The notes under the pieces are model-generated. The model saw nothing but the letters and a program-made list of their open reading frames with translations. It searched no databases and had not been told where the DNA came from. Below are positions 1-64,000 of a stretch of DNA of 64,000 bases, piece by piece. The position numbers and the translations under genes are program-made. The stretch comes from Polytrichum commune (taxonomy: Eukaryota; Streptophyta; Polytrichopsida; Polytrichales; Polytrichaceae), in the NCBI GenBank assembly GCA_950295325.1, contig OX485803.1, positions 15,376,001-15,440,000 on the forward strand. Direction: 5' to 3'. Numbering within the stretch: the stretch's first letter is position 1; each line of letters opens with the position of its first letter.

Positions 1-589
1 CCAAAAAATTTGGACTATGTGTGGATCGAACGTGAGTCAAAATATTGTTAATTACTCTAGGTTCAGTAGTCAACATACTGTGGAGAAGACTTACACTTCA
101 CCCTTGATATGTGTTATCTCGATAAGTATTGAAATCATCTATGTGTTGAAGAAAATTGCGCTCCCCAAAAAGAATCCAAAAATTACACTAGTAAGTGTTA
201 ATTGTTATATGTTAAGAGAATTCATAAAAATTATGCTCCCCTCTTCAATGAATTCACCTCGATAAGTGTTAATTTGTATGAAAGGGAGGTTATGAACTTT
301 TGTAACTTGGATGAGATTGAATTAGGTCCATCATGTATTTGACTTCTGCAAAGACTGAAACTAGACCACTATAAAATGCACATGAGCTCATCACTTATGA
401 TGTAATTTGAGCTAAACAATCCATACATACCTATTGAGCAAGAAATTACAAGTATACTTGATGAAAGAGATGATGCAACTTATAATCTCATTGAAGAAGC
501 TGATAATGCACGAATTGGTGATGTGGTGGTAGATAGAGTAGGACTCAAGGATGCTGAAAGTGAATGAGTGACATTGGAACAATTTTTTG

Positions 590-625
<36 letters not shown>

Positions 626-1864
626 ACTAATGTTACACTCTCCTCTAGAGCAATTGAACACTTCAAAAGGAGCTAAAATCTTGACGTGCACAAGAATCTC
701 ATCAAAATACTTTAGATTTGTCCTTCCATTACACTTAGATGTATAATGAAATTCACATCTTCTTTATTTTTATCCTTTATTTATATAAGTATTACTTTTT
801 TAATTCCAAAGTCACATAAGCGTCATTCATGTAAGTGTTAAAAATTGTCCATGCTACCCCCAATAAGTGTTAAAGTGTTAACACCACATAAGTGTTACAA
901 GCTTCCTTGCTCCCAAGTGTCAACAGATATGAAGGGTGGACTGTATATGTTCATTTTGAAATGAAGAGAATCTTTGTGCTTCAATAATGGATAAGATATT
1001 CATGCAAGCTTTGAAGATTACGAGGCAACTAGCTACAGGTCTTGAGCCAATGTTGCCAATCGTGTGTCATGCAACATCTTAGGAGAAGTGGGTGTAGATC
1101 CAAAAGTGCCCATTTCATATCCACTTAGATCACCATATTTCAACATGTTTTGTAATTGCATGTTATTGATTTCAAACTTGCCAAAGGACTTATGGGCCTG
1201 AAATAATTGTCGATTGCTCGGTCCACCACATGTCACTCTTTTAGGCAAGCCCTACGCTCACTGTATTAAAGACACCCTAGTTATGGTTGCCGGTGTATAA
1301 ATATTCGTTGAAAAAATATAGACTTCAAAATCTTATTATGGGCACTTTCAACTCCATAGGCAATTAGACCGTTGGATCAAATTGAAAATTCTCGAAGATT
1401 CGTCTCATCTAGTCAGAGCAATTGTGACTCAAAAATACTATTCTTTCCAGTTCAAAATTATACGAGGTGGAAAGAAAACATTCCCTATCCCTTCAAGCGA
1501 GTACACATGGCCTCCCAATCATGGTCACTCTTAGAAACCTAGAACGGTGTCTATATTCTAAGATTATAGTCCAATCTCATCATAAACACGTGTAGTATTT
1601 TGGGCACGCATTCTTCACTACAAGCAATTCCCTATACCACTCAAGAATAGGTCTCCAACCCGTACTCGAGACCCACATAAGGCCCCCACACACACACACA
1701 CCTTAGGTGCTTGGGTTGACCGCATAGGAATTTGTAAGAGTTTGAGTCCCTCTTCCCAAAGCGTTAAAGGACGTTGTTGTCACGTGTGATTCCCTTTAGC
1801 TTGGACGTGGATCTTGGCAAGGAATTTAAGTTAGACATAGCACACAAACCAAGGGCAGAGTATA
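1..1864. other. Intergenic block without a recognisable gene
   Basis: AT-rich sequence with only short open frames and no recognisable protein domain. It contains a 34-base A run, a short CA microsatellite near 1689-1701 and a fragment near 980-1050 related to the dispersed family seen at 16345-17130. A stretch near 1710-1760 weakly resembles a tRNA B box but has no convincing A box. Confidence 0.6.
590..623 (+). repeat. Poly-A tract (34 A)
   Basis: Uninterrupted run of 34 adenines. It could be the tail of an old retroposed sequence, but no element body or target-site duplication could be defined around it. Confidence 0.9.
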
Positions 1865-2365
1865 AGGCCCACTTCACACACGAGCCAAGAGCCGTGACCA
1901 TGCAATTGTGAGAGCCCAAAAGAAAGTGTCCAAAGGCCGTCCCAACACACCTCCAAAATCATGTAGTGTGGTCATGCACCCTCAAGTGTAGTGTGAAGCC
2001 ATATGTGACCGGGCCTTCGACCAAATGTTATTTTAATGAATTTCTATTCATGCAGGTCTTGATACATGATAAAATACAATAAACCAACGGTTATGAGTGT
2101 TCGGAGTGCCATGATCTTCCGATTTTGTGTTAGGCCTACCTCCAAGAAGTGATTTTTGAAAATAGTCCAAGTGACCATGAAACATGATCCATTCGATGCC
2201 ACGTAGGAATCCATGTAGACTTTACATCCATCTCGCATTCACATACTCCGTTGGTCCCTCAAGCGTAGTGTGAAGTGAACTTGGACCGGCTCCGCCTTTT
2301 CCACCAATGAGAGTGCTTGAAGTGTAATGGTCACGGGCACTCAGTCTCGTGAGTGAAGTGGCCCT
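1865..2365 (+). mobile_element. TIR element, family A (501 bp, full copy)
   Basis: The left end (AGGCCCACTTCACACACGAG) is matched in reverse complement by the right end (CTCGTGAGTGAAGTGGCCCT). The inverted similarity continues imperfectly inward for about 75 bases. The interior carries two versions of a motif around AGTGTAGTGTGAAG. No transposase frame is present, so this is a non-autonomous foldback or MITE-like element. Related copies lie at 10575-11009, 12785-12998 and, as a piece of the right end in the opposite orientation, at 3460-3590. A clear target-site duplication was not found, so the superfamily is not assigned. Confidence 0.75.
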
Positions 2366-2527
2366 AAGTATGGATGAGGCTGTAGTTGAGTCATTAGACA
2401 TGGTCATTAGTGTGTGATTACTAAAGCCTTCAGAGATCGATGTTGTAATGAAGTGGTGTTTGTTTTTACCATACTGTGGTTGATGCCATCTGCAACTTAA
2501 CTTGATTTTAATTTTGATTAAACCCTT

Positions 2528-2613
2528 TGTTGGCTCTGTCTGTAGGACAGAGACTATGCATCAACTTCTTTGTTGGCTTTGTCTGTAGGACAAAGACTAT
2601 GCATCAACTTCTT
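2528..2613 (+). repeat. Tandem duplication of a 43-bp unit
   Basis: Two adjacent 43-bp units, 2528-2570 and 2571-2613, differ at one or two bases. Each contains a short palindrome of the form CTCTGTC-N5-GACAGAG, or CTTTGTC-N5-GACAAAG in the second copy. The difference in the two stems is compensatory, so both copies can still form the hairpin. Confidence 0.85.
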
Positions 2614-2615
2614 CG

Positions 2616-2717
2616 TTTCAAGAGCAAATTTCCTAACCACTTTGCGTTCACACTTGGACGTTACTTGTTCTTGTTATTTTTAGTCCACTTTATTTAATGT
2701 GGATGTTAACTATAGTG

Positions 2718-2755
<38 letters not shown>

Positions 2756-3373
2756 GCTCCCTAAAATGTATTGAAAGAAATCTAGTTAACTATAGTTATT
2801 TCGGCAGTTCTTGATTATTTATTTTAGAAATTTCGGGTGATAAATGAGTAGCTTCAATCCTTGACTTGCATTTGAGAAGAAGGTGCACAAAATCCAAAAA
2901 AGGTTTGGTATAGTAAAGTGGATAGCTACAATTGTAGTCTTTCATAGTAAAGGACAAAGCCTCACGGTTCTACCGTTTCTTGTTTCAAGAGCAAATTTTC
3001 TAACCACTTTGTGTTCACACTTGGACGTTACTTGTTCTTGTTATTTTTGGTCCACTGTATTTAATGTGGATGTTATCTATAGTTTATATATATATATATA
3101 TATACATACATACAAGTGCTCCCTAAAATGCATTGAAAGAAATCTAGTTGACTATAGTTATTTTGGCAGTTCTTGATTATATTTTAAAAAAACATTGGGT
3201 GATAAATGAGTAGCTTCAATCCTTGACCCGTATTTGAGAAGAAGGTGCACAAAATCCAAGAAAGGTTTGGTATAGTGAATAGCCATGGGTTGGCATGAGC
3301 AAAGTAACCAGCTACAATTGTAGTCTTTCATAGCAAAGGACAGAGCTTCACGGTTCTATCGTTTTCTTGTTTA
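2616..3373 (+). repeat. Tandem duplication of about 370 bp with a TA microsatellite
   Basis: The segment from about 2616 to 2980 is repeated from about 2981 to 3373. Shared blocks include the stretches around TAACCACTTTG, TTGGACGTTACTTGTTC and AAGGTGCACAAAATCCAA. Each copy contains a TA run (2719-2752 in the first, near 3084-3102 in the second) at the same relative position, so the microsatellite predates the duplication. The second copy has an extra insertion near 3290. No coding potential. Confidence 0.8.
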
Positions 3374-3459
3374 AGAACTTCAAGATCTTTATGATGTGGG
3401 TAGCGTACATATGTATATCCAAAAAACCAACACTCAACCTTAAGCTCTAATAAGTGTCT

Positions 3460-3590
3460 AAGGGTCACTTCACACACGAGACTGAAGGTCCCTTACCATT
3501 GCATTCTAAGATCTCTCATTGGTCAAAAAGGCCGAGAGCGTCCAAGTTCACTTTACACTAGAAGGTGCTCATGATTAGTCATGGGGCTGA
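3460..3590 (-). mobile_element. Family A TIR element fragment
   Basis: Begins AGGGTCACTTCACACACGAGA and matches the reverse complement of the right end of the 1865-2365 element, including the inner AGTTCACTTTACACT stretch. The rest of the element is not recognisable, so this is a truncated copy. Confidence 0.65.
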
Positions 3591-6093
3591 CACTTAGTGT
3601 GAATTACGAGAATCACGTGCAGCGAGGGCATGATTGTTTGGGGGGTATTATCTTGTTCACAAGTAATTAAATGACCCATTCAATTAGGTAATTTTCTAAC
3701 TATGCATATTTTGTAGTACTTCTCAGTTACTTTGAAAGGCTAGGGTTAGTCATTTTCATGTACTATATGTTTATTAAAAATCAACAAGTAGTTGGTTGGA
3801 AGAGTGCTATGCTCTATGATTATCCTCCACACGTGGTTAATTCTAGTTGGTTGTCTGATTAAGGCCAAACTTTGGCTCATTTCAAAAACCATCTCAAAAA
3901 GTAGAGCTAATATTTCATTGCAATGCGGTGTAGCCTAGAAGCAATTTCATAAAGCCACAATACAAAACATACATACACAAAATTGATATTCACTCAAGAG
4001 CTACAAGAAATGCATTTATTGTGGAAGCATAAACCAATGACATCCCCAAGCAAAGTGATGGAAATCCTACTGCATTTTTATTCATGTGAAAAAACAAAAC
4101 ATTATTAAAAAAATGTGCCAACACTAAACTACTAGAAGGTGCACAATTTGTAGATGCCAACAAAGCAAAAAAATCTCTCATAATGCAACCCCATGACCTA
4201 AACCAATCTCTTCCATGTTGCTTATTTAAACTTGTCATAAAATTTTCTTCAACCATTCTTTTCATCCATCAACAAATTTTCATACACTATGGGCGGGACA
4301 AGGGAATGTATACACTATAACCCTTTTATTAAAAACATAATACCATGGTATCTTTGAAATAGTATAACCTAATTTCATGGAATTCATAAAACCCTACATT
4401 ATTTAAAAATCAAAGCACATATTTTGTGGGGCCTATTTTATTTTGAAAGCACTTCAACTTTTTTGGCATCATCATTAAATAAATAAATATATATATATAT
4501 ATATATCTTTGGTTGCACGTACTTCCTCATTTTCGAGCAGTGTCAGTCCCATGTATCTAATATGAGTATTTTTTTTTTTTATCTTCTTGATATAAGACAA
4601 TGTTTATAATTAAGATTCAAACACATTAATATATAAAATATGACTTATGAATTTGGTGAAGCCCATATAAATTGTGTGTATGGCCATATATTGAGAGATC
4701 ACGTATTTTAAGGGTTAAACAAGTAGCTAATCACAAGAGTGCTCTACCCTATTATTATTCTACACATGTGGCTAATTTTAGTGGGATATCTGACAAATAT
4801 AGTTGGCTCATTTTATAGGTCACCACTTTAGATCAACAATCACTTATATGTGGACTCTACTTGAAGTGCAAGTTACTAACACCATAGAATCACAACACAT
4901 ATGTGGTTGGTTTTGGTTTGTTGCCAAAATTTGGCCCTTTATGTGACCCATGGTTGAACAAGTTTTTGAACACTCAGTCCAATTTCTTTCAAACATGTAC
5001 CCTTTTTTACGCCTTTTTGGTGTCCGTTCTTAAATCCACACATACCCACACCACCACTCAAATATGCATGTTAGTAGTTGAAGCTAAGTAACTGAATTAG
5101 GCCCGCTTACCTTATGAGAAGAACTTGAGCACAATGAGCATCACATGAGGCTTATGAGATGCCGGTACCTCATAATGTACATGTATTAACATACCAGGTG
5201 CCGTATTCTCTCTCCTCAAGGACTGAGATATTTTTAAGTTCTGTGCTTCTGGTACTTATGTATTCACATGTGATTGCGAACGTAGTTGTACTGAAGCTTT
5301 TTAATACCATTCTAAATTTCTAATTCATGTTAAAACCTTAGGATTCTAGGGCAAAATTTAATAGTGTCATTCAATTTAAAGAGTGACACCATCCTGATGT
5401 GCTCTTGATTCCATAAGCCTTTTGGCTTCCTGGATTTTAAAATCGATATCATTTCATTTATGATTTGGTGCAATCAACTTAGTATAGTACATGTTGTGTT
5501 TAGAATTTTATTGTTGATGTCTTTGTGGCACATAAGGTAGATGGGTCTTAAGTGGCTACTCTTCTTATTCAGATCCCTAGATTTTGTTTGGTAAGTGGTT
5601 CCGTGAGGATCATAGAGAAAACGTTGTAAAGACACATGTTTAAAATAAATTGGAGTACATCTTCAAATGTAAATAAATGCTCTATACTCCATAGTGAACA
5701 CAATTGGGAGGACCTATGTATTCAGTTAAGAAATTAACAAAGATGCACTTCGGATAACCATAACTAAATCAGGGTAGGTCCAAATTTCAATCTGGTTTGT
5801 GCATATGTTTCATCATAGACTTGCCAATACAAGGCGAGCTTTGTTGTGTAAATCTAATCGATAGAAGTTTGAGGCCATGAAGTAGGAACCACATAACACC
5901 CAAATACCTTATTTGCTTGCAGTACTCAGAAAGAGAAACTACTATGTACTAGAGTAGGTGACATTTGGATTTTCCATTGAAGGGCATGCGCACACATATG
6001 TTTGCATGACGTTTTATAAAACACCAATGTCTAAGATATGACAAAAACATAAACACTTTACTTAAACTCAAATATCTACAAAAATTACGATAT
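3591..6093. other. Intergenic block, repeats only
   Basis: No gene seen. Holds a TA microsatellite near 4488-4507, a degraded member of the dispersed family also found at 16345-17130 (about 4950-5130), and a short dispersed segment near 5380-5480 with relatives at 36745-36830 and, inverted, at 43300-43370. The small open frames at 3990-4265 and 4903-5091 show no domain or codon signal I trust. Confidence 0.55.
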
Positions 6094-6255
6094 AAGTATA
6101 TTTGGATTTATGCATGAATTTTGATGATTCCAACCGCCAATATGGCATACACAGATCGCACAACTACACATATATGGTGGTTGGCGAACATTGAATATAA
6201 CAATTCGAAGTTGTGGTTGTTGTGTTGTTGCTTTTGTTGTTGTTGTTTGATGTTT

Positions 6256-7142
6256 GAATGTATGTTTGATGTCGAAAGGTTACATTGGCTATGGAACCAA
6301 TTCTCTCATAACACCCTTCAACACCTCACTAACTTCCTACAACCACCACCACAAGATTTTGAAACAGAAATCCTATGGCTCCTACAAAGATACATAACTA
6401 TACTCCCCAGGAAAAAGCCAAAAACTATCCAACCAAACAACCTACACCAAACACTACCCCCCGAAATCACCAAAACACTCATAGAATCCTTCCAAATTAC
6501 ACACTCATACTATTCATCCCCCCTCACTTGCCCTACCCAACTCACCCAATATAACTCCCCACACACTCGAGACATACTATTTGGATCAATAGGCAAAGCA
6601 AACTCGGCCAAATGGACAGGGCATGGACTAGCGTTCCCCACGGACCACAATACAACCCTCGAAGCCCTCCACTGGGCTAGAATGGCCGCTAAAGAGGATG
6701 CACAAACAATCACTATCCTAATAATAAACCACAAGGATTGGACACCACAACAAATACCACTCACAGACCCGGACATACACATCCTAGCCACAATCCCACC
6801 ACAATCCCACCACATACTATAACATACAACCCCACGCCAGAATGGCCAAAATACTACCAATACACCGAACCATCCCTTACATCAATCATATGCGTACACA
6901 ACCAAAGAACCATACTAAATAACACCCAAATACCAACCGCATTACAAAGAATACTCAAAAACACTACACATACACACATAGACATCCACCCCATTAAACC
7001 CACACCCACACATTACAATGTTAAATTCTCTAACGCATGGAAAAATGCCCCTAAAACCACCCCCCTCCAAACCATAAACACCCACATAATACCCCTACCA
7101 AGCACATTCACAAACACATACCCCCTTAAATTCCACCCATAA
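6256..7142 (+). pseudogene. Upstream coding relic of the retroelement
   Basis: An open frame runs to 6822. Its first part (before 6256) is only the host MITE read in frame. The sense continues in another frame from about 6815 to a TAA at 7140-7142, so one frameshift and one stop separate it from the RNase H frame downstream. Around 6589-6790 there is a block with FGSIGKANSAKWTG, an AFP tripeptide where an NPP(F/Y) motif might be expected, then EALHWARMAAKED and a hydrophobic TITILIINHKDW strand. This layout loosely recalls Rossmann-type adenine methyltransferases of the PCIF1 kind. That is a weak, pattern-based suggestion with the catalytic motif changed. The element is probably inactive. Confidence 0.5.
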
Positions 7143-7154
7143 CAGTGCACATAT

Positions 7155-8579
7155 ATGGATGGATCATTCATCCCCCCGACCAAAAACTCCGAAGGCCAAA
7201 TAGAAGGAAACACTGCAGGATCGGGAGTATATAGCCCTAACAACAACACAAAAATCTCAGAAAGATTACCAGGCTACCAAAACATACTTAGAGCCGAACT
7301 CAATGCAATTCTCATTGCTGTTAAAAATATACAACTCACTAAAATAGACACACACATATTTACAGATAGCCTTAACAGCATATATCTAATTAACAACCAC
7401 ATCCACCGCCCAACATCACAACACCACCACCCAGACAAATTACTCATAGCAGCAATAGTACGACATATATATTGGACCCCACACAAAATACACATACATA
7501 AAGTACGGGCTCATACAGGCATCACCGGAAATGAAATAGCAGATGCACTAGCAAACGAAGGAACTACCAAAGAAAAACCGAATACCACCCCACGTATACA
7601 CACTGCCCACTCGACCCCATACTGGCTAGCAGGCTGCCCAACAGCCACACACGACGGAGCCATCCGTAACTTACGTACATTCATAACCAAAGAACACGAA
7701 ACAAATGAAGCAGACCTAGCCAAACATAAATTCCCATACGTAGACAAATGGCTATCCAATACCCAAATAAACCAAAAACTCTCCAACCATTTTTGGCAGG
7801 ACGAGAAAATCCCGGATACCCAAATCACCCAAACACTCAAATTCAGATACGCCCAATATATGGGTAACCACAGGAAAAACATATTTTGGCCTATCACACA
7901 CCCAAACCCCAATTGCACGCTATGCCATAAAAATGAACGTGACACATGGCCTCACCTACTATCCACATGCGAGCACCCATTCCTTAAAGGACTTAGAATT
8001 GCACGACACAACAAAGCAGTACATCTCATCGCCCAAACATTACAAGCCAACAAAAATACCAGATTCTTTACACTAACAAACGCAGGTCACTTTAATAACC
8101 AACCACAAGAACAAACAGTACCGGAATGGCTGCTCCAATGCACTTGCCACCCAAACCCTTGCCAATGCCTCGCCAAACTAAGACCAGACATCCTATGCAT
8201 ACTCGGAGCACCAAAACAAATACAACCACCTATATCACCCTCTCCCGAACATACGATCCAATTCATTGAATTCACATACTGCCATGATAGATTCCCAGAA
8301 CAAGCCATCACACACAAACATGCCAAATATGACCCACTAAATAACATCATCCAAAACAACGGTTGGAAAACCAACCCCCTCATAACCATCACGGCAGGAG
8401 TAAGAGGAGCCATACACGAACACTCCATTGAAAATCTCACAAAAATAAACATCCCAAAATCAAACATCAAAAAATTGATGAAAGACATACACCAAAACGC
8501 CATCAAATACCTTACCTACTTAGTACTAAATAAAAGAAAACTAGACAACAAACAAAAACCCGTACCCCCTCCTAATTAA
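7155..8579 (+). CDS. Retroelement RNase H / zinc-finger / nuclease-like protein (474 aa, partial polyprotein)
   Basis: Residues 1-135 form an RNase H1 domain with the catalytic set visible: D2 in MDGSF, E48 in RAELNAI, D71 in FTDSLNS and D130 in GNEIADALAN, plus the helper H120 in KVRAHTG. RNase H degrades the RNA strand of the RNA/DNA hybrid during retrotransposition. Residues 254-272 hold a C-x2-C-x9-H-x4-C motif followed by HPF and RHN, as in the zinc region after many LINE reverse transcriptases. The C-terminal part has a second Cys cluster and RPD (343-345), then IEFTY (E372), a layout that could be a PD-(D/E)xK or restriction-like endonuclease fold; the usual lysine is replaced by threonine. 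ATG 7155 is simply the first Met after a stop at 7140, so the frame is the tail of a longer polyprotein. RNase H is secure; the nuclease is tentative. Confidence 0.8.
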   Translation: MDGSFIPPTKNSEGQIEGNTAGSGVYSPNNNTKISERLPGYQNILRAELNAILIAVKNIQLTKIDTHIFTDSLNSIYLINNHIHRPTSQHHHPDKLLIAAIVRHIYWTPHKIHIHKVRAHTGITGNEIADALANEGTTKEKPNTTPRIHTAHSTPYWLAGCPTATHDGAIRNLRTFITKEHETNEADLAKHKFPYVDKWLSNTQINQKLSNHFWQDEKIPDTQITQTLKFRYAQYMGNHRKNIFWPITHPNPNCTLCHKNERDTWPHLLSTCEHPFLKGLRIARHNKAVHLIAQTLQANKNTRFFTLTNAGHFNNQPQEQTVPEWLLQCTCHPNPCQCLAKLRPDILCILGAPKQIQPPISPSPEHTIQFIEFTYCHDRFPEQAITHKHAKYDPLNNIIQNNGWKTNPLITITAGVRGAIHEHSIENLTKINIPKSNIKKLMKDIHQNAIKYLTYLVLNKRKLDNKQKPVPPPN

Positions 8580-8733
8580 AGATAGCTTGTTTGTATTAAA
8601 ACCCTAGAGCCCACCTCCCCACAGGAGGCATAAAACCATACACTGCATCACGGAATACCGTGATCAGTGCATGGCTAACGGGCTCGCATTCACGCTGGTA
8701 TCATATACTAGCGTTACTTTTTCTTTTCTTTTC
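8580..8733 (+). other. Structured 3' untranslated end of the retroelement
   Basis: Contains three short hairpins: CCTCC-CCACA-GGAGG near 8616, CACGGAATACCGTG near 8649, and CGCTGGTATCATATACTAGCG near 8693-8713. It closes with TTTTTCTTTTCTTTTC just before the target duplication. Such 3' structures are what the element's reverse transcriptase recognises in many LINEs. The order of motifs is echoed in the SINE at 35965-36086. Confidence 0.6.
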
Positions 8734-9189
8734 TTTGATGTTTTTGTCCCCACAAGTGCACATCCCTTATTATTTTTGGACAAGTGGTCTATCCAAATAC
8801 ACTGAAATGTCAATTAGCATGAGGTTCACATAAAGATTCATATGATATTGAGAAGAAAACTTAAAATTTCCACTTAAATGTAATGATTGTTTTTATTAAG
8901 TAAGTATTCTATTTAATGTAAACACTATTGGAGAAATAAAACACAATGAATTAAATTAGACAATGGTTGTCTCAAGCATGGCTACGTTGATGTGATCATC
9001 CCTGGGGGTGCACCTTTCATAACATGTATGAGTATACATGAGTGCACAAAAGGGGTATTTATTTGAATTTTTGTGTAGTACACATACATATGATACACAA
9101 ATTATAACCCGTAATTATGTACATGTATGGAGGACCTCTAGAAAATATACAACATTTATACTTTTATGGTAGGGTCACTTATTGAGGCT

Positions 9190-10440
9190 CATTCATTTGG
9201 AAATATGGAGGAGGATGAGGAGTGCCATCATAATCACACATCGATTGATGATTCCAGTGCACGAGGTGGTGACAAGGAAAATTGTAATGTTGGAGAAGAC
9301 AATTAAAACATGTGCAATGATGTTGTCATAGAGACGGAATTGATGCAGTCACACATTGAAATGGTCTACATGAAGATGTGGAGTTGCAAAGTGAGCTTTG
9401 ACGTGCCTTGGATGTTCTAATCACGGGTAGATCACTCCATTGTCAAGTTGAACACCACGTGCGACCAAAAAAAATCTTCTTTTGGTAAGTTGCACCACCA
9501 AAATGGGTCAAAATTTTATCAAAAAAATTTCATGAGTAGATATACACAATACCTATGACATAGTCAAAAGTGTTAACTAACTTTGATGATTTGTTTTTTT
9601 CATAAAACATACCGTTTCTAACTAGAATGACACAGAATTGAACTAAAAAATTTACTAAAAATAAATAAAGATGACCAAAAATTTCAAAAAAGTATACAAA
9701 AGATACTATCAATGGTTATGTATATGTAGAAAAAATATCATAAATTTTAAAATTATATATGGCATGTAATATAGGGGTAGCAAACTTTGTCCGCACGTGG
9801 TGTCAACTTGACAATGAAGAGACCTCCCCGTGGTTCTAATTGATGAACATGAAAATTTTTGAATGCTCTCTCAATCTACTGTAAAGTCCATTCTGACTTA
9901 TGTAGAGGTAAGGGAGTCTAGAACTTTCAAAAGTATACTTGTTAGTCAATTAAATGGCAATCCAACTTTATCTAAAGATCGATTGGCTCGGATTAAGGAT
10001 GGCATTTTATATATGAAGCCTCAACTCCTTACTGCCACAAATAATGATACTTTGTTAAAACTTTGTTGTGATTGTGGAGTGTTTTTATTAAACACACTTA
10101 AAGCTAGAATTGTCAAAATACATGGGAGGATTTATAGGATGTGTAGAAAATTTGGTAATCCTTGCGTGGAGTATAGGGATCCAATTGACTTGATAAACCA
10201 TCCATTAAACATGGAGATTGGTTCATCAAAAAGGAACCAAGAATAAATGGATTTATGATCTTACAGATCATTTGATGGTAGATTTAGAAACAATAATTGT
10301 ATTAACTTCTATGGCATATATTGTAGACTTAGATGCTTATGAGTTACATCTAGGGATGGAAAAACCTTCAACGACTTTACTAATGAATGCTAGGATTTTA
10401 TATTATACATATGATAGGGCTTCATTATTATTCAAAATTA
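9190..10440 (+). pseudogene. Transposon-derived coding relic, interrupted
   Basis: Sense sequence of an unrecognised protein, probably from an autonomous DNA transposon. An acidic Asp/Glu-rich stretch lies at about 9210-9310. Reading then continues across the MITE insertion site (LDVLIDEHENF when the insert is skipped) into 9863-10246, which reads KDRLARIKDGILY, then CCDCGVFLL and YRDPIDLINHP. After a frameshift near 10235 it continues as KNKWIYDLTDHLMVDLE. The arrangement vaguely resembles plant transposon-encoded proteins with a DCAVYF-like core and PIDLLNRP-like motif, but I cannot name the family. There are at least three in-frame stops and one frameshift besides the MITE. Confidence 0.5.
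9422..9832. mobile_element. hAT-type MITE (411 bp) with 8-bp target duplication
   Basis: The inverted ends pair CACGGGTAGATCACTCCATTG with CAATGAAGAGACCTCCCCGTG, and the similarity continues inward through TCAAGTTG and CACCACGTGCG. It is flanked by the perfect 8-base direct repeat GTTCTAAT at 9414-9421 and 9833-9840; 8 bp is the hAT signature. There is no coding capacity. It interrupts the coding relic at 9190-10440, and deleting the element with one repeat restores the reading sense there. Confidence 0.85.
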
Positions 10441-10574
10441 TATTTATATAATTATGTTACTGACTATATGTGAATGTAATTTATTTACATATACATATTG
10501 TCACTTGTATTTATATCATTGTAATTGTATGTGTATTGCTTAATTTTACCACCAAAAATTTTAAATATTATTAT

Positions 10575-11009
10575 GAGAGCCCAAAAGAAAGTGTTCAAAG
10601 GTTGTCCCAACACATCTTCAAAAACATGTAGTGTGGTCACAGACCCTTAAGTGTAGTGTGAAGTTATATGTGACTAGGTCCTCAACCAAATGTTATGTCA
10701 ATGAATTTCTATTCATGCGGGTCCTCACACATAATAAAATAGAATAAACCCACAATTATGAACGTTCAAAGTGCCATGGTCTTCCGGTTTTGTGTTAGAC
10801 CTACCTTCAAGAGGTGGTTATTGAAAATAGTCCAAGTGACCATGAAACATGATTCATTTGATGCCATGTAAGAATCCATGTAGACTTTACATCCATCTTC
10901 CATTCACCTACTCCGTTGGTCCCTCAAGCTTGGCTCCGCCTTTTCCACCAATGAGAGTGCTTGAAGTGTAATGGTCACGGGCTCTCAGTCTCGTGTATGA
11001 AGTAGGCCT
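10575..11009 (+). mobile_element. Family A TIR element, 5'-truncated copy
   Basis: Starts inside family A at GAGAGCCCAAAAGAAAGTG and follows the 1865-2365 copy to its right end (CTCGTGTATGAAGTAGGCCT). A short internal deletion removes the second AGTGTGAAGTGAACTTGGACC block. The left TIR is missing. Confidence 0.75.
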
Positions 11010-12263
11010 AATACCCTATGGATTCTTTGGACAGGTTTTTCCCATGGTGGTTTATTCTCCGGTTACCTTTAGCAATTTAATCTTTTCAATTTGTACCCAA
11101 AAAAAAATAGACAATTGGGAGACGACATTGCCCAACGTTTGCTAGAGGTTTCATGTGTGACCATTGTTAATAGACATTAGTTTCCATCCACTAAAATGCC
11201 AATATGGGTCACAAACAACAATGAAGTTTATGTTGCCCAACCTTTAGAGGTAAGGGGCCCACTTGTTGTATGTATTAATGTACCCCTTCATGTTTAAAAC
11301 ATGTTTCCCTATATGTTTTGTGATTTTTCCATCTCAATTGTGATCCACTAGACTAACTCATGGTCTTTGAAGCTACTCTTCAAACTGTACATATTATTTT
11401 TGGTTTTAATATGCTTATATGCAAGAGATTCTTTTGGCTTGGACTTCTTGGAGTTTGAGCTAACTCATCCATCATGAATGAAGGAGCTCTACAGGCCGAG
11501 GGACCCCCAAAGCTCCACTTATTTCAACCACACCTCCTATACTAATTTGGGATCTCTGATGTCATTTTGAAGTCAAATTATTCCAAAACAAGTTAAAAAG
11601 AACAAACTATATAAAATGACCCGATAAGTTTTCATGTACTCAATGGACAAGTTTACCTAGACACCACAAAGCTCTAGCCATTGGCAGCCACTATCAAAGG
11701 CCGGTGGCAACAACCGCCAGGATGTCGGTCGGACTGGTTGGATGTGGCTGCAACTATTGTGGACCCAGGCAACACGTAATCACTAGCCAACAACTAGGAG
11801 ATGGCTCAAGGTTGGTACCCCAACTGAACTGACCCAATGCACTATTTTCAGTTCTCCCAAATAAGAGAAGCAAGTTGGAGAGCCAATCAAGTCTACTAAT
11901 GGTTTCTCTAAGTCTTGCATTACTTGTATTGATTGAAATCGGTTCTAGATACCTTAGGTTTTTCCCTTCATTTATGGATAGTTTTACATGCGTGTGTGAA
12001 TCCTCTTTTGAGAATTGGATGGCCAACCACCACCATTTCAAGCTTGACACTTGAAAAGGAAACGTAACGAAATGAGGCCACTTGAGCACTATGGTATCTT
12101 ACGAGGGGTAGTCCATAGGTGGACTTATCCCATACAAGCATACCTCTCATCCATCCAACATAAAAACTTGACCCCCTATAGGTACGTGGCCGATTCATCT
12201 CAAATGCTTTTGAATTAGTCAACATATCCACTACATTGATTATCCCAACTGGTGCGCGTTACG
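11010..12263. other. Intergenic block, nothing recognisable
   Basis: No gene, RNA or clear repeat boundary seen. The minus-strand open frames at 11754-12231 overlap one another and show no domain. Confidence 0.5.
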
Positions 12264-12421
12264 ATTTGGAATTACGCAATGCAATAACGTCTTACACATG
12301 AGTTCAATTTTCACTAACGAAAGTTCAGTAGGTTGTTTGGACACTATAAAATATAAGTGACTTTGCTTGGTAAAATATTACATTTTCAATAAATAGAAAC
12401 AACATTGCGCAACTCCGATTA
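12264..12421. mobile_element. MITE family D (158 bp)
   Basis: Left end ATTTGGAATTACGCAATGCA pairs imperfectly with the reverse complement of the right end (GCGCAACTCCGATTAG). The internal block GGTTGTTTGGACACTATA is shared with the larger copy at 23561-24131, which has a second element inside it. The simple copy here proves that D is an independent unit. Confidence 0.7.
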
Positions 12422-12784
12422 GTAACACACACTAATTGGGATCATCAGTGTAGCTACCCGTAACATATTAGTCTCTTGTATGTGTCTCTTGATACCAGCC
12501 GCTGCTTCAAAGTTCAATGACAACAATGAGATATGAAGCCTCGTGGCCAATCCAAATGAAAAAAAAAAATTGCATTGGTCCTGCTCTCCCCACACTTTGA
12601 AGAAGAAATTTTTTGCATGCTTTCGAAACATGTCTATCATCAACAATGGATTTTTACTTGAAGCTTTGGGTCACGGTGGTATTAAAAGAAGAGAAAAAAA
12701 AATAGTAGGGAGAATGTCACATGACACCATAGATAGGTTTACTATTTGGGAAGTGACGTCTCTTATCTACTTTTTGATGCGCTT

Positions 12785-12998
12785 TAGGGCCACTTCACAC
12801 ACGAACCAAGAGCCATGACCATGAAATTGTGAGAGCCCAAAAGAAAGTGTCCAAAGACCGTCCCAAGACACCTCCAAAATCGTGTAGTGTGGTCACGGAT
12901 CTTCTAAGTGTAGTGTGAAGCCATATGTGACTGGGCCCTCAACCAAATGCTATTTCAAGAAATTTCTATTCATGCGCACCCTCACACGTGATAAAATA
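12785..12998 (+). mobile_element. Family A TIR element, 3'-truncated copy
   Basis: Carries the intact left end AGGGCCACTTCACACACGAA and about 210 bases of the family A interior, up to CTCACACGTGATAAAATA. The right half is absent. Confidence 0.75.
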
Positions 12999-13787
12999 AA
13001 TCCAAGTCCAACCAGTGACATGTTGACATCTTTTGGTTTCTCTTTATTGATTTGAGGTATATTCTATAGATTCTTCTAAAATGATCGGTAATTTTCATGA
13101 AGTCTCGAACTTCAACCAGTTATTTCTCAAACTCAACCAATTCCTCTGTAACTAGAGGTCGATTCTCCCCATTCATTTGAATGGGGAGAAATTTCAACTA
13201 AGTCCACCATTATCAATGTATCCCTTTCACACTAGAGCTTGAGTTGGGAGCTCGAACTTTGCGATTTTGGGGAGTTTGATACTTGGAGTTGATAAGTATT
13301 CATCCAAAGGGCTAAACCATTGAGTGCCTCGCCAACCTTCAATCTCTCAATAGTTTGCGCATTGTAAAGTGTTGAAAGTGAGATATGATCAAGAAAGTCA
13401 CCAATACTTAAGTAAGAAGATACCTTTTATTGCATGTGAATATGGTTCATTATATTCAATATTTTAGAAAAGCTTGAGTCACGCTCCAAACCAAACATGT
13501 TCCAAAGACAACATTCAAGTTTAATATGAGAGCCACCCATCCTTAATGATAGGTTTTGAGCCCTTTGACACAAGGCATATGGACCCCAAAGTCGGAGGTT
13601 CAAATTCTCACATGTAATACATTTTGACTTTGTGCATAGTAAAAATCTCATTTTAATATAGAGCTTCATCCAACCCATCCTTCGTACTCTGCGCCAACTT
13701 GAAAACTATAACCTTGTGACCATTAGATTTTGTCAAATTGTGATGAAATAAAGATAGTCTTTTCTCCACGTCTTCATAATGAAATGG
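12999..13787. other. Intergenic block with a possible tRNA-like remnant
   Basis: No protein gene seen. At about 13545-13640 the stretch AGTCGGAGGTTCAAATTCTC resembles a tRNA T arm and B box, but the rest of a tRNA cannot be folded, so at most it is an old tRNA-related SINE piece. The end of the block, from about 13690, belongs to a repeat also found at 15050-15250. Confidence 0.45.
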
Positions 13788-13961
13788 CTTTGGTGGTCTC
13801 AGATGACCCTAAACTACTGCATGATAGTGGAGAGGTTCCCAAACTGAATGGAGTGGTTGGCGGTTCAATTCCCAGCCATGAAATTGTCTCTCTACTTGAC
13901 GGTAAACTAGCAAGGTGGTCAAAACGCCTCATGTGTTCATAATAAAATAAAATAAAATAAA
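13788..13961 (+). mobile_element. tRNA-related SINE (174 bp) with target duplication
   Basis: Flanked by the 12-base direct repeat ATAATGAAATGG at 13776-13787 and 13962-13973. The body contains a Pol III B-box-like GGTTCAATTCC and ends in an AAAAT-type repeat tail. A second stretch, CTAGCAAGGTGGTCAAAACGC, resembles the A-box region of a tRNA-Leu or tRNA-Ser. A second copy is at 37286-37450. The sequence around the insertion also occurs without the SINE at about 15110-15160, an empty-site paralogue. Confidence 0.8.
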
Positions 13962-14305
13962 ATAATGAAATGGTTTTCACATAGAAGACGTTAATCCAAA
14001 ACCATGTTGGTGAGAGTGGCAAAAACTGTCCTCGACACCCAAGTTCCAAGTCCATCTAAATGCACCTCGGGCCAAATTTAACCCTTATTGGCTAAATCGC
14101 CCACAATGGGACTCCCCATTCAAATGATCGCTTCTTGCTTCAAACTAATTAGTATTCATTTAGCAATTTCATCATATGTAGCTATTGTAATTGTCTATCA
14201 TGTCCAAAACCTTGGTCGTAACTTTCATGAGTGGTTATCCTCTATGCCTCATGAAGTGCTTGGCACATCTCAAGAGACATCTTGACAATTAGGTAACTTC
14301 AAGAT

Positions 14306-14710
14306 TACATTAGAGTTATTTGTAAAGTCTTGGCATCAAACTCCCATTGAGTTCACTTAAAGGTGAGTTGGAGAGCTTATGCATAAAGTCACCCAAAATT
14401 TTAATGCTTAAAATACCATACTTAAAGAGTGGTGTCGGGCTATTAGAAACCAGCTTTCTAGCTTGTCCTACTAGGATGGGTGGGTCAAGCTAGCCTTGCA
14501 TAGGCCAATCCAAGATTACCATAGAACCCATGGGCATACCCTACTTAGAATCAAATCGTAAAGTTCTCTCAATATTTTGGGGATTGCAAGAGGAGGTCCA
14601 ACTTTCAAAATAGGCTCCGACACACAACGACCTAATGAGCTTTGAATAGAAAGTTTTCAAAGAAGGATCAAACCCGTGGTTTTGTCCCTCTTTATGGGTA
14701 ACTCTATTAT
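14306..14710 (+). repeat. Dispersed repeat, LTR-like, copy 1
   Basis: About 400 bases align with 43640-44070. Shared landmarks are TTGGCATCAAACTCCC, GAGAGCTTATGCAT, AGAGTGGTGTCGGG, AGGATGGGTGGG and CAAAATAGGCTCCGA. The length and the lack of coding would suit a solo LTR, but no TG...CA ends or target duplication could be fixed. Confidence 0.6.
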
Positions 14711-15049
14711 GGTTGCAACCTTCCATCAATCTATAGTACGTTCTCAACCAATAATACCATGTTTTTCTTGGCAAAACAACGAGAATTTTGATTTTGATAA
14801 AATTTCAAAGTCCTCACTTCTAAATTCATTAAAGGAGGACCAAACATATTTCATGTATTTTCAACCTAATGGTTGTGTGGATTTCTGGGAGCTTCACAGC
14901 TTCTCATTTGTGACAATTCTCAAAACACCAATGAAAATATCTCTTTGGTAACACAATTTCAAAAATATTTTTTCCTTCGAGATTTAGAATCCCCCAATGT
15001 GCTCATCCACCTCATCATCCAACATTTGAAGAAAAAAAAGAATACTCTC

Positions 15050-15250
15050 ACTCACAGCCCAACTTAAAACATACAACTTTGCAACTATTGGATCTTCTCA
15101 AATTACGCTCAAATGAAACAATTTTCTTTCCACATCTTCATTATGAAGTTGGTTTCCACATGCAATTAGCTTGCCCAAAAACTCATGGATGATAGTGGCA
15201 CAAATGCCCTTGACACTAAAGGTGGTACCAATGCACAAGGGATATTGAAG
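15050..15250 (+). repeat. Dispersed repeat R, SINE-free copy
   Basis: Similar to the sequence on both sides of the SINE at 13788-13961: the CACATCTTCATTATGAAGTT and GATGATAGTGGCACAAATGC portions match 13770-13787 and 13962-14040. A short part (TTTGAGAAGATCCAATAGTTGCAAAG) recurs inverted at 37484-37515. Confidence 0.5.
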
Positions 15251-16029
15251 GAGAGACACACCTTTGTTGTGCGGATATTTAGTTGTGTAAAGATCCAATG
15301 GTTCCAAACTTGATCTCTTAGTTCTCATATCTTCATGAAGTATTCTTATGAGGTGGAAAGTTGCTTTGGTAATTTTCTACAATGGATTTGGTTATCTCTT
15401 TGGTAGTTTTAGATTTCATATCCTTAATTCCTAGAGGTTGTCGGATGCTTCATGTTTTTATGTCCGCCGGATATGCTCTCTAGTTCCTTTGAAGGAATGC
15501 TCGTGTTAACAATGTACATTACAATGAGATTTTGAGCCATCATTTGATATGTACTCCATACTAAGGCATAGTAAGTCACAAGATGCTTTGTTTCTTAAAG
15601 TTATCATAAAATGCTCAAGGAAGATGAGGCTAATGTGGACACCTCCAGTCTTGTGGAATCATACAACTGATGGATTCGAGTATTAAAAGCATGAGCAGCT
15701 TAACAATTGCAAATTAGGACTAAAGAATTCAAAATCGTTGAAATCGGAGCTCAGGAAGGTGTTGATCTAGGCTATGATATCAAAGAATCTTTGGTTCCCA
15801 ATATGGTGTTATACGGGGGAACTCTTTCATCGTTCATTGTTGTGTAAGTGGACGACATCATTAGCACATTCTACATGAATCATTTGCCAATGAAAACCAA
15901 GGTTAGTGCCAATATTGGTTGTGTCATGCCTCTAAAATAGTCACATGTTAGCTAAAGTGTTGCCAAACTAGCTTTTCATTATAGAATACCCTCAATACAA
16001 GTTGGTTGACACCTCACCCACAAAAAGCA
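15251..16029. other. Intergenic block, nothing recognisable
   Basis: No gene or defined repeat seen. The minus-strand open frame ending at 15098 covers mainly the repeat R region and shows no domain. Confidence 0.45.
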
Positions 16030-16110
16030 AGCATGTCATAGCTCGGTGGATAGCACTCTTAATTATGGAAGATGGTGGGTGGAGTTTGATTTTCCCAAAG
16101 GTGACTAACC
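16030..16110 (+). mobile_element. Possible tRNA-derived SINE head
   Basis: CATAGCTCGGTGGATAGCAC reads like a tRNA A box with its D arm. About 35 bases later GGTGGAGTTTGATTTTCC stands where a B box (GGTTCGANNCC) is expected, with two changes. The spacing suits a Pol III promoter. The anticodon stem does not pair, so this is not a functional tRNA. Tail and target duplication not found. Confidence 0.45.
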
Positions 16111-16344
16111 CAAATATCATCAAGGTGGCAGCTAAATCAACATGTATTACTCACCCACCAAATTAAAGCAATTGCACTGCGGATTAAGAGCCACAAATTA
16201 GGTGTTTGGTTAAGGAAGGTAACCGCTCGGCCTCATCTACCTTATAACTATAAATTGTATGTGGAGTTGGCAACATTCATAATACAGCCACGATATTGAG
16301 TAAGATAAGTTAAGTGGGTGTAAAACAAACACTTTTAGATACAT

Positions 16345-17130
16345 ACCCACTTCTCCTAGGATGTTATACACATGATTAGTACAAGATAATTGGCATACTT
16401 AAATTGAGCCTGTAGCCATTTGCGTCATAATTTTTAAAACTCGTATTATAAATCTTATGCTTTATCAAAGGGAAAAAAATCTTCTTTTCATGTGAACAAA
16501 TTAGTCTTCTTATCTAGTATGTTGATTGTTGAACTTAGACCAAGCTTTTTTAAACATATGTCTTTTTGGTGATTGTTCTCAAATCAACACCTAATCACAC
16601 GTTGCTTAAATATAGGTAGGTGTCAAATTAAGATAAGTAACCAAATTAGGCCCAACGAGTACCTTGATAGAGTGACCGCATAAAGCATAATCCGGCCCCC
16701 CATTAAAACCTTACTCACAATTTCCAAAATAATTAAATTTGGTAACCTAAGTGGGCCTTAAATGGATAATTTTAGGTCTGCACCCACTTCTCCTAAGGTG
16801 TTATACACTTGACTTATACGAGATTATTGACAACTTCAGATTGAAGCCATAGCCTTCTGCCTCATCATTTTCAAAAGCTTGCATGAACGTCTTATCAAAA
16901 TATCATAGTGAAGATTCTCTTTCCTTTTGACTGGACATATAAGTCCCCTCATTTAGCAAGTTGACTATTGAAACTACATTCATTAAAAAACTCTAGAGCA
17001 CATAGTCCAATCCCCGTCCATTCTTACATCCACATTTAATTACACACCATTCGAATATAGGTACATGTCCAATCAAGGTAAGCAACCAAATCAAGCCCAC
17101 TTATTTTAAGAAGAGTGACCACATCATAAG
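16345..17130 (+). repeat. Dispersed family N, two diverged tandem copies
   Basis: The segments 16345-16700 and 16783-17130 share the order CCCACTTCTCCTA, GTTATACAC, TCATCA/TCATAA, CCAATC, AATATAGGTA, AACCAAAT and AGAGTGACC. Other copies: about 4950-5130, 38990-39225 (inverted), 41700-42010 and 50055-50400 (inverted, inside a sorting-nexin intron). No frame and no well-defined ends; it appears to be an old, decayed transposon family. Confidence 0.55.
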
Positions 17131-18113
17131 GTCTACATATATAACCTTCTCATGTCATTGAAAAGACAATTCTTCATGTACTTCATCTCCGTAAGATGAG
17201 CAAAGTATGACATCACAGGAATGTAATTGCAAATGCTCTCTGGATTTAACTGGCTTACCATGAAAAGAACTCCAACAACTCATTGAACACACTTTGTGCA
17301 TCATAGTGTTTGTAAGAACCACGTATGCTCCCATTTCAAATATGAAAAGACAATATAAGAGAAAGAAACATCAATGTAGTACCCTAATGTGCGATGCCCG
17401 CTCACCACCTTCTACCCATGCTCCAAGTGGGAGTGGGGGGGCAATTTCAAATGCAAAGTCTTTCACGGACAAAGGGAATTATCATATAGGAGCGTACCTC
17501 TCATCTTTCCAATCCTAAAACCTTGAAATAGTATGCAACCCGAAGATCACTTGTTCTAGTTGATTTGACACCAAAATCAACTTCAAAAACCCCACATGAA
17601 TGTACTCAAGGTCATTTCAGATGCATCGGCAACAAATCTATAGAGAATCAAGTTTCAATGTTGGATGGATGACAGGTATGCTCATATGCAACAACTCCCT
17701 CTCTCCATCTTTCACAACATGTGCTCCAGAAAGCATTCTAGCAGTATAACGGCAAGTTTTTAACTCCGCTCTATATGTACAGCTTACTTCAGGCTCTTCA
17801 AGAAAAAATCACACGAGGTCTGAAAAGCATGCCAAAACCATGCACCAACTGAAACTGGGGTTTAAGTTTTCTGCCATCAACACTTGCCTCTCTTCATTTT
17901 ACATTTGTCCGATGCATGAGAGATTATAAAAGAGTTGCTCGGTGTCTATCAGATGCAGATGTGATTGTGTCCGCATCTACAAAGTGTGATTGTGGTCCGA
18001 AGCGTTGAAGGTCTTTGGTGATGAACAACCCAATATATGTACTTTCTGAACAAAGACAATCTTGAAAATGATAACTATGTGATCTGCTCCAGTATCATCG
18101 CACACTGCTCTAA
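17131..18113. other. Intergenic block, nothing recognisable
   Basis: No gene seen. The plus-strand open frame at 17294-17518 has no domain and no splice context that would support it. Confidence 0.45.
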
Positions 18114-18445
18114 GGGTGAGTTTCCATGTAGGTTGCTCGTCCACTAGATTCTAGATACTAGTGGGTCGGAGGTGTTTGCATGTAGTTAAACACAGCCGTC
18201 ATCCAACCACATTATGATGGTTCACTAGAATTTGTAAGCCCATGGACATGGGCCGTTAGACTGCCATGTGATTACTAAATTCAATTTAACTTACAAGTGC
18301 CGGTCACCAAAGAATTAAGATTGGTTGAAGACTCAAAATGAATATATGAACCCTATCCCACCATACTCCCTCGACATTTGGGTGAGTTTGTCCTTCTTCA
18401 CACTAGAATCTGGTGGATGAGCAGCTTCTACATGGAAACTCACCC
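18114..18445. mobile_element. Harbinger/Tourist-like MITE (332 bp, TAA target site)
   Basis: The left TIR GGGTGAGTTTCCATGTAG pairs exactly with CTACATGGAAACTCACCC on the right, and the similarity continues inward to the CCACTAGATTCTAG region. The 3-bp direct repeat TAA at 18111-18113 and 18446-18448 is the PIF/Harbinger signature. No transposase. Confidence 0.85.
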
Positions 18446-18641
18446 TAAGACCAGTAAACAGGGTAGCATCTCTGGAGTGATCTCACAATTGCTCCACAAA
18501 CTTGCACAGGATGTCTTTGATGGACTTTTCTAAAAGAGGATACCATTTTTTGCCAAGTTGTAAACAGCTCAGCCTCAAGCTTGCACCGCAAAAGGAAAAC
18601 CAATGGGTGTAAGCTGATAGTTGTGTTTTTGCAAACTATAA

Positions 18642-19035
18642 GAGCATCCTTAGTCGGTCTAGGTAAAGCTCACTGCAAACCAAAACCTATCTTTTGACTG
18701 ACCTAAAATTAGAAACTGAAATTACCATCATTAGAAGCACACCTAAATAAACGTGAGATATTTCTCAAGAAAAAAGAATTGTAAAAATTTGACGTAGGTG
18801 AAATCCCTCATTGAAAACACCACATTTTCAAAATTTAGAGGGAGTGCACCAAATCTTGCTTTAAAATGGAAAGATCCTCCCACACTCCCTCCAAATTTTT
18901 GACATTTAGAGGGAGTGTGAGAGGATCTGTCCATTTTAAGCAAGATTTGGTGCACTCCCTCTAAATTTTGAGCAATTTTAAGCAAGATAGGTCTTGGTTT
19001 GCAGTGAGCTTTACCTAGACCGACTGAGGATGCTC
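18642..19035. mobile_element. Harbinger/Tourist-like palindromic MITE (394 bp, TAA target site)
   Basis: The ends GAGCATCCTTAGTCGG and CCGACTGAGGATGCTC are inverted, flanked by TAA at 18639-18641 and 19036-19038. Pairing extends for about 50 bases at each end. It resumes in the centre, where about 70 bases around AGAGGGAGTGCACCAAATC fold back on GATTTGGTGCACTCCCTCT. About 130 bases in the left arm (roughly 18696-18825) have no partner. A transcript through this would form a long hairpin. Confidence 0.85.
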
Positions 19036-19124
19036 TAAGTGCTGTATAATGGAATTTCAAGTGTTCAAGGGCCAGGACAGGATTGGCAAAGTCTCAATTT
19101 ATCAAGGGACAGTATCAACCTACA

Positions 19125-19345
19125 AGCCGGGAGATCCAGCCACTAGTTATATATAGCTGGTTGAGTTTGAGAAATAAATGGTTCAAGTTCAAGGATTTTA
19201 GGCAAATTGTCAACCATTTCAAACAAATTGATAGAAGATACCTTAAATTAAAAACTAAAAACGACAAAGTATCAACAAGTAATCAATTGAATTGGAAACA
19301 CTTGGATGTCGACAGATTCTGCCCAAAATCTCCCTGGACATTGGT
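19125..19345 (+). repeat. Dispersed repeat H, copy 1
   Basis: Aligns with 62738-62935: both contain TTTGAGAAATAA(A/G)TGGTT, ATATACC/ATACC TTAAATTA-type sequence, a GTCAACA(T/A)GTAA stretch and ATTCTGCCCAAAATCTCCC / ATTATGCCCAAAAATCTCCC. No coding capacity; family not identified. Confidence 0.55.
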
Positions 19346-20284
19346 CTTCACTCTCAACAATGGTCTCAACAGTCTAGAAGCATCACTTAGTTTATCTCCA
19401 TCAAATCAATGCAAATTAAGTCTTGTTCTTAAAAATTATCAACATTACACACACCAGTGTAACACCAGGATATTTCTCCTCTCTGCTGCTTTCGAGGAAA
19501 GCCCAATAAAACCCTAGCATCTGAGACACCTGACATCAACAACTACCTTGGCCAGATTTTCATTAGTGCCTTGTCATACCAAATATCTAGAGTTGCACTC
19601 TCATTTCCGGTATTCCCCTCGTACTCAACCTTATTGCAAGAGCTATATGCAGTAAATCAAAAACTTCTCACTACTTCCACTAGATACAACAGTAGGCAAG
19701 GTCAAAAGATACAAGAGTATACAATAGTGAGCTTTGCATTAGGGACTTCGGATCACTCTTTCCTAATTTGCTCTTGGATAACAGGTTACATGGTATACAC
19801 TGTAAAAGAAATCATCAGCATCAACTTCATGTGACAGCCATTGTGCTCAATTTCTCAGACATCATCTAAGGCTACCGTACAGCTTGACAATGAAAGTTTC
19901 TCCTCATACTCAGATACAGGTAAAGATGACTAATTCATTTTCTCTTCAGTACCAACCACTTGGAGATATTCCCCCTCACACTACCTATTGCAATTTTTAG
20001 CTCTGCACATCTATAAGCATCCTAAGACAATTGTCAGCTAATATTGCACATTGACAATGACTCTCAATGTCAGCCTTCTCTCAACTCTCCTATTATCTTT
20101 TGATATCTGCCTGTGAAATCTTATACCAGGAAAGTAATTTCAGCAATCGTTGGAACACCAATGGAACTACTGGTGTCCCCATGTCTTGGTCTTTCATTGA
20201 TGAGCTCGAAATGATCAAATGAGTGTGAATTTGCTGAATAAGGAATTCTCTAAACATCTGTTTGAGACTGACTGGAACACCTGT
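19346..20284. other. 3' flank of the RPB7 gene
   Basis: Lies downstream of the RPB7 stop codon on the minus strand. It presumably contains the 3' UTR and poly-A signals, but no single signal can be picked with confidence. The plus-strand open frames here are not supported by any domain. Confidence 0.5.
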
Positions 20285-23158
20285 CTAACTGGCACCACCA
20301 GGATCACCAATGAGTCCAAGAAAGTCGTCCTTGATTGTGCCTATACAGAACTGCACAAACGAGACGTCTGGATTAGAAGTGTGGTTCTTTACATCATCAA
20401 GAAACCTTGTAGATTCAGGTCAAATAAAAACAAAAGGTTCTTGGCCACATAAGCTTCGACTAGGCATCCAAGAGAGAAGGACTAACTACAGTATATAGTT
20501 ATATAATCACACCAGCTCATCAAGTCTACTTCCTATAATACACTTAAATGCAGATTCACATGGAAACCCAATTGTCTAAATATCAAAATTTAGCTTCTGG
20601 GTCAACTTGAATCTCTTCCCATTACAGTCCAACAAGAGAAAAGTGCAGGCACCAATAAATGTCCTCCTAGGTTGGAAAAAGGAGAAAGAACCAAGCTTAC
20701 AATTTCTGTGGCATCCACACGAGTACCCACAATTTTTAACCGCACTTCACTGTCCTTTTGTATCCTTACCTGCATATATACACATTTTCATGTCAGAAGG
20801 TACAAATGATGTAATATTTTGTTCTTTAGCGTACATCACAACAGACATCTGAAGATACAAGAAATTCATCCTGAACCTTGTAAAATCCAAGACTCTGGTC
20901 TACAGTGAGCTGATTCTCAGACAAGTAGAACCTGTTTGTAAAATATGTTGAGCACACTTGCACTCTTGTGGTGTAAAGCTCGAACCATAAAACCCACATC
21001 AAATATAGACCAGAATGTGCTCTTGACCTTACAAGTTCAAACCAGCTGCAGGGTACTGAAAGCTTAGAAAAATATGGTGAGCGTCACACCAACCATTTTG
21101 ACAACCCTACTATTTATTAACACTCTGGTGATTGAGAGAGAAATCGTACCGAGCCATCAGATGTCTCATAACTTGGCACATCCCCTGATTGGAACACCAT
21201 GTCATCTGGTATCAACTGCAAAAGGAAATCAGGAATATAATTTACAAGCTATTCTGGACTTGACCTCTCAATTACTCATAAACTAAGGCAACCTTTACAT
21301 TCCTAGAAAATGTGGTTGGCACTACAACACTAATAACTATCACCACAACAGAGCAGAGTGGCTCCAAAAAAAATTAAATCAAGAATGAGTAACAGGGCAA
21401 AATATTGTGGCTACCTACAAGTTGCAAGGGTCCTAAACCATTCCGATGCAACAGAGCATCAGTTGTTTGAAACAATTCTCCTAGTAGACTGTGGGAACAG
21501 TATTCAGAAGAAGAAAAAACACACAGCAGCAAAGATTCTGCAGTGAACAAGGGAAATAAGTATGCTCACATGATTTGATACAAAGATTTGCACTGGGCCG
21601 GCTTCAGCAAAGAAACCCATCTGCATGCATTTATTGTTTGGTATTAGAATCTTGTAAAGATTCTTAACTGAAGGCGCAATCTCCACAAGCTAATGCAACA
21701 TTTATGTGACGCAATGTGCAGGAAGAAGGTACTCATGATGTGCACCTTGTTCACCATGGTCACCACACTCTCCAGGATTTCACCTTTAAATGGCCGGAAA
21801 ACCACACATTGGTACTTCACAGGGAATGTCACAAAGCCTGTTCCATCACGAATGAGGCCCTGGCCAATGGTCTCCACGGCAGTCACTGCTACCACAAACC
21901 CATGTCTTCCACTGGACCGAACAAGTAACCAAAAATTTATGTCAATCAACTACAACAGACAGCTAGGTATTTTTACAATTGTCTTAGAAGTTTGATACTA
22001 TCCCCTACATAATGACTATCCTAAAACTCTAACCAACCCTTCTTCCTAAATTTCCAGAAATGTTCCAGAATAAATTTTGATGGTTTCCACGGCAGGCACT
22101 GCTACCACAAACACATGGCTTCCACTGGACCAAAAATTGATGCCAATCCAACTACGACAGACAGCTAAGAGCTTTTACAGAAATCTTAAAAGCTCGATAC
22201 TAACCCCCACATGATGATGACCATGGTGCCTAGAGGTTATACATACATAGTGAAGCTTGGAAAATCCTAAAACCCCAACCAACCATAATTCCTGAACTTC
22301 TAGAAATGTTCCAGAATATTGTTTGATGGTTTCCACGGCAGTCATTACTACTACCGATGCCTTCCACTAAACCGAACAAGCAACCAAAAATGGATGTCAA
22401 TCAACTACCACAGGCAGCTAAATTTTTTTACAGAAGTCTTGAGAGTTCGAGACTAGCCCCTACATGATGACCATCCTAAAACCCTAACCTACCCTGATTC
22501 TCAAATTTCCAGAAATGTTCCAGAACAAGTTCCAGAATATTTGTTTGATGGGTTCTACGGCAGTCACTGCTACCACAAACCAATGCCTTCCACCGAACCG
22601 AAAAAATAAACCAAAAAATGATGTCAATCAACTACCACAGACAGCTAAGAGATTTTACAGAAATCTCGAAAGTTAGACACTGACCCCTACATGATGGCCA
22701 TGGGCAGGTGCCAAATGTTGTGAAATGCATCCATAGTGGAAGTTCGGAAAACCTTAAAACCCTACCAACCCTAATTCCCAAATATTCAGGAGAAACATGG
22801 ATTGCTACCACAAACATATGCCTTCCACTGAACCGAACAAGTAACTGAAATTAAATGTCAATCATATACCACAGCGAAGAGCTTTTACAGAAATTCTTCG
22901 AATTTCGATACTGACCCCTACCTGATGACCATCAGCAGGTGCCAAATGCAAATACTACCATAGTGGAAGCTCGGAAAGCCTTAAAACCCTAAAAAGCCCT
23001 AATTCCCAACTTTCCAGCAGAAGAGATATACATACGACGTACCTGCAGGTTCCCTCAACGTCCTGGATGAGCTTGGCGATGAGCTTGTCGCGCAAGTGCG
23101 GTCCAAAATGTCGCGGGTGTAGCTGCATGTTGCGCTCCAAGTAGATATGGAAAAACAT
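20285..23158 (-). CDS. DNA-directed RNA polymerase II subunit RPB7, six exons, 177 aa
   Basis: RPB7 pairs with RPB4 as the stalk of Pol II in the nucleus, where it contacts nascent RNA and helps initiation. Exons, in transcript order: 23158-23043, 21911-21746, 21620-21570, 21215-21150, 20769-20701 and 20350-20285. All introns are GT-AG and the sum is 534 nt, 178 codons with stop. The first exon starts MFFHIYLERNMQLHPRHFGP, the family's conserved N-terminus. Later come GRHGFVVAVTAVETIGQG, LIRDGTGFVTFPVKYQ, MGFFAEAGPVQIFVSNH, LIPDDMVFQSGDVPS and the S1-domain end VRIQKDSEVRLKIVGTRVDA, finishing FCIGTIKDDFLGLIGDPGGA. Length matches the known plant protein to within a residue or so. Intron 1 (1131 bp) carries an unusual tandem array derived from its own 3' end and exon 2. 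Nothing suggests the gene is broken. Confidence 0.95.
22082..22960 (-). repeat. Tandem array in RPB7 intron 1 made of intron/exon-2 boundary copies
   Basis: Units of about 213-249 bp. Each carries a copy of the first 45 or so bases of exon 2 and the preceding acceptor region, followed by intron sequence. The exon-2-like segments are at 22082-22126, 22328-22369, 22551-22592 and about 22800-22829; the real one is 21867-21911. The AG before the exon-like segment is kept in the first, second and fourth copy and changed to GG in the third. The second copy has a stop after a few codons; the first stays open for about 25 codons. The array therefore contains decoy acceptors upstream of the true one. 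Confidence 0.8.
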
Positions 23159-23240
23159 TTTGTTCCTCTCTATCTCTCTCGCTGTTTCTTCACTTCTTAC
23201 CCTCTTTTCTCTTCTCTTTTCTTGAAATCTTCTGTTGAGC
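23159..23240 (-). promoter_or_regulatory. GA-rich 5' leader and proximal promoter of RPB7
   Basis: On the transcribed strand this is a purine-rich stretch (GAGAGAGATAGAGAGG and AGAGAAAAGAGAAG motifs) directly upstream of the ATG at 23158, as in many plant housekeeping-gene leaders. No TATA box is obvious in the next 200 bases. Confidence 0.5.
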
Positions 23241-23497
23241 TCTTTCGTTCTTCACTTATGTCCTGCTATGATTTTCTACTCATGGCTTTTGATGGTGCTC
23301 TGTATCGCTTGCAAGGGTCTCCGTCGGCATGAGCTATGGAGTGCCGGAAGAATGAGACCTGCAGCACGGGGTTTCAGACCTAAAACCCCAAGGCCCAATA
23401 CCCAGGTTTTCCATAAGGTTTTCCATAAGTTACACGAAGTTCGGGTTTTGGGGAGGGGGGAGGGGACACATAACTAATGTACAATTAATTTTGTATT
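23241..23497. other. Upstream region between RPB7 and the nested elements
   Basis: Probable distal promoter of RPB7. It contains a short direct repeat (GGTTTTCCATAAG twice, near 23405-23430) and a G-rich run near 23452-23463. No gene seen. Confidence 0.4.
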
Positions 23498-23560
23498 TAG
23501 TGTCACCAATTCTATTTGTCTTGCTTAATACACCCTTTATGATATTTAGTGTCACTTACT

Positions 23561-24131
23561 ATTTGGAATTACGCAATGCTATAACTACACTAAAAATGAT
23601 ATTTAGTGTTTGATTATATTTAGTGTTGTTACCACCCTATCCTGCCCAACACTAATTTTCAATTCATCGAGGAGGAGGCTTATAGCCTCTTCCTGAAATG
23701 CCGCCCTCTCAGGCAGCCACGTCACCTCTGAATTTTAGGGTTAGGGTTCTTGATAATTAGTGTTAGACATAAATGCGCCGCCACCTTCCCTACCACCACC
23801 TCCCTTCTCCTTTTATCATTATTAACTTTTTTCTCATATCCTTACTAACACTAAATTCGTGCATGTAACTTCCACAAATTACCATAGTTGATATTTAGTG
23901 TTTGAGTTTACATTTAATGTTACTTACTTTCGTAGGGATAGTCATATTTAGTGCATGCGTTCGTATTTAGTGTATCAAACACTAAATATCATATTTAGTG
24001 TAGTTACTATAGATCTCATTTCTTATCAACAAAGGTCAAATTGGTTGTTTGGACATTATAGAACATTAAAATCTTTACTTGGTCAAAACTTACCTCAACA
24101 ATAACAAGTTATACCATTGCGTAACTTCAAG
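23561..24131. mobile_element. MITE family D, copy containing another element
   Basis: The ends ATTTGGAATTACGCAATGCT (23561) and ATTGCGTAACTTCAAG (to 24131) match the simple 158-bp copy at 12264-12421. Its interior block GGTTGTTTGGACATTATAGAAC is also shared. The extra 400-odd bases are element E at 23586-24003. Confidence 0.7.
23586..24003. mobile_element. CACTA-like MITE E, innermost of the nest
   Basis: Starts TACACTAAAAATGATATTTA and ends with its near mirror, TATCATATTTAGTGTA. The motif ATATTTAGTGT is reiterated near both ends, as subterminal repeats are in CACTA elements. CACTA/TAGTG termini are present, but the flanks only show a shared TA, so a Stowaway-type origin is also possible. 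The interior contains a hairpin (GAGGAGGAGGCTTATAGCCTCTTCC) and two telomere-like TTAGGG units. Confidence 0.6.
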
Positions 24132-24312
24132 TAGTAAGTGATACTAAATGTCATAAACGGTGTATTGATTGGGAATTGTTTGTGTGGTGTCACTAACACT
24201 TATAGTAACTTCCAAAAACAATGCAACACCGTCTACAAACATACAAAATTGGCATTTTCTCATAAACGGTAAAGCAAGTAATACATGTGGATACAAGTGT
24301 ACATTGGAATGT

Positions 24313-25763
24313 GGCCAGAGATTCATGGCACTCGTGTATTTTCATTAGTGAGAGTTCATTCATCTTTGCAGATGAGATGAATCACTTAAGATACTACCTT
24401 ACGTCGTCGGCTCCTTGTCTCAAGGGTTTTAAAAAAACCAAGTTTTAGTAGTTCTAAATTATCCTACTCTAATTCAATACTTAAGGCAATAATACAAAAG
24501 GGGGTTAGACATAAAAAAACAATATGCCTCATATAGATGCAAGTGAATGCATCATGCGTTGCCAACCTATCATTACTAGTCCGTTATTTTTAAGAAATTA
24601 ATATGGGCGGACGTTAAATACCCCCTCATGAACTTTCGGGGGTGTTAGATTCGGGCTGGGGCAACCTTCTAAAGAAATTTTTGAACCCGACCAAAAATTG
24701 TTGCCCATCCCGCCCAACTTAAAAAATAAAAAATAATAATTGCCCTTGCATTCTTGAAGGCCACTTGACTACAAATCCCATATTGAGTGCATTTCACCTT
24801 CAAGGTCTAAAATCCAATATATACGTGCACTTCCAATTAGTAAATAAGCAATTGATTGGGATTTCATTTCGGAAGTGAAACCATCAATGAAGCACATAAT
24901 TAACTTGGAGGTCAAAAACATTACAAAATCCTCATTAACATTGAAGTTATAATTTTGTGACTTACCATTTAAAATTATCTTTGCCATTATAATGATAGAT
25001 TAGTATAAGTATTCATAACATAACCAAAATGAAACAATGAAGATAGAATATAAAATATACAAAAAATGATATATAAAAAACAATTCTATTTTTTAGGTAA
25101 TATAATGAGGTATAAATAAATGATATGTTATTTGGAATTAGACTTGTGGGACAACATTATGGATGGGGTATACTAAGAAAATCATAAGTTTTTGACTATA
25201 GCCTATCTGAATTATTGTAATATTTAATCCTCATCACATATTGTATTATCTTAAAAATCACATGGTGTATATTAATTATTTTCAAATTAATTTCCGTAAT
25301 AATAATAATAATTTATTATTATTATTGAATGTGTTTTTTGAGTTCACCAATTTACCATAAGGTGATATATATTTTTGACATATTACAAATGTTTGAGCAA
25401 TCACATCCGTACAAAATAAGTGAATTATGAACCAAAGAATGTCTATGACAACACATCATAATTATATGTTGCAACATTGATATCTTGCGATACTTATCAA
25501 AATAACCATGTGGAAGTCAAAGCCACATCATGGCCTTGGAAAAAATTCATGGGAGGTTAGAAAATAAGCTTAGAGCATCCAAGGCCACATCATTGCCCCT
25601 TGCCAACTAATTGTATTTACAAAATAGGTAGTAGTTCACAATAGCTATGAGGGAGAAAATAGGTCTTACATGCCAACTCGGATGCCAACTTACATGCTTC
25701 TTGATGGACTCATCCGATTTTTGTTACCGGATGACTTTACTTGATTGCCATGAATCCCTGGCC
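24313..25763 (-). mobile_element. 1.45-kb TIR transposon, left copy flanking FRO
   Basis: Ends GGCCAGAGATTCATGGCACTC (outer) and TGCCATGAATCCCTGGCC (inner) form inverted repeats of roughly 25-30 bases. The whole element is repeated in the opposite orientation at 31287-32732, with high similarity across most of its length. It encodes a 72-aa open frame on the minus strand (24769-24987) that differs from its counterpart at only three residues. No transposase motif was recognised, so it is probably non-autonomous. Short relatives with the same termini are at 58393-58617 and, as a single end, about 44433-44470. No target-site duplication was found. Confidence 0.8.
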
Positions 25764-26337
25764 CAATATAAGCTCATTATAACTACACATTAACACATAA
25801 GGTGTTGGTGGGTAGTCTCCAAGAAGACTGAGGGGGAAACCTAAGATCTTCGGCCCATGTAATCCCCACCTGGAATAGACAATTGGAGTGACCCACACTC
25901 ATAATTTCCACATTGATTTTTCACCTACACTTATAAGATTATTTTGTGTATCATTTTATCGTTTTAATTTTTATGGAAGAAATCGAAAGCCTTCTTCCAT
26001 TACATTCTCATAAAGTGAGTATTATGTATGAAAAAATGCATATAAATAAAAGAAAAAATTAATCCGAAACAACCTTCAGATCATCCAAAAACAAAAGTAA
26101 CTAGTGCTCTTAAGGTTCTAGCTAGTCAATATTTTACTTTTTCTAATAGTCAATTTACTTTTGCCAATATTCATTTTACTTTTTTCCAATACTTTACTTT
26201 TGAATGTTGGGATATATATATCTATAAATGTATGTGTGTATTTTCAAATTTCCTATTAAATTTCCAAGGTCATGTTATTGTTTCACAAAACATTCAAGGT
26301 GAAAATATATAAAAAACGAAGAGATTAGTGAGTCAAG
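25764..26337 (+). promoter_or_regulatory. FRO promoter and 5' leader region
   Basis: Between the inner end of the left transposon and the FRO start codon. A TATAAA box at 26223-26228 lies about 110 bases before the ATG. Upstream at about 26130-26200 the motif TTTACTTTT is repeated four times with TTTTACTTTT variants. I could not identify an iron-deficiency element with confidence. Confidence 0.5.
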
Positions 26338-28623
26338 ATGACAGTTGCAATAAATCCAAACATCATGAGAAGGATGATGAAACTTGTGATTTCCACTTTG
26401 ATGTTTGTAATATCCATGTATTTGATAATCTGGTGGTTCTTCACTCCCACAATGCTTGGTTGGAAAATCGAAACGCTTGTAACACAACACACACAAAAAT
26501 TCGGTGACATGGTCGGAGTTTACATGTTATACACGTGCCCTATTATAATTCTCGCACTTCTTGGGACATTGCATTTACATCTCACGAAGAAATCTCCGCC
26601 ATCACTGAAAACCAAGAAGAGCAGCAGTGATAAAATTATCGCTCGAGTTTCTCGCATGTGGAGAATATTGTGGACACGGCCGGTGTTTATCAACCGCGTC
26701 TTTGGGGTGATGGCCGTAGTTGATCTCATCGCAATTATAAGCACACTGGTTTTGGTGTTTTGGCTTTTCTACGCTTGGTACGTGCCCCAAGCGAAAGCCA
26801 TTGACACGGTTTCTAATACCACCGGAGTGGACAAAGTGATGGCAAAGACAACACAAGCGGGAACAATGTTGGGTCGGGTCTCGGCCGTGCTCATGTCGCT
26901 CCTTCTGCTCCCGGTGACAAGAAAGTCGCCGATTCTATGCATGTTTGGCCTCCCATTCGAGCACGCTGTGAAATATCACAAGTGGGTGGGCTACCTCCTA
27001 GTCGCAGTCATTTTAGCGCACGGCGGCTCGTTCATCGGAGTGTACGCGAAAACACACACATGGTACCGGTTGATCTCCTTCACCACGCCGCCAAACAGAT
27101 CATCGGGAGTAGTCGTGGTTCCCGGACTCGTCGCCTTACTCATCGCCATCTACATGGTGGCCACATCGCTGCCAACAATCCGGCGCCGTCATTTCAACTT
27201 TTTTTACTACTCTCACCAACTCTACATTGTGTTTTTCGTCGGCTTCGTGTACCATGTTGGGGTAAGAATGGTTGGGTATACAATGGGTCCCATTTTTCTC
27301 TTCTTCCTCGACCGGTTCATGCGGTTCTGGCAATCAAGGCAATTGATACAAGTGTCCAAGGCACGCGTGTCTTTCGACGGAATAATCGAGCTCAAGGTTC
27401 CGAGGTCCTCGACATTAATGTACGACGCCCTGAGCTTCATGTTCTTGAAGGTACCTAACGTCTCCCATCTTGAATGGCACCCGATTAGCATGGCGTCGAG
27501 CGCTCGAGATTGTGCGGGCGAAATGACCATTCACATCAAGAAAGTCACAGGCGCATCTTCCGCGAAAAACTCGTGGACATCCCGTGTCGCTGCACACGTC
27601 ACGGAGATCGCGAATACGGCCACTGAGAAAAAATGTCCATTCTCCATGCCGATCGCCGTGGAAGGTCCGTACAACGACGAATCCGAGTACTATCTTAACT
27701 ACAAGACGTTGGTGCTCGTCGCGGGCGGCATCGGAATCACACCGTTCATGGCCATCATACAAGACATTTTGCACCGATATCGCATCACAGCTCACGAAGA
27801 AAGAGTCTACCTACCGAAGAACATCGTGTTGATATGGTCGGTTCGGTCCGAAACCGAGCTCGACATCCTCCGTCAAGTTTCACCGAGTTTAATTTTCAGG
27901 GACTACGAATCGGGTGCATGTCGAATCTATGTGAAGGCGTATGTGACGCGGTTCCAAACCAACAAAGCTTACGTGGACGACAACGTGGACGACAACGTTG
28001 ACAACAACCTCGGAGGGGCGATTCATGTGATTCCCGCACCCGGTCTTGACGACAATCTAACCAACACGAGTCGCGTTCGCTCGGTCACAGGAACGGGAGA
28101 CAACTTGTGGATGTTCTGGATGATTTTGATCACAAGTTGTGCGACGGTTGCAACGTTTCAAGGCATAAATCTGGTGCCTCAAAACATTCCGAACTTCCAA
28201 TGGATCCAAGGCAGCCTCTTGTTCGTGAGCATGTTTGTGGGCATCGTGGTCGCCGGGAGCGTCGTACTTTTGTGTTGGACCGCCCATTCCAAAAGTAAGG
28301 AGAGAAAAATGATGGAAAATCATGCACATGCAGCGCGGGTTATGGGCTCATATGAAAATGAGCTTTCTAGTGTTGATGACATAGAGTGGGCTCATCCAAC
28401 TTTGTATGATATGGCCGAGGGTTATATGTTTTCACACCCCGATTTTTCAAGGGAGTTTGATCAAATTGTAAAGGATTTTGGACACGAAGATGTCGGTGTT
28501 CTAGTTTCCGGCCCGGAGGGCCTTCAACATGTTGTGGCGAAGGAATGTCAAAGGCGGTCAGGTTTGCAAGCCACTATGAAAGCCAAAATCTTTAATTATC
28601 ATTCGGTTAGTTTCTCTCTATAG
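26338..28623 (+). CDS. Ferric reduction oxidase (FRO), intronless, 761 aa
   Basis: FROs are multipass membrane flavocytochromes that pass electrons from NADPH through FAD and two b haems to Fe(III) or Cu(II) chelates on the other side of the membrane, for metal uptake. The haem-ligand histidines are visible in two helices: H214 and H228 in YHKWVGYLLVAVILAHG, and H293 and H306 in YYSHQLYIVFFVGFVYHVG. The FAD motif is HPISMAS (381-387), the NADPH nucleotide motif GGIGITPF (463-470), and the C-terminal nucleotide motif VSGPEG (723-728). Several hydrophobic segments lie in residues 15-170, 215-330 and, typical of plant FROs, two more at about 585-650. Length is slightly above the roughly 700-750 aa usual for the family. 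The frame is uninterrupted, whereas the FRO genes known from angiosperms contain several introns. The middle of the gene (about 26640-28100) is clearly GC-richer than its two ends. It sits between two inverted transposon copies. Confidence 0.95.
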   Translation: MTVAINPNIMRRMMKLVISTLMFVISMYLIIWWFFTPTMLGWKIETLVTQHTQKFGDMVGVYMLYTCPIIILALLGTLHLHLTKKSPPSLKTKKSSSDKIIARVSRMWRILWTRPVFINRVFGVMAVVDLIAIISTLVLVFWLFYAWYVPQAKAIDTVSNTTGVDKVMAKTTQAGTMLGRVSAVLMSLLLLPVTRKSPILCMFGLPFEHAVKYHKWVGYLLVAVILAHGGSFIGVYAKTHTWYRLISFTTPPNRSSGVVVVPGLVALLIAIYMVATSLPTIRRRHFNFFYYSHQLYIVFFVGFVYHVGVRMVGYTMGPIFLFFLDRFMRFWQSRQLIQVSKARVSFDGIIELKVPRSSTLMYDALSFMFLKVPNVSHLEWHPISMASSARDCAGEMTIHIKKVTGASSAKNSWTSRVAAHVTEIANTATEKKCPFSMPIAVEGPYNDESEYYLNYKTLVLVAGGIGITPFMAIIQDILHRYRITAHEERVYLPKNIVLIWSVRSETELDILRQVSPSLIFRDYESGACRIYVKAYVTRFQTNKAYVDDNVDDNVDNNLGGAIHVIPAPGLDDNLTNTSRVRSVTGTGDNLWMFWMILITSCATVATFQGINLVPQNIPNFQWIQGSLLFVSMFVGIVVAGSVVLLCWTAHSKSKERKMMENHAHAARVMGSYENELSSVDDIEWAHPTLYDMAEGYMFSHPDFSREFDQIVKDFGHEDVGVLVSGPEGLQHVVAKECQRRSGLQATMKAKIFNYHSVSFSL

Positions 28624-29431
28624 GAAACCGGCATGCGCCTTTGCAAGTCAAAGTGCTATTGTTCTGGCTTTTGTAATATGGGATGTGAAAATATGCATCC
28701 CACATGCATATTTCCTAAGCCAAATTCTTAATACATGTTCTTTTGTATTATTTACCTATTCTACACATTAAAACTTTTGTCATAGTAGACAACTAGTTTG
28801 TGTTGAGCTTTATTAGTCGTGCAACCGAATGATGCTAATGCACTTGTTTATAGGAGAAAGCTAGATAAGCAGGTAGTTCACCACAACTTCAAGGTCGATG
28901 TATGAAGAATGTTCTAAACGGAAGGAAAAAAAACCCACAAAATTCGCTTCGTTAGGCAATAAGCCAGGTAAAAGTCTTGTGTTCAATGATGCAATTGAAG
29001 TGTTATTCATGTCTCCACAATCACATATGTGATGTTTGACATGTGAAGCAATTGTAGCTGGAGTATAAAATTGCAAAAATCAATCAAATTGAGTACAATA
29101 TATGGAGTAAACATTATACAACAAAGGATGAAGAAAGTTATGTGTTATATATATGCTCATTAATCATGTCTTTAAATAAGTCGGTGAACTCCAATGTGTA
29201 ATCAAATTTTTTGGGTTTCAAAAGTAAGTAATTCAGTGGTTGCGCACCAAATTTATGCTTATTCTTTATTTTGAAGAAATGTAGCTTGTTTCGTATTCTA
29301 TAATATTGACCAAAAGTTGATACACATGTTGGCATCTCTTAATATCACAAAACATTTTGAGCGAAAATCATCTTATTTGCATCCCCGTCCATCCTTCCAA
29401 AAATTCCCCTATATGACTAAAAACTAGGATT
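28624..29431. other. 3' flank of FRO
   Basis: Holds the FRO 3' UTR. A short inverted repeat (ATATGCATCCCACATGCATAT, near 28690-28710) follows the stop codon by about 70 bases. No poly-A tract or flanking direct repeat of a retrocopy was found here. No other gene seen. Confidence 0.45.
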
Positions 29432-29573
29432 TAAGTATATTTGGATTTATACATGAGTTTTGGACGATTCTAACCGCCAACATGATGTACACTAGGTCAC
29501 AAAACTACACAAACGTGATGGTTGGCGCTTAACACGGAATACAAATATTTGAAATTGTTACAGTTGTTGTGTT
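29432..29573 (-). mobile_element. MITE family B, truncated copy
   Basis: Begins AAGTATATTTGGATTTATACAT and follows the reverse complement of the family B copies through CCGCCAACATGATG and TGGTTGGCG, then stops near 29573 where a different element begins. Confidence 0.65.
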
Positions 29574-31137
29574 GGGTGCAAACATGGTAAAGTGGATGAA
29601 AAAAGTGCTCTAGTAGACTAAAACCATAACTTTTTTGGTCAAAGGCCTAAAAGTAGTAGCAAAGCGTTGTTTAAATTGGATTTCTTTTCATGATGACCTT
29701 TGTTGTTGTGTTGAATACCATAGTTTAATAGCAGGTTCGGCACAACATAATTCTAAAAATAGATACCTACAAATTTGGAATATTATTGGCATTTTTTGCC
29801 GAATATAAAATTAATTATTTTTCAAAATTGCCGAAAAGTAAGAAATTTTTACTTCTCACTAGAGTTTTACTTACAGTGTAAGCATATGTGAATTTTGAAA
29901 GAGAGAAGGTGCTCCTTTTGTAATCAAGCTCACTTACATTAGTCCACAAAGAATATGGGTTAAGAAGTAGCAAGACTCTAGGTGAGGCTTTTCAAATGTG
30001 TTGTACACAAATTTTTGGAGTCCAATTGAGCATAGAAGATGAAGTTTTATAGAATTTTGTCCAACTAACAAAAGTTGAGAAATCAATCCTTCTTCCACCT
30101 CCAACAAGTTTTGTGTCAAAATAAGTCTTTATGCAAAAGATATGGACAAAACATTGCAGCCGTGTAAAGATCAAAAAATTAAAATGCGTTCAAAACAATT
30201 TTTCAGAGCTCATTTGTGCATAGAAGATCAACTTTTTTGGAATTTTGTTGGTCTAAGAAAAGTTTAGAAATCAAGTAATCTTTCACCTCCAACAAATTTT
30301 ATTTCATTTGAAGACTCTATGAAAAAGTTATGCGTGTTATAAAAATGAAGTCTAACTCGGTGCTTCACCTCAAAGTTTACATATCCCATATGCATTGTTG
30401 AACACAACTCCACTCTACTTGCATAAAGCACAGAGCATTCTCAACTATTCACTCACGTCTTACTTGTCATTCAATGCAAGAGAGATGTAGAAGATATAAG
30501 TTTAAATAGAAAATTAAAAATAAATTCAAGATGAATTTTTAAAAATTAAAAGAGAAAATTGCCGAAAATTTGAATATAATATTTTTAGGTGCCGAACCTA
30601 CTTTTTGAACTTTAATTAATTATTCGGCTAACATGTGTCGAACCAGCTATGTATCTACGGTATTCAAATGTAGAAAATCAAGTTGAGATCTTCAATACTT
30701 ATCATTAAACTCAAAAGCAAATGATTGAGTCTTGTTTTGGACATAGATTTCATGACCTTAACTATTTTAAAGTTGGAGTTTTTTTTCATGTTCCTTGAAT
30801 TCATTATCTACTTGAGGGCATCATCACAAAACTTTGTGGAAAACCATCAATTTAATGTAATTTTATCGTGCTTTAAACAAATTTTAGACAACCATTTGTT
30901 CAATATCACCTACTTGCACACCACTTGTACCGTCTTCTAAAATATGTAGACTTTCCTTGGAATTTTTTTTTTCATCATAATTTGCTTGGCTTTGTAGATC
31001 AATACGTTTTAAAAATGTCTAATGATTTTTTTCTTCACAAAATACAAAGTTAATGTATAGTTTTGAATCACTTTCACTGAACACTAGGCAAGGATCAGGA
31101 GTTGTCCACTTTACCGTGCTTGCACCTATACACTATT
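29574..31137. mobile_element. Possible 1.56-kb TIR element P
   Basis: GGTGCAAACATGGTAAAGTGGA at the left is matched in reverse complement at 31116-31137 (TCCACTTTACCGTGCTTGCACC), about 19 of 22 positions. The inner sequences do not match further. Element Q lies inside. The short TIR and lack of a target duplication keep confidence low. Confidence 0.4.
29711..30667. mobile_element. TIR element Q (957 bp) with internal duplication
   Basis: TTGAATACCATAG...GGTTCGGCACA at the left pairs with TGTGTCGAACC...CTACGGTATTCAA at the right, about 38 bases with several mismatches. Inside, a block of about 140 bases at about 30015-30150 (CATAGAAGATGAA, GAATTTTGT, CCTCCAACAAG) is repeated in diverged form at about 30200-30340. 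No transposase frame. Confidence 0.6.
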
Positions 31138-31286
31138 TGCGAAGGACCCAAAGTAGATACCTAAAGATCTCAAAGGGTTAAGTCCACTAATTGCCAATAA
31201 TAATAAGACAATTTGTCAATGTTAGAATTTTTTTATGCAAAAACATATTTACATTATGACATTTAGCGTAGTGCATTGGGATGCCA

Positions 31287-32732
31287 GGCCAGGGATTCGT
31301 GGCACTCAAGTAAAGTCATCCGGTAACAAAAATCGGACGAGTCCATCAAGAAGCATGTAAGTTGACATCCAAGTTGGCATGTAAGACCTATTTCCTCCCT
31401 CATAGCTATTGCGAACTACTAGCTATTTTGTAAATACAATTAGTTGGCAAGGGGCAATGATGTGGCCTTAGATGCTCTAAGCTTATTTTCTAACCTCCCA
31501 TGAATTTTTTCCAAGGCCATGATGTGGCTTTGAATTCCACATGGTTGTTTTGATAAACATCACAAGATATCAACGTTGCAACATATAATTATGATGTGTT
31601 GTCATAGACATTTTTTGGTTATTAATTCATTTATTATGTACGGATGTGATTGTTGAACATTTGTAATATGTTAATAATATATATCACCTTATGGTAAATT
31701 GGTGAACTCAAAAAATAAATTCAATAATATAAATTTTATAAATTTTATTATAAATTTTAAAATAATTAATACACACCATGTGATTTTTAAGATAATACAA
31801 TATGTGACGAGGATAAAATATTACAATAATTCAGACAAGCTATAGTCAAAAACTTATGATTTTCTGAGTATACCCCATCCATAATGTTGTCCCACAAGTC
31901 TAATTCCAAATAACATATCATTTATTTATACCTCATTATATTACCTAAAAAATAAGATTGTTTTTATATAATATTTTTGTTGTATATTTTATATTCTATC
32001 TTCATTGTTTCATTTTGGTTATGTTATGAATACTTATACTAATCTATCATTATAATGGCAAAGATAATTTTAAATGGTAAGTCACAATATTATAACTTCA
32101 ACGTTAATGAGGATTTTGTAATGTTTTTGATCTCCAAGTTAATTATGTGCTTCATTGATGGTTTCACTTCCGAAATGAAATCCCAATCAATTGCTTATTT
32201 GCTAATTGGAAGTGCACATATATATTGGATTTTAGACCTTGAAGGTGAAATGCACTCGATATGGGATTTGTAGTCAAGTGGCCTTCAAGAATGCAAGGGC
32301 AATTTTTATTTTTATTTTTAAAGTTAGGCGGGATGGGCAACAATTTTTGGTCGGGTTCAAAAATTTCTTTAGAAGATTGCCCCAACCCGAATCTAACACC
32401 CCCGAAAGTTCATGAGGGGGTATTTAACGTCCGCCCATATTAATTTCTTTAAAATAACCGGACTAGTAATGATAGGTTGGCAACGCATGATGCATTCACT
32501 TGCATCTATATGAGGCATATTTTTTATTTTTTTATGTCTAACCCCCTTTGTGTTATTGCCTTAAGTATTGAATTAGAGTAGGATAGTTTAGAACTACTAA
32601 AACTTGGTTTTTTTAAAACCCTTGAGACAAGGAGCCGACGACGTAAGGTAGTATCTTAAGTGATTCATCTCATCTGCAAAGATGAATGAACTCTCACTAA
32701 TGAAAATACGTGAGTGCCACGAATCCCCGGCC
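31287..32732 (+). mobile_element. 1.45-kb TIR transposon, right copy flanking FRO
   Basis: Inner end GGCCAGGGATTCGTGGCACTC, outer end GAGTGCCACGAATCCCCGGCC. It is the inverted counterpart of 24313-25763, with the same order of landmarks, including the 72-aa frame (here 32055-32273, plus strand). The two arms differ most in an AT-rich stretch near 31690-31770, where the left arm has an expanded AAT/ATT palindrome near 25297-25325. Confidence 0.8.
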
Positions 32733-33800
32733 AGTCTATGTATCCTTAGACGACGTCGTATAATATACCATATGTAGAGGGCAAGAGTATATACATTGTA
32801 GCATGTAGGCATATATGTAAATTGTAAAAGTTGCATGTCATGTTGACGTAGAGGAAGATATTGCATTCTTACTTGTAGTAGTTGAAAGGAGAGGAACGCT
32901 CCCAAAAATTCATTGAAATCATAGCAAATAAAAAGTGAGATGTACATCATGTAGAATGTATTCATGTGTGCATAAAATAATTTTGCGGGTAGTTAAATCA
33001 AACTATAACCATTGGCAGTGGAGATCAAGGCACATAGTCAAAATAAGTTGATCAAAATTAAGTGGGCAGTGAGGCACCCAAGTATTGTGCTCAATTCAAG
33101 TGGGAAGAGATAATATCTTGGCAAATATGATGTTCGCCCAAGTCCAAATATTGTTATTATGATGTTGCAACCTTTGTGTGAGACTCCAAAGCGTCGCAAT
33201 CCCCCACATTTTCTATTAGTGTGCATTGCTTGTTGTTGGTGTTGTGCTCTCAATGTGCTTTCTACTTGCTAGTTAATTTAGGGTTTGTGGAGAGGAGGGC
33301 AACATGTGGCTTGTATGCATTTTATTTTTTTTGTGAATTATGAGAGGGGCCTTGAGAGTTAGCCGAAGCTTGAGAACGCCCAAGTTTACAATTGATGCTA
33401 CTATGATGAAACATGTCAGAAAAGAATTGTGGCTAAAGCATATGCCCAAGTACTCGAGGTACCTTCATGTGTTTCTTTGATGATTTTGGTTTAGCCACAT
33501 GGTCTCTCTTTGTGTGTGTGTGTGGGGGGGGGGGGGGATGATGTATGTGTCTATGGGGGAAATAAAATGCCAAGAATCTTTCTCTCTCTCCATGGGGGAA
33601 ATGAGATGCCCAAGTTTTTTTTTCTTTCTCCCTCTCTCTAGGGAATAACAAAATACCAAAGCTTGTGATGAGCTCCTCTTAGGGTGGAGTTATTGTTGGG
33701 GTTGTTTTCCCTTTATTGTTCTAATTTTTTGATCTATGGATTGCAATTAGAGTCTAAGATTTGGATATGTTTGAAAGGAAACTCATGAAATTGCTTATCA
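32733..33800. other. Intergenic block with low-complexity tracts
   Basis: No gene seen. A TG run followed by a G run lies at 33511-33537, and pyrimidine-rich CTCTCT stretches lie around 33580-33640. The open frames here arise from these simple sequences. Confidence 0.5.
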
Positions 33801-34020
33801 TTGATGCCAATGATCCCTTGTCATTAGTTTTGGAAAGAAATAAAGCTTATCATTCTCCATTTGTGTGCCAACAATGTTGACATGTTCAATTTGTGCCAAC
33901 ATGGCAATCTCATGTTCAAGTTGCATGAAAGCTTGCTTGGCCTTGCTTCCATGGTTTGTGAGTGGGACTTCTTTATTGCAAACCACACTCTTTTGTTGCC
34001 TCGTCCTTCAAATTTGACCA
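33801..34020 (-). pseudogene. MAPKKK kinase-domain fragment
   Basis: The minus-strand frame reads KEVPLTNHGSKAKQ, then QLEHEIAMLAQIEHVNIV and DKLYFFPKLMTR. This follows the beta3 / alphaC / beta4-beta5 region of plant MEKK-type MAP kinase kinase kinases (known pattern: KEV...GS...QLE.EI.LL...H.NIV, then LYIFLE). The lysine of KEV would be the ATP-binding lysine. A one-base shift near 33970 separates it from the preceding VWFAIK stretch in another frame, and a few residues are missing after NIV. Nothing of the rest of the kinase is present. Confidence 0.65.
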
Positions 34021-35950
34021 AATAACCCATTGCCAAGTAGCCCAAATTTTGACCACGAGCTACGAGGAGGACTTTTGAGTGCCACTTTTGATTTCACCCT
34101 ATCCAAATCTATCAATATAGATGATAACACCATATATCAAAATTAAGTCATGACAAATTGATAATGTAATTCTCAAGGGTTTAGTGTAAAAAAATGTGAC
34201 AATTAAAGAATTATGAGGCACTCAATTGTTTGTTTCTTGAATGTTGTCATGTATAGCATAGCTTCCTTTAAAAGACACTTGCATACCTCAATAGATTATC
34301 ATTAGTAATTGAGCAATATGCATTTGCATTTGCATAATCAAAACACGAGAAATTGACACATGATTGTCCATGCCTACTAGATTATCTCGGAAATAAGGCA
34401 TTTGAAGGGAGTTAGTAACAAGATATATTTGTTGATGGCTACAATGAGAATGTATAAATATTCCAATCAATTGTTGCAAATGTGTGTTGCAAAATTCATG
34501 TATCTACTAGAGTTTGTAGTAGGACTTGTAGTCCCCCCCCCCCCCACCCCCCCCCGAGCTCCTTCCATGTTAGCGTGTAAATGAAACATTAATAGGCTAC
34601 ATCATACAAGATGCACCTCCAAATACCATATAGTTGTGGCTCTTGTAAGGATAATTGTAATGTGCTCGTGTCTTAAGCTAGGGAATTACAATCAAATTCT
34701 TATATGTACACATGAGAAGGAACTTAACTTTTGACAATTATCTTCCAATACTAAACGTATATAATATCCTTTGTTTTGTCAAACTTAATTCTCCAAAATT
34801 ATACTGTTTAAAAAGAACCATCAATGAAATATCCAAGACTTACCCACAGTAATTTATCTTAGTAATTCCTATGAGTTCATATAAGTACAAAATAACAATT
34901 ATCCACTGAGAATTGATATTGCAAATTGAGCAGGGTTAGTGGAAACATTCAACGCGTCACTCAAAATGTCCATTCAATACGAATATAGATTATCAAGAGG
35001 GACCACCTCAAACATGAGGCAATGTCTTTGTCCCTCCACCGTCTTCTGCAACCCATCATCTCCACCTCATGTTCACATCTGAATTTTGTAGCTTTGATCG
35101 AGGGCGAAGTGTCTTTCATTCACGCCAACCTCCGGCTGGGCTCTATCTCTCACACACACACACACTCAAAAGCATTAGAAAATAGACGATGAACGATCCT
35201 CACATATCAAACAGACTATGGATCATTAGACTTAGCTTCCACAAACATTTTTGTTGTTGTTTCCAAGTGTGCAAAAGAATCTCCTTTTCTACTAGAAAAT
35301 GTCAACATACCAATCAAAAGTAGTGCTTTGAGTGGTATGGTATCAACATGGCCTTAGTACCTAAAGATAAGTGTACAACTAAAGCTTTGCATACCACCCA
35401 CATATAGATAGTATCTCCGCTCACCACTAACCTTTAAAAAGAACAAACAAATCGAGAATATTTCTAGGGCCAAGATGAACCAAGAAGACATACCCACTTG
35501 AATGGGAGGCGGGACCCCTCAAGTGCACCACACCTCCACGTCACTTAATTTAAAATTTGTGTGAAGATTAGTCATAGGTTGCATATGTGTGGGTTCCGTG
35601 AAAGGTTCCGAGTATGAGTTGTTTGTAGCCACGAAAACTATAAACATCTTCTTGGAACAAACACTCTAATCACTCCGGTCTTCAAAAGGTTGGAGTTCTT
35701 CTTCTTCTTCTTCTTCTTCTTGCATATGTGAGGTCAAACGCAATTTCATGAGTTTGGTGCATGTGACATTGCTCTTATTCGGATCGAGTTTCATGGGGAG
35801 AATGAAAATGTGGTCAATCGTCTTCAAACTCATAGTTATATGGTATCAACAAATTTGACTGCAAAATTGAAACCACAACCCTACGATTTAGTGGAGGGGA
35901 ATCTCATTGAAGTGTATTAGTAATTGACTTGCACAAGTAAGAGTTTCATG
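34021..35950. other. Intergenic block, nothing recognisable
   Basis: No gene seen. Contains a C-rich run at 34533-34554, a CA microsatellite near 35151-35166 and a TTC microsatellite at 35696-35721. Confidence 0.5.
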
Positions 35951-35964
35951 ATACCTACCATGGA

Positions 35965-36086
35965 GCCCACCCACCGCAAGGTAGGCAATAAACCTCACCC
36001 TGCAGTAAAAGGATTTGTGAGCACGGTAAAGCCAACATGCTCAAACTTGCGTCGGATTGCTTGACAGTGGTTTTCCTTTTCTTTTC
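35965..36086 (+). mobile_element. SINE (122 bp) with 14-bp target duplication
   Basis: Flanked by the perfect 14-base repeat ATACCTACCATGGA at 35951-35964 and 36087-36100. It starts GCCCACCCACCGCAAGGTAG and ends TTTTCCTTTTCTTTTC. Its order of motifs (GCCCACC, AGGNAGGCA, ATAAACC, CTGCA, a G-rich middle, a TTGC/ATTC stretch, pyrimidine tail) follows the 3' untranslated end of the retroelement at 8600-8733. It is therefore either a SINE that uses that element's machinery or a severely truncated copy of a relative. Confidence 0.8.
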
Positions 36087-36291
36087 ATACCTACCATGGA
36101 GGAGGTTGAAAAACGTAGTTCATCACCTTCGATTCATGCATTTGCTTTGATTTTCTTAAGGTAATTTGAATTCAAATCAAGCTTAGAACTACGATTTAGT
36201 CTCACGGGACCCAATAGAAATGAATATGTAACCAGCTCGGAGGAGTTACGTATTCATAACACCTATTGTAGAGGGTGACATGGCCTCATTT

Positions 36292-36513
36292 AAGTATACT
36301 TGGACAAACCACTTGTCCAAAAAATAGTAAGGGATGTGCACTTGTGGGGCAAAAACATCAAATGACATCTACAAAAGCAAGACCACAACAATCATAATTT
36401 CGAATGTTTGTATTCCATGTTCGTCAACCACCGTATTAATTTGCGTAAAATTACAATCTAGTGTACATCACATAAGCGGTTGGAATTGTCCCAAATTCAC
36501 GCATAATATACTT
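36292..36513 (+). mobile_element. MITE family B, uninterrupted copy
   Basis: Begins AAGTATACTTGGACAAACCA and ends ATAATATACTTC. Its termini are imperfect inverted repeats. It serves as the empty-site reference showing where the retroelement at 6256-8733 inserted in another copy. Confidence 0.7.
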
Positions 36514-36744
36514 CAATTTTGGTTTCTACGAAGATGCTAGCTTTTGTCACTTTTGCTCTTCTAATGCACTTGTCAATGAGGCACACTTTGTGCCAAAGTG
36601 TCCCCAATATAACTTCATTAGAATTAAGTTTAATCGTTATTTGTGAATGTAATACTAGGGAGTCTCAAAACTTATTTTCAATAACAAACTGACATTAGAA
36701 TCTATCTCATGAAGGCTATTGCACTCTGCCACTCTAAGAAATTA

Positions 36745-36830
36745 GCCGATCTAACACCATCTTGATGTATTTGTAGTCTCATACGCCTTTTGGCTTCTTG
36801 GACTTTAAAATCCATTTCATTTCAACGCAA
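36745..36830 (+). repeat. Dispersed short repeat O
   Basis: Shares ACACCATC(T/C)TGATGT, CCTTTTGGCTTC, TGGA(C/T)TTTAAAAT and CATTTCA with 5385-5460, and appears inverted at 43300-43370. Function unknown. Confidence 0.5.
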
Positions 36831-37285
36831 GTGAAACGCCAAATTCCAAGCTGGCTGACGAAATGTCGCCAGGACTATGTAGCCCTTTCATTCGATGCAA
36901 TTTTGCATGAAACGAGGGGATGAAAGTCATCCAAACATGTTTGTGTGAATCGCAACTTTCCACAAGCGTTTGGCACGAAGTTGGTGCATAGATTTATGTG
37001 TAAGCTTATCTCTCATCCATCCAATGAGAATGGGTTGAAAGCGTCAAAACATTTAGGCCTAAATTCACATTAATGGGACCCAATATGACTAAATTCATCA
37101 CAATTTTGGAATAACTTTAGAATGAGAGTTCCGATGAACTTGGACCTTTCATACCATTCTTGATGCCGAGAGCAATTTAGCCCACGCCCACCAACTTATG
37201 ATCAACCACTTGTACGTAACAACTAACTTCGGCATAAAGATTTAAGAAGAAAAATATCCTTGTTGAACAACAAAAGCTGAGAAGT

Positions 37286-37450
37286 GGTCCAAGATGATCC
37301 TAAACTACTGGATGATAGTGGAGAGGTATCCAAACTGAACAGAGTGGTTGGCGGTTCGATTCATGGCCGTGAAATCGTCTATCTACTTGACGGAAAACTA
37401 GCCAAGTGGTCAAGCACCTCCTGTGTTCCACAAATGAAATGAAATAAAAA
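37286..37450 (+). mobile_element. tRNA-related SINE, second copy
   Basis: Aligns with 13788-13961 through AAACTACTGGATGATAGTGG, GAGTGGTTGGCGGTTCGATTC (B box) and CTAGCCAAGTGGTCAAGCACC, the last resembling a tRNA-Leu or tRNA-Ser D-arm region. It ends in an AAATGAAATAAAAA-type tail. No clear target duplication, so it is probably older. Confidence 0.7.
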
Positions 37451-39234
37451 ATGATTATAAAAAATTAAAATTACAAACCACAAAAAATTTGAGAAGATCC
37501 AATAGTTGCAAAGTTGAAGTGCTCAAGTTGGGGTAGTTAATGAAAATATTGTTTTTATCTAGCTTTGAATGACAACATGGACAAGGAAGTTCCATGAAGA
37601 TAGAAATCGTGATATAGAACATTTAGAACATTCATATGAGCGAAATTGAAAATCCAAATTTGATATCCATATACCTATTCCAGAGGTGGTCAAAGTTCAT
37701 TGACCGGATGATGAGTGTCTTCTTAGAATGAGCTTCGATGCTAATTGTGAAACATGTTTAGTTTGTGGTGTTGCCACTCTACTACAGATGGCCAATTTGG
37801 CAACAACAACACCCACATGCATGAAAAATTGTTTCCTTCTTCAAGTCCCCAATGACTTTTTGCAAGCTCAAACAACTTGGAGCATTATTCTCCTGCAAAT
37901 TAGAATAAAATTGAGTGATTAACATTAAATTTGAGTGCTAACAGTATGTACGGGTGGGACACTCCATAGAATTTTTGTGCACCATGTGCGGCATAGGGGT
38001 TTTTGTTTAGGGGTTATTTACTTCCAAGGCATGAATTAAAAGATTTAAAATGGCCTATTTAATTGCATCCCATTGTTACTCATACTTCCCATGCCAATGT
38101 ACTTTATTGTAGTCTATATTCTTTGTAAGTAATAAAATGCAAACACTGTTCCATACAAGGCATTGCATAGAACATTTGCTTGAATATCACATTACAAAAC
38201 ACAACGACATGTTTTCCATACATCCAATGTGCAACATGCTTACAAACAAATCATATTATCAACCCATGTATTATTTATAGTAGAAAGTAATGGCCCACAT
38301 TTTAACTTGTCTAATTTATTTGTAGCATAATTGTCTACGTTTAATTGACCCTTCACTATTTGTAATTCCTTTGTGGTTTTAATTTTAAATGAATTTAATC
38401 CTCCCTATTTTGTGCCACATGTTGTTCATAGAATGCACCAAGTGCCCCACCCAAGTACTAGTGATCACTAATCACTGACCATGACTACCACTTTTAATTT
38501 TTTCTCATTGGTTGAGAAATTATTGGCAGTCCAACATTGTTTTAGACAAGGTCACCAATAATAAGAATGACCAAATTTGAAAATGGATGAGAAAGTAACA
38601 TGAAATCCTACACATGTCAAAATAAATAATGTTCAATGCTCATCCAGACTATGTGGCAAGAGAGCCCAAATAAGTTGTCTCATCAAAAAATGAATGTGAC
38701 CGTGCTAGAAAGACTAAATTTATTTTTTAATAGAAATTTATTTTTCATAAAAAGTACTATGTGATGATCTAAGTCCACTTTACACTATTTTTAGTGACCA
38801 AGGCTTTTAAAAAGTGGTGTGAATTTCTCTTGGTCATAGTCTTCAATCCACTAACCATGACCAAGATAAATCCCCAATCATTTTCTCTCATGGCCTTGCC
38901 CATGTGTGTAAAATGACCCCAAATCCTATATGTGTAAGATAGGCATGTATAACTCAATTACATATCTTCATTAGACACCTATATTTAAGCGGTACGTGTT
39001 CAGTGTGGCTCCAAGAACGGAGACCAAAAGTACATGTGGTTGAAAGAGATTGGATTGCATGCTCAAAACCATTCTAAGCTCAATATCTAACATAATTGCA
39101 AGGGGTCCTATATAGCTATCTAATGAGCAAAAGAATATTCACTCTTATGTTGTATTAGATATGCATACGAGCTCCAAAAATTACAAGAAAGTGGATATAG
39201 CATCAAGTTATATTTGCCAACTATCTCATACTAA
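37451..39234. other. Intergenic block, old repeats
   Basis: No gene seen. About 38990-39225 is an inverted, decayed copy of family N (ATTGGATTGCATGCTCAAA, ATAATTGCAAGGGGTCC, AAATTACAAGAAAGTGG). The open frame at 37728-37922 has no recognisable domain. Confidence 0.5.
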
Positions 39235-39802
39235 GGGGTCGTTTACACCATGAACCATGAAGTCATCCCAAGACTCTCTGTAAAATATGTGATTGGTTGT
39301 TGAACTTGTCCCGGGACCACTTCAATTTACACCAAGGAAAAAAATGTCATAATGATCATGGAATTTGAGGTCCCCATAAGACATATTTTAAGGCCTACAT
39401 TATCCACTCACATGGTCCAACGGGTTTTGCAGTGGGAGAGGCAAAAGAGGTGCTTTGGTAGAAAAATACAAGGGCCCATGGCAAAGAAATATTGTAAATT
39501 TTAATGATTTTTTGGGGGGCAAGAGTAGATGAAGACAAGAGAAGACAAAAGAACGGTCAAACTTGAAATTTCTCAAAATTGCCCTTTGTTGATCATGTAT
39601 CAAAAACATCAGCACACTCACGTTTTGGTGCGTGGTCATTCCTCTTTATCCACATTCAGTTTACACCTAGTGAGGGGCCCACAGACTTTGTAAAATTGAT
39701 GTTTGAAGAAACCAGACCATGAAAGTTGGACCATGAAATCAGACCATGGGAAAAGGCCATCTTCCATGCTCCGACTTCATGGTCCAAGGTGTAAACCGGC
39801 CC
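39235..39802. mobile_element. Harbinger/Tourist-like element (568 bp, TAA target site)
   Basis: Left end GGGGTCGTTTACACCATGAA pairs with TCCAAGGTGTAAACCGGCCC at the right, and pairing continues through CCATGAAGTC. TAA direct repeats at 39232-39234 and 39803-39805. The GGGG(T/C)CG start is like the G-rich TIRs of plant Harbinger MITEs. An internal CAGTTTACACCTAG near 39657 repeats part of the end. No transposase. Confidence 0.8.
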
Positions 39803-40030
39803 TAATCTCGTGTGTCATAGCCTAGGAGAAGTGGGCTAGTCGGAGAAAAGTGACCAGTTAAGACCCACCTACCTTAGAGTGTAGGCAGTACATTCAAATG
39901 GCTTCAGACTTAAGAATTTGAATTGAAACTCTGACACCAATCCCACCAAATAGGGTCAAGGACGCCATTGAAGTTTTGAACATATAAGCATTTGAATCCT
40001 CTCTGCCATGGCAGATCCCCTCGTCATCGA

Positions 40031-40066
40031 TCGTGGCCGTCGGTAAGAAGCGATCGACGGCCACGA
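40031..40066. repeat. Perfect 12-bp GC-rich hairpin
   Basis: TCGTGGCCGTCG, a 12-base loop, then CGACGGCCACGA, the exact reverse complement. It stands out as a CpG-rich island in AT-rich surroundings and is followed by a C run at 40083-40095. Role unknown; too short to be a recognised element. Confidence 0.75.
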
Positions 40067-40129
40067 GCGGCTCGTTTAAATGCCCCCCCCCCCCCACCCA
40101 CCGAGTTCAGTCCTTGAACGTTGTGTACT

Positions 40130-41640
40130 CGGCACATTGAAGGTACGGGAGCTGCCACAATAACGACAAAATGCGAGGCCCAACCGTAAGTACTGTGGCC
40201 GCCGGAAGTGGTGGCATCATCAATACTTGTATTCCGTGCTCATGGGAACAACTTGGGAACAATGTGGGAACAAAACGCATTCTAAAAAGGTATGTGGCTT
40301 TATTGTGAGCACTTCCGAATCCCGTAACGTGTTTTAACCATTGCATCGGTTCATGAATTGTTTCATCCAATCAGCAATTGTGAATCGCGCAGATTGTCAT
40401 TTCAAGTTTCATAATTGGAGGTCATATACAACTTGGGAGTTGGCACAACAATGAGAATCAACCACCATGGGCGCTGGGAAAGTGGTGGCATCATTGATAC
40501 TTCTATTACGTGCGTGTGGGAATAATTGGGGAACAATTGGGGAACAAAAATCATTCTAAAGGTACGTGGCTCTATTGTGAGCACTTCCGAATTCAGTGTC
40601 GTTCTTAACCATTGCATCGGTTCATTTATTGTTTCATCCAGTTAACAATTGTGAATTGCGTAGATTGTCATTTCAAGTTTCATGATTGGAGGTCATATAC
40701 AACTTGGGAGTTGGCACAACAATGAGAATCAACCACCATGTGCGCCGGGAAAGTGGTGGCATCATTGATAGTTGTATTACGTGCTTGTGGGAACAACTTG
40801 GGAACAAAAAACATTCTAAAGGTATGTGGCTCTATTGTGAGCACTTCCGAATTCAGTAATGTTCTTAGCCATTGCATCGGTTCATGAATTGTTTCATCCA
40901 GTCGACAATTGTGAATCACGCAGATTGTCATTTCAAGTTTCATAATTGGAGGTCATATACAACTTGGGAGTTGGCACAACAATGAGAATCAACCACCGTG
41001 GGCGCCGGGAAAGTGGTGGCATCATCGATACTTGTATTACGTGCGTGTGGGAACAACTTGGGAACAACTGAGGGAACAAAAAGCATTCTAAAGGTATGTG
41101 GCTCTATTGTGAGCACTTCCGAATTCAGTAGCGTTCTTAGCCATTGCATCGGTTCATGAATTGTTTCATCCAGTCGACAATTGTGAATCACGCAGATTGT
41201 CATTTCAAGTTTCATAATTGGAGGTCATATACAACTTGGGAGTTGGCACAACAATGAGAATCAACCACCACGGGCGCCGGGAAAGTGGTGGCATCATCGA
41301 TAGTTGTATTACGTGCGTGTGGGAACAACTTGGGAACAAATTCATTCTAAGGTATGTGGCCCTACTGTGGGCACTTCCAAATCCAATATCGTTGTTAACC
41401 ATTGGATCAATTCATGAATTTTTTTTTCATATGGTTGATGGTTATGAATCGTGAAGATTGTCATTTCAAGTTTCACAGTTGGAGGTCATATACAAGTTGG
41501 GAGTTGGAACAATAGTGACAACTGTGAGGCCCAACCATAAGTATCAACCGTCACAATTGCTGGAAACGGTGGCATCGTCAATGTTTGTAATATGTGCTTA
41601 TGGGAATAACTTGGGAATGAACGTATCCTAAGGTTAGATA
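40130..41640 (+). repeat. Satellite-like tandem array, about six units of 260-271 bp
   Basis: Landmark TTCAAGTTTCA recurs at 40401, 40672, 40932, 41203 and 41464, giving spacings of 271, 260, 271 and 261. A diverged half-unit lies before (from about 40130) and another after (to about 41640). Long and short units alternate because an 11-base AACTTGGGAACA-type sub-repeat is duplicated in some units. Each unit can be read as a minus-strand frame (KLEMTICVIHNC, MQWLRT), which is a by-product of the repetition rather than evidence for a gene. Confidence 0.85.
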
Positions 41641-41699
41641 TATGGGTCTTAAATGGTTAAATTTCCCAACTAGCTTATAGCTCTTAGGATATGAAAAAC

Positions 41700-42010
41700 A
41701 ATGTAAGCATGACATGGTTAGCAAGTCCAATTTGCAACTGTAGTCACACATAGTATCTGGATCCTATATCAAATCCTTATCATTATCATATGATTATTGT
41801 GCTCATTAAATGGTCATATAGGTCCCCTCGATTATGTTGACAATTGAACCTAGGATGGTTATCATGTTTTGAACACACAATCCAATCTCTTTTAACACAT
41901 CTCTTTTTGGTTATTATTCTTGAAGTCACACCAAACCACGTACCACTCAAATATAGATGTCATGTCAACAAGAAAAGTAATTGAATCAAGGTTGTCCACC
42001 TTTTGAGGAT
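41700..42010 (+). repeat. Dispersed family N copy
   Basis: Shares GGTCCCCTC, AATTGAACCTA, CACACAATCCAATCTC, CTCAAATATAGATGTCATGTC and TTGAATCA with the copies at 16345-17130. No coding capacity. Confidence 0.5.
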
Positions 42011-43639
42011 TGCTCTCTATGTTGCAAAAAAAAAACAATACTTTTTGACCTAACATTTCAAGTTCATTTAATTTGAACTTAGCATGAATGTCTAACAAAG
42101 GCTTTCGAAGTATTATGGATGTCACATTGGAGTTAGTTGCTTCTAAAAAGGTCCATTCTAATTAGAAGAAGTGTCCATGTTTAAGTCGCAGTTGTTATAG
42201 ACATTCAACTTCATAAATATAAAAGTAGTTGAATATCCATTTGATTGCAATGAAGTAAAGTAAAAAAGCAAGCAAGCATGGAGAAACAAACTATATAAGA
42301 ATGCTCTATTGTTGTTATTGAGATATTCATACATTTGGTAGTGCAAACTTCAAGGCGCTTGACCTTAAGTTATGTATGGTTGATCCGTGCCTTATCATGC
42401 TATTCTCTTGTTATTCTATACGACATATGTATACTTGACTCCATTATTCACTCTAGATTTGTAATATTGGCATAAGAGCATTGATTCCACTTTGTAAACT
42501 TGTACAAGTTCCCCCATTTTGTTAGCAAAACTCTTGTATCTAATCCAAAGATAGCTAAAAATGTCAGTCCCTCCACCTCCCCCTAGTCCTCCACATTTCT
42601 AGCAAAGCATCCGCATTATTTGGCATTGGGCACAAAACAAAGAAAATGCAAATGCTCAACAAATCGGTTTTATTCTAAGAGTTCTAAACAAAAATCACCA
42701 TATGGATCACCAACACATCGTATGAAGCCAAGGTAACGGCGGGATCATTGACATCATCAAGTTGCAAGATTATTTTTTTTAAAAAGAAATTCTACAAATT
42801 GAAAAAATCAATTGCAAGAAGGAAATAGAACACCCACCATGGGGAAGCAAGGCAAAACCAAAAGGAAGCCAAGAGATAATGCCCATACATGGCTTAACCA
42901 TCCAAGTGACCACTAAGATGCCACATGTAACAATAAGACCTTTGACCCCCCAAATCGCATCAAAATTGTTAAGGACATCTTGGTAGGCAATGTGTGGAGT
43001 TTTTCTTAAAATCCGAAAGGGTCTATGGCCACTTAATCCTACCATAGTCATGCAAGGTGTCCCAAACAACTTGATGTGTTTTCTCAATAAGATGTTTCGG
43101 TTGGGTTGGAAGACATCATGGGTTCCTAGACCTCATCAATCGAGAGCTTCGACTCAACGTATGGCCAAACAACTCCAAAAGCATATGGAGATCGAACCCT
43201 CGTGTGAATTGGTTGTTGAGGAGGCACCCAATGTGTATATTTTCACAACCTTGACACCAACTTGCACCTGAGTTCAAGTATCCAAGCTCATTGAAGTGAA
43301 ATTTAATTTCAAAGTTTAGGAAACCAAAAGGCATGTGGGACCATGAGTACATCAAGATGGTGTCGAGAAGATGAACATAGTGCAGTGGCATCAATAAGAT
43401 AGAGGCTATTATCAATTTGGTGGTTCAATTGCAAGATAGACTTGAGACTATCTAGGGCTATGTTCTAAAACAAGGAAGGAAACATGTCTCTAATGGAGTT
43501 GTTGAGGGCAAAGTGTGTTTCATGGTGGGCAAGTAGTGCACGTTCCTTTATCCTAAGCTCCCGATTTTCAAGACCACAACAAAATATTGATTGTAATAGG
43601 TATGTAGTCATAAGTATTCCTTATATGCAAGTTTACTCA
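42011..43639. other. Intergenic block, nothing recognisable
   Basis: No gene seen. The two overlapping open frames at 42779-43271 have no domain. At about 43190-43215 the minus strand contains GGGTTCGATCTCC, a good B-box match, but no A box at the right distance. Confidence 0.45.
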
Positions 43640-44070
43640 ATTATAGTTATGTGTAAAGTTTTGGCATCAAACTCCCGTTGAGTTGGCTAGAATATGAAGT
43701 CGAGAGCTTATGCATGGAGTCACCCAAGTTCTCTTAATGCTCATATTATCATACTCAAAAGAGTGGTGTCGGGTTATTGAAAATCGGCTTTTCTAGCTTG
43801 TTCTGCTAGGATGGGTGGGCCAAGCTAGCCTTGCACATGCCGATCCGGGATTTAGGATGACATGTCACATGGGCATATCATATTTCAGATCCTAAAGTTG
43901 TTTCAAAGTTTTTTAAATGACAAGAGGAGGTCCAAGGAGTGTCACCCAACTTTCAAAATAGGCTCCGAAACACAATGAGCTAACGAGCTCTTCATGGAAG
44001 GTTCTCTCAAAGAAGGATCAAAGCCACGGTATCATCCTTCTTTGAGGAACTTTACGGATAACTCTATTAT
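43640..44070 (+). repeat. Dispersed repeat, LTR-like, copy 2
   Basis: Partner of 14306-14710, with one extra stretch (AGGAGTGTCACCC) near 43940. The two copies are too diverged to be a recent LTR pair and are 29 kb apart, so they are treated as separate solo insertions. Confidence 0.6.
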
Positions 44071-45399
44071 GTCACTCAAAATGCATGTCTTTCCATACAT
44101 GTATTTATATTATTTTTCATGTTGGTGTACACATTTAGAAGATTGGATATGCAAATATTTGTATATGATTGGAATTTTATGCAAAAAATCCCTCCGAGTG
44201 AAATTTTCACCAACTGATCATATCTTGTACCGTTTGTTGGTCAAAGGGTTTGCGCCACTCGAGGAAGTTGAAGGGAAAAAATATAAAAATGTTAGGAACC
44301 CCTCGTAGTTGAAAGTTTTATTTTAAAAACATTTTGACTTCATGAACGAGCATCAAAAACCCGAATTGGTCTAGAGAGATTAACCTAGAATGAATCAACC
44401 ATAAACATCTAGGGGATAGGTTTTCAATGGAGCTCCCTTACTTGAGTGGCACGAATCCTAAAAGCCCCAATATTGGTTAAATTGATGAACACCTTGTCAT
44501 TTGTGCATTTCCATGTTTCAAATAATCATTTTAAACAACTTTAGGAATCCCTCAAAAGGATGAGAGGCCCATTTATGGGCTAAGGATTAAAAATTCTTGA
44601 AAACATTGATTCAAAATGCTTCTTGTGTATTCATAAAAACTTTCAAGTCTCCCATGTTAATAAACATATGGGTTTTTAGGGTTAACCCTCAAAAAATTTG
44701 AGAGACCAATCCTGAACATGAAGATGCCATTTGAAGAGGTTTCAAAGAAGCTCTTGATGTTCTATCTAAAACTCACTCACTCACACACACACAAATAAAT
44801 ATAAAATAAAAATAAAAATATATCGTATGCGTTATTCATATTTAGATAGAAACATTCACCTACATAGAATGAATCATAGAGAAACTCAAGCTTGTGTGAA
44901 TTACATAGAATTGAATACATACATGAACACCATGTATACATAATCACCCCAAAGTTGTCACATATGGATTTATTTATAATCATTCTTTATACCAAATATG
45001 TATTGATGACCATATAATAGAAAATATTATTTTAAATTATCTTGATACTTGTATCTTGTGTAAACAAACCCTCGATCCTTTTAGAATTAAGTCTTTGAAT
45101 TGAATATTTCAGAGCTCGATCATTGCGTAAAGCTATGGCTTGTCTTTTTTCCTTTCATAAAGGATGACCCTTATAAAACGTGAATGCCTTGATAAATTCA
45201 ATTTAACAATGCAATGCACCGTCGAATCATTTAGAAATGCATTGCAATGCATTGTTAAAATAAAAACGGGCCAAAGCTTTATCCCGGGTTGGGCCTTGGA
45301 CATTAGAAACCTTGGGCTCCCACCTTTGCCCTCGGGATGTAGCATTCAAGCAAACGCAAGGGCTAGCCTGTACTTTTAGTGTTATAATAGGCGTTCCCA
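44071..45399. other. Intergenic block
   Basis: No gene seen. About 44433-44470 resembles, in reverse, one terminus of the transposon flanking FRO. Near 45205-45260, TTTAACAATGCAATGC and GCATTGCAATGCATTGTTAAA form an inverted repeat, and another loose palindrome (ATCCCGGG...CTCGGGAT) lies near 45281-45336. Confidence 0.45.
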
Positions 45400-47037
45400 A
45401 GTGTGGGGACGTCGGGAACATTCACTCGAAGATGCCCTAGGCGGGGCCCGCCCACGAGACTTCGCGTCTCCAGGCGTCTCTACGCGTCTTCCAGCGTCCA
45501 GGCCTGCGTCTCTCGCGGCGTCTCTCTCTCTCGGCCTACTTACGTCTGGCGCTTCCGATATCGCTCTTGCAAGGAACCTCGCATCCTCCTCTTTGGCGGA
45601 GGCGCAAGCCGCCGTTCCCCATGGACCTCACCAAGCTCGCCTTCCTCATCGACGTCGGTTGAACCCCGTCCAAACGCACCATTTCTTCCCCCATTTGGTG
45701 CAGTAGCGACCGAGTTTTCCTTTATATCAGGGTTTTACTTAATCCTTTACTTTTTCTCAAGTCCTCTGTCGTGCGGCGATCGCTCATCACAAGGGGTGGA
45801 TACTCTGCTCGCCACTCTGCTTCCAATAATAGCGTCAATTCTGGAGGTGGTCGAAATTTGTGATCGGGTGGATTGTACAGGACGCTGTGGAGAGACAGAC
45901 AGACAGACAGACAGACCGACCGTCGTTTTGGTTGTGTAGAACGTTGCTCCTTGAAAATTTTATCCGGGGTCTCGAGCGTTACTGATTGGGTTAAGGATAG
46001 AGTAATTAGTGGCGAGAATTAGCCATTAACTTGCAAGCCGCATTTTCTTTGGCATACTCCTCTTCTTCTTATTCTCTTCTTCCTTAAACTTCAGTATAGG
46101 TTGAGAAGAGGCGATCGCGTAGTGAACGAATGTCACCAACTCTGGAGGAAAGAATAATTTCATCTGGTGTGAATGGGAAACAAATTTACTCCAGTGTCTT
46201 GCACTCTGTTTCAAAGCTTTAGGGTTTCAGCCCCCTGGTGGTTATTTAAAAGAGGTCGGTTATTAGCGCTGCGCCTACGGTGAATTTGGACAACTTCTTT
46301 CAAAGTTTTCAAGACACAAGACAGCGGAAAGACTTGACTCAACTTAGCGACGAGCTCCGAAACCTCGAAGTAAGCAAGCACTCGCGCTTGGATAGGTTAC
46401 TTGTTAGTCTCGAGCTGGTTGCACTTAATTCCTTATTCTCCGTCCTGATGAGACATCTCAGAAATCTTTTGGGGTTCTGTAGCACGTGGCGCAAATCAGG
46501 AATTTGACGTGGCAGCTTATTAGTACCCTCGTAAACTGCAGTTGAATATAATTTAGGCTTTAGGGCACATTTAAGTCTCTTGAATGTTTTTCAAGTGCAT
46601 GTGTCCTGGCTGGCGGGGTTCGGGACTCTTCAGGTTGTGGGTTTCAATCTCGAGTGCGCAACTAGGAATCTATCAATCAATTTATCAAGAAGCAGTTTCG
46701 ATCAGTTTCAAGAAGTGCTAATTGTGGGTTGGTCTAAATTGAGGCATTCAAGGGCGATTCACCATCATAACAGCAGCTCCATACAGTATGTCGCACAAAA
46801 GAAGACAGTGAAAGTAAACTTCAAACTAGCCTCACTTGACACTGCAAATTTTCTCTCACCTTATCATCTGTGTAATTCAGACAAATCCGTAACATGGTTT
46901 ACTTTTTCGTGCGTCAAATTGAGCCACGACCACCTGATTCGCCATAGGTTGTAATACCTCTGCAGTTGTGGCAGAGATCACCTTTAAAATTTTGTAAAGT
47001 AGCAAAGTTAAAGCGAGCCACTGGTTCGTTGGGAAAC
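45400..47037 (+). promoter_or_regulatory. GC/CpG-rich promoter block upstream of the sorting nexin gene
   Basis: From 45400 to about 45930 the sequence becomes distinctly GC- and CpG-rich, with CGTCTC repeated several times (45464-45520), unlike everything upstream. It includes an ATG in a strong context at 45620 that opens MDLTKLAFLIDV and meets a possible donor (GTTGAA), and a second stretch near 46282-46370 ending in a good GTAAGC donor. These may be leader exons or belong to an unrecognised gene; neither product is recognised. The sorting nexin ATG is at 47038 in the context GGAAACATGGAA. Confidence 0.45.
45893..45916 (+). repeat. AGAC tetranucleotide microsatellite
   Basis: Six AGAC units in the CpG-rich block upstream of the sorting nexin gene. 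Confidence 0.9.
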
Positions 47038-50000
47038 ATGGAAACGATTAAGGATCTGCTGGAGGAAGCGAAACGACGGACGATTTTGGTGGCAATTTTG
47101 GCCCTTGGCCTCGCCTACATTATGTCCTGTACGTGATCTCGCTTCCCACTTATGATGACCTAATTTTCTATGATCTTAAAGAAATTTCCTCTGGTTGTGT
47201 TTAACTTCTGTGTTGGTCACAGAGTACCATAAGGTTCCGAAGAGACGATGCTGGAATTCTGTGAAATTTACATATGTTTGTATACTGGTGACGTTATTGC
47301 TTAGTAGTATGAAGTGTTTGATTCGTTCCTTTAAGATCTACTTACAAAGTGCAGTAACAAGCTGACTTCTTGAATCTATCAAAATGGGGGAACATACTGA
47401 TATAAATCGAAAAGTTCTGCTGGGCTCAGCGCATCATAAAATAGGCCCAAACGAAGGATAGTGTTCGATGTTTCTGGATTTTAGTAGACAATGGTCAATG
47501 GTATGTAGGGGTTGGAGCGTTCAGCAACTTTCTGATTAAAATGCCCATGGACAACCTCGTCTCCTCAGTATCAGAAGGTGGTACTTTGACCTCAAGAGAG
47601 TTTGAGAGGTTTTTGGAGGAGGGATTTTTAAACGACTAACATAGGTTTGGCGGTCGTTTATGTTTACATTCTTCACTGGTATTATGGGCTCCTTTGTCCA
47701 CAATAAGACCTTTTTAACTGGGTTGATTACCTCTTGTCTTTTCTTGACAACGAGGTTGTGGCATACACGCACTAGACTGCTTCAAAGGCCAGTAGTTGGG
47801 ATTGTATTTCTTCTGGGATGTTATGGGCTCCTTGAGTTTCGATTCCTTGGCAATCCTCAGTTGTCTGTCATAGATGTCTCTAGTAATTTAAATGAAGTAC
47901 CATTGGTAGTGTTGCTTCCTGTAAATCAAAATTATCAAGTCCCAGTCTCGGAGGCTTGCGGGAGTATTCCTGTATCTTCCTGCAGCGTTCATTTTAACAG
48001 TAAAACTCACTTGGAGACAAACCAATAGAGTTTGAAATTTTTTGCTGATCAGTTTTGAGTATGCGTCCATACGCTTGAGGCCACGATGACTTATGCCAGG
48101 AGCATCAGATAAGTGTAGTCCATAGCATACCTGCTAGGAATGAAGTAACTACCCCCTTTCTTTTAATTTCACAATATATGTGGTGCGTGACTGTGTTTGA
48201 CATGGTGGATGAACCTGAAGTGGTTCTAATTGGAGTCTGAATGCGGTTAGCCCTAGTTGTGAAATTAAAATTGAGGTGAAATGAATTGTCTGAAGAGCGG
48301 TGTGTAAATCTTGTCTATATATCTCACTTTTCACTGGTTTTTTTCTGCAGTAACCAGCAGTTTAGTCTGGATCAATCTGCCTATTGCCATTCTTGTGTTG
48401 GCTGCTTTGCGTCGTCTGTCATTTGAAATTGAGGTTCGGTGGAAGCCTCGGACAGGCGAGAGTCCATCACAACCCCTTCAGCACCTACATCGACGACAAT
48501 TGACCAATCAGGATCCTCTCCTCTCTGGACCATCACAGGTGGCATCTAACAGGTGAATCTGCAGTTGTATGGATCAAAAGACTGGGAGCCATAAGTTATT
48601 ATCGTTTCCATGCTTCTTAAATGTTTTTCTTATGAATAAAGTCCTGTTTGCGTGTCCTTGTTGGCTTAGGTTTTGTGGAGTTTGTCTCTAGTGTGTGTGT
48701 TTGACTTCCTTGAGATTGTAATATTCTTTTATTGGTAATAGGTGGCGACACAGCTTTGATTCCCCAATTGTGGAGGAAGCAGTGGATGAGCTGACAAGTT
48801 GTGTAGTTAATGAATGGGTTACCAACCTTTGGTACTCAGCAATAACTCCAGATGAAGATGCTCCTAAGGAACTCCGTATTCTCATCAACGGTGTCATAGC
48901 CGAGGTTGCTCAGCGTGCTAAGCGTGTGAATCTCATCACTCTCCTCTCGAGGTATGGGTTCTCATATCTGTCTCTCCCTTACGTGGATGGTAGAGTAGAA
49001 TTTATTAAATTATTTTAGAGAAACAATTCTTTATACCAAAATAATAACAGAGAACACGTCTAATCTTGGCAAAAGTCATTGAAGCATGTGGTCATTATGA
49101 TGCAGGGACATGGTGGACCTAGTAGGTGCTCATTTTCAGCTTTATCGTCGAATGAAGGCCAAGATTGGACCTGACATAATTGGATCACTATCAACAGATG
49201 AGAGGGATGAAAAACTGAAACATGCTATGATGTCCTCGCGTGAGTTGCACCCGGCACTTATCTCCCCGGATGCTGAATACAAGGTGGGTTTGTTCGAATT
49301 GGTAGTTATTTAAAGGGTGGTCTTCTGATACCCCAGTCACCTCTTTTTGTTTATTCATATACATGTTTATTAGTATGCAGCATCTGCTTTATTGTTGTAA
49401 AGAACTCCTCACTGGATTTTCAATGCAAAACAGAATTATGCACAGAATATATCTCTGAACTTTCATTCTTGTACATGTGTATCTGGCTACCGCTTGGATC
49501 CAATTGGAATGTTAACAGTTGACACAACAACGCGTGCACCATTATGCTTTGTACTTTCATAGGAGCTCTTCGCAACTGTGCAATAAATTTTTGAATATCT
49601 TCCAGGTTTTGAAAAGGTTGACAGGAGGCATAGTTGCAATGGTTCTAAAACGGCAAGATAAACACTGTCGACTATTGAGAACCTTAGCTCGAGAATTACT
49701 GGCTTGTGCAGTGCTGCGGCCCGTACTCAACTTTGCCAGCCCTGGGTGAGTGTCCTGTATATCAAGCTCTTTGTCATGGCTTTTGTTGCCTTGTGTGGCT
49801 GGAGGTTTGAGGGTGTTTTTGCACGTGTGTCCCAATTCTATAGACTCTATGTGTGATTGTTTTACTTCATGTGGCGTTGTGCTTAGCCATATGCATTTGA
49901 CAAGTTTGCTTCTTTGTTTCTATTTTAAGATTAGAAATTAGGATCCCCTGATGATAGGGCTTCTTGAGGATTTGTGTTTTTGTTATGACATGCCAGTTCT

Positions 50001-53000
50001 TTTTTATCAAGTAACGAGCAGCTTTGGATCATAAGGTAGATGTGCATAACTTGGTGTTTGATCATAAACAAACACCTATATTTGAGTGGTGTATGGTTGG
50101 GTTCGAATCATAAAACAAACACCAAAAAGACATGTGTTGAGAGGGGATTGGATCCAAGTGCTCAAATTTTGTGAACCATCCTAGATGCAATAGTCAACAT
50201 AATTGGGGGGACCTATATGATCCTTCAATAACTTATAGAAACTTCAGTTTGACAATGAATAGGATATTCATACAAGCTTCAAAAATCACGAGGAAAGTGG
50301 CTGTGCAAATGATTTGGAATCATCTCGCACTAATTGCGTGTTTCATATCCTTCGAGAAGTGAGTGCAGAGAGAAAGGTGTCTGTTTAAGACCTGCTTACC
50401 TCATGTTGTCTGTATCTTTAGGATGTGACAACTTTGTAGTCCCATAATGTGGCAGGTTAGTGCTTGAGTCAGAAATTTGCAAATCCATATTATCTTTCAG
50501 GATGTCCTTCAACAATTGTACTGCCTCATGATGCAGGTTCATCAATGAGTTTATTGAAACTCTTGCAATTGCTGCAAATGAAAAGAGCCGTAAGGCTGCT
50601 GAAGAGGCAGAAGCAGCTAAACAACGGATACCTGATCGTGTTCTTCAGCGGAAACCTTCTATGTCTGGGCTTGAAATGATATCCCTGGGTACTCCAGAGT
50701 CTAGGTTATCAACTTCTGGAAAGTCTCCTGTGCAGAAAAGTGATGGGAAGTTTGATATTGGAGCCTCCATCAAACCAGAGCTCTTAGTTGACACCACAGT
50801 TGTGAAAGAGGTAAGTTAAATACCTACAGTAGGTTGAGGTCACAGGTCTGATGGGTAGAAATGACCACATTCACAATTGCAGGAACTGTACTTCGTTGTC
50901 AAAATAATTGCATTCCCAAGATCTCTAATTGGTACATTTGTTTACCTTCACCAGGGGAAGGGCAGCAAACAAATTTCTTTTGATGATCAAGAGAATTGGG
51001 GACCTATCCCCCGAGGAGACTGGGCTCAGGTATGAACATTCAGGCTGTAAATCCTCCCTTGTGATGCTCATTTTAATGCAATGTGCTTAATAGTATTTGG
51101 ATGCGTGCAGGGCTCTCTCTATAACTGTCCTTGTCTTCCTGCTTGTTTTCAACATAGTAGTTCTTGTTCAGAGGATAAAGGTTGGGCTCTGTGAACATGT
51201 GCTGGAGGCTTGATTGACAGAGCTGGGTCTGTCTGTCTGTCTGTCTGTCTCTGTGTGTGTCTTTGTGAGACTGAGTGACACCAGTGAATGGTCCTCTGCT
51301 GCTCAGGACCTCTTAAGTAATGCTAAGTACTTCAGATTCTGTTGGGCACTCAGCATCATGATGTCAATTTCTCCTTTTGCATGGTGCTTAACTTGGGCTT
51401 GAGAAGGCCATTTTAAACCCATTCTGTGATTAATCACGTGTGAAGTTCTGTAGTTTGTGTTGTAACTTGCTGGAATCACTTTGTCATTGGCTAAAGATAT
51501 TGGTTATTGCACTTCCCTTGAACCTAAGGGACCCAGCCCCCTATTTTTCACCTCCTTAGGTAGACAGAAAATCAGTATTTTGATGTTGTACACTGTGGTC
51601 TATTCCTGTATAATTTGTTTTCAGGACATGCTCAAAAGTGCCATGATTTGCAGGTTCTAGATGCTGTCACTCAAAGACGAGCGCAAGCACTTACACCAGA
51701 GCATCTGGATAATCTTTGGACAAAAGGTCGAAATTACAAGAAAAGAGAAAGCGAGAAGGCTGCCACCCATGTTGTTACTCCTTTAATTGAGAAAGACCCT
51801 GTGGGAAAGTCCAATTTGATCACTCCAATGGAAGCAAGAGTTTCAACTCAAGCAACAATCAACAAGGATGTATTCACAACTGCAGAGCATGCAAAGGTCT
51901 CACTTCCTTTTCCTACAACTGTCAGCTTGAGCGAAGCTATCATTGTGTCACCCCAAAAAGAATACAAAAGTGCTACTGAGCAGTATGGTGCACTTTTGTT
52001 TGGAGATTCAAAAGAGGCGGATAAAATCTTGCCTGGGATAGGATTCTCACCTCTACCAGAATTCTGTGAAAGCTCACAATTACAATATCTTTTGAGTTTT
52101 AGAAGCAGTAGGAGAAGCCCAGAATTTGGGAAATCACGCAGCATTGAAGACTTACTGGATCTGAGTAGAAACAGACGTTTGAGTACAGATACCAGTGGGC
52201 AATCCTCTGATACTTCAGGATCATTCAAGTTGAAGAGACAGTTGTCTCATCGGAAGTCAAGAAGCATGGGTGGTGAGATTGACTGGCAAGAGCTAGGGAG
52301 AGGAGAGTCAATAGATGGGCTTCCACCCTTGCTGAATACTGGAGATGAACCTCGGGCAGATGCTATGGCTGAAAGTGAAAAGAAGATTGAGAAACCTAAG
52401 AGCGAGGAAGTTTTAAGACCCTCAACGCAAGCTGACACTGCAGTGCTGACTGCAGAGTTGAGTCCTCATTTTTCACTTAGTAAGCTACAGAGTAAGGTGA
52501 GCTCGCTTACCAAGTTAAGAATTGTGACTCTATGGGTGTATGGCACATTTCCATTATGTTGTGGGGCAATGGCATTATGGCAGTGTCACTATCAACTGTG
52601 GGGCTATTTAGTCATCCCTACAATAGGGTAGAACTGCATAAGCAGAAGCAATGTATACTTGTTGATGTCAGATTCTTTGTGACGTTTCCTCTCTTGAGCC
52701 AATCAAGAATGTTGACTGAGGACGTCATGCAATTGGCAGGTTTTGGGGGCTCACTTTGAAAAGACTGGATCAAAAGCATTTGCAGTCTATACTATCAAGG
52801 TGAAAGACTCTGACAACCATAGCTGGCGAGTTCAAAGAAGGTATGCCTGGAATCCAGGCCCTAGACTTTTTCACACTAAGGCTGTAGTGTCCAAATAATA
52901 TTTTGAAGTCAATGCTGTTCATGAACATCCGAAGGCAATGATGACATTACTTACCGAAAAGGATTTTTGAACTGATACACAGGTCTGTGTAGACAAGATG

Positions 53001-56000
53001 GTTGATTATGTTTCATCTGGAGGATATATTCATTCACGTGTAGCCATTTTTGAATCCTAACATCTTTATTCTTGGATCAGGTATCGTAACTTTGAACAGC
53101 TACATAGACGCTTAAAGGATATGCTATATTATAGTCTTAGTCTACCTCCAAAGAGGTTTTTATCTTCCAGCCTTGACAATGATTTTGTCCGAGAGCGTTG
53201 TACACTTCTTGACAAGTACTTACAAGTGAGTTCAGCTTGCTCCATCAGATTACTTGATCTTACTCAATGGCATGTTTATAATTGAAGTTGTAATTGTGTC
53301 TGTTACATTTTGAAAAGCAGTTTGAAAAGCAGTTTGACAAATTGAGTGCAACTTTTGAAATAAATTATGGTTTTTATCATTTTCTGAAGTTAACCTCTTT
53401 ACTTCTGTATTTGTGTTTTTGTTTTGCAGGATTTATTAGCAATTCCAAGCGTTGCAGAGCTGCATGAAGTCTGGGATTTCTTGAGCGTTAACTCTCAGGT
53501 ATCTAAGATTATTGACCATTAAGTTTGAATGAGACTGGCTCACTGTCTTGAGGTAACTAGAGAGGCAAGATTGCTTGCATATCTGAATGTAGTGGCCACT
53601 AACTTTCTTGTGGTTCTAAACCGGGATAATCACTTAAATTTTGCAGATAGGCTTTCCCATAAAATTAGACATGTGAATGTGCTGTTCTGATACGTTTCTA
53701 ATTCTGTTCACAGCACTATGCATTTGGCCATTCTCCATCCATGATGACAACCTTAGCAGGTCAGTAAGCATTCTATACTCTCTTGCCCAATATTATTTGA
53801 TTGACCTCCTGGAGGATATTGACACTATATAATAGCATGGCATATTCATTCTGGTAGTATGTATTCCTGGTCTGACATGATTTGTGTCTCAGTGAATGTA
53901 GATGATGCTATGGACGACATGTTTCGTCAATTTCGTGGAGTCTCTGATGACATATCAGGAGCTTTGAAAGTAGCAACAAGTGGAATTCGGCAAAGGTTTC
54001 CGTTAGGTAGTGGAGATTTGAATCAAGCAGCTGTCATCAGCAAGGACCAAACAACCACAGCATGGACACCCACAAGTTCAACCCCAAACCTTTCTGGAGC
54101 GGCTCCGTTCCTAGTTCTAACTGAGAGTGAATTCAGTGAAAAACCTCTCGGCAACTCTACCTCAGAAGATGAGTTTGGAGGGGTTTACGGAGGACACATT
54201 GAGGAAAGTCCGCAAGGTTTCGGATCAGTTGATTGGCATTCTGACAGTGACTTGGCTGTGGAGCCTCGTGAGTCGGATCCATTACGAAGTGCAACACAAG
54301 CATTTGCTGCTGGCCAGTTAGATGTGACAGCTAGCCGCTACTTTGGGGGCCGATTGGAGAGGGCACTATCAGATGGACACTCTCCTGTCGAATCATTTGT
54401 TTCTGATCTGGTAGAGGATGAGCTGGTGATTCCTCAGGAGGTATGTCATTCTAAAGAGTGGGCATTTCTTAGTAAATGTTTACAAAGTCACAGTTTGATG
54501 TGAATCTCTTGTGATGTCAGCAAATCCTGCAATAAATGCGATTCCACTTGCTATCCTTCTGTATCTAGGTTTCTCATTTATTCAGAAGATTTTGCTCTTT
54601 GATATTGATCTTGACTCTATTGTGGTTGCATGCAGTGGTCCCCACCAAAAGTGAGCGTGCCACTTCTCAACTTGGTCGATCTGGTTTTCCAGCTGCAAGG
54701 TCGGGGTTGGATCAGGTGCTCTATCAAGTCATGCGCTCCATTGTTTGTTGTCATTACCATCTGTCACCTTGTTTACATCACTACCATGCCCAGTTGTTGT
54801 ACAGCTGCTTGAATATCTGAAAGTCTTGAATGGGAGTGATGTGCAGGCGACAAGTTCTCTGGATGGCTAAGCAGATTCTTCAGCTGGGTATTGGTGATGC
54901 TGTAGATGACTGGCTGATAGGTAGAATACAGTGGCTTCGTAAAGAAGAGGTGGTAGCATCAGGGATAAAATGGGTGAAACGGGTGAGTTATTGCCGTCTC
55001 TGGGCAAAGTGGTCAATGTGAAGTCAAAGCAGGAATCGCAATCTTCACATCTACTTACCTTGTAAATGTTGAACTTTTTTTTCATGTGTACAATGGTTGC
55101 TCAAGCATAGATGAAGCTGATATAAATGGGTGACTTCGTTGCAGATGCTATGGCCAAATGGTATTTTTGTAGGAAAGCAACGCAGAAAATTGTCTCCAGC
55201 TAGTTCAGCACAAGATTCGGGAATCTTGGATTCAGATGACCATGAACAATGGCCACAGCGGCCACCAATAAACTCTTTTGAATATCGACGAGAAGCAGCT
55301 CGACGAGCTGGAGTTGTTCGAGAAATTATCTGCGGTGAGTAATCCATCATATTATAGACCATTGTACAAGAAAAGATGAAATCTTTGAAGGAAATGAGTA
55401 AATTTTAAAGACCGGATCCTGTTCATTGAGTTGGTAAAGTTTGGGGATTATAAGCCATCTGCCACTCCTGACCATTGGTAAACATTGGATTTGGAAAACG
55501 TTGCACAAAGTGTTGTTTGATTCTGAAGCAGTCTACAGTAGGACCATGCAAATCTTTTAAATGCAAGAGCTTTTCTAACGTGGCCTTTGGTCCTGCAGAC
55601 AAAGCACCTGCCCCTTTAGTGAGTCTTATTGGCAAGAATCAGTATACACGATGTGCGAAAGACATCTACTATTTTTCTCAGGTTCAATTGAATTCTAACT
55701 TCTCCCTTTTCACAGAGAGTAATCTCTATTAGCAAGCATAGTTTTGTTTTGGTGCGAGTCATGTCTCTCTCTAGTTTAAGGTGTCCTGGTGACTTGTAAA
55801 GAGAGCAAACAAGGATTTCTATACATCTTCCTTGGAAGCTTGAGGGTGCTTAGACTTAATTACATATGACCTGATCTTCACATATATGATCTGAGGCCTT
55901 CACTTCAGGATAAAAGGAGTTATAAGGATAAGCACCCTGTACAGAAATCTCTTGGGTCTAAAAATATAGTAGAGTGCTGAAGTTAACTAGAAATTATTAC

Positions 56001-56336
56001 TGCAAGTTTTGGACAAAAATCTATATATGTGAGTAACCCATTTTACCTCTACAAAAAATTAGCTTAGTACTAGATCTGTTCTATAAACATTCCTGGTGTG
56101 GCCAACAATATACCCCTTTAGAGATAGACTAATTGTTGCTGTTGGATAATGAAATACCTAACTGAGCCATCTGACATGTCTTTTAAAGAAAGATCATGAT
56201 ATAATGGTGGGTTTGTGTGTTGCAGTCTGCTGTATGTGTGAAGCAGTTGGCGTACAGCCTTCTAGAGATGCTTGTGCTTGCTACGTTTCCAGAGCTTCAT
56301 GACCTGGTTCTTGATGTCCGTAGCAGTGTTACTTAA
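47038..56336 (+). CDS. Sorting nexin with PXA, PX and nexin-C domains, 18 exons, 1173 aa
   Basis: Plant relative of the SNX13/SNX14/SNX25 group: a membrane-anchored protein that binds phosphoinositides on endosomal or vacuolar membranes through its PX domain. Exons: 47038-47128, 48351-48552, 48742-48951, 49106-49283, 49606-49745, 50537-50810, 50955-51029, 51654-52496, 52740-52840, 53081-53225, 53430-53498, 53714-53759, 53893-54440, 54636-54715, 54847-54982, 55145-55334, 55599-55681 and 56226-56336. Every junction is GT-AG, the phases agree and the total is 3522 nt. The N-terminus begins METIKDLLEEAKRRT and has two hydrophobic stretches within residues 17-50. The PXA domain covers about 90-280 (SPIVEEAVDELTSCVVNEWV; GFINEFIETLAIAANE). 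The PX domain is about 672-776 with RRYRNF, PPKRF and RERCTLLDKYLQ, including the expected basic residues. The C-terminal nexin domain is about 975-1165 (RQVLWMAKQILQLGIGDAVD; NQYTRCAKDIYYFSQ). No RGS domain is seen. The start is the first Met of a conserved-looking N-terminus. Confidence 0.93.
50055..50400 (-). repeat. Family N copy inside sorting nexin intron 5
   Basis: Inverted copy: ATATTTGAGTGGTGT, GATTGGATCCAAGTGCTCAAA, ATAATTGGGGGGACCTATAT and AAATCACGAGGAAAGTGG correspond to the family N landmarks. It lies fully within intron 5 (49746-50536) and accounts for much of its length. Confidence 0.55.
51227..51250 (+). repeat. GTCT tetranucleotide microsatellite
   Basis: Six GTCT units in sorting nexin intron 7, followed by a short GT run. 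Confidence 0.85.
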
Positions 56337-57713
56337 AGCCTCACTTGTGCTTGATGTGTAACATGCGGCCCTTAACTAGGGTATGCAGTGTGTACTATGT
56401 CTAACCAGGGTGACATGAAGGCTAATAGGTATATAATTGGGTGAGGAGTAGTTTCCCCGGTTATATGTTGCTGATTCTGTGTTCAGGAAGATGCTGTGCT
56501 TGGCTTCGAAATGCAGAATCCTAGTTTCAGATTGGAATTATTTTTTTCCCTGCAAGTGGGTGTAAATAATTTGTCAAGAGAATTGTAAGTCAACTGCCAT
56601 TTGTCCATGTACAATTTGTGGGGTTGTTGGAGTGCCCTCTCAAAACTTGTGGTCCTGATCTGTTCCTGCCACATGTTTCATCAACCTCTGGAGAACTTGT
56701 CCACAAACTATGGTACCTAGTGTGCTTTGCTGAAAGTCAGCATGTATACGTCCATTGCCATCCAAGGACTGGTTGAAACATAGCTGCATTAAGTGCTAAA
56801 ATTCCACTCAGTTTGAAAGGCACTTCTGTGTCTTCTTCATGGTCTTATTAAATCCATTCTAAATTGCCCATCCTACTGTGACTGGGCCCCTGGTGGTCAG
56901 CCCAAGCTTCAGCTTTAGGGCTTCCAAGATTGGTGGTTTTATTTCCACTTGGGTATTGCAAGATCTGAGCTTGACCATCTAGATTGGTTGGATATAGCCG
57001 ACAAGACATTGCTCTTGCCAGTGTGTAGAGTCATGATTTGAGCTAAGCTTAGGACAAAATAAATCCTTTGGATAATTGATATCACTGGAACCCTGAACTA
57101 TCATTTGTGTAAGGAGTTCATTAACTTGTTTGATTAATGGGATAGGAAGATATTGTGGATTGAACATATTATGGACCACATTAATACCTTTCCTGATGAA
57201 ATTAGAGTGGATGGAGGCTGAAAATCTTGACCCGGGTCCACTTCTCTTTGAGACCCCATTATGATAGCTGTGGAACAGCACAAAACCAATTTAGATACTT
57301 CTTTGTGACCTTTGATCTTTGTTGGTAAAAATATGAAATCTATCCTAGAAAAGGTATAATATGGTGGTTTAATTCCCAATAACAAGTGACACTAAGTGAC
57401 ACTAAATATCATAAACGGTTCCATTAACATAATCACTATCTGACATCATGTATTGACAATGTACTGAAGGATTGATTTTATCCTGAACTTCATGGACACA
57501 AACTCTCTTTTCTATTAGAAGTAAAGTTTGTTGGAAGTCTTCATTATCAATTCTACACATAAAACCTTTGGGCAAGGACTAAACCTTGACTTTCCAAGTT
57601 TTTACTTAGAGATTTCATCTAAAAACCCCTACTCTAAACTAATATAAGATTTACACAGAACCAGGCACTGCCATGTATATTGAGTTTCACAACATGTCAT
57701 TAACTCACATTTC
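56337..57713. other. 3' flank of the sorting nexin gene
   Basis: Contains the 3' UTR and then unremarkable sequence. At about 57385-57420 a fragment GTGACACTAAATATCATAAACGG matches the right arm of element F (24130-24165). The minus-strand frames at 56979-57385 have no domain. Confidence 0.5.
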
Positions 57714-58081
57714 AGTATGCTTGGGCAAACCACTTGTCAAAAATACTCCCTTGGTAAGATGACTTCATAGAAGTGCAAGATCAATTTCATGAAGGTTCCA
57801 AGCTAGTTCATGAACTTTCCAACCAATGTTACCAAAGTGTTCTACCAATTTCATGAACCTTTTAAATTAGTTCATGGTTCTTCTAAACTGACTTGACATT
57901 TGCACTCGTTGGGTCAAAGATATCAAATGACAACAACAAAAGCAACAACACCACAACCACAATTTTGAATGTTTGTATTCCATGTTCGTCAACCACCATA
58001 TTTTTGTAGTTTTGCGATCTAGTGCACGTCATATCGGCGGTTAGCCTTGTCCAAAATTCATCCATAAATCCAAATATACTT
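57714..58081 (+). mobile_element. MITE family B, long copy (368 bp)
   Basis: Begins AGTATGCTTGGGCAAACCAC and ends CCATAAATCCAAATATACTT. Compared with the 36292 copy it has about 150 extra bases near 57745-57890, in which TTTCATGAA and AGTTCATG motifs recur. The downstream half matches the other copies through AACAACAAAAGCAAC and CCATGTTCGTCAACCACC. Confidence 0.7.
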
Positions 58082-58392
58082 CAAATCCTAGTTCATTACA
58101 ATCGACTAGCATTTGTTGCCTGGGAAAGGCACACGATTTAGGACAAAGCCAATGAGATAGATTCCTAAATCGAAAGAAAGAAGCCACATGCTTGTTCATA
58201 ACATTGTTAAGCTCCACCCGGCCTTAACCCTAGGCAAGAGAAATCGTTGGCAAGGAATGCAAATTAACATGTTGTGATTCTCAAAAAATGACATGTCTAA
58301 GTCTTAGTGCCGTGGCAAGATCCCCATGGAACACGACATCACTTTCATTTGTAAAGAGTCATGAGGAACCATGAGGCTTAGCAATGTTATGC

Positions 58393-58617
58393 TGGCCAAG
58401 GATTTGTGGCAGCCATGTGATTAAGTTGAAGATGAAAACAGCATGCTGGGAGCCTCTTGCAGTTCTAAATTTTCTGTTCCTGGCAGATTTGACCTTGGAA
58501 TTAGCATCGGGAACCCGAATTCGTGTAGAGAGCTAATTTATACGATGGGACGAATCGGCCATAGAACTACATATAGGGGGTTGGTTTCTTACATGACTGC
58601 CATGAATCTTGAGCCCA
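58393..58617. mobile_element. Short relative of the FRO-flanking transposon (225 bp)
   Basis: Ends GGCCAAGGATTTGTGGCAGCCATG and CATGACTGCCATGAATCTTGAGCCC are inverted and match the TIR consensus of the 1.45-kb elements at 24313-25763 and 31287-32732. The interior is different and short, so this is a MITE derivative or an internally deleted copy. Confidence 0.65.
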
Positions 58618-58943
58618 GGTAGGTTCTATTGGCGAGCACTGCTACTCAAAGTTCTAGTTTCTAGAAATTTTTGATCTGCTCAAGCAAAGCTTGCAGCAGT
58701 GTCTATAAGCTTGGCTACAAATTGTCTTATGATCAGCTCTTCATTATACCCCCACAGTGACGTCGCATCCGAGAGTTGGAAATTATGGGGCTGGAATTTG
58801 TCAGAGGGGAATTCATCAGTTGATGAATCCAAACCAGCTGCGCCAGGTAATAATCCAGGTGAACTTGGTGAGCACTCATGCCATCGACGGCCACAACATC
58901 ATTGTGCCTGCTGGCTTTGTAGGAATAGACTTAGGAGCAATAA

Positions 58944-60215
58944 ATGAAGGCGATGAAGTTAACAACAGTGAGGAGTACAATGAGCCAGAAGAAAGTAGTC
59001 CATGTGTTAGAGTCCGACGGAAAGCCTCAGCATGCGACATACGATAAAGATGATATTGTGGCTGCTCATGGTCATCAGGACATTGTTAATGTTGCTGGTG
59101 ATGATGTTGCGGCTGCGGCTGCGGCTGATCATAGTGATGGATTACTTGTAACTGATGGAGCTGTCGATTTCCGTGGGCGTCCTTGTATCAAATCGAGAAC
59201 AGGGAACTAGAAAGCCTGCTGCCTCATATTTGGTGGGTCTTCCATTCACCTATAAAAAATCAGCTTCAACAACATTCTATGTAGTAGACATGAGTTGACT
59301 CTAATAATCTCGAACCGGGACAAGTGTTGCAGAATGCCAAATAGCCAATCCATCCCTCTCCGCCTGTCCTCTCCTTAGGTTGTTGTCTCTGCAATCTTAT
59401 AAATACTTAAAGGAAATAGACACAGGAATTGCTTGAGAGAATATCAAGCTTTATTAAAGTGTTGCAGAATGCACCACTGAATCAATCCTCAACAGATTAA
59501 CAGTACCTTGTAAGAAAACAAGAAAGCAGGACTATCGCTCTAGTCCGTGCCTCTCTGTCTACGATCGGAAAGACTTCTCTACATTCTGTGCACAATGACA
59601 ATATAGCTAAACCACTTCTAACAGAAAAGAGTGGATGAAGAATACCTACATCCAACAATATTCTCACTACTTCCATACTGCACTCACTCTACCTGTTAGT
59701 ATTTTAATTTCATAATGTAAAAAGGCTCCAAGGTCAACGGTTAAGATTCTGTCCAAGACCTAAAACAAGACGGCATGCATGGTGTTCGGACTTTGCAAAC
59801 CGTAGTCGCTAAGTCCGCTCCGTATGATTTCATGCTACCCTAAGGGACTGAGGGCAGAGAGAGATGATGGGCCCCTTCTGCATCACTCTACCTCTCAAAC
59901 AATCCTCTCTGCTCTGCTGATAGTTTGACGAGTCGGCTGTGATATGACGAGCGGCCTGAATTAGTTTGTTTGTGTTATGAATGTTGTGCAGGATGTGAAG
60001 TAGCTGAGAGGATTGCATTCTATTCAGTGGCATCCAACTTAGGTATCTATCTTACCAACGTGCTTGCTGAGGATGTTGCGCAGCCTGCTACCATTGTCAA
60101 CAACTGGTCTGGTGCAACTTACATGACACCCGTGATTGGACCGTACATTGCGGATGCTTACCTGGGATGATATGTGGCTCTTGCCACATTTTTGGTTGGG
60201 TACCTCCTGGTAGGT
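58944..60215 (+). pseudogene. NPF (NRT1/PTR family) transporter pseudogene, 5' part
   Basis: NPF proteins are proton-coupled plasma or vacuolar membrane carriers for nitrate, peptides and hormones. Exon 1 (to 59232) ends AVDFRGRPCIKSRTGN, stop, KACCLIF, matching the family's conserved DFRG...KS.TG.W..C.FI stretch with the tryptophan codon changed to TAG at 59208-59210. Exon 2 (from 59992) reads CEVAERIAFYSVASNLGIYL, then VNNWSGATYMTPVIGPYIAD and AYLG, with TGA at 60168-60170 where Arg is expected (a CGA to TGA change), then YVALATFLVGYLL. The intron is GT-AG and in phase. The remaining transmembrane helices are missing, and a MITE follows at 60247. Two nonsense codons and a truncation make it non-functional. 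Confidence 0.8.
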
Positions 60216-60246
60216 TGGCTACCCCAATGTTTAACTTCGTGTCGCA

Positions 60247-60391
60247 GACCACAAGGGAGTTTGGGAAATTACCGTTTAGAAGAACATGGTGTAAAGTGGA
60301 CAAAAACCTGAGAACTTGGCCTCCATTCACTAGCTTCTGTCCACTTTAGCCCATGTTTTCCTAAGTTGTTTCCCTAAAGTGCCTTGTGGAC
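60247..60391. mobile_element. Foldback MITE (145 bp)
   Basis: GACCACAAGGGAGTTTGGGAAA...AACATGGTGTAAAGTGGACA is mirrored by TGTCCACTTTAGCCCATGTTTTCC...CCCTAAAGTGCCTTGTGGAC. The arms cover about 55 bases each with a loop of about 35. It lies just after the last recognisable NPF sequence and may have contributed to its truncation. No target duplication found. Confidence 0.7.
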
Positions 60392-61734
60392 GATCAACGA
60401 CCAACACTACTCGTTACCTTGGCATTCTTTATGTCACATTGGTTTTATTGTGCTCGAATCTCCATTGAACGTCGGCCACCTCCCATACATTCTTAAGTGG
60501 TGTAGTGGGCTCTCTCTCTCGATAAGCATCTTCGAAAGTATACACTCGTTGAGATTATTTTTGGCAACTTGGTTTTTAAGTTGAATCTTGCTACACTAAT
60601 ATGTGTAACTATAAGTACCGACCTGACGAACACAAACACACGCGCAAAGATGGCAAGCTCCTCTGCCGTCAACACGTACTCAGCTCCTGGCCTAGTGTCC
60701 TTGCCACCGCTATTCGTAATTTCTTGTAGCGCCATCATGATAATGCAGATTACCACTTCGTTCGTCCACTGTTGCAAAGTGTTAGGATCCCACCATCAGT
60801 GATCAAATCAAATGTTACATCCAAGCCGCCATGTTTATTAATGGGGCTTCACAGTATCCAGAAATGTCGTATGAACGGAACCTCTCTTAGAATGGCAACT
60901 AGTGGCATGGATCAAGCACCAGAAGGAAGAGGAGCTGGAGGACCTTTAGGGTTTTATCTCACTCTTGACGTGAGTGTGGCTCTAGGTTCCTGTCTGTGTT
61001 TGTGCTCATGGTTGGGTTGGCTAATTAAGATCCTTAGTAAATGCCACCAAGGATTGAGCGAATTATTACATCAAAGTACTACTAACTAGCTCTTGAGCTT
61101 CGACGGCACATCATGATCACTAGTTATGCTTTAGTTTCTAGAGGATTTGTAGGTTGTGGTCATGCATGTTGCAAACAGATTCAAGACTACATCTTTCCCG
61201 GCACTGTATTTACAAATGACTGCATGCGCCCAGTCTGAAAGTCTGCACATCACATAATACGTACGCATTCGACAGTGCATTCGACTCAATTGTCAAGAAA
61301 TGAGCGGCCTTTGCGCGTAGTGTCGAATGAGCAGCTATAACATTGCTAACTCGACGCCGCCCCAGTCGAACATTAAACACTGAAGAAATGGCGAGTTGAT
61401 GCGGTCATAGACATTTTGATGTCATAACTCATGTCAAATGAACATCCATTCTCTGCTCGTGGTATCAACCAGTTAGATGTAGTTTCCTGATCAGGTGGTT
61501 CCATCGTGGACAAGATTCTGATGCCCAGCACCTCTCATGATCGATGGAGAGCCGATAAGTACCAGTAATACAATATTCTCAGCACAGTTACCTGGATCTC
61601 ACTCCACTTCAATTTGCATGCATCCTTCAAGAAAACTACAAAAAATTACCACAGAACCATATTACACATTATCAACCCACTAGAACACAGACACAATGAC
61701 ACAGTCTTACCATAAACTGCACTTCAGCTCTCAC
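60392..61734. other. Intergenic block, no assignable gene
   Basis: The minus-strand frame 60493-60777 (94 aa) and the plus-strand frame 60772-61089 (105 aa) are the longest here, but neither shows a domain I recognise. From 61200 on, CpG content rises slightly around several TTCGAC/GTCGAA motifs. Confidence 0.45.
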
Positions 61735-62485
61735 AGCGACCCATGAATCTCAAATAAGAAGTAGCTAATCTAACACAAGCAATTAGACACACTGGATTCT
61801 TACACACAAGTGGCTGATTTAACACAAGCAATGAGACACACTGGATTCATCGACACAGGAAACTGGACTCGTAGACACAAGAAACTCGAAACACTGGATT
61901 CTTGCACACAAGTAGCTGATCTAACACAAGCAACTAGCTAGACACACTGGATTCATAGACAGGAAACTGGACACATAGACACAAGAGACTCGAAACACTG
62001 GATTCTTACACACATAAGCAGTTAGACACACTGGATTCATAGACACAACCAACTAGACACGTTGGATTCATTCACACAAGTACCTGATCTAAGACAAGCA
62101 ATTAGACACACTGGATTCACACTCACAAGCAACTAGACAACTGGATTCATACACACAAGTAGCTGATTTTACACAAGCAATTAGACACACTGGATTCATA
62201 CACACAAGTAGCCGGTCTAACACAAGCAACTAGACACACTGGATTCATACACACAAGTAGCTGATCTTACCCAAGCAATTAGACACACTGGATTCATAGA
62301 CAGAAGTAACTGGACATACTGGACATACTGGACTCATGATACACACAATTAAGTGGACACACTGGATTCATTCACACAAATAGCTGAATTTCTAACACAA
62401 GAACTGAAATACACTGGATTCATACACACAAGTAGCTGAATTTCTAACACAAGCAATTAGACACACTGGATTCGTAACACTAAGA
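61735..62485 (+). repeat. Minisatellite, unit about 49 bp, about 15 irregular copies
   Basis: The core TTAGACACACTGGATTCATA recurs about 15 times (GGATTC near 61794, 61843, 61896, 61950, 62000, 62034, 62062, 62112, 62142, 62190, 62240, 62289, 62366, 62418 and 62470). Between cores stand CACACAAGTAGCTGAT and TAACACAAGCAA modules, some deleted or swapped, which gives spacings from about 28 to 77. No coding sense. Confidence 0.85.
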
Positions 62486-62737
62486 TGTGAGTCCAGTGAG
62501 GATAGAGTGAGTTATCCTGTAGAGTGTGGCTGCTGCAGTTGCGTCCGATAATAAGTTAGTATCCGTCCCGGCTCCCAACCAGGCTCTCAGGTAACATGCT
62601 TAGCACCCCTTCGTCAATCTTGACTGGTGGCTCAGCGGTCGGCGGCGAGATTGGTGCAATTTTTCATTTTGTGTGTGCGTCCAAGTTCCATGACTGGTGT
62701 GTGATGCACAGGTATGATCGGGGAGAACCGGCAGTTA

Positions 62738-62935
62738 GTTACAGATGAACCGGTTGCGTTTGAGAAATAAGTGGTTAAATTGCAAGACTTCAGGAGAAAT
62801 TACCGATCACTTTAGAGGAATTTATGGAATATACCTCAAATTAATATAGAAAATCCGGAGGATGTCAACATGTAACCGGTTGGACTTGCAAACACTAGGA
62901 TCTCAACCGATTATGCCCAAAAATCTCCCCGATCA
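62738..62935 (+). repeat. Dispersed repeat H, copy 2
   Basis: Partner of 19125-19345 in the same orientation, 43 kb away; see the landmarks listed there. Identity looks moderate, so the insertions are old. Confidence 0.55.
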
Positions 62936-64000
62936 CTGATGCACAGCCTTTGAAACCAGAGCTTCGCATGACATATGTAATTGTTTCACTCCATCCACAA
63001 GATTCTGCAAGGTTCCGGAACATCTTTTGCTAAGAATATTCCCTGTCTATGCGCGAATCATGGAATCTGGATTGAATTTTTGGGCACAAACTAATAACTT
63101 GACTTAATTCTAGCTAAGCATCTCTAATGATGGATCCATCCACCTGATGTGGGAATGGATCCATAAGGGAGCGGGTCTTGAATGATTACTTTTTTTTCCG
63201 ATCAAGGGTCACTTCTGCAACAATATTGTACACGTGCGCAGTTGATAGTACGAGATAATTAGAAATTTACTCATTTCATTTTGCTTATCGTTTTCGGAGC
63301 TCATGCATAAATTATATTCTATCATTATCAAGGAGTTAAAGTAGCCGACCCATTCCTGACCACCATCCCATATTCGTAGCTTAAGTCAACATGTTTTCGT
63401 GTAACACAATATCAATCTCTGGTCAGTGCTAAAATGTCATGGTCGAAATCCAACTTAGTCAAATGTCAATGGTTAAGTTGACAATTAGGACTAGATTGCA
63501 AGCATATTTAGGTGTCACAATTGTCGATTACGTGATCAAGTGTTCACCATTTTGTAACCGATCGGTGATTGGAAATAGGGTAGCCTATATCACGAGTATA
63601 CATCATAAAGAATATCCACTTGACAAAATTTCACAGTAATTTGGTTATTGTGAAAAAAACCATGAAAAACTATGAATTGCTTCTTATAGTCTCCATTTCT
63701 CTACATGGAGATTTTTTTCTCCAATCACACCTGCACCACAAGATTTGCTAAATTTCTAAATAGGTTGGGAATGGGTTCAACTTGGCTATTGTAGTGAGGA
63801 TTCCTTTTTTCTTCATCGATAATGGGTGCTCAAGATGAGTAAGTTAGGTCCACTCACCCTTATGGGTTCTAACTTCTAGCATGTGTCATGTAGGTACATA
63901 TCCGAGTCTTTAAGAAAATTAGATATGAAAGAATTCAAACTAGAATTCAATTGATAGGTATTTACCTTGATTCCAAAATAAGAAGCTCGGTTTTTATGTT
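62936..64000. other. Intergenic block to the window end
   Basis: No gene or defined repeat seen. The open frame at 63439-63639 has no recognisable domain. Confidence 0.45.

Follow-up and report, generated by a model that had tools for sequence, protein, structure and literature searches.

The window, i.e., the whole stretch of 64,000 nt analyzed here, is part of a 408-Mb assembly of 64 contigs. It contains, on the minus strand between positions 23158 and 20285, a six-exon gene for the RNA polymerase II subunit RPB7, with a predicted product of 177 aa. The exon borders were picked by reading frame, GT-AG splice sites and homology to RPB7. With the first 133 of the 177 aa as query, the best matches in PDB were RPB7 chains (E down to 2.7e-47), and subunit 7 chains of Pol V and Pol IV scored more weakly (E of 1.6e-14 and 2.7e-14, respectively). 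Intron 1 has a length of 1131 nt, and introns 2 to 5 measure 125, 354, 380 and 350 nt. The parts of the gene are as follows.

23158-23043 (-), coding part of exon 1 (MFFHIYLERN...EGTC plus 2 nt, phase 2), matching RPB7 chains in PDB
23042-21912 (-), intron 1, 1131 nt, donor CAG/GTACGT, acceptor GGTCCAG/TGG
21911-21746 (-), true exon 2 (SGRHGFVVAV...VTMVNK)
21620-21570 (-), exon 3
21215-21150 (-), exon 4
20769-20701 (-), exon 5
20350-20285 (-), exon 6

One further RPB7-like gene was present among the assembly matches reported; it is diverged (44% identity over residues 1-107) and lies at C7:23574959-23575288 on the minus strand. The match over residues 1-107 is a single open frame that runs uninterrupted through the position of intron 1, and the first 101 residues score similarly against Pol V subunit 7 and RPB7 chains. 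This gene was considered as a second RPB7 copy with a simpler intron 1, and was rejected as such on both of these grounds; it perhaps encodes a subunit of Pol IV or Pol V. Because it has no intron at that place, and because Pol V and RPB7 cannot be told apart by these scores, the gene is of no use for dating the structure described below.

Intron 1 consists mostly of five diverged tandem units, which start at 23009 and run into the true exon 2; their boundaries are placed to within tens of nucleotides.

23009-22782 (-), unit U1, decoy exon-2 head at 22827, AG kept, head truncated
22781-22505 (-), unit U2, decoy head at 22592, AG lost (GG), 45-nt head of full length
22504-22297 (-), unit U3, decoy head at 22366, AG kept, 4-nt deletion in the head
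22296-22050 (-), unit U4, decoy head at 22124, AG kept
22049-21867 (-), unit U5, the real 3' end of intron 1 plus the first 45 nt of exon 2

A sequence-only reading had proposed that four tandem copies of the head of exon 2 lie upstream of the true exon and that three of them keep the AG acceptor. Both statements were confirmed, with copies at 22827, 22592, 22366 and 22124 and an AG in all except that at 22592, which has GG. The positions which that reading gave for the three AG-bearing sites (22829, 22369 and 22126) mark the right sites but are off by 2-3 nt, and its range of 213-249 bp for the steps is correct at the lower end and slightly wide at the upper, as the head starts, including the true one at 21911, are spaced by 235, 226, 242 and 213 nt. 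The repeat does contain the acceptor and the exon head as claimed, but the unit is larger, each one comprising approximately 140-190 nt of intron tail in addition to at least 45 nt of exon 2. Along the unit there follow a box, GATTGACAT, which we take to be branch-point-like, a T-rich tract, the acceptor position and the exon-2 head. Compared with U5, the tract of U4 is shorter by 12 nt, and the presumed branch A of U4 has become G. In gapped alignments, the units are pairwise 73-83% identical, with the figures for U1 slightly low due to misalignment of its first block. The copied exon-2 head is clear over 45 nt and homology past position +45 of exon 2 is weak, with shuffle p values of 0.01 (U2), 0.08 (U3) and 0.038 (U4).

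The copies were compared with chance expectation by ungapped scoring of the 45-nt head. Matches of 41/45 at 22124 and 40/45 at 22592 exceed 26, the highest score among 200 dinucleotide-shuffled versions of intron 1; elsewhere in the window, the best scores were 25 and 24 on the two strands. The two damaged copies scored 30/45 (at 22370, for the copy at 22366) and 25/45 (at 22827), the latter no better than the shuffles; since both carry deletions, their identification rests on the gapped alignment and on membership in a five-member repeat family that spans the acceptor and the exon head. Self-BLAST matches between units reached E values down to 3.7e-65. Tandem Repeats Finder by itself reported only U1-U2 (1.9 copies, period of 231 bp, 22568-23009). 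The copies are arranged head to tail and each holds both intron tail and exon head, as in an internal tandem duplication across an intron-exon boundary.

Neither a 251-nt unit nor the whole intron was found to match elsewhere in the 408-Mb assembly, where the matches reported are lower bounds; a dispersed repeat or transposon was rejected on this basis. All assembly matches reported lie at the RPB7 locus, indicating that the source is the gene itself rather than a dispersed element. An assembly artefact was also rejected, as the 17-27% divergence between units makes it unlikely. Maximum likelihood distances between units of 0.19-0.35 substitutions per site indicate that the array is not recent.

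The structure very probably reflects passive growth of intron 1 by serial tandem duplication across the intron-exon boundary, followed by decay of the copies. We infer that an intron of approximately 215 nt, the distance from the donor to the first copied acceptor, would have been enlarged to 1131 nt by several tandem duplications, through either unequal crossing-over or replication slippage, and that the duplicated unit would have crossed the boundary between intron 1 and exon 2, carrying intron tail together with at least 45 nt of exon 2. A deletion of approximately 45-50 bp with the same flanks is common to U3 and U5 and absent from U4, and U2+U3 match U4+U5 as a block (462 columns, 77%), which together make it likely that at least one step was either the duplication of a two-unit block or a gene conversion. 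The unit tree sets U1 and U2 apart and pairs U4 with U5, at bootstraps of only 70 and 56. The pairing of U4 with U5 conflicts with the deletion common to U3 and U5, so that no single order of duplications emerges. The rest of exon 2 follows only the last copy, so that only splicing from 23042 to 21911 yields an RPB7 of conserved sequence. The upstream copies would have become intron and would mostly be decaying freely. We infer that this junction to 21911 is the one chosen for RPB7 and that the decoys would probably see some low-level use as unproductive acceptors, as noise.

The state of the exon heads was compared directly. Relative to the true head, five codons are changed in the U2 copy (three silently, two with a different amino acid) and four in the U4 copy (one silently, three with a different amino acid). 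A hand-made consensus of the head copies, with one ambiguous position omitted, differs from the true exon at positions 7 and 40, both silent. Although the numbers are small, this pattern fits a last copy that would be under protein constraint and other heads that would be decaying freely.

According to the sequence-only reading, the spliceosome must skip the decoys in this gene, and this was borne out, as acceptor-like copies have to be bypassed for RPB7 to be made. Acceptors were ranked with a hand-made, uncalibrated score that considers T content, the base before the AG, a branch-like motif and the absence of a close upstream AG. By this crude score, which was applied to 74 AGs for intron 1, the true acceptor comes only 4th, after 22844, 22827 and 22366, and by the same measure the true acceptors of introns 2 to 5 rank 1, 1, 2 and 2. 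The decoys at 22827 and 22366 score only slightly above the true acceptor, and the decoy at 22124 is lower (11th of 81 in a separate scoring round). The site at 22844, a TTTCAG 17 nt before the decoy at 22827, belongs to U1 and is absent at that place in the other units; it scores as high as 22827 under the crude scheme and could be used in place of that decoy, with a change of frame.

As the alternative, the same reading had suggested that truncated transcripts from the decoys could tune the level of RPB7. In this scenario, the copies would compete with the true acceptor and send part of the RPB7 pre-mRNA to nonsense-mediated decay. Consistent with this, an AG is present in three copies, the copy at 22827 differs from the true acceptor at only one of the last 17 intron bases, and use of a decoy with read-through would run into a premature stop for each of the four copies (65, 36, 5 or 26 codons past the junction with exon 1). 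By contrast, retention of the AG is no higher than that of the unit in general. In the shared region, with gaps counted as loss, the copies retained the dinucleotide of U5 in 360 of 576 comparisons, and 88 of 144 dinucleotides were retained by at least three of the four copies, so that an AG in three of four is ordinary. Likewise, the acceptor region as a whole was not found to be conserved above the rest of the unit in the five-unit alignment; among ungapped columns, 9/30 were variable in the acceptor module, 26/63 in the preceding shared intron (Fisher p of 0.36) and 11/24 in the exon head beyond the module, and among the decoys alone the module and the intron had 9/30 and 21/63 variable ungapped columns (p of 0.82).

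Two core patches within the unit are nevertheless conserved above its average. In the branch-like box, 8 of 9 columns are invariant, a level reached by 4 of 143 alignment windows, and the one changed column of the box is the presumed branch A, in U4. The exon start GTGGAAG is invariant in all 7 columns, which is reached by 2 of 145 windows. A joint score of 15/16 for both patches, which were chosen after inspection of the alignment, was obtained at the true placement only (1 of 151 circular shifts); when U5 was left out, the joint score was reached by 2 of 151 shifts, the true placement included. We regard the two patches as a hint rather than as evidence of function. The AG is lost at 22592, U4 retains neither the presumed branch A nor the full tract (12 nt fewer), and the exon heads are decaying. 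The proposed tuning of RPB7 thus did not gain firm support, and a ladder of competing decoys that adjusts RPB7 level through decay appears quite unlikely. A related possibility is that the array acts as a brake of variable copy number, where each added unit would supply one more early acceptor diverting RPB7 transcripts to decay. We consider this very improbable; if it were true, the output of this essential subunit would be set by the length of the array and by the kinetics of splicing, and the latter in turn depend on Pol II.

Another explanation is gain of an exon or intron, with a copy spliced in as a small extra exon through a new donor inside the unit, as in the potato gene discussed below. 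Cryptic exons were assembled from each of the three AG-bearing decoys and any GT 10-400 nt downstream, with a length divisible by three, and joined to 21911; among 39 such combinations, 9 keep the frame open, and a donor-like site, CAG/GTAGGG, is present at 22921. However, all nine in-frame donors match just 3-5 of the 9 consensus positions, the site at 22921 lies upstream of every decoy acceptor, and an insertion would hit the join between EGTC and SGRHGF, which is conserved in RPB7 chains. Judging from these features, exon gain would be extremely improbable. The early stops after the decoys and the weakness of the in-frame donors together indicate that decoy splicing would mostly be unproductive.

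In plants, telomere-like boxes are active in promoters and 5' regions. The array could also be seen as multiplying such a box, AAACCCTA, close to where the gene starts, and would then enhance expression at the DNA level or through the intron, with the copies of the splice site merely carried along. Exact copies of AAACCCTA were found in three units:

22984-22991, exact AAACCCTA box in U1
22757-22764, exact AAACCCTA box in U2
22479-22486, exact AAACCCTA box in U3

These represent 3 of the 9 exact sites in the whole window, where 2.6 would be expected and none of 100 shuffles reached 9. The exact box is, however, absent from U4 and U5, and a motif present in one ancestral unit would be copied regardless of any function, leaving the enhancer explanation highly doubtful.

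Tandem arrays with periods of this order occur commonly in the genome, which also speaks for passive growth of the intron. Arrays were called wherever a shift of 100-600 bp gave a match amounting to 60% or more of the shift. Under this rule, 6 arrays were found in 5 of 20 evenly spaced 10-kb segments of contig C1, with periods of 187-355 bp and more than three copies in one array. The same rule applied to six 10-kb pieces of the window gave 4 arrays, including that in RPB7 intron 1, which has the most copies (about 5) among them. Other repeats observed in the window are a tandem array at 40192-41512 (period of approximately 274 bp, approximately 4.8 copies, approximately 88% identity), a complex short-period array at 61759-62484 with many self-matches at shifts of 48-671 bp, and two-copy tandem duplications at 2609-3376 (period of 368-386 bp) and 29991-30332 (period of 188 bp). 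The window also contains a 763-codon open frame, counted from stop to stop, on the plus strand at 26332-28623, which presumably encodes a membrane protein of the ferric reductase/NADPH oxidase type.

Neither an RPB7 intron array nor a serial array of decoy acceptors was found in the literature, as covered by titles and abstract openings among the matches listed, where subscription papers are scarcely represented. The closest parallel is a potato RdRp gene, PGSC0003DMG402000361, in which a tandem duplication across the boundary of intron 1 and exon 2 made a new intron, backed by 106 RNA-seq reads (Ma, Lan and Niu 2016, PMC4974935). According to that paper, the duplicated segment reaches from the 3' part of intron 1 into the 5' part of exon 2, and the branch site, pyrimidine tract and acceptor were all copied, as in the RPB7 array. 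The potato gene, however, has two copies with ten nucleotide differences and a new intron seen by RNA-seq, whereas RPB7 has four extra copies that are diverged, and its sequence gives no sign of a new exon or intron. Two other cases are described in PMC4974935 from earlier work. A multi-copy duplication in fission yeast likewise places several tandem copies within one intron, but its unit is short and exonic rather than an intron-exon junction. In Arabidopsis TOUCH3, introns were multiplied by internal duplication; this is also a plant gene with repeated internal duplication involving an intron, although the copied segment in TOUCH3 was a whole intron flanked by exon on either side, leading to more introns. 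Compared with these cases, the RPB7 array represents a mutation of the potato type that was repeated several times, diverged and was apparently absorbed into one longer intron.

Because the rest of the exon follows only the last acceptor, the array in RPB7 offers a natural test of how the spliceosome gets past a series of similar early acceptors to the correct one. Dominance of the true junction would indicate that acceptor choice here depends on exon sequence or on the downstream donor and not on the acceptor alone; otherwise, the array documents the growth of an intron in a conserved gene.
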